DNA of 64,000 nucleotides, taken from positions 1 to 64,000 of the forward strand of contig JACRCN010000019.1 of assembly GCA_016219005.1 (NCBI GenBank), written 5' to 3'. Positions 1-64,000 of this stretch are shown piece by piece; position 1 is the stretch's first letter, and every line of letters starts with the position of its first letter. The stretch comes from Deltaproteobacteria bacterium. Lineage in GTDB: Bacteria > Desulfobacterota > Desulfobacteria > Desulfobacterales > SpSt-501. The translations under genes and the position numbers were made by a program. The notes under the pieces are model-generated. The model saw only the letters and a program-made list of their open reading frames with translations. It did not search any database and was not told the DNA's origin.

Positions 1-363
1 CAGATTATTAATGCGTCTCTCCGTGGTTGCCGTTACAAGAACGTGCATGGCACAACTGAAATCCTGCAGCAACACTTGGCTGCCGTGGCCGATGATTACG
101 CCTTCTCCACTGCGCGCTGCTTCATAAATTACCGACCCTATTAGATTTGCGTAAACTTCGGGCTTGTCCCCCATTAAGCGACTGAACCATGTGGGAACTC
201 TATCTTGAAATCCCTCAAGCTTTCCGACGTCAAGCCCCATACGGATAGCCTCTTCCCTGAGCTTGGAGTCGTCATAGAGATTCACATGGAGATCGTCCGC
301 GACTCGCCTGGCCACTACCAAGCCATCGCACCCCTTGCTTTGCGTAATGGTGATCAAGGGCAT
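1..363 (-). CDS. Cytidylate kinase-like family protein (partial, runs off left edge)
   Basis: The leftward frame stays open for 121 codons from an ATG at 363 to base 1, so the C-terminus lies outside the window. The start is set by AGGAGG followed by a 4-base gap and ATG. The N-terminus (MPLITITQSKGCDG) resembles the P-loop of the cytidylate kinase-like family (Cytidylate_kin2), and the later stretch VIIGHGSQVLLQDF, followed by an alanine/threonine-rich strand and ERRINNL, fits the part of that family where a 'GRG' loop precedes the lid region. The canonical GxxGxGK loop is altered here, so whether it phosphorylates CMP is open. A TTGACA/AATATT promoter candidate sits upstream. Confidence 0.75.
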   Translation of the reverse strand, partial: MPLITITQSKGCDGLVVARRVADDLHVNLYDDSKLREEAIRMGLDVGKLEGFQDRVPTWFSRLMGDKPEVYANLIGSVIYEAARSGEGVIIGHGSQVLLQDFSCAMHVLVTATTERRINNL

Positions 364-406
364 ATTTACCTCCTGGACACCGTTTGATGCCACGTTGTGG
401 TATACA

Positions 407-435
407 AATATTTATCCCTCTCAAAGCCCTGTCAA
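407..435 (-). promoter_or_regulatory. Candidate sigma70-type promoter for the cytidylate kinase-like gene
   Basis: On the minus strand a perfect TTGACA (430-435) is followed after 17 bases by AATATT (407-412). Transcription would start near 400, leaving a leader of about 37 bases that contains the AGGAGG site. Confidence 0.5.
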
Positions 436-502
436 GGGGACCCATGAATGTTTTTATTAAGATCGTGGTCGATGTCGGTGATCTCGAAATGCAGCAGCGC
501 GC

Positions 503-1534
503 CTACTTGCTGTTGATGGCGTCGATCAACTGCCGGAGCCTCGCGAAATCCCTCTTGTTGAAGTCCACCACCAGCCTCGGCAACTGCGCCAGTTCCGGCT
601 CATCGCACTCCCTGGGCAGCGCGCCGGAAAGCACCATGTCGCCGCCGTCGGCAATGAGGTCCGCGAACTCTCGCTTGAGATCCCCAATGCACGGCTCCGC
701 CAGTTCTGAAACCATGCGGATCACGGATTTGCCGCCCACGAAGCGCAGGCTGTGGTAGCGGCGATAAAACCTCTGAATGACGGCAACCGCCTCATCGACA
801 TCGTGGGTGTGGTGGAAAAACGCAAAATCATTCGGTCCGATGTAGCCGCCCGACGCGAGGTGGTCTTTCATAAAGCTCATCCAGCCCGACCAGTAAGCAT
901 CCTCGGGACGGTCCATCAGCACGACCGGTATGGGGTAACGCTTGCCGGTTTGGAGCAGGGTCAGGGTTTCCATGGCCTCATCGAGCGTCCCGAAACCGCC
1001 GGGGAAAAGTGCCACCGCGCAGGCTTCCTTGACGAAGGCGACCTTGCGGTTGAAAAAATACTTGTAAGTGATATCGCGCACGCTTCCATTCAGCACGGAG
1101 TTCGACTTCTGTTCGAACGGCAGGCGGATGCCGACCCCGAAGGATCTCTCAATCCCGGCGCCCTCGTTGGCCGCCAGCATGATCCCTGGACCGCCTCCGG
1201 TGATCACCATGAAGCCGCAGGCGGCAAGCTGCCGGCCGAACTCCCTTGCCATCTGGTACAGCGGGTTGGCCGCTGTGGTCCGTGCCGAGCCGAACACGGT
1301 GATTTTGCGGGTATCGCGATAGGCGCTGAAAACCTTGGACGTGTATCGCATCTCCTTCAAGGTTCCGCACATGATTTTCAGATCGGCCTTTTCCGGGTTT
1401 TCCTGGCCGGCCTTCAGTGTGGCGATGATCATTTCGCGAACAATCGAGCGGTGGCGTATGGGGCCGACCAGGTCGAGCAGGTCCTTGATGGCAGTGTCTA
1501 CTATGCCGTTATTGGCTGTAAATCGAAGATCCAT
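503..1534 (-). CDS. LOG family protein (TIGR00730-type Rossmann fold)
   Basis: A 343-residue protein of the LOG / 'lysine decarboxylase-like' family. Visible motifs are FGSART (about 81-86), the nucleotide loop GGGPGIM (113-119) and the family signature PGGFGTLDE (178-186). Characterised relatives are phosphoribohydrolases that release a base from nucleoside 5'-monophosphates, as in cytokinin activation. It is longer than the typical 180-220 residues because of an N-terminal extension of about 75 residues and a C-terminal tail, a form common in proteobacteria. GGAGG lies 5 bases before the ATG. Substrate cannot be read from sequence. Confidence 0.85.
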   Translation of the reverse strand: MDLRFTANNGIVDTAIKDLLDLVGPIRHRSIVREMIIATLKAGQENPEKADLKIMCGTLKEMRYTSKVFSAYRDTRKITVFGSARTTAANPLYQMAREFGRQLAACGFMVITGGGPGIMLAANEGAGIERSFGVGIRLPFEQKSNSVLNGSVRDITYKYFFNRKVAFVKEACAVALFPGGFGTLDEAMETLTLLQTGKRYPIPVVLMDRPEDAYWSGWMSFMKDHLASGGYIGPNDFAFFHHTHDVDEAVAVIQRFYRRYHSLRFVGGKSVIRMVSELAEPCIGDLKREFADLIADGGDMVLSGALPRECDEPELAQLPRLVVDFNKRDFARLRQLIDAINSK

Positions 1535-1712
1535 TCAATCCTCCGGCTCAGAACTTTTTCCTGCAATAGCATATCAGGTTATGCGCGGTTTCAAAACTAT
1601 GGAGATCTATAGGGCGCCGACTCCCGAAGGATGCCGATAAAAGGCAACCGCTTTGGGGCTGGCTGCGAACGACGGCCGGGTGCAGGTTATCCTCAAAGGA
1701 TAAGGAGGCGTG

Positions 1713-1817
1713 ATGCCGGATCGGCGCGAATCATTCATCCATGAACGGTTTATCCATTGCGCCTATGAGCATGCGCGCCTGCACGAGGACGACGCTTGCA
1801 CGGTTTTGGAAAAATGA
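1713..1817 (+). CDS. Candidate small protein, 34 residues
   Basis: Inside the 322-base gap between two leftward genes, AAGGAGG sits 5 bases before an ATG that opens 34 codons ending in TGA. The peptide begins MPDRRESFIHERF and is rich in His, Glu, Asp and Arg, with two cysteines and no hydrophobic segment. The ribosome binding site is much better than chance would need, but I recognise no family. It runs opposite to its neighbours. The rest of the gap (1535-1712 and 1818-1856) shows nothing identifiable. Confidence 0.35.
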   Translation: MPDRRESFIHERFIHCAYEHARLHEDDACTVLEK

Positions 1818-1856
1818 CATCGTCCGGCTGCCGGCGGCGGCCGCAGGTGATCTATC

Positions 1857-2303
1857 TCAGGACCTGACCGGTGCCGCCGAATTTTCCAACTTGGCGATTT
1901 TTCGTCTCAGCTCATCCGAAAGAGGAGCCTTGCGGCCTTCCCGGTAATCGAAGCAGACGATGGTGCCTTCGCCCTCGGCGGCGATCTTTTGAAGCCTGTG
2001 GCTGTAAACCGCGTAGAACATGACGAAACGGTCTTCGTCGACACGCGCCGCGCGGGCGCCAACCGAAAGCCGATCGGGAAAGGCCAGTGGCGCCCGGAAG
2101 CGGCAGGACGTGGAGGCCAGGATGGGACCCAGAGGGTTGCGGTTGACAAAATCGGGAGACTCCAGCTTTTCGAAGTAGGCTATGCGGGCGGATTCGAAAT
2201 ACCTGAAATAGACGCTGTTGTTCACGTGGCCATAGGCATCCATCTCGCCCCAGGCTACCGGAATTTCGATCACGACGGGATAGTCCGCTAATGGGTTGCT
2301 CAT
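1857..2303 (-). CDS. Acyl-CoA thioesterase, 4HBT hotdog fold (YbgC/FadM type)
   Basis: A 148-residue single-domain protein, the normal length for the family. The N-terminal active-site segment WGEMDAYGHVNN carries the catalytic-type Asp22 and the following HVNN (26-29), and the helix YFRYFESARIAYFE follows as in YbgC/FadM thioesterases. The expected reaction is hydrolysis of an acyl-CoA to the free acid and CoA in the cytoplasm. It lies 51 bases downstream of the ADP-ribosylglycohydrolase gene on the same strand, so the two may share a transcript, but no functional link is obvious. Confidence 0.85.
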   Translation of the reverse strand: MSNPLADYPVVIEIPVAWGEMDAYGHVNNSVYFRYFESARIAYFEKLESPDFVNRNPLGPILASTSCRFRAPLAFPDRLSVGARAARVDEDRFVMFYAVYSHRLQKIAAEGEGTIVCFDYREGRKAPLSDELRRKIAKLENSAAPVRS

Positions 2304-2354
2304 GGCATCGCTCTCAATTGAAATCGGCTTAAAAAAGCATCGGGATCAGGATTC

Positions 2355-3275
2355 TCATGCTTCGCCGCGCGCTTGGATCTGCGCTAGTAGGCGGGTGATT
2401 TCCTGCGCCGCCACAAGGCCGGAAAGCCAGCGTTCCGGAATGGCGGAGCGCCCGCCCCAGGCACCGAGCACCAGACCGGCCAGCAAACCGCGTCCGGCCG
2501 AGTCCCCGCCGGCCATGACGTTTTCAATCAGGCCATCCTCCAACCGGTTTTCGTATTTTGCGATCAGGTGAACCGTGGCAGGGAAGGCTGCTGCGATTTC
2601 GCACATCTGACCGAACCGGCGCACCGTGCTGCGTGTGTCCTCGGCAGCGCTCGACAGGCCGGCACTGATCCAGCCCCGGATAGGCTCGCCGAAGGCGGTT
2701 TCTGTCGCAACCTGTTCCATGGCTTCCGCAGGGCTCACGGCCTGCAGCACGCGGCAGGCGACCCGGCTGAAGAAATCCGCGCCGGCGAGAACTGCCGGTG
2801 AATTGTGGGTGAGGCCGGTCTGTCGTCGGGCGCTGTCGACCAGTTGGCCGTGGTCTTTCCAGTAGCAATAGACCAGCGGTGCAATGCGCGCGGCGCCGGC
2901 AAGGTCATCGGAGGTCGAAGCCGCCTCAACCCCTTTCTTGCCCGCATCGAGGTTTACCAAGGTCTGCTTGGTCGCGCCGTCGAAATACCCGCTGTAGGTC
3001 CGGAAGAACTCGCGCCAGCAGCGGCCAAAATGATCCTCGTCGAAGCCGCCGCACGCGGAAACCGACCGGAGCAGAACCAGAGTCTGGTCCCCGTAGTGGG
3101 TGAGTTCCCCGCGGGCCTTGGTGGGATGGTAAGTGGGAGGCGACGGTTTCAGGAAGTCTGTCACTCGGCCGAGCCTGGCGTCGATCTGCCGCGTGTCGTA
3201 GATCCAGTGCGCTCCCAGCGCGAGTGCGTCGGCGGCAAAAGAAGCCAACACCATGGCATCTGCGTTTTCGGCCAT
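2355..3275 (-). CDS. ADP-ribosylglycohydrolase family protein
   Basis: 306 residues from the ATG at 3275, which has AAGGAGG 7 bases upstream; an upstream in-frame ATG (3386) lacks such a site and is rejected. The protein matches the all-helical ADP-ribosylglycohydrolase/DraG superfamily: an N-terminal DALALGAHW stretch, a central NSPAVLAGADFF segment, and a C-terminal AGGDSAGRG corresponding to the GGDxD metal site. The usual N-terminal metal motif with paired aspartates is not evident, so the enzyme could hydrolyse an unusual ADP-ribose-like substrate or be impaired. No partner ADP-ribosyltransferase is in the window. Confidence 0.75.
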   Translation of the reverse strand: MAENADAMVLASFAADALALGAHWIYDTRQIDARLGRVTDFLKPSPPTYHPTKARGELTHYGDQTLVLLRSVSACGGFDEDHFGRCWREFFRTYSGYFDGATKQTLVNLDAGKKGVEAASTSDDLAGAARIAPLVYCYWKDHGQLVDSARRQTGLTHNSPAVLAGADFFSRVACRVLQAVSPAEAMEQVATETAFGEPIRGWISAGLSSAAEDTRSTVRRFGQMCEIAAAFPATVHLIAKYENRLEDGLIENVMAGGDSAGRGLLAGLVLGAWGGRSAIPERWLSGLVAAQEITRLLAQIQARGEA

Positions 3276-3444
3276 GGTCAATCCTCCTTCAATTTCCGGG
3301 ATGAAGCTGCGTTTGAAGGTAATGTCCCCCCGGTCCCGGTTGTTTGCTATGGATTTAACGATAATATAAAATGCTCCGCAGGTCAAAAGTCAGTTCAGCA
3401 CCCTGCGCCGCCCATGAAAAATCGGCCTGAAATCTGATCCTCAT

Positions 3445-3471
3445 TTGAATATTTCCAGCTGATGGTATAAA
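3445..3471 (+). promoter_or_regulatory. Weak promoter candidate for the ExeA-like ATPase
   Basis: TTGAAT (3445-3450) and TATAAA (3466-3471) are separated by 15 bases, shorter than ideal, about 85 bases upstream of the ATPase start in an AT-rich stretch. Confidence 0.3.
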
Positions 3472-3557
3472 TAAAGGGCCAATCCTGCCAAAACCGTTAT
3501 CGTATCGAAAGGCATTTCGCCGGCTTCACGATTTACGATAATGGGCATCGAGGGATT

Positions 3558-4403
3558 ATGTATCTTAATTACTATGAACTAAAGTCGTATCCCTTCAGGA
3601 CAAACCCCGATCCTGGGTTTCTTTGGTTTGGTGAAAAGCACAAAGAAGCGCTATCGCTTCTCAAATACGGAATATTAAAGCGGGATGGGTTTCTGTTGTT
3701 GACAGGTGATGTCGGCACAGGAAAAACGTCACTTGTAAGGTATCTCTTGAGGATAATTGATTCTTCAGCGTTGGTAGCCATAATCCAAGATGCAAATATG
3801 CCGGCCATTGATTTATTCAACTATCTATCTGAAGAATTTAAAATGAATAGCGTATTTACTAGCAAGGCTCATTTTCTGATTCAATTTAAAAAGTTTTTGC
3901 TCAGGGCATATTCCGAGCACAAATCCATCTTCATTATAATAGATGAAGCTCAAAGGCTCAATCATGAGCGTTTGGAGGAAATAAGACTTTTGTCCAACAT
4001 CGAGTTGGATGACCAAAAACTGATTAATATTTTTTTTATTGGCCAAAGTGAAATTGAGAAAATATTAATGGACGAAAGCAATAGGGCAATCAGTCAAAGA
4101 ATCAACCTGAGTTATCACATTCAACCGTTAGACGAATTGGAGACGGCACACTACATTGCTCATCGTCTTAAGATTGCAGGAGCCAAGAGAGGTATTTTTA
4201 CAGTTTCTGCGTGCAGAGAGATTTTTGCTATCTCCGGTGGAATACCACGGTTGATAAATTCGATCTGTGATTGCGCGCTGCTGAGTGGATTTACAAAAGA
4301 CAGGAAAGTTGTCGATATGAAATTGATAAATGAGTGCCAGATCGATTTAAGGATACCGATTGAAACAACAAGAAAGCACAAACACGCAGCAACAGACCCA
4401 TGA
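3558..4403 (+). CDS. ExeA/MshM-like AAA ATPase
   Basis: A 281-residue cytoplasmic ATPase. The opening NYYELKSYPFRTNPDPGF is the hallmark of the ExeA/GspA and exopolysaccharide-locus ATPase family. Walker A is GDVGTGKTS (50-58), Walker B IFIIIDEAQ (124-132), and a sensor-like FFIGQSE follows. Relatives work in type II secretion, MSHA pili or capsule export, usually with a peptidoglycan-binding partner that is absent here. Base composition is about 35-40% GC (one line near 4021 is only 25%) against about 60% for neighbours, which points to horizontal acquisition. It is a single-gene unit closed by a terminator. GAGGG precedes the ATG. Confidence 0.85.
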   Translation: MYLNYYELKSYPFRTNPDPGFLWFGEKHKEALSLLKYGILKRDGFLLLTGDVGTGKTSLVRYLLRIIDSSALVAIIQDANMPAIDLFNYLSEEFKMNSVFTSKAHFLIQFKKFLLRAYSEHKSIFIIIDEAQRLNHERLEEIRLLSNIELDDQKLINIFFIGQSEIEKILMDESNRAISQRINLSYHIQPLDELETAHYIAHRLKIAGAKRGIFTVSACREIFAISGGIPRLINSICDCALLSGFTKDRKVVDMKLINECQIDLRIPIETTRKHKHAATDP

Positions 4404-4611
4404 TCTGAGCCATGCGGTTGATTCAAAAAGCCAGCTTACCCGAAATGCCCCTGAATTTTTACAATTCCTGTTAGATTTCATGACGAAAGCAATCGTCCCA
4501 ATCCATGTGCGATACAGCCTATCGAACGGAAACCAGTTTCTGCTGTGGAGAAGCGCACGATTCATAGTCACCGAACCGTGCGCTCACTTTTTTCGACACT
4601 TTCGTCATACA

Positions 4612-4649
4612 ACAGGGGGGCGGCCCGACTGAGTCCCCCCCTGTTTTTT
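4612..4649 (+). terminator. Rho-independent terminator after the ExeA-like ATPase
   Basis: ACAGGGGGG (4612-4620) pairs with CCCCCCTGT (4636-4644) around a 15-base loop and is followed by a run of T (4644-4649). Bases 4404-4611 before it contain no gene I can support. Confidence 0.8.
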
Positions 4650-4722
4650 CAGCAGCATAATTTTTGTTTTTTCTATCTCAACTATCCCCTCCGATCATCC
4701 CAACAGGCCGAAATACATCCGG

Positions 4723-4995
4723 TTAATTCGGGGCAACAACCGCTTCCTCCGAACCGGCAGCTTCCCCGGACGCCTCAGCCTTGGCATGCATTCCAGCAGC
4801 CTCATCGAGCTCGGCATGCTGGTCTTTGTTGTCCTCGCTGTGGCTGGCAATGATGTCGACTGAGCTAACGGACAGCACCGTCACAACTCCAATAACCGCC
4901 ATGATGGTCAGAGGGTCGGCGTTGGCTCTCGGCACCGAAGAAAAGGCCGCCAGAGCGACCACTATAAAGGCAATGATAAGCACTCGATACTTCAT
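4723..4995 (-). CDS. Small exported/membrane hypothetical protein
   Basis: 90 residues from the ATG at 4995, preceded by AAGGAGGG at good spacing; the upstream ATG at 5016 has no such site. A cleavable signal peptide is clear (MKYRVLIIAFIVVALAAF, then an ANA-type cleavage site near residue 26). It is followed by a second hydrophobic stretch (about 30-48) and an acidic, alanine-rich tail with many Glu. No catalytic motif is visible and function is unknown. It could sit in the inner membrane with a periplasmic acidic tail. Confidence 0.6.
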   Translation of the reverse strand: MKYRVLIIAFIVVALAAFSSVPRANADPLTIMAVIGVVTVLSVSSVDIIASHSEDNKDQHAELDEAAGMHAKAEASGEAAGSEEAVVAPN

Positions 4996-5360
4996 GGTGC
5001 CCTCCTTGAATACCACCCCAACGGATCATCTGGGCTGAACAGGTCCGGTTGCGTCGCAACCCGTTTTAGGCGGACCACGTCCTGAATGCCTGGAACCAAG
5101 CCGATAATCTCAATCTGCGGAAAATTAAACGCCCAGATCGACCGGCAGGGCGGATATAGTTTGGTGGCAGAGTCAGAAAACTAAATACCCAGCGTTCAAC
5201 TCCACCATTGGTGCAAATAACTATACATTGTGGTAGGCTTCGTCAAGGCAGCTCCGCTAAAAAAACTGCTGAGCAACTCTCGGATGCTGCGTCGCACGCA
5301 ATGGTAGAATTGGCGGGATGTCGGCTGGTTGCGGGAATTGCAGGCCTATTCGTGGAGCGT
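4996..5360. other. Intergenic region, no gene recognised
   Basis: This 365-base gap separates two leftward genes. It should hold the promoter of the small exported protein, but no convincing -35/-10 pair, RNA gene or mobile-element trace was found. Confidence 0.5.
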
Positions 5361-6005
5361 TTAGTCCACCTCACAGGTTAGCTTCGTTTTAATTTCGTTT
5401 TGAAAAAGAAGCGCTGCTTCGATGTTATCGCCCCGTTTGACCTCACCCACTCCGGACGGTGTTCCGGTAAACAGGATATCTCCATTCACAATATCAACAA
5501 CCCTCCTCAAATGAGTGAGAATGTCTGCGACCGAGAATAGTTTCTGCGTGTAGCTTCCTTTCTGCCTGATTTTTCCATTGACGGTTGTCTGTATACTCAA
5601 GTGTTTGAAATCAGATACCCTGCATTTAAAGAAGTGGTCTGATATTACGGTGGAGCCTCTGAACGCCTTGGCTTCAAACCAGGGCCAGCCTTTCTCCTTG
5701 GCGATGTTCTGGACATCTCTTGCGGTAAAATCGATTCCACTGCCGACAAGCATTTCAGAACCTTCAGCCATGTCGGTATCCCGGGCAAGCACAAACACCA
5801 TTTCACCTTCGAAATGCAGAAGGCTGCTGTGTGCCGGATAGGGAATCCTGTAATCTCGGGCAATGGTTGAAACCGGCTTGTTGAAAATCAGGGGGTGCTC
5901 CGGTTTCTGGTTGTGGAGTTCTTCAACGTGTTCGATATAATTTCTGCCTACAAAATACATGTTTCTGATGTCTTTGATATCGATCTGAAACAGCTGCTTG
6001 TCCAT
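5361..6005 (-). CDS. Fumarylacetoacetate hydrolase family protein
   Basis: 214 residues, the length of the short YcgM-like branch of the FAH superfamily. Visible are GRNYIEHVEE (20-29), IFNKP (40-44), the metal-binding FEGEM (E66, E68), GIDFTARDVQ (90-99) with the third acidic ligand, the catalytic-type lysine in EAKAF (111-115), and GTPSGVG near the C-terminus. Relatives cleave acylpyruvates or act as oxaloacetate decarboxylase/tautomerase with Mg2+. No aromatic degradation genes are adjacent, so the substrate is unassigned. AAAGGA precedes the ATG. Confidence 0.85.
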   Translation of the reverse strand: MDKQLFQIDIKDIRNMYFVGRNYIEHVEELHNQKPEHPLIFNKPVSTIARDYRIPYPAHSSLLHFEGEMVFVLARDTDMAEGSEMLVGSGIDFTARDVQNIAKEKGWPWFEAKAFRGSTVISDHFFKCRVSDFKHLSIQTTVNGKIRQKGSYTQKLFSVADILTHLRRVVDIVNGDILFTGTPSGVGEVKRGDNIEAALLFQNEIKTKLTCEVD

Positions 6006-6567
6006 ACCGAAATTCCTTTCGCATCAAGGATATGATGTTCGCTTGAAGCACTTGCTTGTTCCTAACACAACTGAGCCATGGTTGCCATCCCGGTATCCCC
6101 GCGCAACCGGCCCGGCCGGCTGATTGATTTGAAGCGTTCGGGTTCTCGCCGGCTTCATCCTCCCTGAAGGCGCTGATCAAACCTGCCTCAAGCCCCAGTT
6201 CATCGGCTGGGAGCCGCCGGATGATCTTCCGGTCGTTGATGGCGGCAAACACATCCTTGGCTCCGCTCCCGTCTGCCATCGGTTCCGGTTTGACGGCACC
6301 TTCTCGAATTTTATCGGACGTGCTGGGTCTGTTGATAGAGTCGATGAGTGAGGTATCGATTCATACCGTGAATCAACGGGCTGGCACCGGCTATTGAAAA
6401 CTGGCGCGGGGAGCTTATGATGGTAGCAAGCACCCGCGAACCGGCTGGCTGACAATCGGCTGATTCGCGGCCGGGTGTTTATGTCCCGCAGGGTGGTTTC
6501 TTGAACGCTCGGAAACTGCGTGAGGCGACCGCAAGGTCGCAGGGGATGGTAGAGGAGGTCCGGAGAC
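6006..6567. other. Intergenic region with structured leader of the rhodanese gene
   Basis: No gene can be supported in these 562 bases. Two potential RNA hairpins lie in the part leading into the rhodanese gene: CACCCGCGAA (6431-6440) against TTCGC (6464-6468) and GGGTG (6473-6477) with a GGCC bulge, and GCGACC-GCAA-GGTCGC (6525-6540), a six-pair stem capped by a GNRA-type GCAA tetraloop. A leftward frame starting at 6279 has a nitroreductase-like N-terminus (DVFAAINDRKIIRR) but decays quickly and is probably chance or a relic. Confidence 0.4.
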
Positions 6568-6972
6568 ATGCAGACGTGGGTAAGAGTTCTGTTGGTGGCC
6601 CTGCTCGCCTTTGTCAGTTACCCGGGCACCGGAGGCCTGGCGGCCGAGGCCCCACGCATGGAAAAGGAACAGCTCAAAACACAGCTCGGCAATCCGGACG
6701 TCGTTGTCCTCGATGTCCGGGCCTTCACCGACTGGGCCATGACGAAAGAGAAGATCAAGGGGGCCGTGAGGGAAAACCCGCGGAACCTCGAGGATTGGAG
6801 CGGGAAGTACCCGAAGGACAAGACCATCGTGCTGTATTGTGCCTGAACGAACGAAGGCACGAGCGCAAGTCTTGCGCTCAAGTTCATGGAAAAGGGCTAC
6901 GGGAAAGTCTACGCGCTCAAGGGCGGCTGGGATGAATGGAGCAAGAGCGGCTACCCCATCGAACCAAAGTAG
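6568..6972 (+). CDS. Exported rhodanese-like selenoprotein (in-frame TGA read as Sec)
   Basis: Read through the TGA at 6844-6846, the frame gives 134 residues. An N-terminal signal peptide (about 1-25) precedes a single rhodanese domain: VVVLDVRAFTDW, then the active-site strand TIVLYC, then A-TGA-TNEGTSA, and on to VYALKGGWDEW and a PIEPK end at TAG 6970-6972. Coding character and rhodanese homology continue in the same frame for 41 codons after the TGA. Related proteins, as I recall them, have Y-C-A/S-C-P-N-E at this place, so the TGA stands where the second Cys would be, giving C91-A92-U93. A hairpin at 6861-6879 fits a bacterial SECIS. The alternative is a nonsense mutation; the hairpin and the Cys position argue against it. 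GAGGAGG and GGAG precede the ATG. Likely role: periplasmic sulfur transfer or thiol/selenol redox chemistry. Confidence 0.8.
6861..6879 (+). promoter_or_regulatory. Putative bacterial SECIS element
   Basis: GAGCGCA (6861-6867) and TGCGCTC (6873-6879) form a perfect seven-pair stem with loop AGTCT. The loop starts 21 bases after the TGA and has G as its second base. This fits known bacterial SECIS rules (loop 16-37 bases downstream, G among the first two loop bases), and the loop resembles the GGUC loop of E. coli fdhF. Confidence 0.75.
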
Positions 6973-7007
6973 AACCCCTCAAGGCCCTTGGGGTCCCTTC
7001 GATTACC

Positions 7008-7718
7008 TCAAGGAACTTGCAGGAACTGCATTTTCAACTTCCCCAGGGTGATGACGTCCAGCCGGTTCAGTTTGACCGCGGCCTTCACGACCTGCCCGTT
7101 GATTTTTACCCGGGTAAGCCCTCCCACGCAGCTGAGGTACCACCCATCCTCCAGCCGGTTGATCACCGCGGCCGTTTTCCCGACCAGGAGCCCGTCAACG
7201 ACGATGTCCGAGGTCGGCGCTTTTCCGATCCGCACCGCGTGTTCGCCCAGCGGCAGTTTTTTTCGACCTTCGGAGAGAAATGCCAGGACAGGCTTTTGGG
7301 CGTCGCGGCCCTTTACCCCCGGTGGTTTTTTGAGCCCGTTCCGGTTCAGCAGCTCCCGGAACTTTTCGGTGTCCATCTGCATCGTCTCCACGATGGACGG
7401 CGACATTGCATCCGGAAGGTTTTTGTTCTTCGGGTTTGAAAACAGCAGGGCGTGCTTGCCGATGGTGATGATGTCGCCGTCCTCCAGCCAATGCGCTTTG
7501 ATGCGCTGATCGTTCACAAACGATCCATTTTCGCTGTGGAGATCGATCAGCAGGAATTCGTCGCCGATGGATTCGACCTTGGCGTGATGGAACGAAACCG
7601 CCAGGTTGTCGATCACAATGTCGTTGGCGGCCTGGCGGCCGATCATGAACGTATCCCCCATGCCGATCGGAAAGCTCTCCAGACGTTTATGGTTGTACAT
7701 CAACACGAAAACAGCCAT
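7008..7718 (-). CDS. Double FHA-domain protein
   Basis: 236 residues with two forkhead-associated domains. The first (about 20-95) keeps the phosphothreonine-binding signature: GR (27-28), the S42-F-H-H segment and SENGSFVN (62-69). The second (about 150-236) has VRIGKAPTSDIVVDG, where GR has become GK, and lacks a clear SxxxH, so it may be structural. FHA domains read phosphothreonine, and the Hanks-type kinase encoded two genes upstream is the obvious source. It is the last gene of the kinase operon, 36 bases after the GGDEF-like gene, and is convergent with the rhodanese gene. Confidence 0.9.
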   Translation of the reverse strand: MAVFVLMYNHKRLESFPIGMGDTFMIGRQAANDIVIDNLAVSFHHAKVESIGDEFLLIDLHSENGSFVNDQRIKAHWLEDGDIITIGKHALLFSNPKNKNLPDAMSPSIVETMQMDTEKFRELLNRNGLKKPPGVKGRDAQKPVLAFLSEGRKKLPLGEHAVRIGKAPTSDIVVDGLLVGKTAAVINRLEDGWYLSCVGGLTRVKINGQVVKAAVKLNRLDVITLGKLKMQFLQVP

Positions 7719-7754
7719 CGGCCATCACTCCTTGTCCTGATTTCCCGGCGGCAT

Positions 7755-9941
7755 CTACATGAAGTCCTGCAGGTTTCGCAGGCGGTGAGCCATCTCAATG
7801 TGCTCGTTCTGGGCATATCGGATCAATGCCTCGGTGTCGGGCATGAGTTTGCGATCATAGTGGATCACCGATCCGGCGACCTTCACCGGTACCGGCCGGC
7901 CGGAGATGCGGATGGGGTTTGCGTTCAACCATCTCAGCAGGCGGCGCGAGGCGAGATGGGCTTCCTTGGGGGTCGCCATCGGCAGCACCGCCACGAACAG
8001 CTTGTCGCTCAGGACCCCGATCCAGTCCGTGTTGCGCAGCTTGCCCCGCAGTTTTTTTAGAATCTCGGTCGTCACATCGACGGAAGACACTTCCCCGCCG
8101 TCCCCGGAGGCCGGGGCTGCCGTCTTGAAAAGCGAAAAGGCAACTCCGCTGAGGTCTGTCCCGTATCGCACCGCGCGCGCGATCTCGATTTCCAGCAGCA
8201 TCCGGGTATGTTTTTGACTGAAGACGATGTCGTCTATCTTTTTCTCGGCGCTGCGGTCGCTTTTCTTCACCGCCTCGATCGATTCGAAAATCTTCGGCAA
8301 GTCGTTTTCATCCAGCCCCCGCTCCTTGAAATCGGCGCGAACCTGGCCGAGCACCCGTTTCAACTCGTGGTCCTCGGCGAGGCCGTCCTCCAGATTCTGC
8401 AGGAGCGTCCGGTGATCGGCTGCCTTCAGGGAACCCTGGTATTCCGCCAGCTCCGCGCGAATGGCCTGAACGCTCGACTCCAGCCGGGCCTGCAGCCGCT
8501 GTTCGACCTCGTCGGCGAACCGAGCGTCGCCCGTTCCGCCGCGCAGGCCGCTCACCACCTTGGCGTTGAAATGCAGCACCAGGCTGCGCAGTTTTTCGTC
8601 GCTGGCAGCCGGATCCGTTCCGCCGCCGCGGTTCATCAGCATGGGACCGAGGCGTTCCAGATGGTCGACCAGGATGTCGCACAGGGGTTTGGAGCTGCCG
8701 GACTCCTTTTCAATTTCGGAGGCCAGGTAAAGAAACCGGGCAAACCCGGTGGGGTCCGATTTCAGCCGGCCCAAAAGATCGCTGCCGTCAACGCCGATGT
8801 CCTCCGCGCCCTGTTGGATAGCCTGGACGAGTCCCTCGTTCTGCCGGTCCGCCTCCAGCTGCTTGATCAGTTTCGAAAAATCCGCCAGCGGCATGCCTTC
8901 GGCCACGAGACAGGCCTTGATCCTGGGCAGCAGCCGCTTGAGGTCCTCGGGCAGCGGCACGATGCGCTGCAGGACAAAGGCAAGGCGTTCGACCGGCGTT
9001 TTGCCTTGGTCGTACTCTTTTCGAACCAGCTCCAGGACGACCGCATCGGTGATGTCTTCGGCTTGGTCCCGGACCTGGCCGTCCCGGTCCAGAAAGGTCC
9101 CGAGGGATTTCCGGGCTTCGATCTCGTTCAGCAGTTCGCGCTTCATGTTCACGAGCGCTTCCGCCAGCCCGGAGAGCGCGACCGGGGCGCCTTCGGAGAG
9201 CACCTGCTTGATTTCGCTGCTGAGCGCACTCAGGTGGCCCGTGATGGAGCAGGGCTGCCCCGGCGGTCCATCACCCGCACCTTGCCCCGGGCCTGTGGAC
9301 AGGCTCCTTGCCACTAGGCCGTGGGAGAAACCGGTCGGGTCCGCCAGCAGGCCCTTGAGCGAGAGGTTCTGGTCAAGCTCCTCCATGAGCAGCTTTCCGG
9401 CAATCATACCCAGGGCTTCCTGGTAATGCCGGGAAGAGTCCAACTCGCCGCTGAGCCGCTCGCTCTTTTCCGCCTCCGATTTGGCGATAACCTGGTCGTC
9501 CTCGGTCACCTTCTGGTAGAAGATGTGGTTGATCTTGATGTGGTTGACCCGGAGGGCTGCCGCGGCGCTTCGCATCTGCTCCGCCGACGGGTAGCGGCGG
9601 ATATCCAGAAAAATCTTGACGAAGTCCTCGACCTCGCGCTTCTGGATTTCCTTTTCGATGGAGATGGACGTCACCTTCGCCTTTTTGAAATGCGCCGACA
9701 TCTTGAAATAGTTCAAGTTCCGGTCCAGCGGCTCGTCCTCGAGGAAAAACTGGTCCCGGGTGTAAATCAGAACGACCGGCGAGGTGGTCTTCAGAAGCTC
9801 GAGGATGGATTGATAGAACTCCTCGACGGCCTGGACCGAGAACGGATGACCCGGACCGTACATCGAGACACGGTTGAACAGGAGCACAAAGGATTTGCCT
9901 GCCTTGTAATAGCCCTTTTTGATCGAAGCGGCGTTCAGCAT
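7755..9941 (-). CDS. Large signalling protein with C-terminal degenerate GGDEF domain
   Basis: 728 residues from the ATG at 9941, which follows the kinase stop codon by 2 bases, so translation is probably coupled; an ATG at 10004 inside the kinase gene is less likely. The N-terminal 150 residues contain a 'YGPGHPFSVQAVEEFYQSIL' type segment that also occurs ahead of HD-GYP or GGDEF outputs. The middle is long, helical and acidic with probable coiled coils. The C-terminal 160 residues align with a GGDEF domain (LLEIEIARAVRYGTDL, then LRNTDWIGVLSDKLFVAVLP), but the GGDEF signature has become LSDKLF, so diguanylate cyclase activity is not expected. It may bind nucleotide or partners instead. Confidence 0.75.
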   Translation of the reverse strand: MLNAASIKKGYYKAGKSFVLLFNRVSMYGPGHPFSVQAVEEFYQSILELLKTTSPVVLIYTRDQFFLEDEPLDRNLNYFKMSAHFKKAKVTSISIEKEIQKREVEDFVKIFLDIRRYPSAEQMRSAAAALRVNHIKINHIFYQKVTEDDQVIAKSEAEKSERLSGELDSSRHYQEALGMIAGKLLMEELDQNLSLKGLLADPTGFSHGLVARSLSTGPGQGAGDGPPGQPCSITGHLSALSSEIKQVLSEGAPVALSGLAEALVNMKRELLNEIEARKSLGTFLDRDGQVRDQAEDITDAVVLELVRKEYDQGKTPVERLAFVLQRIVPLPEDLKRLLPRIKACLVAEGMPLADFSKLIKQLEADRQNEGLVQAIQQGAEDIGVDGSDLLGRLKSDPTGFARFLYLASEIEKESGSSKPLCDILVDHLERLGPMLMNRGGGTDPAASDEKLRSLVLHFNAKVVSGLRGGTGDARFADEVEQRLQARLESSVQAIRAELAEYQGSLKAADHRTLLQNLEDGLAEDHELKRVLGQVRADFKERGLDENDLPKIFESIEAVKKSDRSAEKKIDDIVFSQKHTRMLLEIEIARAVRYGTDLSGVAFSLFKTAAPASGDGGEVSSVDVTTEILKKLRGKLRNTDWIGVLSDKLFVAVLPMATPKEAHLASRRLLRWLNANPIRISGRPVPVKVAGSVIHYDRKLMPDTEALIRYAQNEHIEMAHRLRNLQDFM

Positions 9942-9943
9942 GT

Positions 9944-10945
9944 TCAATGCGAGCTCATAAATTTTCGTTCGTAGGCCATCAGCTCCGCCAGGAACTCCCT
10001 GCACGAGGGATACCGCTGCAACGGATCGTGGGCAGTGGCCATGGCAATGATGGCATCCATTTCAGGGTTCAGGCGTGGGTTGACCTGAGACGGCGCCTTG
10101 ATGTAAATCCCGGCCCCCGAAAGTTTGGCCTGCAACAGATCGTCGGCCGATGCAAAGTTTGCCAAGGGCAGCGATTCGACCAGGAGCCTGAAGAGAAGCA
10201 CGCCGACGGCATGGATATCCGCCCGGGCGTCCGTGTCGCCGCCGAGAATTTGCTCGGGGGCCATGAAGAGCGGGCTGCCCCGGGGTATCTGCAAGGCATC
10301 GGCCCGGGCCGAGACGATCCGGGATATCCCGAAGTCCGTGATGACGGGGATGTGGGATTCGGCGAGGACCAGGATGTTTTCAGGCTTGATGTCCCGGTGC
10401 ACCACCCCGCGCTTGTGCGCGTAGCTCAACGCCTCCAGGATCTGCTTGATCATGGACAGCGCGGTCCGGATCGGAAAAATGCGCCGTGACGGCACCACGT
10501 TCCGGGCGATTTTCCGGAGCATGGCCGAGAGTGAGGCCCCCTCGATCAACTGCATGGTGAAGTAGCGGAATTCGCCGGTCGCGCCGATTTCATAGATCGG
10601 CATGATGTTGGGGTGCGACAGACCCGCCACGGCCTCGGCCTCCTGCTCGAAGAGTCTGATCGATTCCTCCGTGCACATGCACTTCGGCAGGATTTTCACG
10701 GCGATTCGCCGCTTCAGGCTCTGCTGGTAGGCCGTGAACACAACCCCCATCTGGCCGCGGGCCAGCTCCTTTAAAAGAGTGACCGTGCCGATGGTCATGC
10801 CGATGGCTTTCGTCGCGTCAAAGGCGTCTATGGAATTCATCGAGTTGAGGTTGTCCATTCGCGTTCGGGTGCCCGGCCGGCTGGGGCCGAGGCCCCATAT
10901 TCCTATTTTCGACCAATCACCAAAAATCTTAAGTGAATTCGGCAC
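9944..10945 (-). CDS. Hanks-type serine/threonine protein kinase
   Basis: Up to 333 residues with a nearly complete kinase domain and no transmembrane segment. Visible are the Gly-rich loop ARGQMGVV (its first Gly replaced by Ala), Lys84 in AVKIL, the catalytic loop HRDIKPEN (183-190), DFG (204-206) and the APEQ activation-segment end. All essential catalytic residues are present, so it should be active. The start is uncertain: ATGs at 10945, 10858 and 10840 are possible, none with a strong ribosome site, and residues before about 45 are not conserved. First gene of an operon with the pseudo-GGDEF and FHA genes. Confidence 0.9.
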   Translation of the reverse strand: MPNSLKIFGDWSKIGIWGLGPSRPGTRTRMDNLNSMNSIDAFDATKAIGMTIGTVTLLKELARGQMGVVFTAYQQSLKRRIAVKILPKCMCTEESIRLFEQEAEAVAGLSHPNIMPIYEIGATGEFRYFTMQLIEGASLSAMLRKIARNVVPSRRIFPIRTALSMIKQILEALSYAHKRGVVHRDIKPENILVLAESHIPVITDFGISRIVSARADALQIPRGSPLFMAPEQILGGDTDARADIHAVGVLLFRLLVESLPLANFASADDLLQAKLSGAGIYIKAPSQVNPRLNPEMDAIIAMATAHDPLQRYPSCREFLAELMAYERKFMSSH

Positions 10946-11148
10946 TATCCGCGGGACGCGGGGGCGGCGGGTCCTCGGGGAAGGCGAGCCGCGTTGACTA
11001 TGGCGGCGAATGCAGGTACAGGAAGCTTTTCGAACACGGCAAGTCCGCGCCCCGGCTTCGTTTCGTTCCGCACCCGGCGCGGGTTTACCTCACGGATGCA
11101 GGTGCACCGCTTCAAGCATCGACCCGCTTTGACGGCATGAGCTCGGGG

Positions 11149-11676
11149 ATGGATGGGATGGTACTGCTGGAAACTGCGCGTCTTCGCATGCGGCCGGTCC
11201 AACCGAGAGACCTCGACCGCCTCAGCGCCTTAAACGGCGACCCCCACAAGATGAAATTCATCAGCCCGCCGCTGTCCCGGCACCAGATGACGGAAGCCAT
11301 GGACTGGATGATCGGGGAGTGGCAGCGCATCGGATACGGATGGTTTGCCATATTTGAGAAGAGCTCGCGCGCCTTCGTGGGGCAGGTCGGCCTGCAGTGC
11401 TTCGAGTACGACCCTCGGTCGGCGGAGACGGAACTGGCATTCGTGATCAAAAGATCGGCCTGGGGCCGGGGATACGCGCGCGAGGCGGCCGGGGAGGTCC
11501 TGAGATTCGGCTTCGAGCGGCACTCGTTTGAAAAAATCGTCTCGGTGATCGCTCCGGACAACCCGGCCCCGCAAGCCATACTCCGAAAACTCGGTTTCGC
11601 CTGCACGGGGGAGCGTACCGCCTATGGCCACCGCGTGATGTATTTCGAAATCACCCGGGAGCAGTTCCTGGCCTGA
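11149..11676 (+). CDS. GNAT family N-acetyltransferase (RimJ/RimL-like)
   Basis: About 175 residues. The family pattern is clear: LLETARLRMRPVQPRDL at the start, FVGQVGLQ in the middle, then the acetyl-CoA loop AWGRGYAREA and the helix plus NPAPQAILRKLGF typical of RimJ/RimL acetyltransferases. The frame is open back to 10933 but that overlaps the divergent kinase gene and lacks homology, so the start is placed at one of the clustered ATGs (11137, 11149, 11158). It probably acetylates an amine of a protein N-terminus or small molecule; the target is unknown. Confidence 0.8.
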   Translation: MDGMVLLETARLRMRPVQPRDLDRLSALNGDPHKMKFISPPLSRHQMTEAMDWMIGEWQRIGYGWFAIFEKSSRAFVGQVGLQCFEYDPRSAETELAFVIKRSAWGRGYAREAAGEVLRFGFERHSFEKIVSVIAPDNPAPQAILRKLGFACTGERTAYGHRVMYFEITREQFLA

Positions 11677-11689
11677 GCGCGATCGGGCA

Positions 11690-11870
11690 TTTTTCAGCTT
11701 CTCCGCATTAAGAGTGCTGAGCAGTTCCACCGCGATCTCTTTGACGCGCTTGACCTCGGCGGCGCCGCGATCGGGCTTTTTCAACAGGTCGAAGACGGCT
11801 TAGGATTCCTCGTCAAGCCCTTCGCGTATAGGCCGCGCTTCCTCCTGATGATTTATCAACATCGCCCTCT
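11690..11870 (-). pseudogene. Probable relic of a type I restriction HsdR C-terminus
   Basis: On the minus strand the reading MLINHQEEARPIREGLDEE, a TAA at 11800-11802, then AVFDLLKKPDRGAAEVKRVK and EIAVELLSTLNAEKL resembles the C-terminal tail of HsdR subunits (FDLL.KP......VK.VA.ELL..LK.EKL). The frame is interrupted and no other hsd gene is present, so this would be a decayed fragment. The match is by eye and short. Confidence 0.35.
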
Positions 11871-11944
11871 CGGCTTTTTTTAAGGTTTGCCGTGGCGCGT
11901 CTTCTTTTATTCGACTTGAAATAGACGGCGAGCCGTCTGAAACC

Positions 11945-11995
11945 GGCATCATCTGCGGTCTTGTGACGCAGTTGCATCACTAAAGTGATGATGCC
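11945..11995. repeat. Nested inverted repeats between convergent genes
   Basis: GGCATCATC (11945-11953) is mirrored by GATGATGCC (11987-11995). Inside are CTGCG/CGCAG (11953-11957/11967-11971) and CATCAC-TAAA-GTGATG (11975-11990), so alternative hairpins compete. No T-run follows. The rest of the 11677-12034 gap holds only the HsdR-like relic. Confidence 0.5.
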
Positions 11996-12034
11996 GCAAG
12001 AGCCGCCCGGCGGCTGAACGCCGCGGAAGGCCTG

Positions 12035-12358
12035 CTATTTAAAGTCATCCCGCGTTGGTGCAAACACTTCGATTACCTCGGCTGGGCCCTTGAGGCAACG
12101 GGCGGAATGAACCGTGTTGGATGGAATGTGGTAGGCTCCGCCGGCCGACACTGCTCGGGTTTCGCCCGCGATGGTCAGCTCCATCTCGCCCTTGACCACC
12201 GTGCCGATCTGTTCGTGCGGGTGGCGGTGCTCGGGCAGGGGAGTGCCCGGCGTGAAAGTGAAATAGGCAAAGGTCATGCGCTCGCCGTGGATGACGCGCA
12301 TCTCGATCCCGTCGGCGGGTTTTTTAGCGGAAATCTCCTGAATGGCGTAATAGGTCAT
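12035..12358 (-). CDS. Cupin domain protein
   Basis: 107 residues from the ATG at 12358 (GGAAGGTGAGGA upstream); an in-frame TTG at 12379 lies inside that ribosome site and is rejected. It is a single small beta-barrel cupin with motif 1 EHRHPHEQIGTVVKGEME, giving the His-x-His-x3-4-Glu metal ligands, and motif 2 IPSNTVHSARC with the final His. Such proteins are metal-dependent enzymes or sugar/small-molecule binders. The neighbours do not reveal the substrate. Confidence 0.85.
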   Translation of the reverse strand: MTYYAIQEISAKKPADGIEMRVIHGERMTFAYFTFTPGTPLPEHRHPHEQIGTVVKGEMELTIAGETRAVSAGGAYHIPSNTVHSARCLKGPAEVIEVFAPTRDDFK

Positions 12359-12473
12359 GGCGACATCCTCACCTTCCAAAGCGGAACATTTCAGGCAATG
12401 CTACGACGGCCAATAATTGGTTTCGAAATCAAGGGATACAAACCGGCTGGCAAGGGCCGGCCGGTATTCTGTT

Positions 12474-13169
12474 TTATATTCCGCAGATTCTGCGCACGTC
12501 CTCGTTGTTCATCAGCTCGGCGACCGGGCCCTGGCAGCGGATGCGGCCGTTGTCGATGATGTAGCCGTAGTCGCTCAGCCCCAGGGTGAACTTGAGGTTC
12601 TGCTCCGCGAGCAGCACGGTCAGGCCCAGGGCCTTCAAACGGGCGATGCGATCCCCCAGGACCTTCACCATGAGGGGCGCCAGGCCCTCGGTCGGCTCGT
12701 CCAGGAGCAGCAGCCGGGGGTTGGTCATCAACGCGCGGGCGATGGCGAGCATCTTCTGTTCGCCGCCGCTCAGAAGCCCTCCCCGGCGCGCGTCCATGGG
12801 CTTGAGCGGCGGGAAGAGCTCGTAGACCTTGTCCTTGTCCCACGCCTCGGTGCCCGGGCCCTGTCGGGCGGCGATCGCGAGGTTTTCACCCACGGTGAGG
12901 TCCGCGAAGATGCGGCGGTCGTCGGGGACGTAGCCGAGGCCCTTGCGCACCATCCGGTAGGGAGCGACCCCCGTAACGTCCTCGTCATGCAGGCGCACCC
13001 GCCCCCGGATCGGCGGCACCAGCCCCATGATGCTCCGCAGCGTGGTGGTCTTGCCCGCGCCATTGCGGCCGAGCAGGCAGACCACCTGCCCCTGCTTGAT
13101 CTTCAGGGAGACGTCGAAGAGGATGTGGCTCATCCCGTAAAACGTGTGAATGCTCTCGACCTCAAGCAT
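12474..13169 (-). CDS. livF: Branched-chain amino acid ABC transporter ATP-binding protein LivF
   Basis: 231 residues from the ATG at 13169, 2 bases after the livG stop. A longer frame continuing into livG in another phase is spurious. Walker A is GRNGAGKTT, the signature is LLSGGEQKMLAIARAL, Walker B LLLLDEPTEGLAP and the switch His is replaced by Gln/Asn in LLAEQN, as is normal for LivF. With LivG it drives uptake of branched-chain amino acids or related amides through LivH/LivM. Last gene of the operon livK-H-M-G-F. Confidence 0.95.
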   Translation of the reverse strand: MLEVESIHTFYGMSHILFDVSLKIKQGQVVCLLGRNGAGKTTTLRSIMGLVPPIRGRVRLHDEDVTGVAPYRMVRKGLGYVPDDRRIFADLTVGENLAIAARQGPGTEAWDKDKVYELFPPLKPMDARRGGLLSGGEQKMLAIARALMTNPRLLLLDEPTEGLAPLMVKVLGDRIARLKALGLTVLLAEQNLKFTLGLSDYGYIIDNGRIRCQGPVAELMNNEDVRRICGI

Positions 13170-13171
13170 CT

Positions 13172-13906
13172 TCAGGCTCCCCCCAGGTAGGCTTCCTGCA
13201 CCGTGACGTTGCGCCGTACCTCCTCCGGATCGGCCTGGATGATGGTGCGGCCCTGCTGCATCACCATGATGCGGGTCGCGACATTGAACACCACCTCCAT
13301 GTCGTGTTCGCAGAAAAGGATGGTGAGGCCCTGCTCGCGCGCAAGGCGGGTCACCAGCCCCATGGTGGCGGCGGTCTCCTCCGGCGACATGCCGGCGGTC
13401 GGCTCGTCCAGGATGAGCAGTTCGGGCTCGTTGCCCAGGGCGATGGCGATTTCGAGCGTGCGCTTGTCGCCGTGGGACAGGACGCCGGCGACGGAGCGCT
13501 GCTTGTCGATCAGGCCGACGCTCTCGAGTATCCGCTCCGTCTCTTCCACGACCATGCGTTGGGCGGGCCGGAAAAGCGTGTGGCTCAGGTGCTTCTGGGA
13601 CAGCACCGAGACCTGGACGTTGCGGAACACCGTGAGCCGCGGGAAGATGTTGGCGACCTGAAAGGAGCGGGCGATGCCCTTGCGGCAAATCGCGTGGGCC
13701 GGCAGGCGGCTGATCTCCGCACCGTTGAACGTGATTCGCCCCTGGTCGGGTTTGAGGTGACCGGTGATCAGATTGAAGAGGGTGGTCTTGCCCGCGCCGT
13801 TCGGCCCGATGACGGCCACCAGCTCCCCCGGGTCCACAGCGAGGTGGGCACCGTCGACCGCCTTGAAGTCGTCAAAGGATTTCCGAAGGTTTTCGACCCG
13901 CAGCAT
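13172..13906 (-). CDS. livG: Branched-chain amino acid ABC transporter ATP-binding protein LivG
   Basis: 244 residues. Walker A GPNGAGKTT, signature VLSHGDKRTLEIAIAL (the Ser-His-Gly form typical of LivG), Walker B LLILDEPTAGMSP and switch His in FCEHDMEVV. It pairs with LivF as the ATPase heterodimer on the cytoplasmic face. It begins 9 bases after livM and ends 2 bases before livF, consistent with one transcript. Confidence 0.95.
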   Translation of the reverse strand: MLRVENLRKSFDDFKAVDGAHLAVDPGELVAVIGPNGAGKTTLFNLITGHLKPDQGRITFNGAEISRLPAHAICRKGIARSFQVANIFPRLTVFRNVQVSVLSQKHLSHTLFRPAQRMVVEETERILESVGLIDKQRSVAGVLSHGDKRTLEIAIALGNEPELLILDEPTAGMSPEETAATMGLVTRLAREQGLTILFCEHDMEVVFNVATRIMVMQQGRTIIQADPEEVRRNVTVQEAYLGGA

Positions 13907-13915
13907 CGTTGCCCC

Positions 13916-14881
13916 CTACTCCGCCGCCTTCATGGAAGCGCGACGCCCGCGCTGCCGGACGAGTTCCCGCAGGTGGATGCCCATGATGCCCTCGGGCAGG
14001 AAAAAAATCAACAGGATCAGAACGATGCCCAAGACCAGCGTCCAGTAATCCGTGTAGCTGCCGACGAACGTGCGCAGCGCCACCATGATCGCCGCCCCCA
14101 GCATCGGCCCGTAGAAGGTGAACCACCCGCCCAACAGGCACATGATGAAAATTTCAAGCGAGAGCACCCAGAACAGCATGTCGGGAAAGACCGAACCCTC
14201 CAGCACGACGAAGAGTACGCCGGCGACACCGGCAAAAAACGTGGCGACGACGATACCGATGAGCTGGTGACGCCGCACGTTGATGCCGACCGCCTCGCAG
14301 CGCTGGGGGTTGTCCCGGATCGCCCGCAGGGTCGCCCCGAACGGCGACTTCAGGATCAGGTACATGAGGGCCAGGCAGACGGCCACCACGCCGAGCACGA
14401 AATAGTAAACCCCGGTTGCGGACGATAGGAACTCCGGCATGGGGATGCCGTGGATGCCGTCATCGCCGTTGGTCAGACTGTACCAGCGCAGGACGAGGAT
14501 CCAGATCAGCGAGCCTAGGGAAATCTGCAGCATGCCGAAGTAGAGCTTGTTCAGCCGCACGCAAATGGCACCGACGACAAACCCGGTGGCCGCCGCCGCG
14601 ATCGGCCCGGCGCCGAAGGCCACCCACGCCGGCAACGACGTCCGGGTCAGGATGAGCGCGGCGGTGTACGCCCCGACCCCGTAGAACGCCGCGTGGTGGA
14701 ATTGGTAGGCGCCGCCGTGCCCGGCCAGCAGGTTCAGGCTCATGGCCAGCAGCCCCGTCACGAAGATCACGGCAAGAATGTAGACATAGAACCGGCCGGC
14801 GACGGCGGGCACCAGAAGCAGCACCGGCAGCAGCACCACGTGCTGCACAAATGCGCGCGAGCGGACGATGTCGGCGATCAC
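13916..14881 (-). CDS. livM: Branched-chain amino acid ABC transporter permease LivM
   Basis: 321 residues from a GTG at 14881, preceded by AAAGGGG; the frame is open further upstream but that overlaps livH in another phase. About eight to ten hydrophobic segments are visible, with the LivM hallmarks LLAGHGGAYQFHHAAFYGVGAYTA near the N-terminus (cut here as LLAGHGG and FYGVGAYTA) and the coupling loop SPFGATLRAIRDNPQRCEAVGI. It ends in a basic tail (RQRGRR). It forms the membrane channel with LivH. Confidence 0.93.
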   Translation of the reverse strand: MIADIVRSRAFVQHVVLLPVLLLVPAVAGRFYVYILAVIFVTGLLAMSLNLLAGHGGAYQFHHAAFYGVGAYTAALILTRTSLPAWVAFGAGPIAAAATGFVVGAICVRLNKLYFGMLQISLGSLIWILVLRWYSLTNGDDGIHGIPMPEFLSSATGVYYFVLGVVAVCLALMYLILKSPFGATLRAIRDNPQRCEAVGINVRRHQLIGIVVATFFAGVAGVLFVVLEGSVFPDMLFWVLSLEIFIMCLLGGWFTFYGPMLGAAIMVALRTFVGSYTDYWTLVLGIVLILLIFFLPEGIMGIHLRELVRQRGRRASMKAAE

Positions 14882-14895
14882 GGGGGCACCCCTTT

Positions 14896-15783
14896 CTACC
14901 AGACTGATTTCAGCAGACCGGTGGGCTTCAAGGTCAGGATGACGACCACCGCCAGGTACGGAAACACGATTGCGAACTGGGGCAGGATCAGGACCCCGAT
15001 GGACTGGGTGATGCCGAAGATGAGAGACCCCGCCAAGGCGCCCCAGATGTTGCCCAAGCCGCCGATGGTGACGATCAGGAAGGTCTCGATGATGATGGTG
15101 TGATCCATGCCCAGGGTGATGCTCACCGTCGGGGACACCAGGGCGCCGCCCAGCCCGGCCAGCAGGCAGCCGAGCACGAAGGCCAGGGCGAAGACCCAGC
15201 TCACGTTGATCCCGATCGCGCCGACCATCTCGCGGTCCACCGCCGCGGCGCGGGCGATCTTGCCGAACATGGTCCTGCTCGTCAGAAGCCACAGCCCGAC
15301 GGCGACCACCGGGCCGACGGCGAGCAGGAAAAGGTTGTAGCGGGGGAAGGCCGTGCCGAGCACTGACACCGATCCCTGGAGGAAGGGCGGCGCGGTGAGG
15401 GAGCGGTAGTCTGCGCCCCAAGTGATTTTCGTCAGGTCCCCCAGGATCAGCATGAGCGCGAAGGTGAACAGGAGCAACATGAGGTGCTCGCGCTCGTAGA
15501 GATGGCAGAACAGGGTTCTCTCGGCGATCAGACTGATCACCGCGACGGCCAGCGGGGCGAGCACGAGGGCCAGCCAGAAGCCGGAGACGCCGCCGACGGC
15601 CGTGGCCACGCTGTGGGCCACAAAGGCTCCGATCATGTACAGGGAGCCGTGGGCCACATTCGGCACGCGCAGCACGCCGAGGATGAAGCTCAGGCCTGAG
15701 GACACGATGAAAAGAATCATGGCCCGGCTCAGGCCCACCAGCAGCTGGCTGGTGAAGCCGGCCAGGGTGATGCTTTGTTCCAT
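14896..15783 (-). CDS. livH: Branched-chain amino acid ABC transporter permease LivH
   Basis: 295 residues, multi-pass. The LivH pattern is clear: SSGLSFILGVLRVPNVAHGS near residue 30, the cytoplasmic coupling helix MFGKIARAAAVDREMVGAIG, and FLIVTIGGLGNIWGA toward the C-terminus. It lies between livK (86 bases upstream) and livM (14 bases downstream). The longer livK-livH gap could hold a processing site, but no hairpin with a T-run was seen. Confidence 0.94.
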   Translation of the reverse strand: MEQSITLAGFTSQLLVGLSRAMILFIVSSGLSFILGVLRVPNVAHGSLYMIGAFVAHSVATAVGGVSGFWLALVLAPLAVAVISLIAERTLFCHLYEREHLMLLLFTFALMLILGDLTKITWGADYRSLTAPPFLQGSVSVLGTAFPRYNLFLLAVGPVVAVGLWLLTSRTMFGKIARAAAVDREMVGAIGINVSWVFALAFVLGCLLAGLGGALVSPTVSITLGMDHTIIIETFLIVTIGGLGNIWGALAGSLIFGITQSIGVLILPQFAIVFPYLAVVVILTLKPTGLLKSVW

Positions 15784-15869
15784 TTAGCGTCTGAATCCTT
15801 CAGCCGCCCCGAAAAATCATCTGCCCGCCGCGCCGGACACCGACGGGGCGGGCAGAGGGGCGAGCGGAT

Positions 15870-17102
15870 TTATTGCCCTTTGCGGGCGGCCTCGATCTCC
15901 CCGCAGGCGGGCATGACCTCGACCCCCCGCAGGGTCATGATGTCGGTGGCGACGGCAAACCCGAATTCCTTGGAGATCTTGGTCGTCCCGAAAAGAATCG
16001 GCAAAATGGCCTGGTGGTCGCAGGCGCGCATCTCCACCTTGCCCACGGGCGAGTCGACCTTCAGCCCCTCCAGGGCGTCGATGAATTTCTCCTTATCGAT
16101 CTTGCCGGCCTGGCGGTAAGCCTCGGCAATGAAATGGGCCGTGGTGTAAGCGTGGAAGGCCGGGAAGCCCGGGGGGGTTCCGAAGCGGGCCTGGAAGTCC
16201 TTCACGAACTTCTGGTTCATGCTCAGCTCCGGATAGTAGAACAGGTAGTCCATGGTGCCCATCACCCCTTCCGGGGCTTCGACGCCGAGCGGCTTCAGGA
16301 CGGCATAATCGATCGCGGTGTGGATGTAGACGGGGATCTTCCGGCTGATCCCCGTGGTCTTGACCGTCTTCAGCACGTTGGCCATGCTGGCGCCGCCGGT
16401 GCAGAAATGGATGGCGTCGGGATTGGCGGCCTGGATGCTCGTGAAATACGGAACCAGGTCCGGCTCGCCGAGCTTCCACCAGGTCTTGCCGATGACCTCC
16501 ACGTCCGGCTTGGCCTGTTTCAGGTAGCGCCAGAAGCTCTCGTCGAGGGCGTGGCCGTATTCGTAGTCGTCGCCGGCGACCCAGTATTTTTTGTAGGGTT
16601 TCTTGGAAAGCATGTTGGCGGCGGCCTTGCCGGCCATGGCCGTGTTTTCGGTCACGGAGAAGACGTAGCGGTGGCCGTTCCTGCCGGTGATGTTCTCGCT
16701 CTTGCCCATCCAGGTGATGAAGGGAATTTTCTCCTTCTTGGCGACGCCGTCGGACACGGCCAGGGATACGCCGCTGTTGACGGTCCCGACCAGGAGGTCC
16801 ACGTTCTCCTTCAGCACGAGCTCCTTGGCCATGTTGAGGGCGATGTCCACTTTGAACTTGTCGTCCCGGGTGACGAACTCAATTTTGCCGCCGAGGACCC
16901 CCTGCTTGTTGATCTCGTCCAGCGCCATCTTGAAACCGTTGAGGGCGTCGTTGCCGAAAACCGCAGGCGGACCGCTGTAGGTGTCGATGATGCCGACCTT
17001 GATGTTGCGGGCCTCAACCGCTCCCGGCACAAGCATCGTTGCGGCGGAGACCGCTGCTGCTGCCAAAACTAGCCAAGAACCGAAAGCCTGCTTCTTTTTC
17101 AT
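15870..17102 (-). CDS. livK: Branched-chain amino acid-type ABC substrate-binding protein
   Basis: 410 residues with a Sec signal peptide (MKKKQAFGSWLVLAAAAV, cleavage near AVEA-RN at about 32). The mature part starts NIKVGIIDTYSGPPAVFGND, the type I periplasmic binding fold of LivJ/LivK-like proteins, and carries FVTRDDKFK and VGTVNSGVSLAVSDG. AAAAAGGAG precedes the ATG. It delivers ligand to LivHM; relatives bind branched-chain amino acids, amides, urea or aromatic compounds, so the ligand is not fixed by sequence alone. Confidence 0.92.
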   Translation of the reverse strand: MKKKQAFGSWLVLAAAAVSAATMLVPGAVEARNIKVGIIDTYSGPPAVFGNDALNGFKMALDEINKQGVLGGKIEFVTRDDKFKVDIALNMAKELVLKENVDLLVGTVNSGVSLAVSDGVAKKEKIPFITWMGKSENITGRNGHRYVFSVTENTAMAGKAAANMLSKKPYKKYWVAGDDYEYGHALDESFWRYLKQAKPDVEVIGKTWWKLGEPDLVPYFTSIQAANPDAIHFCTGGASMANVLKTVKTTGISRKIPVYIHTAIDYAVLKPLGVEAPEGVMGTMDYLFYYPELSMNQKFVKDFQARFGTPPGFPAFHAYTTAHFIAEAYRQAGKIDKEKFIDALEGLKVDSPVGKVEMRACDHQAILPILFGTTKISKEFGFAVATDIMTLRGVEVMPACGEIEAARKGQ

Positions 17103-17428
17103 GAAGATCTACTCCTTTTTGCATGAATGGGTGGAAGACCTCCTGACTTTGGGCCTCTCTCGTTGAACCCGCTGCGCAGATTAAGGATGCGGAGCTTGAA
17201 ATAGTTTATTTTTCCTAATAAGCTTGAGTGCCGAAGTCAAGAACTAACTTTTTACGATTTGGGTGTTCGTTCGGGTTGCCTCACGCACTACACGATCAAT
17301 GAGATTGGCGATATTGCCGTCGAAAAGCCTGGACACAACGGCTTGACTCTTTTTGCCAACCGCGTCGTTGAGAAGATGATGGAGTCATTGTCTTGTTTTA
17401 GTAAAATCCATAATATAAGAGGTGAATC
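17103..17428. promoter_or_regulatory. Divergent promoter region between livK and dapL
   Basis: A 326-base gap between divergent genes. TTGTCT (17388-17393) and TAATAT (17411-17416), 17 bases apart, precede dapL, but a start there would fall in the AGAGGTG ribosome site, so it is doubtful. Toward livK the DNA is AT-rich and contains AGCTTGA twice (17193-17199 and 17221-17227). No gene was found. Confidence 0.35.
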
Positions 17429-18655
17429 ATGATCAAGATCAACGAGAACTACCTGAAGCTCCAGGCCTCCTACCTGTTCTCGGACATCGCCAAGCGGGTG
17501 GCGGCGTTCCAGAAGGCCAACCCGGGCAAGGACGTGATCAAGCTCGGCATCGGCGACGTCACCCGGCCGCTGCCGGCGGCCTGCATCAAGGCCTTCCACA
17601 AGGCCGTCGACGAAATGGCCGAGACGGCCACCTTCCGCGGCTACGGTCCCGAGCAGGGCTACGACTTCCTGAGGGAGAAAATTGCCCGGCACGACTTCCA
17701 GGAACGCGGCGCGGACATCGCCGCAGACGAGATCTTCGTGAGCGACGGCGCCAAGTGCGACAACGGCAACATCCAAGAGGTCTTTGCCACCGACATCACC
17801 GTGGCGATCCCGGACCCGGTTTACCCGGTATATCTCGACACCAACGTCATGGCGGGCCGCACCGGCAGCTTTGCCGACGGCCGCTACGCCGGGGTCGTCT
17901 ACATGGACTGCACCCGCGAGACCGGATTCATCCCGTCGCTTCCCGGGCAGCATGTGGATCTGATCTATCTCTGTTTCCCCAACAACCCCACCGGCGGGAC
18001 CATCACCAAGCTCCAGCTCAAGCAGTGGGTGGACTATGCCAGGGAGAACAAGGCCATCATTCTTTTCGATGCGGCCTACGAGGTCTTCATCCGCGACGCC
18101 AGCCTGCCCCACTCGATCTTTGAGATCGAGGGCGCCCGGGAGGTGGCAATCGAATTCCGCAGCTTCTCCAAAATGGCCGGGTTTACCGGCACCCGCTGCG
18201 CGTACACGGTCGTGCCGAAATCCTGCCGGGCCTACACGACGGCGGGCGAGCCGCGGCCGGTGCATGCGCTCTGGCACCGGCGGCACGCGACCAAGTTCAA
18301 CGGCGTCTCCTATCCCGTGCAGCGCGCGGCCGAGGCCGTCTACAGCACCGAAGGCCTGGCCCAGTGCCGGGAGCTTTCCGACTATTACCTGCGCAATGCG
18401 GCCCTGATCCGCGCGGAGCTATCCGCCCTGGGCTACGAGTGCATCGGCGGCGAGAACTCGCCCTACGTCTGGGTCAACGGCCGGATGGACTCGTGGAAGT
18501 TCTTCGATCGGCTGCTGGAGAAAGCGAACGTCGTCTGCACGCCGGGGGAGGGCTTCGGCCGCTGCGGCGCGGGCTACATTCGCATCAGCGCCTTCAACCA
18601 TTACGAGAAGGTGCAGGCGGCGATGGCACGTATCCGCAAGACGCTCAAAGGCTGA
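17429..18655 (+). CDS. dapL: LL-diaminopimelate aminotransferase
   Basis: 408 residues, the normal length. The family signature GIGDVTRPL occurs near residue 45, FPNNPTGG near 190, and the PLP-binding lysine lies in [12 protein letters not shown] near 250. It converts tetrahydrodipicolinate directly to LL-diaminopimelate with glutamate as amino donor, the short DapL route to meso-diaminopimelate and lysine found in many anaerobes. No other dap gene is adjacent. The gene is divergent from livK and closed by a strong bidirectional terminator. Confidence 0.95.
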
Positions 18656-18673
18656 GGGGGCGGCGGGTGCACC

Positions 18674-18720
18674 ATAAAAAAAGGGCGGTTGCCAAAACGG
18701 CTAACCGCCCTTAATTTTTT
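18674..18720. terminator. Bidirectional Rho-independent terminator between dapL and HU
   Basis: AAGGGCGGTT (18681-18690) pairs perfectly with AACCGCCCTT (18703-18712); an inner GCC/GGC extends the stem. A-run on the left (18675-18682) and T-run on the right (18715-18720) serve both converging genes. Confidence 0.9.
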
Positions 18721-18734
18721 GGCCGGGTCTCAGA

Positions 18735-19007
18735 TCAGACCGCGTCCTTCAATTTTTTGCCGGCCTTGAATTTGACGACCGTGGATGCCTTGATTTTGAT
18801 CTCGGCGCCGGTCTGGGGATTTCTGCCCTTGCGGGCTTTGCGGCGGCCCTTGGAGAAGGTGCCGAATCCGACCAGAGTCACTTTGCCTTCTTTCTTCTTC
18901 AGGTTCTTCACGATCCCGTCGATGAAAGAATCCAGCGCGGCACCGGCGGCGACTTTGGTGATGCCGGCGTCTTTGGCCATGGCCTCGATCAAATCTGCTT
19001 TCGTCAT
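18735..19007 (-). CDS. HU family DNA-binding protein
   Basis: 90 residues from the ATG at 19007, with AAGGAGG 6 bases upstream; an ATG at 19043 has no such site. The sequence TKADLIEAMAKDAGITK opens a standard HU, and the GFGTFSKGRRKARKGRNPQTG segment (read as GFGTF and GRNPQTG) forms the DNA-binding arm with the proline that intercalates. It is a nucleoid protein acting as a dimer. Single-gene unit. Confidence 0.95.
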   Translation of the reverse strand: MTKADLIEAMAKDAGITKVAAGAALDSFIDGIVKNLKKKEGKVTLVGFGTFSKGRRKARKGRNPQTGAEIKIKASTVVKFKAGKKLKDAV

Positions 19008-19067
19008 TCTGACCTCCTTGTTGGATGATGGGCGATAGTGCAACGCTTTCGTTCAGGTGAATAGCCA

Positions 19068-19094
19068 AATATAGAGATCACATGGGATTGTCAA
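19068..19094 (-). promoter_or_regulatory. Candidate promoter for the HU gene
   Basis: TTGACA (19089-19094, minus strand) and TATATT (19068-19073) are 15 bases apart; shifting the -10 by one or two bases gives 16-17. The -35 overlaps the first codons of the divergent MlaC-like gene. Confidence 0.5.
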
Positions 19095-19723
19095 TAGGAA
19101 TGTTGCGTCACGCCTTAAGTCACCTGCGTTTGGCGCGAACCAGCATCATCGGTTTAAGCTGGGCCATCCTGGTGCTGAGCGGGCCGGCCTTCGCCGCCGG
19201 CCCCGCGGAAACATGCCGCCAGACCATCGCAGCCAGCCTTCGCATCCTGAATGACCCGCATGACCGATCGCCGGAACGCAAGTCCCTGCAGCAGGAGCGG
19301 CTCTGGGCCGTGCTGGCCGAGGGGTTCGACTTCACCGAGTTTTCCAAGCGGGTTCTGGCGGAAAAATGGGATGCGTTCCTGCCGGCGCAGCGGACCGAGT
19401 TTGTGGACGTCTTCTCGAAGTTCCTGGGTAATTACTACCTGGCGCAGCTCCTGAACCATTACACCAACGCGACCGTGACCTGCCAGGGACAGGCGATGCT
19501 GGGGCCGACGCGGGCCGTGGTGAAAGCCGATGTGGTCTGGATGAACCGATTGATCCCGGTGGAGGTGCGCATGCTGAAACATGCCGGACGCTGGAGGGTC
19601 TATGACGTGAGCGTGATCGGCTTCAGCGCGGTGCAGTCCTACCGGGCCCAGTTCCGGGAGATCATGCGAACCCATACCCCGGCGCAGGTCATTGCGCTGG
19701 TCAGAAGCAGGATGGACGAGTAA
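19082..19723 (+). CDS. MlaC/Ttg2D-like phospholipid-binding ABC auxiliary protein
   Basis: 213 residues with a signal peptide ending near AFAAG (about 39). The mature part follows the MlaC pattern: QERLWAVLAEGFDFTEFSKRVL near the N-terminus (shortened: GFDFTEFSKRVL), FSKFLGNYYLAQL in the middle, and WRVYDVSVIGFSAVQSYRAQF near the end. MlaC ferries phospholipid across the periplasm between outer membrane and the MlaFEDB complex. No mlaD/E/F is adjacent, so it is an orphan here. The start could also be the ATG at 19100; neither has a strong ribosome site. Confidence 0.85.
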   Translation: MGLSIGMLRHALSHLRLARTSIIGLSWAILVLSGPAFAAGPAETCRQTIAASLRILNDPHDRSPERKSLQQERLWAVLAEGFDFTEFSKRVLAEKWDAFLPAQRTEFVDVFSKFLGNYYLAQLLNHYTNATVTCQGQAMLGPTRAVVKADVVWMNRLIPVEVRMLKHAGRWRVYDVSVIGFSAVQSYRAQFREIMRTHTPAQVIALVRSRMDE

Positions 19724-19753
19724 GCATTGCGGTCGGGCGCCCCCCGGCACCTT

Positions 19754-20290
19754 CTATTCCTCCAGTTGTTTCTTGAAGGCGTCGATGGCTTCCCGCAGCA
19801 TGCGACGGATAAACACTTCCTTGTCTCCGCGCGCCAGCTGCCGATAGGCCCCGTAATCGGGATGGTTCTCGTTCAACTCCGGCGGGCTTGTCTTCGCCTG
19901 CAGTTTCAGCTTTTCGAATTGCCGGACGATCTCGATCAGGCTGAGCTGCTCCGCGGGAAGGTTTTTGATCCACCCCAGGCGGCGCATCATTTCGAAACGT
20001 ACCTGATCGGCCAGCAGCAGGTGGATGTCGACCACCCGCATCTGTTCATCGTTGCTGAGGTAGTAAAACTTGGCGGCCGGCCCCAGATCGAGCGCCCCCA
20101 TGATGAGCTCGTAGAAGGCCATCGAGCTGTTTTCGCCGGGTTGGGCCAGGAAAAAAACCGTCTTGTCCGAAAGGTCCGATGCGCGTGCCGGGGTGCCGTA
20201 GGTTTCCCCGAAGCGCTGCTGCCAGGCACCGAAGCACTTCTGTTCGAGGGTCTTGTCACGGAAGGATTGTAGGTCCACGATTTTGGTCAT
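19754..20290 (-). CDS. Conserved hypothetical protein
   Basis: 178 residues, soluble, with no signal peptide. It begins MTKIVDLQSFRDKTLEQKCF, and has a central hydrophobic stretch MAFYELIMGALDLGPAAKFY and a helical, basic C-terminus ending in KKQLEE. I do not recognise a family or catalytic motif. AGGAT precedes the ATG. It is divergent from the MetH-activation-like gene. Confidence 0.6.
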   Translation of the reverse strand: MTKIVDLQSFRDKTLEQKCFGAWQQRFGETYGTPARASDLSDKTVFFLAQPGENSSMAFYELIMGALDLGPAAKFYYLSNDEQMRVVDIHLLLADQVRFEMMRRLGWIKNLPAEQLSLIEIVRQFEKLKLQAKTSPPELNENHPDYGAYRQLARGDKEVFIRRMLREAIDAFKKQLEE

Positions 20291-20554
20291 GAGCGGATCC
20301 TGCGGTGCGGCCCCGGCCTGACGCGCTGTGGTCGCTCAAGCGGCGGGGCGTGCTCATCCCCGCCGGCGCGCATCATCATGTCACCGATCCCCGCGACCGT
20401 CAAGAAGTCTGTTCCGGGAGGATGCGGGCGATTCGACGCATATCCCAGGCGGCTTCCCCTCAAAAGCCCGAGCCAGGTCGATGGCCCGAGTGCGGCTTGC
20501 CAAAAACGACGAAGAGCTATAAAGTCAGGACCACCTGAAAGGAGCATGGACCCG

Positions 20555-21223
20555 ATGGAAATACTGGCGCACATTCCGCTTGAGTTAAACCCGACATCCG
20601 TTCACAGCAAGTTGAAGTCCCACGACCGCGGGGCGGTCGAGGGACTCATCACCCGGGCGCTTTCGTTGGCACAGGCCCGGGCGGTATTTGTCCCCGCTTA
20701 CGTCGAAGCCCGAGAGGAAGACGCGGTCGTGATCGAGGGCCGGCGGTTCAAGAGCCGCGTGCTGCGCAAGAATCTGGACGATGTGGGCCGCGTGTTTCCC
20801 GCCGTGGTCACCCTGGGTGGCCGATTCGACGAGGCCGTCGAAGGGACCCGGGACATGCTGGAAAAATACTACCTCGATGCCATCGGGAATCTGGCGCTGG
20901 CGGAAGCGCGGGCGCACCTGATCGCGCATCTCTGCCAGCGCTTCGCCATCGACAAGCTCTCCTGGATGAGCCCGGGGTCTCTGGCCGACTGGCCGCTGGA
21001 AGAGCAGCCGCCGCTTTTTGAACTTCTGAGCGGCGTCGAGGCCGCCATCGACGTGCGGCTGACCGACAGCCTCCTCATGCTGCCGCGCAAATCGGTTTCC
21101 GGAATCCTCTTCCCGGCGGAGAGCACCTTCTTCAGCTGCCGCCTCTGCCCCCGCGACCGCTGCGACAACCGCAAGGCGCGTTATGACGAGGCCGCCGCGC
21201 GCGAATATGGCATCCTCACATAG
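20555..21223 (+). CDS. Stand-alone methionine synthase activation (vitamin B12-dependent) domain protein
   Basis: About 222 residues. The start is placed at the ATG at 20555, 10 bases after AAAGGAG; the ATG at 20546 is only 1 base from that site. It resembles the C-terminal reactivation domain of cobalamin-dependent methionine synthase in its stand-alone form: LEKYYLDAIGNLALAEA, then LTDSLLMLPRKSVSGI, then a Cys-rich end CRLCPRDRCDNR. In MetH this domain lets SAM and an electron donor re-methylate cob(II)alamin. The C-x2-C-x4-C set could bind an Fe-S cluster or zinc. No metH gene is in the window. Confidence 0.75.
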   Translation: MEILAHIPLELNPTSVHSKLKSHDRGAVEGLITRALSLAQARAVFVPAYVEAREEDAVVIEGRRFKSRVLRKNLDDVGRVFPAVVTLGGRFDEAVEGTRDMLEKYYLDAIGNLALAEARAHLIAHLCQRFAIDKLSWMSPGSLADWPLEEQPPLFELLSGVEAAIDVRLTDSLLMLPRKSVSGILFPAESTFFSCRLCPRDRCDNRKARYDEAAAREYGILT

Positions 21224-21247
21224 GCGGCCTGGCAGTTTCTTCAACCG

Positions 21248-21997
21248 CTAGCCCCCAGCCCGCGCTGCCGCCGAATTGAAGCGCATGCCGAGTAACCCCA
21301 GTTCGAACAGCAGGTAGAGCGGGACAGCCATCATCGCGAGGTTGAAGGCATCCGGCGTGGGGGTGAGCACGGCCGAGACGATGGTGATGACCAGGGCGGC
21401 ATAGCGGCGATTGCGGGCGAGCTTCTGATACGTGACGATCCCGATACGCCCCGCGAGGATCATGGCCAGCGGCAGTTCGAAGATGAAACCGAATCCGAAG
21501 AGAAACAGCAGGCAGAAGGACACAAACTTCTGTACAGAGATGATGGCCTCGATGTTAGGCCCTTCGAACTCGAGCAGAAACTGTACCCCGTAAGGCAGCG
21601 AAATGTTCAGGCAAAAGAGCACGCCGGCGCAAAACAGGACCACGGCCGCCAGCCAGAAGCCGCGCATCGTGCCGCGGTTCAACGTCGGGTAAAGAGGCCG
21701 TACCCCCGCCAGGATGGCATACAAGATGTAGGGCATGCCCGCGCAGACGCCGAATGCGAGGCCCAGGTTGAGGAAGCTGAAAAACGTCTCGGGAATGCCG
21801 TAGGCCGCAAGCCTGACGCCGGTCAGGCGCTGCAGAAGCCTCAGGATCGACTCCGCCAGGAAATACCCGCCGATCGAGAACAGCAAGACCACGACGCCGA
21901 TCCGGATGAAGGACGTGCGCAGCGACTGCAGGACCCGATAGAGCCGGTCCGCGCGCTCGTCCGCTGGGGGTTGAGTGGTGGCATCAGTCGTTGGCAT
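21248..21997 (-). CDS. tatC: Sec-independent protein translocase TatC
   Basis: 249 residues with six predicted membrane segments. TatC features visible are LAAYGIPETFFSFLNLGLAF, the cytoplasmic/periplasmic loop LPYGVQFLLEF, FELPLAMIL with the conserved Glu-Leu-Pro, NRRYAALVITIVSAVLTPTPD and the closing LLFELGLLG. It is the twin-arginine signal receptor and core of the Tat translocon. No tatA/tatB is adjacent. The protein is divergent at its N-terminus, lacking the usual 'HL.ELR' stretch (here VLQSLRTSF). Confidence 0.9.
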   Translation of the reverse strand: MPTTDATTQPPADERADRLYRVLQSLRTSFIRIGVVVLLFSIGGYFLAESILRLLQRLTGVRLAAYGIPETFFSFLNLGLAFGVCAGMPYILYAILAGVRPLYPTLNRGTMRGFWLAAVVLFCAGVLFCLNISLPYGVQFLLEFEGPNIEAIISVQKFVSFCLLFLFGFGFIFELPLAMILAGRIGIVTYQKLARNRRYAALVITIVSAVLTPTPDAFNLAMMAVPLYLLFELGLLGMRFNSAAARAGG

Positions 21998-22105
21998 GCG
22001 GCTGCTTTCCCGGGCACCGGCGCCCGTCGCAAATAGGTGCCCCTAGTGCCATGATCGTCTGCAGCGTGTCAAGCTGGCAGGCGCACGCGGGTCCGGCCCC
22101 GGCGT

Positions 22106-23644
22106 TCATGCAGACCGCCGGCTGCCCCGGTCGAGGCTGCGGTACTGGATAGCCTCGGAGACATGCGCAACCCCGATGCCGGCCGCGCCGGCCAAGTCGG
22201 CGATGGTGCGGGCAATCTTGAGCACACGGTTGAAAGCCCGGGCGGAGAGGCCGAGTTTGTCGATGGCGGACTCGAGCAGGCGGCGGGCCTCCTCGTCGAT
22301 GCGGCAGAAGGTTCGGATGTGCCGGCTGGCCATCTGGGCGTTGCAGAAGATCCGGGTGCGCGCAAAGCGGGCGGACTGGATCTGCCGGGCGCTGGTCACG
22401 CGCTGGCGGATGTCGGCGGAGGGCTCCGCCTGGGCCTCTTCCAGGAGGTCTTTGTAGGGCACGGCCGGCACCTCCACGTGGATGTCGATCCGGTCGAGCA
22501 GCGGCCCCGAGATCCTGGACCGGTAGCGGTGGATCTGGGGATAGGTGCACCGGCACTCGTGTTTGGGGTCCCCGAGATAGCCGCACGGGCAGGGGTTCAT
22601 GGCAGCCACCAGCATGAAACTCGCCGGATAGGTCAAGGCCGAGGACGCCCGCGAAATGGTCACCTGCATGTCCTCGAGCGGCTGGCGCAGAACTTCGAGC
22701 ACGTGCTTCTTGAACTCCGGCAGCTCATCCAGAAAAAGCACGCCGTTGTGCGCCAAGCTGACCTCGCCGGGTCTGGGGATGTGACCTCCGCCGATCAGGC
22801 CGGCATCCGAGATGGTGTGATGCGGCGAGCGGAACGGGCGGTGCGTGACGAGGGCCTGACCGTCCGTGAGCATGCCGACCACGCTGAAAACCTTGGTGGT
22901 CTCGACGGCCTCCTCGAAGGTGATGGGCGGCAGGATGGTCGGAAGCCGCTTCGCCAGCATGGTCTTACCCGAGCCGGGCGGACCGACCATGATGAGGTTG
23001 TGCCCGCCGGCCGCCGCGATCTCGAGCGCCCGCTTGGCGTGCTCCTGCCCGCACACCTCGGCATAGTCCACGTCGAAGGCGTTTTCCCTGTTGAACATGG
23101 CGTGAATGTCGGCCTTCTCCGGTGCGATGGCGGTCTGACCCCGCAGGAAGCCTACCACTTGGGAGAGCGTTTTGACCGGCAGCACGTCGATATCGCCGAT
23201 GACCGAGGCTTCGCGGCCGTTGCTGTGGGGGACGATGATCGCCAAGTACCCCGCCTGGCGCGCCGAAAGGGCCATGGGCAGGGATCCCCGGACAGGTTTG
23301 ACGCGGCCGTCCAGAGACAACTCGCCCAGGACCAGGTAGCGGGAGACCATTTCCTGGGGGACAACGCCCGTCGCCGCCAGGATCCCGAGGGCGATCGGCA
23401 GGTCGAAGCCGGTGCCTTCCTTCTTGATGTCGGCCGGCGCCAGGTTTACGGTGATCCGGTCGTCCGGGAAGCGGTAGCCGGAGTTGGTGATGGCGGACTT
23501 GACCCGTTCCCGGCTTTCTTTGACCGATGCCTCCGGCAGCCCGACGGTGGCAAAGCTGGGCAGACCGGAGCTGATGTCGACTTCCACTTCCACCCGGTAG
23601 GCATCGATTCCAAGGACCGCACTGCTCAAGACTTTGGCAAGCAC
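22106..23644 (-). CDS. comM: YifB/ComM family Mg chelatase-like AAA ATPase
   Basis: 512 residues from a GTG at 23644 (GGAGG upstream), where the family's [15 protein letters not shown] begins; the ATG at 23677 is less likely. An N-terminal Lon-protease-like domain ([18 protein letters not shown], shortened [10 protein letters not shown]) precedes the AAA domain with Walker [10 protein letters not shown], Walker [11 protein letters not shown] and [10 protein letters not shown], and a C-terminal Mg-chelatase domain. ComM is a helicase that promotes branch migration during natural transformation and recombination. Confidence 0.93.
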
Positions 23645-24094
23645 ATGGCCTCCGCGATCGTCCCCCAGCGCGCGCAAATCACGCGTCTGCGGCCGAAAAC
23701 AGGATGGCAGGATGGTTTTCTCCCCCGCCGATCCTGTGGCGGTCGATCATAGCAGAAGCCTCTGGTGCCGACAATCCCCGGATTCACCCGGGCTTCTTTT
23801 CCGGTCCCGGCGAACAGATCCGTGCAGGCGAAAGAGTCCCCGCCCGGATTGCCGCGGAGATCTTCCGCCACCGTCCGGGCAAGCCCTCTGTCACGGCCGC
23901 TTCAGGCCGTTGTCGTGCTTGCAATTTCATTTCCGATCGGTTAATGAACTCCCATCGGACGCAGCGCCCCGTTCAGGTTCAGACGGCCCGGCCAAAACCC
24001 AGAGCGGATCGGTGTTTGCTGCCGTCCATCTCCCCTTCCCCCTCGCCGCGAAAGGCCCCGGTCCAGCGGTGATAGAACGAGGTTCCAAAACGCG
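23645..24094. other. Intergenic region between comM and the DUF4390 gene
   Basis: A 450-base divergent gap. Open frames exist on both strands but none shows a family match, sensible composition or ribosome site. No strong promoter pair or hairpin was found. Confidence 0.4.
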
Positions 24095-24664
24095 ATGGCC
24101 TCGCACAGCAAACCTACGACCTGCGCTCTGCTGATGTGCGTTCTGGTGCTCGCTTCCCCCGCGGCGGCGGCCCAAACCGCCGCCATCAACTCCATCACCC
24201 TGTCGAACACCAATGATGACCTGCTGCTGTATGCCAGCCTGCAGGGGGCCTTCACCGAGGAGATCAAGCAGGCCGTGCTGAGCGGAACGACAACGTCCGT
24301 CGTGTTCATCATCCTGCTCAAGCAGGGGCGCTTTCTCTGGTTCGACGACAAGATCGCCGACATCAACGTGGTACACTCGATCGCCTACGACAAGGTAAAA
24401 AAGGAATTCGTGGTGCGGCGCTCCTGGAGGAACAGCGAGCCGGAGATCACCCCGTCCTTCGAGGAGGCTCAGATGCTGGTGAGCCGCATCGAGAGCCTGA
24501 AGATCATTCCGCTCAGCCGCATCGCAAAGGGTTCACAGTACCAGCTGCAAATCAAGGCCGAGGCCAGCCGGAAAACCCTTCCCCTGGGCCTGAACACCGT
24601 TCTGTTTTTCATGTCCTTCTGGGACGTGGCAACGGATTGGTACATCATCGACTTCACTTACTGA
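24095..24664 (+). CDS. DUF4390 domain exported protein
   Basis: 189 residues with a signal peptide (cleavage near SPAAAA-Q, about 27). The body matches DUF4390 proteins: the start of the mature part describes a strand-rich domain (ITLSNTNDDLLLYASLQGAF), followed by VVRRSWRNSEP and the family's closing PLGLNTVLFFMSFWDVATDW. Function is unknown; in other bacteria the domain is found near two-component genes. It lies 35 bases ahead of rsmD on the same strand. The start is a plain ATG with only a weak ribosome site. Confidence 0.75.
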   Translation: MASHSKPTTCALLMCVLVLASPAAAAQTAAINSITLSNTNDDLLLYASLQGAFTEEIKQAVLSGTTTSVVFIILLKQGRFLWFDDKIADINVVHSIAYDKVKKEFVVRRSWRNSEPEITPSFEEAQMLVSRIESLKIIPLSRIAKGSQYQLQIKAEASRKTLPLGLNTVLFFMSFWDVATDWYIIDFTY

Positions 24665-24699
24665 TCGCGGGCTCTTCCAGCCCTGTATGAAACCGATTC

Positions 24700-25257
24700 A
24701 TGCCGCTCAGAGTCATCGCCGGGCAGTTGCGGGGAAAGAAGCTGGTCACGGTGCCGGGGCTTGCAACGCGGCCGACCGCCGACCGGACCCGCGAGTCGAT
24801 CTTCAATATCCTGGGGACCGCCGTACGCCACGCGCATGTGCTCGACCTGTTTGCCGGGACCGGCGCGTTTGGCATCGAAGCTCTCAGCCGCGGGGCCGAT
24901 TTTGCGCTGTTCATCGAAAACGGGCGGGAGGCGATCGGCGTGCTCAACCGCAACATCCAGTCCTGCCGCCTGGCGGACCGGGCCCGCGTGGTGCACTGGG
25001 ATGCGGCCGGAAACCTGAACGGCCTCGCGGACGTCGACCGGAAGTTCCACCTGGTGTTCATGGACCCCCCCTACCGAGCGGGCATGATCGCCCCGGTCCT
25101 GCGTCATCTCGCCGACTCCCGGTGTCTGGAGGACCAGGCCCGGATCGTCGTGGAGCACGTTGCCGGGGAGGCCGTCGGGGAGCTCCCGCCCTTTCTCCTG
25201 AAGGATCACCGCCGTTACGGCAAAACGCTTGTGTCGTTTTTGACATTTGTGCTATGA
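24700..25257 (+). CDS. rsmD: 16S rRNA (guanine966-N2)-methyltransferase RsmD
   Basis: 185 residues, the normal length. The opening LRVIAGQLRGKKL and RPTADRTRESIFNIL are RsmD-specific. The SAM-binding loop is DLFAGTGAFGIEALSRGA and the catalytic amino-methyltransferase motif is DPPY (near 123). It methylates G966 of 16S rRNA in the 30S subunit. The rsmD-coaD order, seen here with a 63-base gap, is widely conserved in bacteria. Confidence 0.94.
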   Translation: MPLRVIAGQLRGKKLVTVPGLATRPTADRTRESIFNILGTAVRHAHVLDLFAGTGAFGIEALSRGADFALFIENGREAIGVLNRNIQSCRLADRARVVHWDAAGNLNGLADVDRKFHLVFMDPPYRAGMIAPVLRHLADSRCLEDQARIVVEHVAGEAVGELPPFLLKDHRRYGKTLVSFLTFVL

Positions 25258-25320
25258 GTCGGGCGTCCGATTCCCCCCGGACATACGCGCTTCGGACCTT
25301 GACCAGGAGGAGACCGCTGA

Positions 25321-25818
25321 ATGGAACGCATCGCCATCTATCCGGGCTCGTTTGACCCCGTCACCAACGGCCATCTGGATCTGGTCCACCGCGGGCTGAA
25401 AATCTTCGACCGCATCATCGTGACCATCCTGACGAACCCGAAAAAGCAATTCCTCTTTTCCCTCGAGGAGCGGATGCAGATGCTGCGGGCCAGCCTGAGT
25501 GGAGCAGCCCGGGTGGAAGTGGATGCCTTCGACGGCCTCCTGGTGGACTATGCCGCCCGGCGCGGCGCGCAGGCCGTGCTGCGCGGCCTGCGCGCCTTGT
25601 CCGATTTTGAGCTTGAGTTCCAGATGGCGCTCATGAACCGGCGCCTCAACCGCGAGATCCAAACCGTCTTCCTCATGACCGGAATGCGCTGGATCTACAC
25701 AAGCTCCTCCATCATCAAGGAAGCCGCCCAATTCGGCGGCGATGTCAAGGGCATGGTCCCGCAGCTGGTGCTCGAGCGGCTCACCACCAAATTCCCCCAA
25801 CCCGTCACCCCGCGGTGA
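25321..25818 (+). CDS. coaD: Pantetheine-phosphate adenylyltransferase
   Basis: 165 residues. The nucleotidyltransferase signature YPGSFDPVTNGHLDL (with the T/HxGH-type His) opens the protein, RGLRALSDFELEFQMALMNR follows in the middle (shortened RGLRALSDFELEFQMA), and YTSSSIIKE is the conserved ISSTxVRE-like loop. It makes dephospho-CoA from 4'-phosphopantetheine and ATP, the fourth step of CoA synthesis. GGAGG lies close upstream of the ATG. Confidence 0.95.
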   Translation: MERIAIYPGSFDPVTNGHLDLVHRGLKIFDRIIVTILTNPKKQFLFSLEERMQMLRASLSGAARVEVDAFDGLLVDYAARRGAQAVLRGLRALSDFELEFQMALMNRRLNREIQTVFLMTGMRWIYTSSSIIKEAAQFGGDVKGMVPQLVLERLTTKFPQPVTPR

Positions 25819-25835
25819 GACAAGACCCTGGTTGA

Positions 25836-26735
25836 ATGGACCTCTGGCAGCTCCATATTTTCTGCAGAGTGGTCGAGCGCAAGAGCTTTTCCAAGGCCGC
25901 CGAAATCGTGCATCTGTCCCAGCCGACGGTCAGCAGCCACATCCAGGACCTCGAAGCGCATTTCGGGTGCCGGCTGATCGACCGGCTCTCCAGGCAGGTC
26001 GTCCCCACCCAGGCCGGCCGACTGCTCTACAGCCATGCCCGCCGGCTGCTCGCCCTGAGGGATGAAACCGAAACGGCGATGGCCCAGCATCAGGGCCGGC
26101 TGACCGGCAACCTCGTGATCGGCGGCAGCACGATCCCCGGCGGCTACCTGCTGCCCGGGGTGGTCGGTCTTTTCAAGAAGCGCTATCCCCAGATGACGGT
26201 CTCGCTCATCATCGCCGACACGGCGGCGGTCGTTGCCGGAATACTCGAGGGAACGCTGGAGTTCGGGGTGGTGGGAGCGGAATCCCGGGACCGGAACATC
26301 CTGCAGGAAAAGTTGACCGATGACCAGATGCGGCTGATCGTCCCGGCCGGGCATCCCTGGGCGGCGAAAAAAAAGATCCCGCTCGCCTCTCTGCTGGCGG
26401 AACCCTACATCGCGCGCGAACGCGGCTCCGGGACGCTGAAATCCATCCAGGACAGCCTCGCGCGCCTGGGCCACGGTGCGGGCGAGCTCAATGTCGTGGC
26501 CGAGATGGGCAGCACCGAGGCCATCCGCCAAGCCGTCAAAAGCCACGTGGGGGTTTCAATTCTGTCGAGCCTGGCGGTGGCGGAAGACCTCCGGTCTGGC
26601 GCGCTGAAAGCACTGGCCGTGGAGGGTCTGGACCTGACCCGCAGCTTCTTCCTGGCGCACCACCGGCAACGCAGCCTCTCGCCCCTGGGGCTGGCTTTTA
26701 TCGAACTGTTGAAAGCACACCTCAAAACGCCGTAA
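25836..26735 (+). CDS. LysR family regulator, selenium-metabolism-associated type
   Basis: 299 residues: N-terminal winged helix (MDLWQLHIFCRVVERKSFSK onward, with QPTVSSHIQDLEAHFGC as recognition helix) and a C-terminal periplasmic-binding-like effector domain with GGSTIPGGYLLP. This particular subtype matches what I recall as the selenium metabolism-associated LysR family of Desulfobacterota and relatives. That would fit the selenoprotein at 6.6 kb, but no sel gene lies nearby and the target is unknown. The gene begins 17 bases after coaD. Confidence 0.85.
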   Translation: MDLWQLHIFCRVVERKSFSKAAEIVHLSQPTVSSHIQDLEAHFGCRLIDRLSRQVVPTQAGRLLYSHARRLLALRDETETAMAQHQGRLTGNLVIGGSTIPGGYLLPGVVGLFKKRYPQMTVSLIIADTAAVVAGILEGTLEFGVVGAESRDRNILQEKLTDDQMRLIVPAGHPWAAKKKIPLASLLAEPYIARERGSGTLKSIQDSLARLGHGAGELNVVAEMGSTEAIRQAVKSHVGVSILSSLAVAEDLRSGALKALAVEGLDLTRSFFLAHHRQRSLSPLGLAFIELLKAHLKTP

Positions 26736-26757
26736 CGAAAAAGAGCTTTGAGCTCGC

Positions 26758-27417
26758 TCAAAATTCTTTCCAGCCCTGCTCCCCTACCAACTTCACGAAG
26801 CGGCAGCCGCCCAGATTGGTCTGGTGCACGCCCCGCTTGTCTTTGGTGATCCGGATCAGGTCCTGGGCGTGCTGATTGCCGACCGGGACCACGAGCCGCC
26901 CGCCGACGGAGAGCTGGCTGAGGAGGGCCGAAGGGAGCCCGGGGGCGCCGGCCGTCACGATGATGGCGTCAAACGGGCTTTCCTCCTCCCAGCCCTTGGT
27001 ACCGTCCCCGTAGCGGGTCACGATGTTGAACAGCCGCATCTCGTCGAACAGCTTCCGGGCCTGCAGGTACAGGGAGCGAATTCGCTCGATGGTGTAGACA
27101 CGGTAGGCGATCTCGGCCAGGATGGCCGCCTGGTAGCCGGAGCCGGTCCCGATTTCGAGCACCCGGTCCTCCTCCGTCAATTCCAGCGCCTGGGTCATTT
27201 CGGCCACGATGTATGGCTGTGAGATGGTCTGCTGCTCGCCGATCGGCAGCGGGAAGTCTCCGTAGGACTGGTCCCGAAGGGCCTCGCTGACAAAAACGTG
27301 CCGGGGCACTTTGCGCATGGCTGCGAGCACGCGCGGGTCGGTAATGCCCCGGGCCTCGATCTGCTGGCGCAGCATCTCTTCCCGGAGACGCTGATACTTG
27401 AGGGATTCCTTCTCCAC
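26758..27417 (-). CDS. pcm: Protein-L-isoaspartate O-methyltransferase
   Basis: 219 residues from a GTG at 27417, preceded by GGAAAGG; the frame is open to a TTG at 27462 with no ribosome site. Family motifs are [20 protein letters not shown], the [15 protein letters not shown] active-site segment, and the SAM loop [15 protein letters not shown]. It methylates L-isoaspartyl residues to start repair of damaged proteins. The gene is divergent from the K+ channel gene, and the two leaders overlap. Confidence 0.93.
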
Positions 27418-27565
27418 GGCAACCTTTCCGGAACAAGTTGGAAACTCCAGGGCTTCTACCAAGTTGAGGCAACGCGGTCAAGGTGTGCGGGTCACGAGGC
27501 GCGCCGCGGTCGCCGCTTTCAACCGCACCGAAGATTTGATACACGTTCATCTCGGACGTATTTCG

Positions 27566-28603
27566 ATGGATTCACAGGAACGGTTTTCACCCGGGGTGGA
27601 TGGCATGGGGCCGTCGAAGCATTTCGTGATCAGCGTTGCGCTGTCGATCTTAACCATCGCGGTCGGCACGATCGGCTACCAGTCGATCGAGGGCTGGAAT
27701 TTGCTGGATTCGATTTACATGACCATCATCACGATTGCCACGGTCGGCTACGCGGAAGTCCATGAACTGGGAGACGTCGGCAAGGTCTTCACCATCGTCC
27801 TGATTTTTTTCGGCATGGTAACCACGACGTACATGGTCGGCAGCGTGGTGCAGTTCATGGTCGAAGGCCGTATCCGGGTCGTCATGGGGAGGCGCCGCTT
27901 GGACAGAAAAATTGACCGATTGAAAAATCACTACATCGTCTGCGGGTACGGGCGCATCGGCCGGACGCTCTGCCAGAGCCTGATGCAGGGACGGGTGGGT
28001 CTGGTGGTCGTGGAAAAAAGCGCCAACCTCATCCCGGCAATGGAACAGGACCGCGTGCTGTATCTGCACGGCGACGCCGCCAGTGAGGCGGTCCTGGAAA
28101 AAGCCGGGATTCAGCGGGCGAAAGGGCTGGTGGCCGTCCTGGCAACCGACACGGACAACGTTTTCCTGGTGCTCACCGCCCGGCAGATGGCCCCACACCT
28201 CGCCATCATCGCCCGGGCCGGCTTCGAGGACTCCAAGAAGAAGCTACTGGCGGTCGGCGCCAACCTGGTGGAGTCCCCCTATGAAATGGGCGCCTTCCGC
28301 ATGGCGCAGCGCATTCTGCGCCCGACGGTCACGAGCTTCCTCGAGTCCGCCTTTTCCAGCGCCCGCAAAGACATCCAGATGGAGGAGCTCGCCGTGAGCG
28401 CGGCCTCCGCGCTGGCCCATCTCAGCCTGAAGGACTCGGGGATACGCCAGAAATACAACCTCATCATCATCGCCATCAAAAAGCCGGCCGGGGCCATGCT
28501 GTTCAACCCATCCTTCGAGGCCGTCATTCAACCGGGAGACACGGTCATTGCGGTGGGCGAGGTGGACAATCTGGACCAGCTGGAAAAGGTGCTGAATCCA
28601 TGA
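27566..28603 (+). CDS. Single-pore K+ channel with TrkA-N/TrkA-C (RCK) domains
   Basis: 345 residues from the ATG at 27566; the frame is open to 27398 but that part overlaps pcm. A first membrane helix (about 15-35), a pore loop with selectivity filter TIATVGYAE and a second helix (VFTIVLIFFGMVTTTYMVG) make the channel. A TrkA-N Rossmann domain follows (HYIVCGYGRIGRTL, GDAASEAVLEKAGI), then a TrkA-C domain. It is an MthK/Kch-type ligand-gated K+ channel in the inner membrane. An ATG at 27605 is an alternative start. Confidence 0.88.
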   Translation: MDSQERFSPGVDGMGPSKHFVISVALSILTIAVGTIGYQSIEGWNLLDSIYMTIITIATVGYAEVHELGDVGKVFTIVLIFFGMVTTTYMVGSVVQFMVEGRIRVVMGRRRLDRKIDRLKNHYIVCGYGRIGRTLCQSLMQGRVGLVVVEKSANLIPAMEQDRVLYLHGDAASEAVLEKAGIQRAKGLVAVLATDTDNVFLVLTARQMAPHLAIIARAGFEDSKKKLLAVGANLVESPYEMGAFRMAQRILRPTVTSFLESAFSSARKDIQMEELAVSAASALAHLSLKDSGIRQKYNLIIIAIKKPAGAMLFNPSFEAVIQPGDTVIAVGEVDNLDQLEKVLNP

Positions 28604-28617
28604 AACGGAGGCTGCAG

Positions 28618-28714
28618 GGATTCGAGGGGTCAAGGGTTCGAAGGCTTAAGAATCAGTCTGCGACCATAGCCGCGGCCCCCCTTGAACCCTCGGCCCCTTG
28701 GACCCTCGAACCCT
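28618..28714. repeat. Imperfect inverted repeat of GGGTTCGAGGGTC-like units
   Basis: The left arm (28618-28644) reads as tandem GGGTTCGA/GGGGTCAA units; the right arm (28676-28714) is its approximate reverse complement and runs into the stop codon of the cyclo-ligase gene. The two arms could fold into a long hairpin between convergent genes. Similar heptamer-like repeats are, in my experience, frequent between genes in Desulfobacterota. Confidence 0.55.
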
Positions 28715-29300
28715 ATATCTTGTAAACGATTCGTTTGTCGGTGATGATGATGTCCACGTGCTTGTCGTGGGACTCCGTGGGCACCTGGGAGATAATCTGC
28801 TCCTCGAAGGCCAGGGCCACTTTGCGCGTGGTAACGGGCAGCTCGGGGATGAAGCGGTCGTAGTATCCCTTCCCCGACCCGATGCGGGCGCCCTTTTCAT
28901 CGAAGGCGAGCCCCGGGATGATGGCGATGTCGATCCGGTGCAGGGGCACTGGCTTGCAGCGCGCGGGATTCGGCTGCGCCACACCGCGCGGCCCCGGGAC
29001 CAGGTCCTTGGCGGGGGTGTCGATCTTCAGGGTCGTGACCTTGCGGCGCTCGGCGTCAAACACCGGCAGGACGACGATCTTGCTCATGTCAAAGGATTTG
29101 CGGATGATGTTCTGCGTGCGGACCTCGTTTTCGCCATGAACATACAGCAAGGCGATGCGGGCTTCCAGGAAATTGGCGAAATCGAACAGCCTGGACTCGA
29201 TGGCCCGGGTTCGTTCATTGCGCTGCTTTTCCGTCAGCGCGCCTACGGCTTTGGCGATGTCCTTCCGGATCTGCTCCTTGGATGCGCGGATTTCCTCCAT
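28713..29300 (-). CDS. 5-formyltetrahydrofolate cyclo-ligase
   Basis: 195 residues from the ATG at 29300, with GGAGAGGGG upstream; an ATG at 29360 lacks a site. The family signature RIGSGKGYYDRF near residue 150 binds the folate/ATP phosphates, with PGLAFDEKGARIG just before it and SKEQIRKDI at the start. It converts 5-formyl-THF to 5,10-methenyl-THF using ATP. The gene lies opposite to serS with a 166-base divergent gap. Confidence 0.92.
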   Translation of the reverse strand: MEEIRASKEQIRKDIAKAVGALTEKQRNERTRAIESRLFDFANFLEARIALLYVHGENEVRTQNIIRKSFDMSKIVVLPVFDAERRKVTTLKIDTPAKDLVPGPRGVAQPNPARCKPVPLHRIDIAIIPGLAFDEKGARIGSGKGYYDRFIPELPVTTRKVALAFEEQIISQVPTESHDKHVDIIITDKRIVYKI

Positions 29301-29454
29301 TGGCCCCTCTCCGTGACCCCCCGAAATAGTTGCCGGCATGCGCCACCTGCGGGTCGGCATCCCGGAATAGCCATTGACTAAGCCCTGCTGTGCGTGTAAA
29401 CAAACCCCAAATCAGGCCCACCGGGTTCGTCAAGCAAAACATTAAATTCACTAT

Positions 29455-29460
29455 TATAAT
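29455..29460 (+). promoter_or_regulatory. Perfect -10 hexamer placed for a leaderless serS transcript
   Basis: TATAAT ends 6 bases before the serS ATG, so transcription would begin at or next to the A of ATG. No ribosome binding site precedes the start. No good -35 is seen 16-18 bases upstream (AAGCAA). Confidence 0.45.
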
Positions 29461-29466
29461 CGGTTT

Positions 29467-30741
29467 ATGCTGGAAATCAAGCTCGTCAGACAAAATTTGG
29501 CGGCGGTGGAAGCCGCGCTGGCAACGCGGGGGCAAAGCGCCGACCTGGAAACGTTCAAAACCGTCGACGCCCGGCATCGCCAGGCACTCCAGGAAGTCGA
29601 AGAGCTGCGGCACCGTCGCAACGTGGTCTCCGACGAGATCGCCCGCCTCAAGCGCGCCGGCGCCGCGGCCGAGGCCTTCGTGGTGGAGATGCGCACCGTC
29701 TCGGCCCGCATCAAGGTGCTGGAGAAAACGCTCGCCGAGACCCAGGAGGCCCTCAGTGCCATCCTGATGGCCCTTCCGAACCTGCCCCACGTCTCGGTGC
29801 CGGTCGGAAAGGACAGCACCGAGAACCCTGTCATCAAGACCTGGGGGCGGCCGCCGCAGTTCGAGTTCGCACCGAAGGCCCACTGGGACATCGGCGCCGA
29901 CCTGAAAATACTTGATTTCGAGCGCGCCACCAAGATTACCGGCGCCCGCTTCCCCCTCTATTTCGATGCCGGCGCCCGACTCGAACGCGCCTTGATCAAC
30001 TTCATGCTGGACGTCCACACCCGTGAGCACGGCTACCACGAGGTGCTGCCCCCCTTCATCGTGAACCGGCCGTCCATGACCGCCACCGGCCAGCTCCCCA
30101 AATTCGAGCAGGACCTTTTCAAGCTCGAGCAGTGGGATTATTTTTTAATCCCGACGGCCGAGGTGCCGCTGACCAACATCCATCGCGGGGAGATTCTGGA
30201 CGAAGACGCGCTGCCCCGCTGTTACACCGCCTGCACGCCCTGTTTCCGGTCGGAGGCCGGCTCCTACGGCAAGGACACGCGCGGTCTGATCCGCCAGCAC
30301 CAGTTCAACAAGGTGGAGCTGGTCAAGTACTGCACCCCCGAGGTTTCCGATGCGGAACTGGAAAGTCTGCTCGCGCAGGCCGAAACCATCCTGGTGAAGC
30401 TCGGCCTGCCCTACCGGGTGGTGCTCCTGTGCACGGGGGACATGGGGTTCGCCGCGGCCAAGACCTATGACATCGAGGTCTGGATGCCGGCCCAGGGCGT
30501 TTATCGGGAGATATCCTCCTGCAGCAATTTCGAGGATTTCCAGGCCCGGCGGGCGGACATTCGTTTCCGCCGCAAGGGCAAAAAAGGCACCGAGCTGGTG
30601 CACACCCTCAACGGTTCCGGACTCGCTGTTGGCCGCACGCTGGCCGCCATCCTCGAGAACTACCAGCAGGCCGACGGCTCCGTTGCGATCCCAGAGGCCC
30701 TGCGGCCCTACGCGGGGGGGATGGAGGCGCTCAGGCCCTGA
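29467..30741 (+). CDS. serS: Seryl-tRNA synthetase
   Basis: 424 residues, the normal length. The N-terminal coiled-coil arm that grips tRNA-Ser (about 25-105) is followed by the class II core: [10 protein letters not shown], motif 2 [16 protein letters not shown] (FRSEAG), and motif 3 ending in [17 protein letters not shown]. It charges tRNA-Ser and also tRNA-Sec, which matters if the organism decodes the TGA at 6844. Start [10 protein letters not shown] matches the family N-terminus exactly, so the lack of a ribosome site is real. Confidence 0.96.
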
Positions 30742-30848
30742 GGGCATCGAAAAGGCCGGTTCAGGCACGCGGCGCTTTCCCGTCATGGCGAGAAAGCTGA
30801 ATTTTTTCCAAGGCGCCACCCGGTGCCTGGATTGCGAGGGGTTCCAAA

Positions 30849-32354
30849 GTGCAACTGAACGACTTTCCAGCAGACATTCAACCCCATCTGTTGCCCTCCC
30901 ACGCGGGCCGGATGGTCTACCGCTGCCTGGGGTGCGGGGAAGAGTTCGGCATCGAGCAGCTGCTCTACGTGTGCCCGGAATGCCGGCAGGTGCTGCTGAT
31001 CGAGGACCTGAACGGGCCGCGGCTCAAGCAAATCCCCGGCGGCCTGTGGCGGCGCATCTTCGATTACCGCAAGATGCTGACCCTGACCGCCCTCAAGGGC
31101 ATCTACCGCTACCACGAGTTCATCGGGCCGGTGATCCCGCTGGAGGCGGTGATCTACCTGGGCGAAGGCCACACGCCGCTTGTCTCCGCGAATGGCCCCC
31201 TGCGCGACAAGGTCGGAGCGGATTTTTTTTTCAAAAACGACGGCCAGAACCCGAGCGCATCGTTCAAGGACCGGGGCATGGCGAGCGCGTTTAGCTACAT
31301 CCACGCCATGACCCTGCGGGGGGCGGTCCCGGAGATCCTGGCCATCTGCGCCTCCACCGGCGACACGTCGGCCGCCGCCGCCCTCTACGGCTCGTATCTG
31401 GCGCCGCGGATTAAATCCGCCGTACTGCTGCCCCACGGGAAAGTCACTCCCCAGCAGCTGGGGCAGCCCCTGGGCAGCGGGGCGACGGTCTTCGAAATCC
31501 CCGGAGTGTTCGACGACTGCATGAAGGTGGTCGAGGCCCTGTCCGAGCATTACCACGTGGCGCTGCTCAACTCCAAAAACGCCTGGCGCATTCTGGGGCA
31601 GGAATCCTACGCCTACGAAATCGCCCAGGATTTCGAGTACGACGTGTCCCGGGCGGTGGTAGTGGTCCCGATCGGCAACGCCGGCAACATCACGGCGGTC
31701 ATGCGCGGTTTCCTCCGGTTCCACGAAGCGGGGATCATCACCACGCTTCCGAAAATCCTCGGTGTCCAATCCGAGCACGCCGATCCGGTCTACCGCTACT
31801 ATCTGGAGCCCGACGCGGCCCGCCGCAAATTCGCCCCGGTCACGGTCCGGCCCAGCGTGGCCCAGGCCGCCATGATCGGCAACCCCGTCTCGATGCCGCG
31901 CGTGATCCACCTGGTTGAGCGCTACAACGAGACCGCCGGCCGGCAGCGGGTGTTCTTCAGCGCCGTCGCCGAGCAGCAGATCATGGACTGGCAGCTGGCG
32001 GCCAACCGCAACGGCCACGTCGCCTGCACCCACGGCGGCGAGGCGCTGGCGGGCTTGGCGGCCGCCCGGCAGCGCGGTCGTGTCGAGCCGGGCGAGGTGG
32101 CCGTACTCGACTCCACGGCCCACGCCCTTAAGTTCTCCGTGTTCCAGGAGATGTACTTCGAGAATCGCTTCCCGGCCGGCTACGACATCACGCCGCGGCC
32201 GGAGCTGATGAACCGGCCGATCCTGATCCGGCCGCAGGACCTCGCCAAGGTGCCGGCACCCGGGGCACCTCTGGCGGGGGAGGATTTCCAGCGCTTCGTG
32301 CGCAGGACGGCCGAAGAGGTCGCCGGCCGTCTCAATCTGAAGATTCGAAAATGA
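30849..32354 (+). CDS. thrC: Threonine synthase (zinc-ribbon, long form)
   Basis: 501 residues from a GTG with GAGGGG upstream. An N-terminal zinc ribbon (CLGCGEEF ... CPECRQ) precedes the PLP fold II domain, with Lys in SASFKDRGMA and the phosphate loop PIGNAGNI. It converts O-phosphohomoserine to threonine. The closing part matches the longer archaeal/deltaproteobacterial-type threonine synthases. Its TGA overlaps an upstream ATG of the next gene. Confidence 0.9.
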   Translation: MQLNDFPADIQPHLLPSHAGRMVYRCLGCGEEFGIEQLLYVCPECRQVLLIEDLNGPRLKQIPGGLWRRIFDYRKMLTLTALKGIYRYHEFIGPVIPLEAVIYLGEGHTPLVSANGPLRDKVGADFFFKNDGQNPSASFKDRGMASAFSYIHAMTLRGAVPEILAICASTGDTSAAAALYGSYLAPRIKSAVLLPHGKVTPQQLGQPLGSGATVFEIPGVFDDCMKVVEALSEHYHVALLNSKNAWRILGQESYAYEIAQDFEYDVSRAVVVVPIGNAGNITAVMRGFLRFHEAGIITTLPKILGVQSEHADPVYRYYLEPDAARRKFAPVTVRPSVAQAAMIGNPVSMPRVIHLVERYNETAGRQRVFFSAVAEQQIMDWQLAANRNGHVACTHGGEALAGLAAARQRGRVEPGEVAVLDSTAHALKFSVFQEMYFENRFPAGYDITPRPELMNRPILIRPQDLAKVPAPGAPLAGEDFQRFVRRTAEEVAGRLNLKIRK

Positions 32355-32362
32355 GGTGTGGC

Positions 32363-33148
32363 ATGAGAAGGATTTGCGTTGCGTTGACCATCCTTATCGT
32401 TTTCACCGGGCTTGCGGCCTGCAGCTCGCCCGGATCGAAAAACGCGGCCGAGGCCGACGCCTCACCCGAACGCAAGCAGGCATTGGCCGAGGCGACGCGA
32501 AACGTGGGGGAAGCCTATCTAGCCGGAGGCAACCTGATCGCCGCTCTGCGGGAGCTCAAGAAGGCCGAAGCGCTGTACGCGGATGATCATATCACCCAGT
32601 TTGATTTAGGGCTCACCTATTACTACCGCGACCGCTACGAGCAGGCGATCGAGCACCTGCAGCGGGCAATCCAACTCAAGCCCGATTATGCCCCGGCCAT
32701 CAACACGCTCGGCAACACCTACAGCGCCATGGGCCAGTGGGACAAGGCCATCGAGGTCTATGAAAAAATCATCGAAGACGCTTTTTACGGCACCCCCCAC
32801 TTCGCGCTGTCCAACATGGGGGTTGCGTACTACCGTATGAAAGATTACGCCCGCGCTGAGTACTATTTTCTGGAAGCCCTCAAGATGAACCCCGATTTCA
32901 TCAATGCCCTGGCGGGACTGGGCAGCATGTACATCGACCAGGGCCGCTACAATGAAGCGGTGGTGAAACTGGGGCGCGCGGTCAGGAAGGATCCCAAGGT
33001 CGGCAAGCTGCACTTCGAGCTCGGCCGTGCCTATCTGGGACAGGGTGACGTTATCCAGGCCCGAGCGGAATTTGCCAAGGCCGCGGAACTCGCACCGGAT
33101 ACGCCGCTGGCAGCCGAAGCTCAGAAGGAATTGAAGAAAATTCCGTAG
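32363..33148 (+). CDS. TPR-repeat lipoprotein (PilF/PilW-like)
   Basis: 261 residues from the ATG at 32363, 4 bases after GAGGTG; an ATG at 32351 overlapping the thrC stop is possible. A lipobox LAAC follows the signal helix, so the protein is an outer-membrane-type lipoprotein. At least five tetratricopeptide units follow (for example YYYRDRYEQAIEHLQRAIQL and AMGQWDKAIEVYEKII). The architecture matches the pilotin PilF/PilW, which helps assemble the PilQ secretin encoded just downstream on the other strand. A general TPR scaffold remains possible. Confidence 0.8.
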   Translation: MRRICVALTILIVFTGLAACSSPGSKNAAEADASPERKQALAEATRNVGEAYLAGGNLIAALRELKKAEALYADDHITQFDLGLTYYYRDRYEQAIEHLQRAIQLKPDYAPAINTLGNTYSAMGQWDKAIEVYEKIIEDAFYGTPHFALSNMGVAYYRMKDYARAEYYFLEALKMNPDFINALAGLGSMYIDQGRYNEAVVKLGRAVRKDPKVGKLHFELGRAYLGQGDVIQARAEFAKAAELAPDTPLAAEAQKELKKIP

Positions 33149-33171
33149 ACGCCGATACCTCTGGGTGTTGC

Positions 33172-33216
33172 CGAAAAAAATGCGAATGGCAGAGCCTGCC
33201 ATTCGCATTTTTTTCG
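33172..33216. terminator. Bidirectional Rho-independent terminator
   Basis: AAAAAAATGCGAATGGCAG (33174-33192) pairs perfectly with the mirror arm at 33196-33214 around loop AGC, giving A- and T-runs on both strands. It ends the TPR lipoprotein gene and the leftward pil operon. Confidence 0.95.
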
Positions 33217-33231
33217 GGTGAGGCGACCGGG

Positions 33232-35928
33232 TTAAATCGCCTGGCGCTGTTCCATCTGGATGATGCGCGGCGTGATGAATATCAGCAGTTCGTTCTTGCT
33301 CAGCTCCGTTTTTTCAGACCGGAACAGCCAACCCATGGCCGGCAGCTTCCTCAAGCCGGGTATCCCCTGGTCCGTCAGTTTCTTGGTGTCCTTCAGGATG
33401 CCGCCGATAACGATCGTGTCGCCGTCTTCCACCAGGATCTCCGTTTTGGCCTCGTTGGTCGAAAGGGCCGGCTCCGCGGCCGTGGGGTCGACGATGTCGT
33501 TCTTGGTTATAAAAATGGTCATGACGATCCGCTGATCCTGCGACACATTCGGCGTCACCTCCAGCAGCAGGTCGACGTTCTTGAACCGCACGGTGGCATT
33601 CCCGGAAGAATCCCGTTCAAGATAGGGGACCTCGAGGCCCTGCTTGATGACGGCCTTCTTGTGGTTCAGGGTGACGATCTTCGGCGAAGATATGATGGTC
33701 GCCTTGCCTTCCAGTTCGCTCGCCGACAGCTTCGCGTCCACGATCGAAATGTTGGTTCCGAACAGTGTCGAGAAATTGAACCCCATCTGGTTGTCGGGTC
33801 TGAACGTGGTAGGGATGTTGTTGGCCTGGAACGTGGTCGGGCCCGTTTTCAAGGCGCCGCCGATCTTGAAGGCATCGATGGTGATCGTACCCCAGTCGAA
33901 CCCGATTTCGCGGTTGAGGCTGCTGGTGGCCTCCACCACCCGCGCCTCGATGCTCACCTGGGAGGTCACGGTGTCGATCCTGGCGACGATCTCCTTGGCC
34001 TGCTTCACCTTCTCGGCGATGTCCGTGAAGATAATCTGGTTGTTGCGTTCATCCACGATGGCCTTGCCGCGGTCCTTTGTAAGAATAGTGCTCAGATGGG
34101 GCAGAACCTCGGTCTTGGCGGTGGAGTAGTTGACCGGGATGTACACGGTAATGAGCGGCTCGCCGTCCTCCTTCTGTTTTCTCGAATCCTGCTCGGCTTT
34201 GAGCTGGGCCTGGTGCATTTTTTCTTCCTGCTGCAACGTGGCCAGAGAGGCAACCCGGATGATGTCGCCCTCCTGGGCTACACCCAACTGATTCATCTTC
34301 AGCACGAGGTCGAGCACCTGGTCCCACGGGACCGGTTTTTGGAGCGCCAGAGTGACCTTGCCGGTGACGTTCTTGTCGATCGCAAAGTTCTTGCCGCTGA
34401 TCTCCTGGAGTATCCGGAAAACGTTCTTGATGTCGGTATCGTAGAAATCCAGAGCGATTTTCTCACCCGTGTACACCTTGTCCTTGGAGTCGGTTGCCAC
34501 TGCCGAGCCGGCCCTCAGTACCGTCACCGGCTTCGGTGCGGCGGCGGCCTTCGCCAGCACGGGCTCATAGGCGGGCATGGGTCTACCTTCGCGGATCGGC
34601 GCCGCACCGGCTTTCCAGGCCGGGGGTTGCGCATCTTCGTAAGGTTTCGGCGGTATCGCGGAGTCGGCGAAAGTGACACGAATCACGTTTCCGACCTGCT
34701 CGGCGCTGTAAGAAACGCTCTCGCGCAGATCGATCGCCACGACAGCCGCCTGCTTGTCCTGAGACGGGCTTACCCGGTCGATCGCGCTGTCAAACCGCGA
34801 GGTGATGAGCGGCCGCAGGTGCTGCTCCGGAACATGGGTGTTCATCAGCTTCAGGCTGACGCGATGGTCGCTCGTTTTAACCAGGTCGTACTGCACGGGC
34901 CGGGAGGTCCCGATGATCACCGTGGATTTCCCGGCATCCTCACCGACAAACTCCACCCGGTTCACCCGGGCGGCCGCGCCGCTGGCAACCGGCTCGGGCT
35001 TGGCCGGGGCGGGGGCGGCTCCGGAAGCAAGCTTCAGCTCTCCGCCGGTTGCCGTGGCGGGAGCGGCCCCCACGCGGATGACGAGCCCGGTATCCGTTGG
35101 CTCGGCCGAATACTGGGTGAGATAAGGCTTTTGAGTTTGAATGACGAGGCGGACCTTGTCCGGGTAGCCTAAATAGCGGACCTGGTCGACCGGGCCGCTC
35201 TTGACCGCTATCCGTTGCTCGGACTTGGCCGAGCTGCGCACGGCCGCCAGGTCGAACACGATGCGCGGGGGGTTTTCGGTGAGGGTAAAGGACTTGTAAT
35301 CCTGGAGCGCGCCGTTGGCCACGACGTCGATCAGCACTCCGTCCGGACTTGGCGTCGCGTTGACACCCGTGATCTCGGTGGCGGCCGACCACGGTTTAGC
35401 CGGGACGACGTCCGGGGCAGGAGGCGCTGCAGCCGCCGTGTCGGTTTCCTGGATGGCGACCGGTTGAGGCTGAGCGGCCTCAGTGACGGCCCGCGGGAAA
35501 GCGATCTTGATATCGGCCCCTTCCGGGATCAGCTCATAGGTCACGTCCCGCTTGAGGGCGATGAAAATCCGGGACGCCTTCCCGCCCTCGGCGACTTCGG
35601 TGGCGCGGATGGTGCTGATGGTGTCGTTGTCAGGCGGGTAGTAGCTCTCCCGGAGGTTGTCCAGAGCGGTGTCCGGGAAGTAAAACTGGACCCCCAGCGG
35701 GAAATCCTGCTTTACCGCCGTGTAGGCAAGCCGCTGGCTGCCTTTGACGGTGACAAACAGGTTCGCGGCATCCTCACTGGTGACGATGTCGGTGATCAGC
35801 TTGTCACTTTCCGCCCGATTGACCTGGCTTGCGCTCTGGGAGGCGCAACCGGTCAGCCCGGCTGTCAGAAGCAGGGCGATCAAAACAGGGATGATACAGC
35901 GTCGTTGGATGTTGGGGTAGGTCATCAT
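33232..35928 (-). CDS. pilQ: Type IV pilus secretin PilQ
   Basis: 898 residues, a long PilQ. A lipoprotein signal (LTAGLTGCAS) is followed by AMIN domains in the first half, a Pro/Ala-rich linker, the STN/N0 domain (KIALDFYDTDIKNVFRILQ, shortened YDTDIKNVFRIL), N1, and the C-terminal secretin domain ending IPGLRKLPAMGWLFR and LLIFITPRII. It forms the outer-membrane gate for the pilus. Last gene of the operon; its ATG (GGAGAG upstream) is 1 base past the pilP stop. Confidence 0.95.
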   Translation of the reverse strand: MMTYPNIQRRCIIPVLIALLLTAGLTGCASQSASQVNRAESDKLITDIVTSEDAANLFVTVKGSQRLAYTAVKQDFPLGVQFYFPDTALDNLRESYYPPDNDTISTIRATEVAEGGKASRIFIALKRDVTYELIPEGADIKIAFPRAVTEAAQPQPVAIQETDTAAAAPPAPDVVPAKPWSAATEITGVNATPSPDGVLIDVVANGALQDYKSFTLTENPPRIVFDLAAVRSSAKSEQRIAVKSGPVDQVRYLGYPDKVRLVIQTQKPYLTQYSAEPTDTGLVIRVGAAPATATGGELKLASGAAPAPAKPEPVASGAAARVNRVEFVGEDAGKSTVIIGTSRPVQYDLVKTSDHRVSLKLMNTHVPEQHLRPLITSRFDSAIDRVSPSQDKQAAVVAIDLRESVSYSAEQVGNVIRVTFADSAIPPKPYEDAQPPAWKAGAAPIREGRPMPAYEPVLAKAAAAPKPVTVLRAGSAVATDSKDKVYTGEKIALDFYDTDIKNVFRILQEISGKNFAIDKNVTGKVTLALQKPVPWDQVLDLVLKMNQLGVAQEGDIIRVASLATLQQEEKMHQAQLKAEQDSRKQKEDGEPLITVYIPVNYSTAKTEVLPHLSTILTKDRGKAIVDERNNQIIFTDIAEKVKQAKEIVARIDTVTSQVSIEARVVEATSSLNREIGFDWGTITIDAFKIGGALKTGPTTFQANNIPTTFRPDNQMGFNFSTLFGTNISIVDAKLSASELEGKATIISSPKIVTLNHKKAVIKQGLEVPYLERDSSGNATVRFKNVDLLLEVTPNVSQDQRIVMTIFITKNDIVDPTAAEPALSTNEAKTEILVEDGDTIVIGGILKDTKKLTDQGIPGLRKLPAMGWLFRSEKTELSKNELLIFITPRIIQMEQRQAI

Positions 35929-35929
35929 G

Positions 35930-36718
35930 TTACAACTCTCCAGGAGGCTTCGGAAGGGTTATCGCTTTCTTTTGCGTAATGGATTTACCATGAATGTCTT
36001 CGAACTCTTCCTCGACGAGGACTTTGTCGGCTTTAATGCCGGTCACCTTCCCCGAATTCAGCCCGATGTAAGTGCCTTCTTTGATGATGTATCCCTTGCC
36101 CGAGGACTCTTCCACCAGGGCCCGGTTGCCGCCCATCGACGTGATAATGGCCACCAGTTTCAGTTGGCCCAGGTCGATCTTTTCCAGCGGGGTTTTCGGC
36201 CGGTCCGGGTCGGCTTTTGCTCTCAACTTAGCCACCACGGCCGCCGCCGATTCATCCCGCAGCAGCGGCTCGAACGGGTCCGTCTTGCCCTGCGGGTTGT
36301 AGGGCGGCGGAGCCTGGATGTTCAGCAGCGCGGCTAGGGAATCGACGCCAGCTATGCCGCTCGGCTGGGGATTGCCATCCAGGGAGAACGGCTTGGCGCC
36401 GGTTGGGGGCGATAATTCGGCTGCGGTTGCGGGCTGCGCCTGGGTCGGCGGCGGCTCGGGAACCGATGGAGGCGTCTGCGGCTTGGCCACTTGAGCCAAA
36501 ATCGGTTTCTCGCCCGCGGCGGCTGCAGGTGCCGGTTGAGCCGGTGCCGCCGCCACCGCAGTTGCGGCGGGTGGCCCGGTTTCGGCCTTGGCCGTAATTT
36601 TCTTCCGGACCGTCTGGGGTTGCGCCGCCGTTTTGTCCGGCTCGTCGCAGCCCACCAGTAGGAGCATGGCTGCAATCAGGCAGAATAACGCGCGCATCGT
36701 GGCAATGCTGTTTTTCAT
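35930..36718 (-). CDS. pilP: Type IV pilus lipoprotein PilP
   Basis: 262 residues from the ATG at 36718; the frame extends upstream to 36892 but overlaps pilO. A lipobox LLLVGC anchors it to the inner membrane. A disordered Pro/Ala-rich stretch of about 120 residues leads to the C-terminal beta domain (KTDPFEPLLRDE, LGQLKLVAIITSMGGNRALVE shortened KLVAIITSMGGNRAL). PilP links PilNO with the PilQ secretin across the periplasm. Confidence 0.92.
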   Translation of the reverse strand: MKNSIATMRALFCLIAAMLLLVGCDEPDKTAAQPQTVRKKITAKAETGPPAATAVAAAPAQPAPAAAAGEKPILAQVAKPQTPPSVPEPPPTQAQPATAAELSPPTGAKPFSLDGNPQPSGIAGVDSLAALLNIQAPPPYNPQGKTDPFEPLLRDESAAAVVAKLRAKADPDRPKTPLEKIDLGQLKLVAIITSMGGNRALVEESSGKGYIIKEGTYIGLNSGKVTGIKADKVLVEEEFEDIHGKSITQKKAITLPKPPGEL

Positions 36719-36737
36719 AATCGGCAGCTCGGGTGGT

Positions 36738-37430
36738 TTAGAAATCCATTTTAGTGTTCTTCTTTTGATGGCCGCCCCCCGGCTTGGCCGGCGCGGCCGT
36801 GGCCGGTTTGGCCGGTGCGGCCGGTTTTTCCGGCGGCGGTTCCACGAACTTGTAGGTGACCGCGAAACAGGCGGTGTTGAGTTCCCGCCCATCTTTGGTG
36901 GCGGGGGTCACGCTGATGTTGTTGATGTTGACGATCCGGGACAGCCGGGCCACCTTGTCGAAAAAGATGGCCAGGTTGTGATAATCTCCGCGCAGGCTCA
37001 TGGCCACCGGGATCTCCGCGTAAAACTCCCGCCGAGTTTCCGGTTTGGGCTCGAACAACAGAAACTCAAGCCCGACCTCCTGGCCGGATTTGGAGATGCT
37101 GGTCAACAGGGAAGGGATCTCCTGGTTTTCCGGAAGCGCGCGCATGGCGATCTTGAACTGGGCCTCGGCCTCCTGCATCTTGGCCTGAAATTTTCCCAGT
37201 TCAGCCGCGTTGACCTTGGCAGTGGCCAGCTTCTTCTCGAGACCCTGCAACTTTTCATCCAGCGTGCTGATTTCCTCATACTGCGGCAGGAACTGGAACC
37301 AAACCGCGGCTCCCACCAACAGGACGACCAAGCCGGCGAGGATGGCGACCCGCTGCCACAGGACAAGCTTTTGGAGCTTTTCCAGGAACAGACTGCCGGA
37401 CTTTTGGGTGGCCAGTTCTTTCGCGCTCAT
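36738..37430 (-). CDS. pilO: Type IV pilus inner-membrane protein PilO
   Basis: 230 residues: a short cytoplasmic tail, one membrane helix (VAILAGLVVLLVGAAVWF), a coiled coil (about 55-95) and a ferredoxin-like periplasmic domain with ALPENQEIPSLLTSIS. The C-terminus is a Pro/Ala/Lys-rich tail. It forms the alignment complex with PilN and PilP. The start overlaps the end of pilN by 4 bases (ATGA). Confidence 0.92.
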   Translation of the reverse strand: MSAKELATQKSGSLFLEKLQKLVLWQRVAILAGLVVLLVGAAVWFQFLPQYEEISTLDEKLQGLEKKLATAKVNAAELGKFQAKMQEAEAQFKIAMRALPENQEIPSLLTSISKSGQEVGLEFLLFEPKPETRREFYAEIPVAMSLRGDYHNLAIFFDKVARLSRIVNINNISVTPATKDGRELNTACFAVTYKFVEPPPEKPAAPAKPATAAPAKPGGGHQKKNTKMDF

Positions 37431-38020
37431 TTCTTTTTCGCCCCCGCTTGTGCGGGACCATGGGTCTCCGCCGTTTTCAACGATTTCTTTTCGCAGCTGA
37501 TCTCAAAACTTTTGAGGGAGGTCTTCTGCACTTCCACCTGTTTCAAGGTCTTGAGGGAAACCGCAGTGAACAAACCGCAGCGTTCCAGCCGGACCATGAA
37601 ATCCGCCACGGTCTTGTCGTCCATGGCGATACCGTTGATGACGACCGCCTCAGGCTTGGTTTCCATGCGGGTGAACCACATCCGCTTTTCGATGATCGCC
37701 TGCGTCAGGACTTCCATCAGCCGGACCGGCTCGTAGCGGTTGGCCTCGAGCTGCCGGATGACGTCCATTTTCTTGTTCAGGTTGTCCAGCTTCTTCTTGA
37801 TTTCATCGATTTCCTTGTTGATCTTGTCGTATTTTTCCAACTCGGCCGTGGTGGACTTGATGCGGCTGTTCAGGTCGTCGATCTGGCTGCTCAGCAGCAG
37901 ATGGACCCCGAACAGGCTGACCAGCATCATGATCACCACCAGCAGGAAAATCGACACCTGGCGCCGGATGTTTTCCTTCGTACGCGCGGACCGGAACTGA
38001 AGTAAGTTGATGCGTATCAT
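37427..38020 (-). CDS. pilN: Type IV pilus inner-membrane protein PilN
   Basis: 197 residues. It opens with MIRINLLQFR, the conserved N-terminal peptide that docks into PilM, followed by one membrane helix (IFLLVVIMMLVSLFGVHLLL), a Lys/Asp-rich coiled coil and a periplasmic domain. The start overlaps the end of pilM by 4 bases, so translation is coupled. Confidence 0.93.
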   Translation of the reverse strand: MIRINLLQFRSARTKENIRRQVSIFLLVVIMMLVSLFGVHLLLSSQIDDLNSRIKSTTAELEKYDKINKEIDEIKKKLDNLNKKMDVIRQLEANRYEPVRLMEVLTQAIIEKRMWFTRMETKPEAVVINGIAMDDKTVADFMVRLERCGLFTAVSLKTLKQVEVQKTSLKSFEISCEKKSLKTAETHGPAQAGAKKK

Positions 38021-39072
38021 TTGTCGTCTACTCTTCTAAGGGCCAGTCCCATGGCGATGGCGGCTTGCGGGCCGATTTGTCGGATGTATTCCGGGTCGAA
38101 GCTCTTTTCGTCAACGACTACCCCGTTAAACGGGTTCAGGGTCTCCACCTGGGCGGCGGATTCGGATGCGAGCAGCTGCCGGAACTCGGCGATGTTGGCG
38201 CCGCCGCCGCTCAGGATGATCCGCTTGATCGGATCGTCCGGATAGTTGGTGTAGAAGAAATCCAGGGCCCGCCGAATTTCCGTGCACCAGTCGGTCACCA
38301 CCGCGGAGATGATCTGTTTCAGCTCGTCGGCGGACAGCTTTTTAGAGGGCTCGCCGAATTTGATGAGCTCGGCCTGGTCGTAGGAGCAATCGAGCATCGA
38401 CATGATCTTCTGGTTGATCTGGATGCACCCGAGGGCGACATCCCGCATGAAGACGGAGGAGTTGTCCTTCAGGATATTCAGCGAGGTCTTACTGGCGCCG
38501 ATGTCGATCAAGGCGACGTTTTCACCTTGAATGTCGTAGTTGGTCTCAAAGATGTTCTGCAGGGCAAAGGCCTCGACGTCGACGATGCAGGGGGTGAGAC
38601 CGACCAGGGTGGCCAGGTTGATGTAGTCGTTGACCATCTCTTTCTTGGCGGCCACCAGAAACACGCTCATCTGGCTGGGGTTGTTCTCGACCTCCCCGAG
38701 GAGCTGGAAATCCAGGTTTACATCGCTGATGTCGAAGGGGATGTACTGCTCGGCCTCGAAATGAATGGTTTCCTGCAGTTGTTCCTCGGGCATCGTCTGG
38801 ACGTTGATCTTCTTGATGATGACCGAGTACCCGCCGATGGACATGGCGACATTGGTTGCCTTGATGTTGGCGGACTTGAACAGCTGGCGGATGACCTGCG
38901 CCACCGTATCCGGGTCACTGATGGCACCGTCCTCTATGGCGCCCGGCGGGATATCGGCCAGTCCGAACCGCCTCAGCTTACGCCCGTTCTTGGTCTCGGT
39001 GATTTCGGCGACTTTCACCGAACGTGATCCGATGTCCAGGCCGACGAGAGAGTCTTTTTTTCCGAGTATCAT
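38017..39072 (-). CDS. pilM: Type IV pilus assembly ATPase-like protein PilM
   Basis: 351 residues with an actin-like fold. Phosphate-1 loop LVGLDIGSRSVKVAEI, the second phosphate loop VALIDIGASKTSLNI and the adenosine motif ILSGGGANI are all visible. PilM is cytoplasmic and binds the N-terminus of PilN to connect the motor with the PilNOP ring. It lies 9 bases downstream of the Xre regulator. Confidence 0.95.
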   Translation of the reverse strand: MILGKKDSLVGLDIGSRSVKVAEITETKNGRKLRRFGLADIPPGAIEDGAISDPDTVAQVIRQLFKSANIKATNVAMSIGGYSVIIKKINVQTMPEEQLQETIHFEAEQYIPFDISDVNLDFQLLGEVENNPSQMSVFLVAAKKEMVNDYINLATLVGLTPCIVDVEAFALQNIFETNYDIQGENVALIDIGASKTSLNILKDNSSVFMRDVALGCIQINQKIMSMLDCSYDQAELIKFGEPSKKLSADELKQIISAVVTDWCTEIRRALDFFYTNYPDDPIKRIILSGGGANIAEFRQLLASESAAQVETLNPFNGVVVDEKSFDPEYIRQIGPQAAIAMGLALRRVDDK

Positions 39073-39081
39073 GGGGCGTCT

Positions 39082-39312
39082 TCAGTCCTTAAATAATTTG
39101 GGTTTATCCGAAAGCTTCAACCCCAAGGCCAGCAAAATCTTGCGTTGGGTCTCCATCCGGCAGGGCAGGCCTTTTTCAATCCTGGAAACGGTGATGGGGG
39201 ATACAGCGGCCTGTCTGGCAAGCTCGGTTTTGCTCATCAGAAGGGATTCGCGCATTGCTTTCAGTCGATTTTTCGCCATGGGTTGCATCTGACTTTGCCG
39301 TAATGGCTTCAT
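39082..39312 (-). CDS. Xre-type helix-turn-helix regulator heading the pil operon
   Basis: 76 residues or fewer (starts at 39312, 39288 or 39279 are possible, none with a clear ribosome site). The HTH is SKTELARQAAVSPITVSRIE, followed by GLPCRMETQRKILLALGL, a classic Cro/C1-type DNA-binding domain. It lies 9 bases before pilM on the same strand, so it is likely co-transcribed and may control the operon. Confidence 0.85.
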   Translation of the reverse strand: MKPLRQSQMQPMAKNRLKAMRESLLMSKTELARQAAVSPITVSRIEKGLPCRMETQRKILLALGLKLSDKPKLFKD

Positions 39313-39335
39313 AATGACTATCTATATGTTATTTA

Positions 39336-39364
39336 ATTTTCGCATGAATACTTGAATTAGTCAA
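39336..39364 (-). promoter_or_regulatory. Weak promoter candidate for the pil operon
   Basis: TTGACT (39359-39364, minus strand) and GAAAAT (39336-39341) are 17 bases apart in a very AT-rich 150-base stretch just upstream of the Xre gene. Confidence 0.3.
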
Positions 39365-39879
39365 AAAATTGATCATAATTATGTTTAATTAGCATTAATT
39401 GTCTGTATCTTGTGCCCGCTCAAATGCTATTTTCAACATATTGTAGTAATTTATGAACCGTTAAGAGTTGCTCATGTTCCGGGAAACAGCGGCTTCCGCG
39501 GAAGGCGGGGACGCGGTTCTTTCGATCGGCAGCTGCCAACAGACGTCGTAGCAATTTCCGCGCCAAGACCAGTCATTTGTTTGCCCGGGCCGGACGCACG
39601 GCCGAAACCCCTTTGTTATCAATGGATTCATCGATTTTCCCCGGTCGGCCGGCGCGGAGTCATCCGCCGGATGGATTTCAAAATGAGGCATTCGCATGAC
39701 CTTTTACCGACAGGGCGTCAAATTTTTGAAATTGGTATTTCGAATCTGCATCTGCGCCGTCGGTGCCTGCGCCGCGGAGCGCCTTTGAGCGACCCGCTTT
39801 CGGGACCTTTTGTCCTGCGCCCTTGAATTGAACTATCGACCCATCGCGAAAAAACTTTAGACAAATGCACTCCCGGAGC
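39365..39879. other. Intergenic region between the pil operon and the two-component genes
   Basis: AT-rich to about 39470, then GC-rich. Open frames on both strands (for example 39678-39917 leftward) show no family resemblance or ribosome site. No tRNA-like or CRISPR structure was seen. Confidence 0.4.
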
Positions 39880-39908
39880 TTGCAACGCCTGGCGAATGTT
39901 TCTATAAT
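39880..39908 (+). promoter_or_regulatory. Sigma70-type promoter of the sensor kinase/response regulator operon
   Basis: TTGCAA (39880-39885), a 17-base spacer and a perfect TATAAT (39903-39908). Transcription would start near 39915, giving a 20-base leader with AGGAT before the ATG at 39936. One of the best promoters in the window. Confidence 0.7.
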
Positions 39909-39935
39909 CCCGCCCATTAGTTACAGGATATAGCC

Positions 39936-41378
39936 ATGGTTGCCTCTATGAACCGACGCGTTCCCGAGGAAAAAATAAAGCCGTTTCGCCTCGTCAAGTA
40001 TTTCACCTTCACCGGTCTTGTGGTCATTTTCCTCGTCACGCTCATTCTCACCATCCTGAACACCCACTGGGTGAAGTCCATTCAGCGTAAAAAGGCCGAG
40101 GACTACGCCCATGCCTTGATCGAGAATCTGAACCACCAGGTGTTCATCCAGTTCATCCTGCCAGTCGGCATGAAGTTCGGCAGGGTTCAGCTCAGGAATC
40201 CGGACCAATTGGAGCGCATGGACAACGTGGTGCGCAGCACGCTGTACAGTTTTAAGGTGGAAGACCTGAACATCTACAGCATGAACAACACCATATCCTA
40301 CAGTTTTGACGAGGGACGGATCGGGGTGGTGGCGGTCGGCGGAACGGCGCTGGAACAGGCCAAGGTCGGAAAATCCACCTCGAGGCTCGTCCGGCGCGGC
40401 GGATTCCTGGAGATCCTGCTCGGCTTTCCCAAGGAGGTGCAACTGGTCACCTTCGCGCCTCTGCGCTGGGAGGAGCCCTTGGGGCGGATCACCGATACGG
40501 TCCTAGGGGTCGTCGAAATCGTCCAGGACCTGTCCGAGGACTACCAGACCATCTTTCGGATTCAGATTCTGGTGGTCATTACCTGCACGGTCTTGATGGG
40601 AGCCCTGTTCGTCGTGCTGCTGTTCGTCGTGAAGCGGGGGGAGGCCATCATTGAACAGCGGGCGGAGGAAAGGCTGCGGCTCAAGGAGCAGCTCGGCCGG
40701 GCGGAGCGGCTGTCGGCCATGGGGGAGATGGCGGCCGGTATCTCTCACGAGATCCGCAACCCGCTCGGCATCATCCGCAGTTCCGCCGAGCTGCTCAAGA
40801 AAAAGGTTGCCAAGATAGACCCCACCAGCGCTATCCCGGACATCATCATCGAGGAGGCCACCCGGTTAAACGGCATCATCACCGACTTCATCAACTTTGC
40901 GAGGCCCCGCAGTCCGAAGTTCAGCCCCTGCCGGATCGAGGACGTGATCGAGAAGAACCTTGCTTTCCTGGCCGCCCCGATCGCCAACAAGAACTACACG
41001 ATCCGCAAGGCCTTCCAGGACCCCCTGCCGGAAATCATGGCCGATGCGCCCATGCTGCACCAGTCTTTCCTCAATCTGTTCATCAATGCGATGCAGGCCA
41101 TGCCGGAGGGCGGCGAGATCGGGATCCGCCTGAACGCCGACGGGGGCAGCGTCACCATCCAGATCGAGGACGAGGGCCGGGGCATACCGGGCGATCTGCT
41201 CGAGAAGGTCTGGGATCCGTTTTTTACAACCAAAGACAAAGGCACCGGACTGGGGCTCGGGATCGTCAAGAACATCATCGAATCTCACGGCGGGAGCATC
41301 GGGATCGCCAACCGCGACCCGCGCGGGGCACGGGTGATCGTAACCCTGCCGGTACGGCTGCCTGAAAGCAACGTGTAG
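39936..41378 (+). CDS. Membrane sensor histidine kinase (NtrB/ZraS-like)
   Basis: 480 residues: one N-terminal membrane helix (about 25-43), a periplasmic domain of about 165 residues, a second helix (ILVVITCTVLMGALFVVLLFV), then a short linker, the H-box GISHEIRNPLG and a complete ATPase domain with N (NLFINAMQA), G1 (DEGRGIP), F (FFTTKDKG) and G2 (GTGLGLG) boxes. It should autophosphorylate and transfer to the response regulator that follows 2 bases later. The signal is unknown. Confidence 0.93.
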   Translation: MVASMNRRVPEEKIKPFRLVKYFTFTGLVVIFLVTLILTILNTHWVKSIQRKKAEDYAHALIENLNHQVFIQFILPVGMKFGRVQLRNPDQLERMDNVVRSTLYSFKVEDLNIYSMNNTISYSFDEGRIGVVAVGGTALEQAKVGKSTSRLVRRGGFLEILLGFPKEVQLVTFAPLRWEEPLGRITDTVLGVVEIVQDLSEDYQTIFRIQILVVITCTVLMGALFVVLLFVVKRGEAIIEQRAEERLRLKEQLGRAERLSAMGEMAAGISHEIRNPLGIIRSSAELLKKKVAKIDPTSAIPDIIIEEATRLNGIITDFINFARPRSPKFSPCRIEDVIEKNLAFLAAPIANKNYTIRKAFQDPLPEIMADAPMLHQSFLNLFINAMQAMPEGGEIGIRLNADGGSVTIQIEDEGRGIPGDLLEKVWDPFFTTKDKGTGLGLGIVKNIIESHGGSIGIANRDPRGARVIVTLPVRLPESNV

Positions 41379-41380
41379 CC

Positions 41381-42763
41381 ATGGAAACCATACTGGTCGT
41401 AGACGACGAAAAAAACTACCTGCTGGTGCTCAGCGCCGTGCTGGAGGAGGAGGGCTACGAGGTCCTCACCGCACCCGGCGGATTTGAGGCCCTGGAGATC
41501 CATAAGGCGTCGGACATAGACCTGGTGCTGACCGACATGAAGATGCCGGGCATAGACGGCATCGAGATCTTGGAGCGCATCAAGGCCTACGACCCGGACC
41601 TGCCGGTAATCATGATGACCGCCCACGGCACCGTCGACAAGGCGGTCGAGGCCATGCAGAAGGGGGCCTATACCTATGTGCTGAAGCCGTTCGACAACGA
41701 ACGGCTGATCCTTTACGTGAAGAGAGCCGTGGCCGGCTTCCAGGTGGTGAAGGAGAACCGCCGCCTGCGCCATGCCGCCGAATCGCAATACCGGTTCGGA
41801 AACATCATTGGCAAAAGCAAGGCCTTGCGGGATGTCTTCGAAACCATCCAGAAGGTCGCTCCATCCAACGCCACCGTACTGATTGAAGGTGAGAGCGGTA
41901 CGGGCAAGGAGCTGGTGGCCAAATCAATTCACTTCAACAGCCCGCGGCGTGAAAACCCATTTGTTGCGGTCAACTGCTCCGCCCTGGCGGAAAGCCTGCT
42001 CGAAAGCGAGCTCTTCGGCCACGAAAAGGGGGCCTTCACCGGCGCGATTTCCAGCAAGAAAGGCCGCTTCGAGCTGGCCCATGGCGGGACACTGTTCCTG
42101 GATGAGATCGGGGAGCTTTCCGCCAATCTCCAAGTCAAACTGCTGCGGGTGCTGCAGGAAAAAGTGTTCGAGCGCGTCGGCGGCATCCGGCCGATCACCG
42201 TGGACATTCGCGTGATCACCGCCACTAATAGGAATCTTAAGGATGAAATGAAAGCCGGGCGTTTTCGCGAGGATTTATTTTACCGACTTAATGTAGTCCA
42301 TATCGTGATTCCTCCCCTTCGACTTCGTTGGGAGGACATTCAATTGCTTGTAGACCATTTTATCAAAAAATACGAGTCTTCCAATCAATCGACTGTTCCT
42401 GTTAAGGGGTTATCGCAAGAGGTAATCCGATTATTTTACGAATACAGCTGGCCGGGGAATATCCGTGAGTTGGAAAACGTAATCGAGCGTGCAATCATTT
42501 TATGCGAGGACGGCCTTGTCACGATAAAAGATTTGCCGAACTGGTTCAAAACGAACGTCTTCAATGCAAAGCTCATTGACAGCGTCCCGACAGGCGCCAA
42601 ACTCTATGAAACGTTGGAATTGATTGAAAAAGAAATGATTGAACGGGCACTGCAAATGGCCAACAACGTCCAGTCCCACGCCGCGGACATCCTGGGCATC
42701 GGCAAAAGCGGCCTCAACCAGAAAATCCGCAAATACAACCTGGGGGTGGGCCCGCGGCGCTGA
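41381..42763 (+). CDS. Sigma54-dependent response regulator (NtrC/ZraR-like)
   Basis: 460 residues: receiver domain (DDE at 8-10, phospho-acceptor Asp52, Lys102), AAA+ domain with Walker A GESGTGKE (170-177), GAFTGA (217-222), Walker B LFLDEIGEL and RFREDLFYRLNV, and a C-terminal Fis-type HTH (HAADILGIGKSGLNQKI). It activates sigma54 promoters when phosphorylated by the kinase encoded just upstream. Odd: bases of about 42222-42663 (residues 281-427) drop to about 44% GC inside an otherwise about 60% GC gene, without a frame break. Confidence 0.93.
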   Translation: METILVVDDEKNYLLVLSAVLEEEGYEVLTAPGGFEALEIHKASDIDLVLTDMKMPGIDGIEILERIKAYDPDLPVIMMTAHGTVDKAVEAMQKGAYTYVLKPFDNERLILYVKRAVAGFQVVKENRRLRHAAESQYRFGNIIGKSKALRDVFETIQKVAPSNATVLIEGESGTGKELVAKSIHFNSPRRENPFVAVNCSALAESLLESELFGHEKGAFTGAISSKKGRFELAHGGTLFLDEIGELSANLQVKLLRVLQEKVFERVGGIRPITVDIRVITATNRNLKDEMKAGRFREDLFYRLNVVHIVIPPLRLRWEDIQLLVDHFIKKYESSNQSTVPVKGLSQEVIRLFYEYSWPGNIRELENVIERAIILCEDGLVTIKDLPNWFKTNVFNAKLIDSVPTGAKLYETLELIEKEMIERALQMANNVQSHAADILGIGKSGLNQKIRKYNLGVGPRR

Positions 42764-42777
42764 CCCCTCCCCGCGCC

Positions 42778-43467
42778 TCATCCACTGACCCGCTCCCGCG
42801 CCAATTGGAGGTAGACCGAATCCTTGTGGTCGGAAAGGATGCGTTTAAACGCCTCTGCGCTTTTCTCCTTTTCCCCCAGCTTGGTGTAGATGTCACCCAA
42901 CTCGAAGAGCACATCGTCGAGCAGGCGCTTATCCCCGGCGGTAAGGGCCGCTTCAAAGTAGCGTGCCGCCCCCGCGTAATCCTTCAGCCCCTCCGACGCG
43001 TAGCCCAGGCTCTTTAGAATCTGGAAACGAATCATCGGCAACTCGTCGAAATGGCTCAACGTGGCTTTGTAATGCTCTGCGGCCTGGGTGAAGTCGCCGA
43101 CCTCGTAACAAATGTTGGCGTAAGCGAGCCGGGCGATGTTTCCGTTGGACCGGTTGGCGTACGAGGTGAAGATCCGCCGGAAGTCCTCGGCCACCTCCTG
43201 CACGGCCTTTGCCTGGGGCTGGTCTTTTTTGAGGCGCTCGTATTTGGCCAAGGATTCCTCGAGGAGCATGGCAGCCTGGGCCTCTTCGCGGCTGGCGTAG
43301 AACCGGTAGCCGGAAAAAAGAGCGGCAACCAGCAGCAGGCCGATCACGCCGTAGAACACCGCATCCTTGTACCGGGCGGCCAGCCCGAGCAGTCGGGATG
43401 ACCACGTCAGAACCGCGTCCGGCTCCTTCAGAAGTTCTTTCCGGGATTTCTTTTTCGCTGCCGCCAC
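42778..43467 (-). CDS. TPR-domain membrane protein (YfgM-like)
   Basis: 229 residues from a GTG at 43467, 5 bases after GGAGG; upstream codons to 43545 lie across a terminator. A basic N-terminus (AAAKKKSRKELLKEPD) precedes one membrane helix (FYGVIGLLLVAALFSGYRFY), then periplasmic TPR-like repeats (GDFTQAAEHYKATL, DYAGAARYFEAAL, EKEKSAEAFKRIL). This resembles YfgM, an ancillary SecYEG-associated protein, or a BamD-like TPR scaffold. Function is inferred only from architecture. Confidence 0.7.
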   Translation of the reverse strand: MAAAKKKSRKELLKEPDAVLTWSSRLLGLAARYKDAVFYGVIGLLLVAALFSGYRFYASREEAQAAMLLEESLAKYERLKKDQPQAKAVQEVAEDFRRIFTSYANRSNGNIARLAYANICYEVGDFTQAAEHYKATLSHFDELPMIRFQILKSLGYASEGLKDYAGAARYFEAALTAGDKRLLDDVLFELGDIYTKLGEKEKSAEAFKRILSDHKDSVYLQLARERVSG

Positions 43468-43479
43468 ATCACCCTCCTT

Positions 43480-43511
43480 AAAAAAACCAGGCGATCTCGC
43501 ACGTCGCCTGG
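43480..43511 (-). terminator. Rho-independent terminator/attenuator ahead of the TPR gene
   Basis: On the minus strand CCAGGCGA (43504-43511) pairs with TCGCCTGG (43487-43494) across a 9-base loop, followed by seven T's (43480-43486). It ends the adenosine kinase transcript and sits directly before the AAGGAGGG ribosome site of the next gene. Confidence 0.85.
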
Positions 43512-43580
43512 AGCAGTTTTTGCGTCTTCGCTCGTCACTCCGCAAACGAGGGGGCGTATTCTATAGCGCTATTTCCCGGA

Positions 43581-44582
43581 TTATTCCAGAATTTTCCGGA
43601 TGCGCCGCCACCCGGCGTCCGGAATGCTCGCCCCCACCACCTGACAGACCTCGTAGCCGCAGGCCGAGCCGAGCTCGCCGCACTTTTCGAGCGGCAAGCC
43701 CTCCACGAGGCCGTAGAGAAAACCGGAGGCCCACAGGTCGCCGGCCCCGGTGGTGTCCACGGCCGGCCGGCCGTCGCCGGCGGGCGGCACCGCGACGATC
43801 CGGCCGTCGCGGACGATCAGGCTGCCGCGCGGACCGACCTTCAGCGCGGCGATGTCGACTTCCCGGCCAAGGGCCTGGACGGCCCGCCGCGGCTCGGTTT
43901 CACCGGTGTAGGCGCGGGCCTCGTCCTCGTTGGCGATGAGGATGTCAACGAATTCCTTCACGATGTCGGCAAGAAATCCCCGCGCCTCCTGCACCACGTT
44001 GAAGCTCGCCAGATCCAGGGACACCCGGGCGCCGGCCGACTTGGCGGCGATCACGGCCTTCCGCATCAGGTCCGGGTTGAAGAGGATATAGCCCTCGATG
44101 TGCACGACCGCAGCGTTTTCGAACAAATTCTCGCCGATTTCCTCCGGCCGGGTTTCGGCCGCCGCGCCCAGAAAAGTGAACATGGATCGCTGGGCATCCG
44201 GTGTGATGATGGAGAGCACCCGGCCCGTGGCAGTCTCGGAGCGAAAAAGCCTGGGGTCGACGTTGTTGGAGCGCAGGGCATTCTCAAAAAACCGGCCCAT
44301 GGCGCCCGGCCCGCACTTGCCCACGAACCGGGCGTTGCCGCCCAGCTGGCCGATCCCCACCATCGTGTTACAGGCCGAGCCGCCGGGTACCACATGCGGG
44401 GTTCCACCGGCCCGCGACAGCGTCCGCTCGATGTGATCCCTGTCCACGTAGATCATGCCGCCCTTGACGGCCCCAGCCGCTTCGAGAAAGTCGTCGCCCG
44501 CGCGCGTGAGGATGTCCACGAGCGCCGAGCCGACCCCCACGACCAGCTTGCTTTGTTTCTTCTCTGGCAATGCAGGTGTCAT
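43581..44582 (-). CDS. PfkB family carbohydrate/nucleoside kinase (adenosine kinase-like)
   Basis: 333 residues of ribokinase fold. Near the N-terminus is a GSALVDIL opening and GGSACNTMVGIGQLGG; the catalytic anion-hole motif DTTGAGDLWASGFLYGL lies near 280 with the catalytic Asp. Bacterial relatives of this length are annotated as adenosine kinase or general sugar kinase; the substrate is not decided by sequence. First gene of a leftward run, ended by a terminator. Confidence 0.85.
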   Translation of the reverse strand: MTPALPEKKQSKLVVGVGSALVDILTRAGDDFLEAAGAVKGGMIYVDRDHIERTLSRAGGTPHVVPGGSACNTMVGIGQLGGNARFVGKCGPGAMGRFFENALRSNNVDPRLFRSETATGRVLSIITPDAQRSMFTFLGAAAETRPEEIGENLFENAAVVHIEGYILFNPDLMRKAVIAAKSAGARVSLDLASFNVVQEARGFLADIVKEFVDILIANEDEARAYTGETEPRRAVQALGREVDIAALKVGPRGSLIVRDGRIVAVPPAGDGRPAVDTTGAGDLWASGFLYGLVEGLPLEKCGELGSACGYEVCQVVGASIPDAGWRRIRKILE

Positions 44583-44621
44583 TTCCTTTTAGCTTTCAGC
44601 TTTGGTACGAACCCACTTTTG

Positions 44622-45056
44622 CTACCACACCAGCGAGTCGTGGAGCCAGCCCTTGTCGCCATCGGCATGCTCCACCTGGATCCAGCGGCCCTCGCGCTTG
44701 AGCACCTTGAACGGTACACCCTTGTCGATCTTGACCAGCACCGGCTGATCGGTGCCGGGACCGGCGCGCAACTGCACACCGTTCTGCTTGGTGATGACGC
44801 AGGCAGTCTTGTCCACCAGCGATTTATGTATCCAGCCGCTGTCGCCCTCGAAGTCCTTGAAGTGCAGCCACACCCCAGAGGCTTCGAAGACCTCGATGGG
44901 GTGATATTTTTCCACTTTCCAGAGCGTGTCAAAGTTGGGTCCGGCGCCGGAGCGCACGTTGGCGTCTTTGGCGCTCACGGCCATGCGTTCAGCCGCCTCG
45001 GCGCCACCACCGGTCGCCACTAGGAACAACACGATCATGCACAACCGCTTTATCAT
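44622..45056 (-). CDS. Exported protein with two bacterial SH3 domains
   Basis: 144 residues with a signal peptide (MIKRLCMIVLFLVATGGGA, cleavage near EAAE). Two SH3b units follow, each with the N-V-R-S/x-G-P-x-x pattern (DANVRSGAGPNFDTLWKV and GVQLRAGPGTDQPVLVKI) and a closing GWLHDSLV/GWIHKSLV. Such domains bind cell-wall peptides or other periplasmic partners. It may be co-transcribed with the phosphatase upstream (15 bases). Confidence 0.85.
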   Translation of the reverse strand: MIKRLCMIVLFLVATGGGAEAAERMAVSAKDANVRSGAGPNFDTLWKVEKYHPIEVFEASGVWLHFKDFEGDSGWIHKSLVDKTACVITKQNGVQLRAGPGTDQPVLVKIDKGVPFKVLKREGRWIQVEHADGDKGWLHDSLVW

Positions 45057-45071
45057 TCGGCGCCTCTCATC

Positions 45072-45707
45072 TCACGCCTGAAAAAAGACTTCATCGGGAA
45101 GCTGCACACAGGTCAGCATGTTGCCGTATACGGCGCCGGTGTCGATCCCGATTTTATCCGGCTCCACCAGAGGCTTCTCAAACGGCGTGTGGCCGAAGAC
45201 CACCCGTTTCTCGAACGGGTGGGGGGAGTAAATAAATTTTTCCCGGATCCAGAGCAGGTCCTCGACGGATTGCCGGTCCAATGGCACACCATGGCGCAGG
45301 CCGGCGTGCACAAAAACGAAGTGCTCGGTCTCATGGTAAAGCACCAGGGACTGGAAGAACCGCAGGTGCTCCGGCGGGATCGCGTGCGGCGCGGAGGCGC
45401 TCGCCCGCCTCAGGTAGCTGTCCAGGGTCTGCTGGCCGCCGTTGTAGAGGTAGGTCATGCGGTCTGCCCCGGAAAGATACTCTTCCAGCATGGCCTCGTG
45501 GTTGCCCTTCAGGAACACGATGCCCGGGTGCAGTGCCTGCAGCCCCACCAGATGCTCCACCACGGCGAAGGCGTCCGGACCACGGTCAATGTAATCGCCG
45601 ATGAACACGAGGCGGTCGCGCGACCAGTCAATGGGGATTTGGTCCAGCAGCGCGCGCAGCTTGTCGTAGCAGCCGTGGATGTCGCCTATGGCAAAAATTC
45701 GTCTCAT
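45072..45707 (-). CDS. PPP-family metallophosphatase (serine/threonine phosphatase-like)
   Basis: 211 residues with the metallophosphoesterase signatures GDIHG (8-12), GDYIDRG (37-43), GNHEAML (68-74), a HAGLRHG segment and GHTPF. This is the bacterial PrpA/PrpB-type PPP phosphatase, usually acting on phosphoserine/threonine/tyrosine or on small diadenosine tetraphosphate-like substrates. The window also encodes a Hanks-type kinase at 9.9-10.9 kb, but no direct link is shown. Confidence 0.9.
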   Translation of the reverse strand: MRRIFAIGDIHGCYDKLRALLDQIPIDWSRDRLVFIGDYIDRGPDAFAVVEHLVGLQALHPGIVFLKGNHEAMLEEYLSGADRMTYLYNGGQQTLDSYLRRASASAPHAIPPEHLRFFQSLVLYHETEHFVFVHAGLRHGVPLDRQSVEDLLWIREKFIYSPHPFEKRVVFGHTPFEKPLVEPDKIGIDTGAVYGNMLTCVQLPDEVFFQA

Positions 45708-45751
45708 CGGGGCATAATGGTCCTCGGCCGAATCGCCGGGCGGTTGGCGGC

Positions 45752-46432
45752 TTAGTGGTCCTCCGGTTCAACGATGATTTTCTGCGCCAGACCGCGGCCG
45801 AGGACGTAGCGCCGCATGTCGACGGATATGGCCAGTTGGCCCTGGCCGTTGTTGGTAATCACTTCGACGCGGTCCCCCGGGCGCAGGCCCATGGTCATGA
45901 GGCGCAAGCGCGATCCGGATCCGCCGCTAATTTCGCGGATCAGCAACCGCTCACCGGCCTTGGCCATGGTCAGCGGCAGTCGCCGGGAGCGCTCCTTGAT
46001 GCAATCTCCGCAGATTCCATAGATTTCCATGCGATGCTGCAGCATGTGGAAGCCGCGGGCTGCGGCGATCTGGATCTGGTACTCTTCCAGCCGATCTTCC
46101 TTGAACTCGAGAATCTTGCCGCACTTGGTGCAGATCATGTGGTCGTGGTGCTGCCCCAGGTGATGATGCTCGTAGCGGATCACTCCGTTGTCGAAACGGC
46201 TTTGGCGGGCAAAACCGTAACGGCTCAGCAGCTTGAGTGTGTCGCGGACGAAATCCGGGGCGAGGCGCACACCCTTCGCCTCTAGACAGTCGACCAGTTC
46301 ATCGGCTGTCAGATGCCGTTCGGTTGAAAGGAACACTTCCAGAACTTTGAAGCGATCCTCGAAATTTTCGACCTGCTCCCGCTTGAAAAGCTTTTTAAAC
46401 TGCTCTTTTTCCTGGACATGAATCTCACGCAT
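45752..46432 (-). CDS. Fur-FeoA fusion: iron-type regulator with C-terminal FeoA domain
   Basis: 226 residues. Residues 1-150 are a Fur family protein: winged helix with LTADELVDCLEAKGVRLAPDFV (shortened LTADELVDCL), His-rich metal site EHHHLGQHHDH (88-98) and two structural zinc pairs C101-x2-C104 and C141-x2-C144. Residues 152-222 form a FeoA SH3-like domain (LPLTMAKAGERLLI, RLRLMTMGLRPGDRV, SVDMRRYVLGRGLAQKI). In separate form FeoA assists the FeoB iron transporter and similar domains end DtxR regulators, so the fusion probably joins metal sensing with a regulatory SH3-like module. No feoB is in the window. Confidence 0.92.
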   Translation of the reverse strand: MREIHVQEKEQFKKLFKREQVENFEDRFKVLEVFLSTERHLTADELVDCLEAKGVRLAPDFVRDTLKLLSRYGFARQSRFDNGVIRYEHHHLGQHHDHMICTKCGKILEFKEDRLEEYQIQIAAARGFHMLQHRMEIYGICGDCIKERSRRLPLTMAKAGERLLIREISGGSGSRLRLMTMGLRPGDRVEVITNNGQGQLAISVDMRRYVLGRGLAQKIIVEPEDH

Positions 46433-46456
46433 CGTGCAACCGCTCCGAAGGCAGAC

Positions 46457-46702
46457 TCAGCGTGAGTGGCCGGGAATCTCCCAGGACGTGCAGAACCCGC
46501 CCGAACAGGTCCGACTCTGGGATGCAACCCCCTGTTTTGCCCCGCCGCCCGGCCCCATCGCGTAGCAGGTTTTGCTCAGAATGCGCTCCAGCTCTTCGGA
46601 GGCGCACTTCGGGCAGCGCAGTTCGACCTCGTCGCCCTTTTTCAGCATGAGCGTTTCAAAGCATGCATTACAGGCCAAACAACGGAATTCAAAAATTGGC
46701 AT
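46457..46702 (-). CDS. FmdB family zinc-ribbon protein
   Basis: 81 residues. It opens MPIFEFRCLACNACFETLM and has two CxxC pairs (CLAC and CPKC) forming a zinc ribbon, the FmdB/regulatory-type signature. The C-terminus is Gly-rich with additional cysteines (CSGGFC). Function is unknown; it may bind RNA or DNA. It lies 24 bases before the Fur-FeoA gene on the same strand, probably co-transcribed. Confidence 0.85.
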   Translation of the reverse strand: MPIFEFRCLACNACFETLMLKKGDEVELRCPKCASEELERILSKTCYAMGPGGGAKQGVASQSRTCSGGFCTSWEIPGHSR

Positions 46703-46881
46703 ACGCTCCAGCCTTCACGTTAATCGTTTGCGTAAATTTTAAATATTATCCATACCATCACGAATGTCAAGCATTCCGATGGCGCCCGCCGCCCGTGACA
46801 GCGGCCTGCGGGCGTCATATTATGTCCCAGACACCAGTTACGATTCGCGCGGGCAAGGCGGAATTTCCGGAGCCGACCGTC

Positions 46882-48054
46882 ATGCAGCCATCATCCCAAA
46901 AGATCCTCTGGATCAACCAGATATCCGAGATCGACCGCGAGGCGTGGGACGCCCTGGCGCAGCCGCTTAAGACCCCGTTCCTGGAGTGGGACTGGTTGTG
47001 GCTGATGGAGGCATCCGGCAGCGCCGCCGCCCGGACCGGCTGGATTCCCCGGCACCTGAGCGTGTGGTCGGGCAGCGAGCTGTTGGCCGCCGCCCCGCTC
47101 TACATCAAGACCCACAGCGCCGGGGAGTTCGTGTTCGATCAGGCCTGGGCGGAGGTGGCCGGCCGGCTGGGCCTGGACTATTACCCCAAGCTCGTCGGCA
47201 TGAGCCCGTTTACACCCCTGATCGGGTACCGCTTTCTGATGGCCCCCGGGGTGGATGAAACACAGCTGACCGGGCTGATGCTGGAGGAGATCGAGCGCTA
47301 TTGCCGGCGCCAGCGCCTATCCGGAGCGAGCTTCCTCTTTACCGACCCGCAGTGGGCCGAATTCATGGAGGCGCAGGGCTACACACGCTGGGTTCACCCA
47401 AGTTTTTCATGGATCAACAGTGGGTTGCGCGATTTTGACGATTACCTGTCCGGGTTCAGCGCCAATCAGCGCCGCAACATCCGCCGGGAGCGCTTGGGCC
47501 TGGAACGCCAGGGGGTCACGGTGCGGATGATTCCCGGCGATGAATTGCCGCCGCAGCACTATTCCCGCATGTATGGATTTTATGCCCGCACCAACGACAA
47601 GTTCGGGCCCTGGGGATGCAAGTATTTGACGCGGGATTTTTTCAGCGCGCTGCCCGGCCGCTTCCGGCATCGACTGCTGTTCGGTGTGGCGAGCGGCGAG
47701 GACCCGCGCGAACGTCCGCTCGGCATGTCGCTCTGCGTGACCAAGGGAGACCAACTCTACGGCCGATACTGGGGGGGGCGGGCGGATGTTGAATTCCTGC
47801 ACTTCGACGCGTGCTATTACCGGCCGATCGAATGGGCCATCTCACACGGGATCCGCCATTTCGACCCTGGCGCCGGCGGTCCGCACAAGCTGCGCCGGGG
47901 GTTCCGGGTCGTGCCCAACTCCAGCCTGCACCGTTTCGCAGACGCGCGGCTGCGGCAGGTGATGGATCGGCACATCGGCGCCATAAACCGGCTGGAGCAT
48001 CACGAAATTTCGGCGCTCAACTCGGAGCTGCCCCTTCGGCTGGCGCCGTCTTGA
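46882..48054 (+). CDS. FemAB-like/peptidogalycan N-acyltransferase (GNAT fold)
   Basis: About 390 residues from the ATG at 46882 (CCGGAG upstream); an ATG at 46822 is also possible and the frame is open to 46663. The protein resembles the family once called DUF482 ('peptidogalycan biosynthesis/recognition'): GYTRWVHPSFSWIN, FSANQRRNIRRERLGL and, near the end, HFDACYYRPIEWAISHGIRHFDPG (cut as YYRPIEWAIS). These proteins are GNAT-like acyltransferases thought to act on cell-envelope substrates. Its last 38 bases overlap the convergent DUF3568 gene. Confidence 0.78.
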   Translation: MQPSSQKILWINQISEIDREAWDALAQPLKTPFLEWDWLWLMEASGSAAARTGWIPRHLSVWSGSELLAAAPLYIKTHSAGEFVFDQAWAEVAGRLGLDYYPKLVGMSPFTPLIGYRFLMAPGVDETQLTGLMLEEIERYCRRQRLSGASFLFTDPQWAEFMEAQGYTRWVHPSFSWINSGLRDFDDYLSGFSANQRRNIRRERLGLERQGVTVRMIPGDELPPQHYSRMYGFYARTNDKFGPWGCKYLTRDFFSALPGRFRHRLLFGVASGEDPRERPLGMSLCVTKGDQLYGRYWGGRADVEFLHFDACYYRPIEWAISHGIRHFDPGAGGPHKLRRGFRVVPNSSLHRFADARLRQVMDRHIGAINRLEHHEISALNSELPLRLAPS

Positions 48055-48439
48055 GGCGCTCAGCGATGTACTCCTGGAAATTCACTGAGAAATCCTTGTT
48101 CCAGTAGCCGACGATCCCGGTCCGCACGGAAACCTCCGTCACGTCGAAGCCGATAATCTTCACCTTGATCGTCATTGGCGTGCCGTCCTTGCGCTCGGTG
48201 ACAATGGTGGTCTGAACGCCGTCGGAGCTCTGTTGCTTGACCGGCATACCCAGGTCCTGCAGGAGCTGGGTGCACACGGCCATGGCAGCGGTGTACCGGG
48301 CCGGATAGGTGCGCACCAGCTCGCCGTTGACGTAGGTGTAGGCCCCGGTCCCGGCTCCCGCCCCAACCACCAGCGCGGCACAGCCGGAGGCACACCACCA
48401 GCACACTCCCAGAATCCACGGTAAGAATTTGTGCGGCAT
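48017..48439 (-). CDS. DUF3568 family lipoprotein
   Basis: 140 residues from the ATG at 48439 (GGAG 5 bases upstream). The lipobox SGC and the following AALVVGAGAGTGAYTYVNGEL are typical for DUF3568; the rest describes a small alpha/beta domain (QLLQDLGMPVKQQSSDG and VKIIGFDVTEVSVRTG). Location is the outer or inner membrane. Function is unknown. Its 3' end overlaps the convergent acyltransferase gene. Confidence 0.85.
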   Translation of the reverse strand: MPHKFLPWILGVCWWCASGCAALVVGAGAGTGAYTYVNGELVRTYPARYTAAMAVCTQLLQDLGMPVKQQSSDGVQTTIVTERKDGTPMTIKVKIIGFDVTEVSVRTGIVGYWNKDFSVNFQEYIAERLKTAPAEGAAPS

Positions 48440-48667
48440 GGCTTCTCCACGGAACTGAATTTGGGTTTTTAAAGCTAGCGCCCAAACTATCACGCCCGAC
48501 CGGGGTGTCAAGTCGGCTCGCGGCAACCTTCGGCGTCTGCAGGGTCTGTCGCCGTGGCCGCATGCAGGTTGAATTCATTGACAATGCAATCCGTTGCGAA
48601 TAGAGTCCGACTGTTGCCCAAACCATGTTCCGCCTTCATGCGGATATCGCCGACGGAGAGAAACCAG

Positions 48668-49633
48668 ATGGAAATCGCAGAGCCCGCCCCCACTTCATCC
48701 AAGCTGCTCAAGATACTCATCGTGATCCTGCTGGTGATCCTGCTGGCCTGGCCGGTGACTTTCGGCCTGATCTGGAGCCTGAACCAAGCCTACACCGCGA
48801 TCGATCCGACCCGGTTCCCCTTCTCCGATTCCAAAGTCCAAGGCATCCTCCAGAAAACCAAGGCGGATGCTCCCGAGCCCGAGAAGGGCATCGCCCTGAG
48901 CCGGGCCATGACGGCTCGGCTGGAAGCGGAGTTCGACTCCGCCTTCGGCTGGTCGGTCAACGACCTGTGGGTGTCGCCCACGCGCTGGTTGGACAACCGC
49001 GGGAACCGGCAAAAAGGTGTCATTTTCGCCACCCGCATGCTGGTCACCTTCTTCGCCACCCACCTGGCCAAATACGGACAGGTGGACGCCGAGAACGAAT
49101 GGCTGAAAGCGGCCCGGGAAAAGCATTTCGCCTTCACCGAGGAAAGCTGGTGGCTGCCCTCCAGCGAAAGCGAATACGAAAAGGGACTCGAGCTCATCCG
49201 GAAATACGATGCCGCGCTCACCCAGGGCAAGGCGGTCTTCAACATGCGCTCCGACGACCTCTACAACCTCTTGACCTTCATCCTCAGCAACCAGTTCCTG
49301 GACCAGCCCATGGGCCTCCTGGTCCAGGCGACCGAGAGTGTGCCCTACACGGAGCTGGACGACCGCATCTACTACACCCAGGGGGTGATCCTGGTGCTGC
49401 GGGACTTCATGGGCACGCTGGTCGAAATCTACCCGGTGATCCGAAGCAAAGGCGGCGATGAAAACATCAAGATCGCCTTTCATGAAATGGAGCGGATCTG
49501 CACGTTCGACCCGCTGGTCGTTCTGAGGGGACGGCACGATTCCGTCATGGCCGATCACCGCGGCAAGATGGCAAGCTATCTCATTTCGATCCGGGAGAGG
49601 CTGAACGATGCGGCGCAGTCCATTCGACGGTAA
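48668..49633 (+). CDS. DUF2333 family membrane protein
   Basis: 321 residues from the ATG at 48668, 9 bases after GGAG. One N-terminal membrane helix (LLKILIVILLVILLAWPVTF) anchors a periplasmic domain with DSAFGWSVNDLWVSPTRWLDN and FNMRSDDLYNLLTFILSN, which match the DUF2333 family found in gamma- and deltaproteobacteria. Function is unknown; the large soluble part is likely periplasmic. Confidence 0.8.
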   Translation: MEIAEPAPTSSKLLKILIVILLVILLAWPVTFGLIWSLNQAYTAIDPTRFPFSDSKVQGILQKTKADAPEPEKGIALSRAMTARLEAEFDSAFGWSVNDLWVSPTRWLDNRGNRQKGVIFATRMLVTFFATHLAKYGQVDAENEWLKAAREKHFAFTEESWWLPSSESEYEKGLELIRKYDAALTQGKAVFNMRSDDLYNLLTFILSNQFLDQPMGLLVQATESVPYTELDDRIYYTQGVILVLRDFMGTLVEIYPVIRSKGGDENIKIAFHEMERICTFDPLVVLRGRHDSVMADHRGKMASYLISIRERLNDAAQSIRR

Positions 49634-49703
49634 CGGGGCTCAACCGGCGAGCCGTGAGGGGATGAAAGGAACGAGAGGCAACGGACGAAGGCGGCGGGTT
49701 GCC

Positions 49704-50057
49704 TCAGCAGTACCTGACGCCGACCCCGACAGAGTAATAGGACTCCTTCAGCGTCAATGCGCGGCTCCATACCACCTTGGCCCGGAACACGTCGTAATTG
49801 GGGGAGTAAGGCGATTTTTCGACCCCGATGAATATTTCCGCGCCGATTTCAGGAACGATATCCGACTCGAAGCACATCCCGTCCCGGCTGTAGTTGACCA
49901 TGCGGCCTTCAAAGTAGTTGCCGGTCAGGTAATTCTCGAACATGACTGTCGTCGTGCAGTTGCGCCGCGGGCTTTTACGTTGCTCGACAGTGGCGGTCCC
50001 TTGAGTGGCTTGCATACCAACGAGTCCCCTGGACGCTCCAACGGCGGTCAGGCTCAT
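49704..50057 (-). CDS. PilZ domain protein
   Basis: 117 residues with a PilZ domain: RKSPRR (the RxxxR c-di-GMP site, about 27-32) and NYSRDGMCFES (the D/NxSxxG site, about 55-65), followed by a beta-rich barrel and SVGVGVRYC. Both binding motifs are intact, so c-di-GMP binding is expected. It could respond to the second messenger and act on motility or type IV pili. A small TM protein candidate lies just upstream on the same strand. Confidence 0.85.
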   Translation of the reverse strand: MSLTAVGASRGLVGMQATQGTATVEQRKSPRRNCTTTVMFENYLTGNYFEGRMVNYSRDGMCFESDIVPEIGAEIFIGVEKSPYSPNYDVFRAKVVWSRALTLKESYYSVGVGVRYC

Positions 50058-50090
50058 CCGTCCTGTCTGATGTCGCCGCCGCCCGCTTTC

Positions 50091-50177
50091 TCAGAAGATC
50101 ATATAGACTTGGCAGAGAATAATCAAAGCAAGCGCGCTGATCACACCCTTTGCCATGCCGATGAGGTTATTTTCCAT
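50091..50177 (-). CDS. Candidate 28-residue single-TM membrane peptide
   Basis: Between the PilZ gene and the DMT transporter, a leftward frame of 28 codons opens with MENNLIGMAKG and continues as one hydrophobic helix (VISALALIILCQVYMIF) to a TGA. GGAG is 11 bases upstream. It precedes the PilZ start by 33 bases. No family is known to me; the hydrophobic profile and start context make it a fair small-protein candidate. The remaining 50058-50389 gap is AT-rich with no other gene. Confidence 0.4.
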   Translation of the reverse strand: MENNLIGMAKGVISALALIILCQVYMIF

Positions 50178-50389
50178 TTCTAAACAGGCTCCATCATAAT
50201 GGTTTTCCGGATACTGATAGCACAGATTGTGCCTAACTGATCAAATTCTATTCTTTCCAATGATATCAGTACGTCATATACCTTGATGCGAATTCGGTAT
50301 CTGAGCGGCACCCGTGAATTGTTAAAAAAAATCCACAGTTCGGTGGAATTTTATTCACATGGAAGCGCCTGAGAAAGGATGGTCGAAGG

Positions 50390-50827
50390 ATGAGTCTTTA
50401 CGGGTTGGTGGGGGTCGTCGCTCTGGGTGGAGTGGCAACCGCTCTCCAGGCCCATTTCATGGGCATTTTGGACAAGCGCATCGGCACGCTGGAAAGTGTT
50501 TTCATCACCTACTTCGGCGGCGGGCTTTTGATCGGGGTGATCATGCTGATCCAGCGCGGCGGACATCTCGGCTCAGGCGCGGGGGTCCCGTGGTATGCCT
50601 ACACCTCCGGGATCCTGGGGCTTGTAATCGTCGGCACGCTCGCTTATAGCGCCCCCCGCCTGGGCCTGGTCGCCGCGTTCACCGTTTTTGTCGCCGCGCA
50701 GTTTCTGATGGGTGCGTTGGTCGACCACTTCGGCTGGATGGGCGCCGAGGTGCGGCCCTTGAATCCCGCGCGCCTGGCCGGGATGGGGCTGCTATTGGCC
50801 GGAACATGGCTGATCACCCGGAATTAG
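50390..50827 (+). CDS. DMT-superfamily YdcZ-like membrane protein
   Basis: 145 residues and four to five membrane helices, length and pattern of the DMT_YdcZ (DUF606) family: MSLYGLVGVVALGGVATALQ at the start, the Gly-rich ITYFGGGLLIGVIML in the middle and SAPRLGLVAAFTVFVAAQF after the centre. Such small DMT proteins often dimerise as half-transporters for metabolites or drugs. GAAAGGA precedes the ATG. Confidence 0.82.
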   Translation: MSLYGLVGVVALGGVATALQAHFMGILDKRIGTLESVFITYFGGGLLIGVIMLIQRGGHLGSGAGVPWYAYTSGILGLVIVGTLAYSAPRLGLVAAFTVFVAAQFLMGALVDHFGWMGAEVRPLNPARLAGMGLLLAGTWLITRN

Positions 50828-50979
50828 CGCTGACGTGCACGCTTTAGGAGGCATCGATAGTCGCTGGATGGTTCCGATGGCGGCCGCCGCCATCGCCGGT
50901 TGCGCCAGCGCGTCATCGCAGCCTGCGGCAGTTTCAAAGCCGCACCCGGCGACGGCGGTGGATGGCAGGTGCCAGGCGA

Positions 50980-51008
50980 TTGCCAAAGCCCTCCGCGGGA
51001 CCTATATT
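50980..51008 (+). promoter_or_regulatory. Candidate promoter for the exported OB-fold-like protein
   Basis: TTGCCA (50980-50985) and TATATT (51003-51008) are exactly 17 bases apart, 38 bases ahead of the ATG at 51046. Confidence 0.55.
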
Positions 51009-51045
51009 ATCAGCCATTCAATCCTGCAGCAGAAAGGGGAAACGT

Positions 51046-51537
51046 ATGCGCGCGTTAAGCAGATCGACTCTCGCGTTCGCTGCGATGCTGGCTGTCCTGA
51101 TCGGTTTTAATTCGGCGGTTGCCGCCGACGCCAAGGACCTGAAAGGCTGGGGCCTGGACGACCCTTACAACAAGCTTTACAAGGCCAAGGAATCCGAGCG
51201 GCTCAAGGCGACGGTCGTCAAGGTGCTGGAAGTCATGCCCGTGCCGGGCATGAGTCCGGGTGCGGCCCTTGAGGTGCGCGAAGGCAGCGAAACCATCCTG
51301 GTCCACCTCTGCCCGGTGGGTTATGCCAAACCCGCGGAGATCGGCTTCAAGCCGGGGGACAAGGTGTCCATCCGGGGCTGCTGGGCGGAGGTCGGCGGCA
51401 AGGATGTGTTCATGGCCTCCAAGGTCAAGAAGGGCGACACCTTCGAGTTCAAAGTGCGGCTTTCCAAGGACGGCACGCCCTTCTGGACGATGACGCCGGA
51501 GCAGCTTGCCAAGGAACAGCAGAACAAGGACGACTGA
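51046..51537 (+). CDS. Exported beta-rich (OB-fold-like) hypothetical protein
   Basis: 163 residues from the ATG at 51046 (AAAGGGG upstream); a longer frame to 50962 has no site. A signal peptide ends near SAVAA-DAK (about 27). The mature part looks like a small beta-barrel: LKATVVKVLEVMPVPGM, VREGSETILVHLCPVGYA and FKPGDKVSIRGCWAEVGGKDVFMASKV (cut as KPGDKVSIRG). This resembles the layout of periplasmic OB-fold proteins. I recognise no named family. Confidence 0.65.
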   Translation: MRALSRSTLAFAAMLAVLIGFNSAVAADAKDLKGWGLDDPYNKLYKAKESERLKATVVKVLEVMPVPGMSPGAALEVREGSETILVHLCPVGYAKPAEIGFKPGDKVSIRGCWAEVGGKDVFMASKVKKGDTFEFKVRLSKDGTPFWTMTPEQLAKEQQNKDD

Positions 51538-51588
51538 AATGAGGCGTGCCGCCTCGACCCCAAGGCATCTTCAACCGGAGCGACGGGT

Positions 51589-52584
51589 ATGAGTCCGCGA
51601 GACTGGAAAGCCGGGGAGCTGCTCGAAGCCTCCGGGGCCTATTGGAGCAGTTGCGCCCTGCATGCGGCGGTAAAGCTTGACCTGTTTTCGCGCCTTGCGG
51701 ACGAGCGCTTGACCGCGGCGGAAATCGCCGGCCGGGTGAACGGTGCGATACGGGGAGTGGAGCCCCTGCTGAACGCGATGGCGGCATTCGGGCTGCTGGT
51801 AAAAACCGACGGCACTTACTCCAACTCGGACTCCGCGCGTCTACTGCTCTGCCAAGCGTCACCCGCTTACATCGGACACATGCTCCTGCACCACCATCAC
51901 CTGGTGGAGTCCTGGTCGCGGCTGGACGAGGCGGTGCTGGCCGGCCGGCCGGTGCGCGAACGGTCATCGGTGAGCGACGAGCAGTGGCGCGAAAGCTTTC
52001 TCATGGGCATGTTCAACATGGCCATGGCCGTGGCCCCCCGGCTGGTTCCCGCCATCGACCTCTCGTCCCGGCAGCGCCTTCTGGACCTGGGCGGCGGGCC
52101 CGGCACCTACGCGATCCATTTCTGCCTCGCCCACCCGGGGCTAACGGCCGACGTATTCGATCTGCCCACCTCGCGCCCGTTTGCCGAGCGAACCATCGCC
52201 CGCTTCGGCCTGGGCGGCCGGGTGGCTTTCCTATCCGGGGACTATCATACCGACGAAATCAGCGGCCCCTATGATGCGGCCTGGCTCTCGCACATCCTGC
52301 ACGCCGAGGGGCCCGAGGACTGTGTCAAAATCATCCGCAAGGCGGTTTCGGCCCTGGCGCCGGGCGGGATGGTGATGATCCACGAGTTCATCCTCAACGA
52401 TGCCATGGACGGGCCGGTTTTCCCCGCGCTCTTCGCTCTCAACATGCTGCTGGGGACACCCGCCGGCCAAGCCTACTCCGAGCGCCAGCTGATGGACATG
52501 CTGAAAGCGGCCGGCGCCCACGACCTCCGGCGCGTCCCCGTGCAAACGCCCAACGACTCCGGGGTCATCGTTGGCCTCGTTTGA
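51589..52584 (+). CDS. SAM-dependent O-methyltransferase (Methyltransf_2-like)
   Basis: 331 residues. An N-terminal dimerisation winged helix (HAAVKLDLFSRLADERLTAAEIAGRV, cut as LDLFSRLADERLTAAEIAGR) precedes the SAM-binding domain with LLDLGGGPGTYAIHF, the DVFDLPTSRP loop and, near the end, ALFALNMLLGTPAGQAYS. This is the class II plant/bacterial O-methyltransferase (HIOMT-like) architecture, acting on hydroxylated aromatics or polyketides. The substrate is unknown. Confidence 0.88.
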   Translation: MSPRDWKAGELLEASGAYWSSCALHAAVKLDLFSRLADERLTAAEIAGRVNGAIRGVEPLLNAMAAFGLLVKTDGTYSNSDSARLLLCQASPAYIGHMLLHHHHLVESWSRLDEAVLAGRPVRERSSVSDEQWRESFLMGMFNMAMAVAPRLVPAIDLSSRQRLLDLGGGPGTYAIHFCLAHPGLTADVFDLPTSRPFAERTIARFGLGGRVAFLSGDYHTDEISGPYDAAWLSHILHAEGPEDCVKIIRKAVSALAPGGMVMIHEFILNDAMDGPVFPALFALNMLLGTPAGQAYSERQLMDMLKAAGAHDLRRVPVQTPNDSGVIVGLV

Positions 52585-52687
52585 ACTAAGAGCCCGTTTC
52601 ACGTCAAGGTGTACCCCTTGACAATCCAACATCCGCAGATTAGGTTGCCGCTTCGCCTTCATCTCACCGCCACCCTGTGCAGGCCAC

Positions 52688-53194
52688 ATGAACCCTGATA
52701 TGCCACCCATCGTCTCCATCGTGGGACGCTCAAATTCCGGGAAGACCACCCTGATCGAAAAACTGATCCCCGAGTTGAAACGGCGGGGCTACCGCATCGG
52801 GACCATCAAGCACACCCATCATGCGCCGGACATCGACCGGCCCGGGAAAGACAGCTCCCGCCACTCCGCCGCCGGGGCTGACACGGTCGTGCTCGCCTCA
52901 CCGGGACGGGTGGCCATGATCAAGCAGACCGACTCCGAAGGCATCGACGCGCTGGCCGGTTATTTCAACGACGTCGACCTGCTCATGACGGAAGGCTACA
53001 AGCACGAACCCAAACCCAAAATCGAGGTGGTACGGGCGGCCATGGGGATGGAGGTGCTGTGCCGGAACGACCCTCGCCTGGTTGCGATCGCAACCGATGC
53101 GCCCATCGTCGTCGACGTTCCCGTCTTCCAGCTCGACGATCCCGGGCCCATCGCCGATTTCATCGAGCAGAAATTCCTGAACCGGCGACGGTGA
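52688..53194 (+). CDS. mobB: Molybdopterin-guanine dinucleotide biosynthesis protein MobB
   Basis: 168 residues. Walker A GRSNSGKTT (13-21) is followed by IGTIKHTHHAPDIDRPGKDSSRH, a hallmark of MobB, and LLMTEGYKHEPKPKIEV near the middle (both shown in part). MobB is a GTP-binding helper of MobA in making molybdopterin guanine dinucleotide, so molybdo- or tungstoenzymes are expected in the organism. Start could also be the ATG 4 codons later. Confidence 0.92.
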   Translation: MNPDMPPIVSIVGRSNSGKTTLIEKLIPELKRRGYRIGTIKHTHHAPDIDRPGKDSSRHSAAGADTVVLASPGRVAMIKQTDSEGIDALAGYFNDVDLLMTEGYKHEPKPKIEVVRAAMGMEVLCRNDPRLVAIATDAPIVVDVPVFQLDDPGPIADFIEQKFLNRRR

Positions 53195-53204
53195 CAGACG
53201 CCAC

Positions 53205-53996
53205 ATGGCCCATCCCGATCTTGAGCGCCTGAAGTCATGGTTTGGAGCGTACGCCTCCGGCTTCTACACCGGTGACCCTGAGCACGACCGGGTCTTCAGA
53301 CTGAAACAGAACCACACCGTCCGGGTGGCAATGGTGACCCGCCGGATTGGGCGATCGCTGGGGCTGGGCCCCGAAGAACTCCGGGTGGCCGAGACCGCGG
53401 CACTGTTGCACGATGTCGGCCGGTTTCGCCAGTACGCGGCATACCGGACCTTCCGCGACGAGACCTCCGAGAACCACGCGCGGATCGGTCTGCGGTTGAT
53501 CAACCGCAACCGGCTACTGGCCGGGTTCAGTCCTGCGCAAAGAGCCCACATCGCCCGGGCGGTGGCCTTCCACAACACCGCGCATCCGCCGGATCTGAGC
53601 GATCCGGATTCCCGCCTCTTCCTGGAGCTGCTTCGCGATGCGGACAAGCTCGACATCCTGAACATCGCGATCGGGCATTACATCGGCCGCGCCCGCCAGC
53701 CGAAGGCCTTCAGCGGACTGGCTTTCACCCAGACAGACGGATGCTCACCGCAGGTGCTGGCTGCCCTGCACGAGTCCCGGTTCGTCCATCTTGAAGCGGT
53801 CCGGACGATCAACGACGTCAAGCTGCTTTACATCTCCTGGGTCTTCGACCTGAACTTTCCCGCATCGTTCCGGGAGATGCGAAAAGGGCGCTACATCGAA
53901 CGCCTCTCCGCCTCGATGCCCGCCACCGCCGAGGTGATCGAATGCGTTCGGATGGCCCGGGAGCACCTCAACCGCCAGGCCGGGCGAGCGGTTTGA
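53205..53996 (+). CDS. HD-domain phosphohydrolase-like protein
   Basis: 263 residues. The HD superfamily metal site is HDVGRF (about 67-72), with the upstream His in LKQNHTVRVAMVTRRIG, and a distal HNTAHPPDL and RDADKLDILNIA give the remaining ligands. Such proteins hydrolyse phosphoester or nucleotide substrates with a metal ion. It begins 10 bases after mobB, so it may be co-transcribed. The substrate is unknown. Confidence 0.85.
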   Translation: MAHPDLERLKSWFGAYASGFYTGDPEHDRVFRLKQNHTVRVAMVTRRIGRSLGLGPEELRVAETAALLHDVGRFRQYAAYRTFRDETSENHARIGLRLINRNRLLAGFSPAQRAHIARAVAFHNTAHPPDLSDPDSRLFLELLRDADKLDILNIAIGHYIGRARQPKAFSGLAFTQTDGCSPQVLAALHESRFVHLEAVRTINDVKLLYISWVFDLNFPASFREMRKGRYIERLSASMPATAEVIECVRMAREHLNRQAGRAV

Positions 53997-54155
53997 CTTT
54001 GGTGCTTAAATCTTATACGGGCTGAGTCGAAAACCGCCTGCAGGGCCGGGTGCTGCGGTTGGATCGCAAACCATCGCACCCCGGTTGAGCCCGGCTCGAG
54101 AACCCGGCCACGTCCTGTCGCAAGGGCGGTATCCGCTAGCGAGCGATTGAGCAGC

Positions 54156-55496
54156 ATGACTGAGTTTCCCCTCGAATCCCTGATGTGCCACCGGGACAAC
54201 CTGGAGCATGTCCTGGACAACCTGAAAGAAGGGATCATCGCCCATGACCTGCAGCGCCGCATCTTTTTCTTCAACAGGGAGGCGGAGCGCATCACCGGTT
54301 ACGGCCGCGAGGAGGTACTGGGCAGGGATTGCCACGAGGCGTTCGGCACACCCTTTTGCGGACGGCGCTGCACCTTCTGCGAACCTTCGCCGGATCCGCC
54401 CGAAAACACAGACTATTCCCTCAGCGTCAACACCAAGTCCGGAGAAATGCGCCGCATCGAGATGACGGTCACCCGCATGCACGACGACGTCGGCGACCCC
54501 ACCGGCATCCTGGCCTCTTTCCGGGACGTGACCGACCTCGTCCGCCTGCAGCTGCGCACCGGCGACATGACGCGGTTCGGCAACATCATCGGCCACGACA
54601 GCAAAATGCTCTCCGTCTTCAAACAGATCCGGGATGTGGCCGGCTACGACTACCCGGTGCATGTATCAGGCGAAACAGGCACCGGCAAGGAACTCGTGGC
54701 CAACGCGATTCACAACGAAAGCCGCCGCGCCGGGGCGCCGTTCGTCCCCATCAACTGCGGAGCACTGCCCGAGGGGCTGATTGAAACGGAGCTCTTCGGA
54801 CACGTCAAGGGGGCCTTCTCCGGCGCCATCCGCGACAAAAAGGGCCGCTTCGAGTTGGCGGATGGCGGCACCGTCTTCCTGGACGAGGTCGCGGAACTCT
54901 CCAACGCCATGCAGGCCAAGCTCTTGCGGTTTCTGCAGGAGGGGAAATTCGAGCGGGTCGGCGGGGAGCAGACCCTGCGCGTGAACGTGCGGGTCATCAG
55001 CGCGACCAACCAAAACCTGAAAAAAGAAGTCGAGCGCAACCGGTTTCGGGAGGACCTCTTCTACCGGCTCAATGTGATCCCCATCCACCTGCCCCCGTTG
55101 CGGGAGCGCAGAATCGACATCCCGAACCTGGTCGATCACTTCCTGAAGGAGGCGGCCGAGCGCTATGGCCGGGAACCCCTCGAGATTTCCAGCTCGGCCC
55201 TGGCCCTGATGCTCGATTACCGCTGGCCGGGCAACGTTCGCGAACTGCAGAACGCCGTACAGTTCGCCTTCGTCAGAAGCGGCGGCAAGCGGATCACGCC
55301 GGAGAGCCTGCCCATGGAGCTGCGCGAGGCGGAGGCGGTGTGCGGGCACCGGGGTCCGGCGAAAAAGCTTGAGATCGAGACGGTGCGGACGGCCATAGAA
55401 CGCACCGGCGGGAACAAAGCCAAGGCCGCCAAGCTCATGGGCGTGGGCCGGGCCACCCTCTACCGCTTCCTGAACGAGCACCCGGAGCTGTCCTGA
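54156..55496 (+). CDS. PAS-domain sigma54-dependent activator (Fis-type HTH)
   Basis: About 446 residues from the ATG at 54156; a TTG at 54147 is less likely. An N-terminal PAS domain carries a cysteine cluster C59, C68, C72 and C75 (within GRDCHEAF and FCGRRCTFCE), suggestive of a metal or Fe-S redox sensor. The AAA+ domain has Walker A GETGTGKE (172-179), Walker B and FREDLFYRLNVIPIHLPPLRER; the sigma54-contact loop reads GAFSGA (219-224) instead of GAFTGA. A Fis-type HTH ends the protein. Thr to Ser in this loop is rare and may weaken sigma54 activation. No receiver domain is present, so it acts as a direct sensor. Confidence 0.9.
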   Translation: MTEFPLESLMCHRDNLEHVLDNLKEGIIAHDLQRRIFFFNREAERITGYGREEVLGRDCHEAFGTPFCGRRCTFCEPSPDPPENTDYSLSVNTKSGEMRRIEMTVTRMHDDVGDPTGILASFRDVTDLVRLQLRTGDMTRFGNIIGHDSKMLSVFKQIRDVAGYDYPVHVSGETGTGKELVANAIHNESRRAGAPFVPINCGALPEGLIETELFGHVKGAFSGAIRDKKGRFELADGGTVFLDEVAELSNAMQAKLLRFLQEGKFERVGGEQTLRVNVRVISATNQNLKKEVERNRFREDLFYRLNVIPIHLPPLRERRIDIPNLVDHFLKEAAERYGREPLEISSSALALMLDYRWPGNVRELQNAVQFAFVRSGGKRITPESLPMELREAEAVCGHRGPAKKLEIETVRTAIERTGGNKAKAAKLMGVGRATLYRFLNEHPELS

Positions 55497-55513
55497 AAAG
55501 CGGGCCTTGCCGC

Positions 55514-55867
55514 TCAGCGCGTGAAACCCAGTTCCTGCTTCAGCCAGACCTTGATGGCCTCGTCCAGCGCATAAACCCCTTTCAGCTCGCATACGTCCTT
55601 CTCAAAACGCTGGGGCAGCTCGAATTTCGCCAACTCCTGGGCCTCGTCGGAGTTGCGCCGGATCAAATAGATGCAATACGGCCTGGCCCAGCAGTTGACC
55701 ACAAAGTAAGTGGTGTAGTCGCTCTTCGAGCGGACCACGTAGCCGTCCCCCCTGGCCCAGTTGTTGCCCCACTCCAGGTAAAGCCGAACGGCCTCTTCAG
55801 GGGTCATGTCCCAGTTGATCTCATCGATGAGATCCGTCTTGATTTTCAACTCCTCGAGGCTGAGCAT
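55514..55867 (-). CDS. DVU0772-like family protein
   Basis: 117 residues, soluble, beginning MLSLEELK and containing INWDMTPEEAVRLYLEWGNNW followed by FVVNCWARPYCIYLIRRNS. This matches what I remember as the DVU0772 family of sulfate-reducing and related anaerobes. Function is unknown. It lies convergent with the sigma54 activator gene (17 bases between ends). Confidence 0.75.
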   Translation of the reverse strand: MLSLEELKIKTDLIDEINWDMTPEEAVRLYLEWGNNWARGDGYVVRSKSDYTTYFVVNCWARPYCIYLIRRNSDEAQELAKFELPQRFEKDVCELKGVYALDEAIKVWLKQELGFTR

Positions 55868-56021
55868 CCCGTCTTCCTCCTGCGCTGCAATGGCCCCGCC
55901 GTCTTAAAACCGGTCGATGTTGCCGCGGCCTCAACGGCCGGCCGTTGAGCGGGCTTTTAGCGCCCGTGCGCGGCGTTCAGAACTCTAAAGCATCCACGCC
56001 GTTCTGTCCACCATGCCCACA

Positions 56022-56054
56022 GAAAACAAACAGGGCGCCCTGTGGGCGCCCTGT
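56022..56054 (-). terminator. Rho-independent terminator after cooS
   Basis: ACAGGGCGCCC (56030-56040) pairs perfectly with GGGCGCCCTGT (56044-56054) around loop TGT. On the minus strand the hairpin is followed by TTTGTTTT (56022-56029). It lies 28 bases past the cooS stop. Confidence 0.9.
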
Positions 56055-56081
56055 CTTCGAATCTGCAGGTTCGGAAATGCT

Positions 56082-58070
56082 CTACGCGGCGGCGTCGAGC
56101 GAGCGCCGGTCGGCCATGGACATCAGGGTGCGTTCGCGGGCCTTGTCGATCCCCAGCGCTTTGCGCTTCTTGTCGATATGCGCGATGATCATGCGCGCCA
56201 TCTCGTAGGGGTCGGTGGCAAAACCCCACTTGCCCATGCCCATGTTTTCGAGGTCTTCGAACAGGTGCTTGTGGAACTTCGTGCCCTCCACGATGGGGAA
56301 GGTGACGCCGAAGACCGTGAAGACGCCGGAGGCCACGAAGTACTGGCCGATGCAGATGGCCTTCTCGCTCATGTACTCCGGCGCGGCGCCCGCCACCGGC
56401 AGATCGGCGATGCTGTTGCCCAGGCCGCCGGTCCTGACCATTTCGGAGGCGGCGATCAGGATGCGGCTGTTGTCGACACAGGAGCCGATACCGAGGACCG
56501 GCGGCATGCCGACGGTTTCACAGACCTCCTTCAATCCGGGGCCGGCAAGATGCGCCGCCTCGGGGGTTGTCAGCCCGGCCTTGGTCAGTGCGATCTGGGA
56601 GCAGCCGGTCTGCAGCACCAGCACGTCGTTCTTGATCAACTCCTTGACGAGCTCGACGTGCACCCAGTCCTGCTTCGTCCGGGGGTTGGTGCAGCCGACC
56701 ACGCCGGCCACTCCGCGGATGCGGCCGTTGATGATGTTGTCGTTGAGCGGCGTGTAGGAGGCACGGAAGGTCCCGCCGAGCATGTAGTTGATGTACTCGT
56801 GGGAGAAGCCGTGCACGCCGATGTTCTTGATTTTGGGAATCTCGATCTTGGCCGTGCGGTTCTTGAAGCGGCCGATGGCTTGAATGACCAGCTCATCCGT
56901 GCACTCCTTGGGCTGGTGGTCGTTGAACTCGATATGGGTGACACCCTCGATGTGACAGCGCGGGTTGGTGGTGATGAGCTTCGTACCGTAGCATTCGGCC
57001 ACCTTGGCCAGACCCTGCTTGATGCACTGCACGTCGACGCACATGGCGTCCACGGCGCCGGTGACCAGGATGGCCTCCGTCGACATGAAGTTTCCGGCAT
57101 GCGGGATGCCGTGGCGGACCAGCACTTCGGCGCCGGAGCAGCACATCCCCACCAGGTTGATGCCCTTGGCGCCGGCAGCCTTGGCGGCCTGCACCAGGGT
57201 GGGTTCGCTCACCGACTCGATCATGGATTCGAACAGGTTCGGCTCGTGGCCGTGGATGATGATGTTGACCTGGTCCTCCTTGAGAACCCCCATGTTCACC
57301 TCGATCGACACCGGTGTCGGAATGCCGAAGAGAATGTCGGAGATCTCGGTCGCGACCATGGAGCCGCCCCAGCCGTCGGCCAGTGCCGTGCGGCTGCACT
57401 GCTTGGTGATGTTGACGTAGTCCTGGTCGACCCCCATGTGGGAGCGGTGCATCAGCTCCATGATTTCCCGCATGGCCCCGCGCGGCACGATACCCTGCTT
57501 GCGCCAGGTTTCCAGAGTTTTCGGGGGCACGCGTTTGGCAAAGGGGATCTCGCCCTCCACCTGGGTGTAGGTGCGCTCGAGCTCTTTGTATAGATCCTTG
57601 GCGATGTCCATCACCTCTCGGCCCTCGGTTTCAATGCCGATGGACTCGGCGACCGCCTTGAGCTTCTCGGGGTTTTTGATCCTGTAATCTTTGATGTGGC
57701 CGTTGACCACTTCGCGAAAGAGGTCCACCATGCTCATGCCGTGGTCGGTGTGGGCGGCGCAGCCGGCGGCCACGTGGCGGGCGAAGTTGCGGGCCTCGAT
57801 GGTGTCGATCGTGGCGCCGCAGATACCCACTTTGGAATAGGGGTCGCGGGCGTTCAGGCGGCAGGGGCCCATGAAGCAGTGCTTGCAGCAGGCCGACTCC
57901 GCGCCGATGGGGCAGGCCTTCATGTTGTAGGCGCGATCGAAGGCGGTTTCGACGCCGTCACGCCGGGCCTTGGCGATCATCTGGGCCGTGGCGTCACAAA
58001 TGGTGAAATCCCTGGGATCAGGCATCTCCTTGTCTTTTTTCTTGGAGATGAGTTCTTTTTTTTCTTCCAT
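56082..58070 (-). CDS. cooS: Anaerobic Ni-Fe carbon monoxide dehydrogenase, catalytic subunit
   Basis: 662 residues from the ATG at 58070 (AAGGAGG 8 bases upstream). All cluster ligands are recognisable by position against CODH-II: C53 and C61 (D-cluster), C62, C65, C70 and C84 (B-cluster, in CCKHCFMGPC and GICGA), and C-cluster residues in HGHEPNL, GMCCSGAE, DVQC, GCTNPRT, TGCSQIA and GSCVDNSRI. It oxidises CO to CO2 or the reverse using ferredoxin. No cooC, cooF or acetyl-CoA synthase gene is adjacent, so this is a monofunctional, orphan CODH; maturation factors must be elsewhere. Confidence 0.97.
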   Translation of the reverse strand: MEEKKELISKKKDKEMPDPRDFTICDATAQMIAKARRDGVETAFDRAYNMKACPIGAESACCKHCFMGPCRLNARDPYSKVGICGATIDTIEARNFARHVAAGCAAHTDHGMSMVDLFREVVNGHIKDYRIKNPEKLKAVAESIGIETEGREVMDIAKDLYKELERTYTQVEGEIPFAKRVPPKTLETWRKQGIVPRGAMREIMELMHRSHMGVDQDYVNITKQCSRTALADGWGGSMVATEISDILFGIPTPVSIEVNMGVLKEDQVNIIIHGHEPNLFESMIESVSEPTLVQAAKAAGAKGINLVGMCCSGAEVLVRHGIPHAGNFMSTEAILVTGAVDAMCVDVQCIKQGLAKVAECYGTKLITTNPRCHIEGVTHIEFNDHQPKECTDELVIQAIGRFKNRTAKIEIPKIKNIGVHGFSHEYINYMLGGTFRASYTPLNDNIINGRIRGVAGVVGCTNPRTKQDWVHVELVKELIKNDVLVLQTGCSQIALTKAGLTTPEAAHLAGPGLKEVCETVGMPPVLGIGSCVDNSRILIAASEMVRTGGLGNSIADLPVAGAAPEYMSEKAICIGQYFVASGVFTVFGVTFPIVEGTKFHKHLFEDLENMGMGKWGFATDPYEMARMIIAHIDKKRKALGIDKARERTLMSMADRRSLDAAA

Positions 58071-58170
58071 GCGGAGTTCCTCCTTCGTGGAAAGATTGAA
58101 AAAACGTATAGGTGTACGCTGGTATCTTTTATCGGCGCGGTAGGCTGCCGAGTCGGTGCTTTGCCTTTTT

Positions 58171-58199
58171 TGCCTACGGGAAAAAGAATGTTTTGTCAA
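58171..58199 (-). promoter_or_regulatory. Promoter candidate for cooS in a divergent region
   Basis: TTGACA (58194-58199, minus strand) and TAGGCA (58171-58176) are 17 bases apart. The -35 is perfect, the -10 weak. It starts a 383-base divergent region (58071-58453) with no gene. Confidence 0.35.
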
Positions 58200-58226
58200 G
58201 GGGCGCGAATACCCCCATGTTTTGAC
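58195..58226. repeat. Palindrome between cooS and the glutaredoxin gene
   Basis: GTCAAGGGG (58195-58203) is mirrored by CCCC plus TTGAC (58212-58226) with a 6-base offset. The same bases give the two opposing TTGAC -35 cores (TTGACA leftward, TTGACG at 58222-58227 rightward), so a bound protein could control both directions. Confidence 0.4.
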
Positions 58227-58453
58227 GGATTAGAACAAGTTCCATGCTATGCCATGCCTGGCCTGAAGGTGCGATGCTTGCCAACGGCCGGACGGCCATG
58301 GCGTTTTTTTCCTTGTCAGTTTGAAAGATTTCGTGTTTTATACTATCCATGTCAAACATCCACCCGGACGAACCGAATCAGGCCGCCGGCAACGCGTCAC
58401 CCATCATCAGCGCACTACCCCCATGTGGCTGCGCACCAGGAAAGGAAATCTGC

Positions 58454-58747
58454 ATGTCGGAATCTGAAAACAAGCCGCCTTCGAAGGACAAATCCCAGCC
58501 GGATGTAAAGATATTCTCCTTGAGCACGTGCAGCCACTGCAAGGCCGCCAAGAAATTTATCAGCGAGTGCACCATCAAGTATGATTTCATCGATGTAGAC
58601 ATGATCGAGGGGGACGAACGCAAGGCCATCATCGAGGACATCCGGAAATTCAACCCGCGCTGCTCGTTCCCCACCATCATCATCGGGGAAAAGGTCATCG
58701 TCGGCTACAAGGAAAAAGAAATCAAGGAGGCGCTGGGCTTGGGATGA
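58454..58747 (+). CDS. Glutaredoxin-family protein
   Basis: 97 residues from the ATG at 58454 (AGGAAAGGAAA upstream); the frame is open to 58349 but the extra part is not glutaredoxin-like. The redox motif CSHC occurs in IFSLSTCSHCKAAKKFI, followed by the cis-proline FPTIIIGEKVIVGYKEKEI. The short form lacks any glutathione-specific features I can see. Its TGA overlaps the FTR start (ATGA), so the two are coupled. It most likely receives electrons from the FTR subunit next to it. Confidence 0.9.
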   Translation: MSESENKPPSKDKSQPDVKIFSLSTCSHCKAAKKFISECTIKYDFIDVDMIEGDERKAIIEDIRKFNPRCSFPTIIIGEKVIVGYKEKEIKEALGLG

Positions 58748-59076
58748 ACGCACAGCAGCTCTATGATATGATGAAAAAGGTGCAGGAGCCCAAGGGCTAC
58801 TACTTCAACACGGACTCCGGGCGCGTCTTCGAGCTGCTCGACGCGCTGATCCTGAACAAGCAGCGCTACGGGTACATGGGCTGCCCCTGCCGCCTGCTCG
58901 CCGGCGATCGGGATAAGGACCGGGACATCATCTGCCCCTGCGTATACAGCGTCCCGGACATCGCCGAATACGGCAGCTGTTACTGCAACCTCTACGTGTC
59001 GAAGGCTTGGAACGAGGGCAAGCTCCCGCGCGACTACGTGCCCGAACGCCGCCCTCCCGGGAAGGTGCCTTTCTAA
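58744..59076 (+). CDS. Ferredoxin:thioredoxin reductase catalytic (beta) subunit
   Basis: 110 residues. The signature is three cysteine pairs: CPC (GCPCRLLAG), CPC (IICPCVY) and CYC (GSCYCNL), which bind the 4Fe-4S cluster and the redox disulfide. The last pair reads C-Y-C in place of the usual C-H-C. FTR passes electrons from ferredoxin to a thiol-disulfide partner, here probably the glutaredoxin encoded before it. No variable (alpha) subunit gene is present, as in many anaerobes. Confidence 0.92.
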   Translation: MNAQQLYDMMKKVQEPKGYYFNTDSGRVFELLDALILNKQRYGYMGCPCRLLAGDRDKDRDIICPCVYSVPDIAEYGSCYCNLYVSKAWNEGKLPRDYVPERRPPGKVPF

Positions 59077-59187
59077 CCGCTCTTGACTTTTTAAGGCCGG
59101 CGGACCAATTTTCTAATAATTCAGGCGTTGCCACCGAAGGGAGCGCTGGTGCGGGGTGAAAACCTGATAGCGGAATGAGGGGTTCCC

Positions 59188-60366
59188 ATGGAAGAAGAGT
59201 GCAAAATTCCACTCAACACCGGTTTGCGCGGTGTCACCATCGCCAACACCCGCATTTGTGAGGTCGACGGAAAAAACGGGCGTCTGATCTACCGCGGCTA
59301 CATGATTCAGGATTTGGCAAAAGCCAGCTACGAGGAGGTCGCCTACCTGCTCCTCTATGAACACCTGCCGGCAGCCGAAGAGTTAAAGGGCTTCCACACC
59401 CAGTTGGCCGCCGAACGGGCAATCCCCCCGGAACTCGTCGCCGCTCTTAAAACGCGGCCACCCAAGGCGCTGCCGATGGATGTCCTCCAGGCAGCGGTGC
59501 CCATGCTCGCCCACCACGACCCCGACATCGCGGAATACTCCAGGGAGGCCGCCCAGCGCATGGCCCATCGGCTGATCGCCAAGTTCCCGACCGTTGTCGC
59601 CGCCTGGCACCGCATCCGCAGCGGCAAGGATCCGGTGGCGCCGTCGCCTGAGTTCGGTCACGCCGCCAATTTCCTCTACATGCTGAATGGGCGAACTCCG
59701 GACGAAACGGCGACCCGGGCCATCGACACCGCGCTCGTCCTGCACGCCGAGCACGCGTTCAACGCCTCCACGTTTGCCGCCCGCGAGGTGGCTTCCACCC
59801 AGGCGCACATGTACGCGGCGGTCTCCGCCGGCGTGGGCTCGCTGTCCGGAGCGCTCCACGGCGGGGCGAACGCCAAGGTCATGCAGATGCTGCTCCGGCT
59901 CGGCAGTGCCGACAAGGTGGCCGATTTCGTCAACGCCGAGCTCGACGCGGGCCGCAGGATCTTCGGGCTCGGGCATGCGGTCTACGATGTGGACGACCCC
60001 CGGGCGCACATCATAGCATCGATGTCCAAGACGCTGGGGGAAGGTGTCGGCAATCCGCGGTGGTACGAGATGTCGACCTTGATCGAGAAGACCGCCAAGG
60101 AAATCTTCCGCAAGCGCAAAAATGCAGATATCCCCGTAAATGTTGATTTTTACAGTGCTTCCCTGTACTATTATCTCGGGATTCCGGTCGATCTGTTCCC
60201 GCTGGTGTTCGCCATCGCCCGCGTGGCCGGTTGGACGGCGCACATCATCGAGGAGCAGTTCGCGGGCGCGGCTCTGAAACCGGTGCTCTACCGCCCGGAA
60301 TCCGATTACATTGGGGATTACTGCGGACCCGAGGTGTGCGAGTTCGTGCCCCTCGAAAAGCGCTAA
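59188..60366 (+). CDS. Citrate synthase
   Basis: 392 residues. Catalytic regions are HGGANAKV (first His), GLGHAVYDVDDPRA (second His) and VDFYSA (Asp), all in the correct order. It condenses acetyl-CoA with oxaloacetate (or runs in reverse in some autotrophic anaerobes). GGAAT and GGGG lie upstream of the ATG. The protein is close to the short type II/2-methylcitrate-synthase-like branch, so 2-methylcitrate activity cannot be excluded. Confidence 0.92.
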   Translation: MEEECKIPLNTGLRGVTIANTRICEVDGKNGRLIYRGYMIQDLAKASYEEVAYLLLYEHLPAAEELKGFHTQLAAERAIPPELVAALKTRPPKALPMDVLQAAVPMLAHHDPDIAEYSREAAQRMAHRLIAKFPTVVAAWHRIRSGKDPVAPSPEFGHAANFLYMLNGRTPDETATRAIDTALVLHAEHAFNASTFAAREVASTQAHMYAAVSAGVGSLSGALHGGANAKVMQMLLRLGSADKVADFVNAELDAGRRIFGLGHAVYDVDDPRAHIIASMSKTLGEGVGNPRWYEMSTLIEKTAKEIFRKRKNADIPVNVDFYSASLYYYLGIPVDLFPLVFAIARVAGWTAHIIEEQFAGAALKPVLYRPESDYIGDYCGPEVCEFVPLEKR

Positions 60367-60445
60367 GTCAGTTAGCGCCAGATATCCACCGCGGCGACGC
60401 CCGCCGGAGGACCGCCCATCGACATCGAATCGGAAGGTTTGACAA

Positions 60446-60880
60446 TTGCGGAACCGGACCCATCTCCGAATGACCCAGCAGCGCATGGTGATTCTTGAGG
60501 AGTTGCGCAACGTCGACAGCCACCCGAGCGCCGACGAAGTGTACGCGATGGTGCGCAAACGGCTGCCCCGGGTCAGCCTGGGGACGATTTACCGCAACCT
60601 GGAAATTTTGTCCAAGTCAGGCGAGATCCGCCGGATCGATTCGGGAGGCAACCTTAAGCGTTTCGACGGAAACGCCGACGACCATTATCATATCCGCTGC
60701 CTGCGGTGCGACCGGCTGGTGGATGCCTTCATCGAGCTGGGGCTCGACATCGACGAGCAGCTCAAGGGCGCCACGGACTTCCTGGTTTTCGGCCACCGGC
60801 TGGAGTTTGTCGGGCTCTGTCCGCGCTGCCAGCCGGCGACCGCGGAGCCTTCAAGCCTTACGAACGAGGAGCCATCTTAA
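60446..60880 (+). CDS. Fur family transcriptional regulator (PerR/Fur-like)
   Basis: 144 residues. The start is a TTG at 60446 with GAAGG 8 bases upstream, supported because the helix 1 region RMTQQRMVILEEL needs residues before the ATG at 60470. The winged helix includes SLGTIYRNLEIL, the metal site HYHIRC, and two zinc pairs CLRC and CPRC. It is a second, unfused Fur-like protein beside the Fur-FeoA fusion at 45.8 kb. Iron, zinc or peroxide response cannot be told apart. Confidence 0.88.
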   Translation: MRNRTHLRMTQQRMVILEELRNVDSHPSADEVYAMVRKRLPRVSLGTIYRNLEILSKSGEIRRIDSGGNLKRFDGNADDHYHIRCLRCDRLVDAFIELGLDIDEQLKGATDFLVFGHRLEFVGLCPRCQPATAEPSSLTNEEPS

Positions 60881-60991
60881 AAACAGCCGATCACGACCCA
60901 GGACAAGGCGCCCCGTTCCGTGGAACCGCAAGGGCTGCGACCACGCCCATACGTGAGGCTTTCGGTCTGCGGAACACCGCAGGCCTTGGGC

Positions 60992-61163
60992 GCCGGATGC
61001 ATTTTTAAGATGGCTTGTATCGAGGGTGTTGAAAAACAAGCATCCGGCCGTCATCCAAGGCGTGCGGCGTATTGGAGCGCACAGCTTATTCAGCCGATAG
61101 GTACGCATTTAGTAAAGCCGCACAACGCCGGTTCCTGGCCTCAGGCACGGTTTTTCAACGCCC
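60992..61163. repeat. Inverted-repeat element upstream of the epimerase gene
   Basis: GCCGGATGC (60992-61000) is mirrored by GCATCCGGC (61040-61048), and GGGTGTTGAAAAAC (61024-61037) by GTTTTTCAACGCCC (61150-61163, one mismatch). The 14-base arms flank about 110 bases without a gene, as a short non-autonomous element might. The rest of 60881-61263 shows nothing else. Confidence 0.45.
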
Positions 61164-61263
61164 TTGCATGCCCCGCACTCTGCCCCCGGGTGCCTGCCCG
61201 CGGTTGACAAACCCAAACCCGCTCCATAGCATTGCGTCGTCACCACTGCATGAAGGCGGATCG

Positions 61264-62181
61264 ATGAAAATCGTGATCATCGGAGCGTCGGGCTTCGTGG
61301 GCTCGCGTTTGAACCGGGACCTGCTCGAAAGCGGCCACCACGTGACGGGTGTCGCCCGCTCGGAGCCGAAAACCGCAACGGCGCACCCAAACCATCGCTT
61401 CATCGCGGCGGACACCACCCAGCCGGGAGAGTGGATGAAGGCCCTGGCGGAAGCCGACGCCGTCGTGAACCTCGCCGGACGGTCCATTTTCCAGCGCTGG
61501 ACCGACACCATCAAGCAAGAGATTCGGGAAAGCCGCATCCTGACGACGCGCAACGTGGTGGAGGGCCTTGCCGCCGCGAGTTCGGCCACCCTCATCAGCA
61601 CCTCCGGGGTCGGGTTTTACGGCGACCGCGGTGATCAGCTCGTCACCGAAAAGGAACCGGCGGGGAACGATTTCCTCGCCCGGCTTTCCGTCGATTGGGA
61701 GGGCGCGGCACTGCGGGCTGCGGAGAAAGGCTGCCGGGTCGTGCTCATGCGCCTGGGGGTCGTCCTGGGCCGAGGCGGCGGCGCCATGGCCCAGATGGTT
61801 CCCGCCTTCAAGGCCTGCGTGGGTGGACCGATCGGCAGCGGCAAGCAGTGGTTTGCATGGATTCACCTGGACGACCTGTCGGCGGCGGTGCGCTTCCTGC
61901 TCGAGCACCCCGGCATCAGCGGGCCGATCAACCTGTGCAGCCCGAACCCGGTGCGCAACCGCGATCTGGCCGATGCCCTGGGCCGGGCCCTGAACCGACC
62001 GGCATTCATGCCGGCACCGGCGTTTGCGCTCCGCCTGGTGCTGGGCGAGTTCGCAAGCGTGCTGCTCGGCAGCCAGCGCGCCGTCCCGGAAAAGCTGCTC
62101 CAACACCGCTTCGCGTTTCAGTACCCGGACATCCTACCGGCCGTGCAAGCGGTGGTGCAGCCCGACCGGGTGGCCGTCTGA
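61264..62181 (+). CDS. TIGR01777 family epimerase-like protein (YfcH type)
   Basis: 305 residues from the ATG at 61264 (GAAGGCGGA upstream); the frame is open to 61072 but unlike the family. Rossmann loop IIGASGFVGSRL (GxxGxxG), the NLAG motif VVNLAGRSI, and TSGVGFYGDRG for the short-chain dehydrogenase active site. TIGR01777 proteins are atypical extended SDRs; their substrates are mostly unknown, and some affect cell division. Confidence 0.88.
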   Translation: MKIVIIGASGFVGSRLNRDLLESGHHVTGVARSEPKTATAHPNHRFIAADTTQPGEWMKALAEADAVVNLAGRSIFQRWTDTIKQEIRESRILTTRNVVEGLAAASSATLISTSGVGFYGDRGDQLVTEKEPAGNDFLARLSVDWEGAALRAAEKGCRVVLMRLGVVLGRGGGAMAQMVPAFKACVGGPIGSGKQWFAWIHLDDLSAAVRFLLEHPGISGPINLCSPNPVRNRDLADALGRALNRPAFMPAPAFALRLVLGEFASVLLGSQRAVPEKLLQHRFAFQYPDILPAVQAVVQPDRVAV

Positions 62182-62260
62182 CCCCGCGTTGCGCGGACGT
62201 TTTGTCCGATCCGGACCTGGCTTGGCGAACGGGCGTGAGGCCGGCAGCGAGAAATCCCAG

Positions 62261-63055
62261 ATGACCAGACCGAAAAAGACATTCAGACTGGTTTCATGGA
62301 ACGTCAACGGCCTGCGTGCGGCCATGCAGAAGGACTTTCTCGGGTCCATCGCCAAGCTCAACGCGGACGTGGTGGCCATCCAGGAAACCAAGCTTCAGCA
62401 GGACCAGCTCGACGACCGCATGACCCGCATCCCCGGCTACGAGTCCTTCTGGTCCCACTGCGACGGCAAGAAGGGTTACAGCGGGGTGGCTGCCTACACC
62501 CGGGTGGCCCCGCTCAATATCCGCTGTGGCTTCGGCGCGGAACGGTTCGACGTCGAGGGCCGCGTCATCGAAATGGACTTCGGCGGTTTTCTTTTTTTCA
62601 ACGTCTATTTCCCGAACGGGCAGATGAGCGAAGAACGCCTGCAGTACAAACTCGACTTCTACGAAAAATTCTTCGAATACACCGAAGCCTGCCGCAAGCG
62701 CGGTAAAAGCGTCGTCATCTGCGGAGACTACAACACGGCCCACAACGCAATCGATCTGGCCAACCCCAAGGCCAACGAAAACACGTCGGGGTTTCTGCGA
62801 ATCGAACGCGACTGGCTGGATCGCATCTCGGCCGATGGCTACGTCGACACTTTCCGGCACTTCCACCCGGACACGGTCAAGTACTCATGGTGGACCTACC
62901 GCTTCAAGGCGCGGGAGCGCAACATCGGCTGGCGTATCGACTATTTTTTCGTGAGCCGGGACCTGATCGAGCAGGGACGGGTCACGGAGGCGTTCATCGA
63001 CAACGAAATCTTCGGATCCGATCATTGCCCGATCGGCCTGATAGTGGAAACTTGA
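62261..63055 (+). CDS. xthA: Exodeoxyribonuclease III
   Basis: 264 residues from the ATG at 62261; longer frames overlap the upstream epimerase. Motifs are WNVNGLRA, the metal ligand in QETKLQ, the catalytic GDYNTAHNAIDL (GDxN form) and the C-terminal GSDHCPIGL with the active-site His. It is an AP endonuclease and 3'-5' exonuclease for base excision repair. Confidence 0.95.
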   Translation: MTRPKKTFRLVSWNVNGLRAAMQKDFLGSIAKLNADVVAIQETKLQQDQLDDRMTRIPGYESFWSHCDGKKGYSGVAAYTRVAPLNIRCGFGAERFDVEGRVIEMDFGGFLFFNVYFPNGQMSEERLQYKLDFYEKFFEYTEACRKRGKSVVICGDYNTAHNAIDLANPKANENTSGFLRIERDWLDRISADGYVDTFRHFHPDTVKYSWWTYRFKARERNIGWRIDYFFVSRDLIEQGRVTEAFIDNEIFGSDHCPIGLIVET

Positions 63056-63127
63056 ACCGAAAAGCGGCTGCTCGATCATGCCAAGGGACTGGCCGGCTGG
63101 GGCATGGCCGGCGATGCTAAGAGTGTT

Positions 63128-63748
63128 ATGGACCCTCAACGTATTGTTGCCATTTACGGCAGCCCTCGCCGCCGCGGCAACACGGCGACGCTGCTGAAGC
63201 AGGCGGTGGCCGGGGCGCGGGAGGCCGGCGCCCGGGTAGAAGAGATCGTGCTGCGCGACCTCAAGCTGTCCCCCTGCCTAGAGATCTACAGTTGCAAGCA
63301 GAACGGTGAGTGCCGCATTCAGGACGATTTCCAGAAAGTCCGCGAACGGGTCCTCTCCTCAGGCGGCCTGATGCTCGCCTCACCGATTTTCTACTACGCG
63401 GTGAGCGCCCACACCAAGATCCTCATGGACCGGTTTCATTCGCTCTGGGTCCAGAAGCGCTGGATGCCCAAGAGCCAAAACATGCCGCCGGCTGCCCGGC
63501 GCAAGGGGCTTTTCATCTCGGCGGGAGCAACCCGCGGCAAGCGCTTGTTTGAGGGCACGCTGCTCAGTGTGCGTTATTTTTTCGACACACTGGAAATGGA
63601 CCTCTGGAAGTCATTGCTCTATCGGGGGCTGGAACACGAGAGCGAGGTGCAGGAGCACCCGCATTATTTGTACGAAGCCCACCAGGCGGGCAGGGAGCTT
63701 GCTGAAGAACTCGGAGCCGAGAACCTGGTCACGGCCATCGACTCATGA
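63128..63748 (+). CDS. Flavodoxin-fold NAD(P)H-dependent FMN reductase family protein
   Basis: About 206 residues from the ATG at 63128 (AAGAGTG upstream); the ATG at 63104 is also possible. The FMN phosphate loop is YGSPRRRGNTATLL, and a short Cys-rich stretch CLEIYSCKQNGEC follows. ASPIFYYAVSAHTKILMDRF fits flavodoxin-fold reductases of the iron-sulfur flavoprotein-like group, where such cysteines can bind a cluster. It likely reduces a small substrate with electrons from NAD(P)H or ferredoxin. Confidence 0.85.
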   Translation: MDPQRIVAIYGSPRRRGNTATLLKQAVAGAREAGARVEEIVLRDLKLSPCLEIYSCKQNGECRIQDDFQKVRERVLSSGGLMLASPIFYYAVSAHTKILMDRFHSLWVQKRWMPKSQNMPPAARRKGLFISAGATRGKRLFEGTLLSVRYFFDTLEMDLWKSLLYRGLEHESEVQEHPHYLYEAHQAGRELAEELGAENLVTAIDS

Positions 63749-63760
63749 ACGGAAGGCAAC

Positions 63761-64000
63761 ATGCCACTCAGTTTTGAACCGATTTCACTCGACGGGCAAA
63801 AGGACTATCTCGATCTTCTGGCCCGGTGTCCCCAAGTGGCATCGGACTACAGCTTCCTGAACATCTGGGCCTGGGCCGAAGACTACGGCCTGCGGTGGGC
63901 CTGGGATGGAAAACTGGCCTGGATCAAGCAGACCCGGCCCCATGAAGCCCTCTGGGCACCAGTAGGCCCCTGGGCCGCAGTTGATTGGGAATCCCATCTG
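63761..64000 (+). CDS. DUF2156 domain protein (partial, runs off right edge)
   Basis: 80 codons open to the window end, with GGAAGG 4 bases before the ATG. The N-terminus (MPLSFEPISLDGQKDYLDLL) and YSFLNIWAWAEDYGLRW match DUF2156 (phosphatidylglycerol lysyltransferase C-terminal-like) proteins, whose GNAT-type fold may move an aminoacyl or acyl group to a membrane substrate. It lies 12 bases after the reductase gene and may be in the same transcript. Confidence 0.8.
   Translation, partial: MPLSFEPISLDGQKDYLDLLARCPQVASDYSFLNIWAWAEDYGLRWAWDGKLAWIKQTRPHEALWAPVGPWAAVDWESHL

Follow-up and report, generated by a model that had tools for sequence, protein, structure and literature searches.

A rhodanese-fold selenoprotein gene of the NF041203 family with a putative C-x-U redox pair in a deltaproteobacterial genome

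The gene located at positions 6568–6972 of the window (the whole 64,000-nucleotide stretch of DNA analysed here) very probably encodes a full-length rhodanese-fold selenoprotein, in which selenocysteine (Sec) is residue 93. This degree of confidence applies to the identity of the selenoprotein only, and not to its redox chemistry.

The gene and its family

The features of the locus are as follows.

6554–6558, + strand: GGAGG, probable ribosome-binding site according to the consensus, with the ATG 9 nt downstream
6568–6972, + strand: gene of the predicted rhodanese-fold selenoprotein, 134 aa, Sec93, NF041203 rhodanese_LYCAU (sequence, translation and profile matches)
6568–6645, + strand: putative N-terminal signal peptide (MQTWVRVLLVALLAFVSYPGTGGLAA), read by eye; the N-termini of most relatives are hydrophobic
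6838–6840, + strand: TGT codon of Cys91, directly after the strand E86–90; TGA (Sec) in some relatives (translation, relatives and model)
6844–6846, + strand: TGA, predicted Sec codon, residue 93 (sequence and conservation in relatives)
6861–6879, + strand: predicted bacterial SECIS hairpin, stem of 7–8 bp, loop AGUCU or GUC (folding, shuffles, covariation and published criteria)

The reading frame starts with the ATG at 6568–6570 and passes through TGT (6838–6840), GCC (6841–6843) and TGA (6844–6846); 41 sense codons follow, and the frame ends with TAG at 6970–6972. The preliminary description of this DNA had reported the in-frame TGA (YCA-TGA-TNE) with 41 codons to TAG, and re-reading of the sequence reproduced it exactly. 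The standard ORF, as found by ordinary gene calling, ends at 92 aa, in agreement with the truncation stated in that description. The product had also been described as an exported rhodanese. The N-terminus, judged by eye, fits this, and we infer that the product is exported; the AlphaFold model shows a low-confidence helix at the N-terminus (H2–13).

The read-through product scores 56.8 bits against Pfam Rhodanese PF00581 (gathering cut-off 22.2) and 177.6 bits against NF041203 rhodanese_LYCAU (curated cut-off 115; 170.1 bits in the six-frame search), and the LYCA-TGA motif of the latter is located at 6832–6846. These scores, together with the predicted fold shown below, agree with the description as a rhodanese. 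NCBIfam NF041203 is listed as 'Rhodanese-like domain-containing protein form 3', CxU, with the example TKB26178.1 (PMC13188914), and the CxU rhodanese is listed as 'COG0607 form 2' with the same example (PMC9312934). A passage of PMC13188914 credits the CxU rhodanese to Zhang and Gladyshev 2005. The reviews list it as a predicted protein only (PMC13188914; PMC9312934), and a literature search by motif or model name returned nothing relevant and no report on the function of the family. The selenoprotein reading is right, but NF041203 is already modelled and listed in reviews, and the family is therefore known. The gene at 6568–6972 is a further member, sharing the domain, the LYCAU motif, the single Sec and a score far over the cut-off; there is no difference of substance, and this copy is unremarkable. 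Members are frequent among sulfate reducers and their relatives, and the family occurs widely in Desulfobacterota and neighbouring phyla.

TsoB, the rhodanese/DsbD fusion selenoprotein (NF045694), also carries Sec in the active-site loop of a rhodanese domain, but its Sec spacing is UxxxxU and the domain is fused to DsbD/thioredoxin domains; the product of 6568–6972 scores 30 bits against that model (cut-off 805). On contig C89 at about 5000–6900, the same genome encodes a fusion of rhodanese, DsbD and thioredoxin domains that contains two in-frame TGAs (YUAGLTU) and is likely a TsoB homologue. A second CxU rhodanese (FYC-T-U-PGQVTSAG), apparently with no signal peptide, is located on the minus strand of contig C100 at about 65297–65600.

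The TGA in relatives and the SECIS hairpin

Among the 58 genomes around the source genome, the closest mostly have a best match with a single TGA in frame (42–62% protein identity), and the single in-frame TGA is shared by same-genus and same-order relatives. The phylum was represented by 395 genomes; members over the NF041203 cut-off were found in 61 of these, most of them with an in-frame TGA. From a collection of named genomes, the best 80 loci were taken; 78 of these were readable by motif search, and every one of the 78 carries TGA at the site (73 as CxU and 5 as UxU). The TGA is conserved across Desulfobacterota families, Nitrospirota and Methylomirabilota. The hosts include Desulfobacterales, Syntrophobacteraceae, Desulfuromonadales/Geobacteraceae and MAGs of Nitrospirota and Methylomirabilota, and the cultured hosts include Desulfacinum infernum, Desulfospira joergensenii and Desulfogranum mediterraneum.

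The non-TGA copies are CxC (L092 and L093), CxS, CxA, CxT or SxS. Ser, Ala or Thr is present at the site in a minority of divergent copies only, mostly with no hairpin. Proteins with C-x-C at the TGA position were sought, and distant homologues were found in Burkholderia (DedA-rhodanese), Granulicella and Cupriavidus, with the loops YCACPNE, YCTCPSD and YCACPHE. Their best NCBIfam match is NF041203 at 68–70 bits, below the cut-off. These CxC rhodaneses share the YC[AT]C-P-x-[ED] loop with the Cys exactly at the Sec site, but have Cys for Sec and, in some, a fused DedA membrane domain; they have no TGA, and thus the SECIS is not needed there. The preliminary description had regarded another, non-Cys residue in close relatives as evidence against Sec; the residue found is Sec, or Cys in the CxC homologues.

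Downstream of the TGA, pN is 0.10–0.12 against pS of 0.46–0.53 in comparison with two full-length same-genus relatives (pN and pS are quoted because dS relative to L112 is saturated in the part before the TGA, which makes dN/dS unusable there). The amino-acid identity to the two relatives is higher after the TGA (0.80–0.83) than before it (0.61). These values indicate that purifying selection acts on the codons 3' of the TGA.

The hairpin at 6861–6879 consists of a perfect 7-bp stem (6861–6867/6873–6879) and the loop AGUCU, which starts 21 nt downstream of the UGA; drawn otherwise, the hairpin has 8 bp and the loop GUC. The hairpin alone has a folding energy of −10.8 kcal/mol, equalled by 1% of synonymous-codon shuffles, and the 51-nt stretch containing it has −18.2 kcal/mol (z −2.0). 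The bacterial SECIS model has an apical loop of 3–9 nt, an upper stem of 4–16 bp, an MFE of −7.5 kcal/mol or lower, a G within the first two loop positions and a UGA-to-loop distance of 16–37 nt (PMC13188914). The hairpin falls within all of these limits (loop 3–5 nt, stem 7–8 bp, G present, distance 21–22 nt, −10.8 kcal/mol), and its stem covaries in relatives; the SECIS geometry proposed in the preliminary description is thus upheld. When the whole window was scanned for TGAs that are in frame, have open flanks and are accompanied by a SECIS-like hairpin, 18 raw candidates were obtained. Four of them, including the TGA at 6844–6846, lie mostly outside competing ORFs of at least 150 aa; protein homology was looked at for this one of the four, and was seen.

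The hairpin is located 21–22 nt after the UGA in 44 of 45 TGA copies of relatives, and was found in 77 of the 78 loci of the named genome collection. In 71% of the 45 TGA copies it beats 95% of synonymous-codon shuffles, against none of 13 non-TGA copies, most of which (Ser, Cys, Ala or Thr at the site) have no SECIS-like hairpin. According to the alignment of relatives, 7 of 8 stem pairs are changed on both sides, and 25 cells are compensatory, where shuffles give 8.3. For the covariation score, the alignment reaches 0.242 and the shuffles 0.113 ± 0.012; none of 500 shuffles is as high, and all slid versions of the stem alignment score below the unslid one. The threshold of −7.5 kcal/mol fits the relatives poorly: when contiguous stems are scored, 24% of the TGA copies pass it, although the hairpin is present in nearly all of them. 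Therefore, the synonymous-shuffle comparison and the covariation were used instead. One CxS copy (L094, genome G246) has TCA at the Sec site and retains a SECIS-like hairpin; this is perhaps a recent Sec-to-Ser change.

Selenocysteine machinery and decoding of the UGA

The source genome contains a SelA match (609 bits), two SelB (378 and 281 bits), two SelD, both of whose genes contain an in-frame TGA, and a tRNA-Sec (selC) with the anticodon UCA. Thus selA, selB, selC and selD, the absence of which had been named as evidence against Sec, are all present. The selB genes are located on contigs C89 (33315–35207) and C100 (12853–14739). The weaker one lies directly 3' of the tRNA-Sec, and is followed by cysS, a 2-hydroxyacyl-CoA dehydratase-like pair and selD with its in-frame TGA (products assigned by eye). 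Two strong SelB matches are also present in several of the 58 related genomes. TGA is the commonest stop: of 43 long ORFs in the window, 22 end with it, and the genetic code therefore looks standard.

That the TGA at 6844–6846 is likewise a real stop, with a 92-aa truncated protein and a remainder explained by pseudogene decay or a sequencing error, would suit this ordinary use of TGA and the result of standard gene calling; the conservation of the same TGA across Desulfobacterota families, Nitrospirota and Methylomirabilota, however, already refutes this, and the purifying selection on the downstream codons, the position of the TGA within the active-site loop and the SECIS covariation leave it next to no probability. 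Alternatively, the UGA may be read by a route other than Sec, through Trp suppression, a reassigned code or insertion of another residue. UGA read-through as Trp is known in some bacteria. However, UGA is the most frequent stop of the long ORFs here, the tRNA-Trp gene seen in the genome has the anticodon CCA while a tRNA-Sec with UCA is present, the relatives with no TGA have Cys, Ser, Ala or Thr and never Trp, and the hairpin accompanies the TGA. Such a route is very improbable. The assignment of Sec to this TGA in the preliminary description is borne out by the NF041203 match, the conservation, the SECIS and the Sec machinery.

The active-site loop and its possible chemistry

The AlphaFold2 model of the product, calculated from a 40-sequence alignment, shows the rhodanese fold with a pLDDT of 90 overall and about 95–98 in the domain. 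Compared with solved rhodanese domains, it gives a Foldseek E of 3e-8 and a Z of about 16. The fold is shared with GlpE and other single-domain sulfurtransferases (1gmx: Z 15.0, r.m.s.d. 2.4, 105 residues aligned), whereas the identity is 15%, and the product differs in its probable export, the C-x-U motif, a Glu in the loop and a longer loop. D49, R51, Y90, C91, residue 93, E96, S99 and the ALKGGW motif are invariant in the alignment.

In the model, C91 comes right after the active-site strand 86–90, residue 93 is in the loop, and the helix 97–108 follows the loop. In the HMM alignment to 6mxv, read by eye, residue 93 and not C91 falls on the canonical nucleophile Cys, whereas the model has C91 directly after the strand. 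In terms of the canonical C-x4-R/K (or T) loop, the sixth residue is Glu96 when counted from C91 and Thr98 when counted from U93, and the two alignments disagree. As C91 is placed by the model and residue 93 by the 6mxv alignment, both are at the active site, and either may be the nucleophile.

TGA is present at both positions (YUAU or YUTU) in L125, L126, L128, L133, L184, L024, L071, L077 and L081, several of which are the same loci from two collections. These relatives probably have two Sec in the active-site loop and one SECIS. The two UGAs are six bases apart and the single SECIS is 3' of both; the first UGA is 27–28 nt from the loop, within the spacing rule. Sec is at both positions in 6 of the 117 sequences of the tree, which needs about 4–5 changes, of which at least 2 are forced by well-supported branches; many forks of the tree are unresolved. 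U-x-U apparently arose several times independently, and the pair L161 (CAU) and L184 (UAU) shows a recent switch. PMC13188914 gives one Sec and CxU for NF041203, and the string 'UxU' is absent there. A tentative reading, of distinctly less than even probability, is that the two sites are interchangeable between Cys and Sec, that the lineages that independently became U-x-U may form a diselenide, and that the fold would serve periplasmic selenol/thiol redox chemistry and not sulfur transfer.

The genomic neighbourhood was rejected as a functional clue, because no conserved neighbour gene is common to the whole family among the 79 loci compared. In 18 of the 79 (e.g. L121, L134 and L136), a co-directional, strongly hydrophobic protein of 330–520 aa is encoded upstream, ending in most of them shortly before the rhodanese gene; that of L121, the one tested, has no Pfam match. 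It is a possible membrane partner of the rhodanese. Smaller groups of loci have DUF547, a pyridine-nucleotide disulfide oxidoreductase or LeuC nearby. Neither the upstream membrane protein nor any of these three is present at the 6568–6972 locus.

The main rival to a redox relay is a selenoprotein that acts as a classical sulfurtransferase, with a persulfide carried by Sec93 or Cys91 for delivery of S or Se. The Rhodanese domain over the Pfam cut-off and the rhodanese fold agree with this, and one of the two alignments puts Sec93 in the place of the nucleophile, followed five residues later by Thr98, similar to the MST active-site loop, which is of the C-x4-T type. On the other hand, the second Cys/Sec two residues off is conserved and itself becomes Sec in relatives, as expected for a selenosulfide or diselenide pair, and the acidic Glu96 is invariant in the loop, where neutral or basic residues are usual in rhodaneses. 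We consider the sulfurtransferase a serious candidate, at somewhat below an even chance.

As Cys91 and Sec93 are conserved jointly, and as both positions switch between Cys and Sec across the family, we favour the redox pair. In the proposed mechanism, the UGA at 6844–6846 would be decoded as Sec93 by SelB–Sec-tRNASec, directed by the predicted SECIS at 6861–6879 inside the coding sequence, and the protein would be exported via the Sec translocon. In the active-site loop, Cys91 would then be paired with Sec93 as C-x-U. The Sec93 selenolate would attack sulfane sulfur or other oxidised sulfur or selenium species in the periplasm, resolution of the adduct by Cys91 would give an intramolecular C91–Sec93 selenosulfide, and this would be reduced again by a thiol reductase of the periplasm. 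An exported C-x-U thiol/selenol redox relay handling sulfane sulfur is thus the likely mechanism, at about even probability; the export, the chemistry, the substrate and the reductase partner are inferred, the redox relay from residue patterns.

Standard gene callers miss the C-terminal third of the product of 6568–6972, including the active-site Sec, and correct annotation therefore matters. The U-x-U, C-x-U, C-x-C and C-x-S forms of the family are a natural mutation series on what Sec adds to the rhodanese loop.
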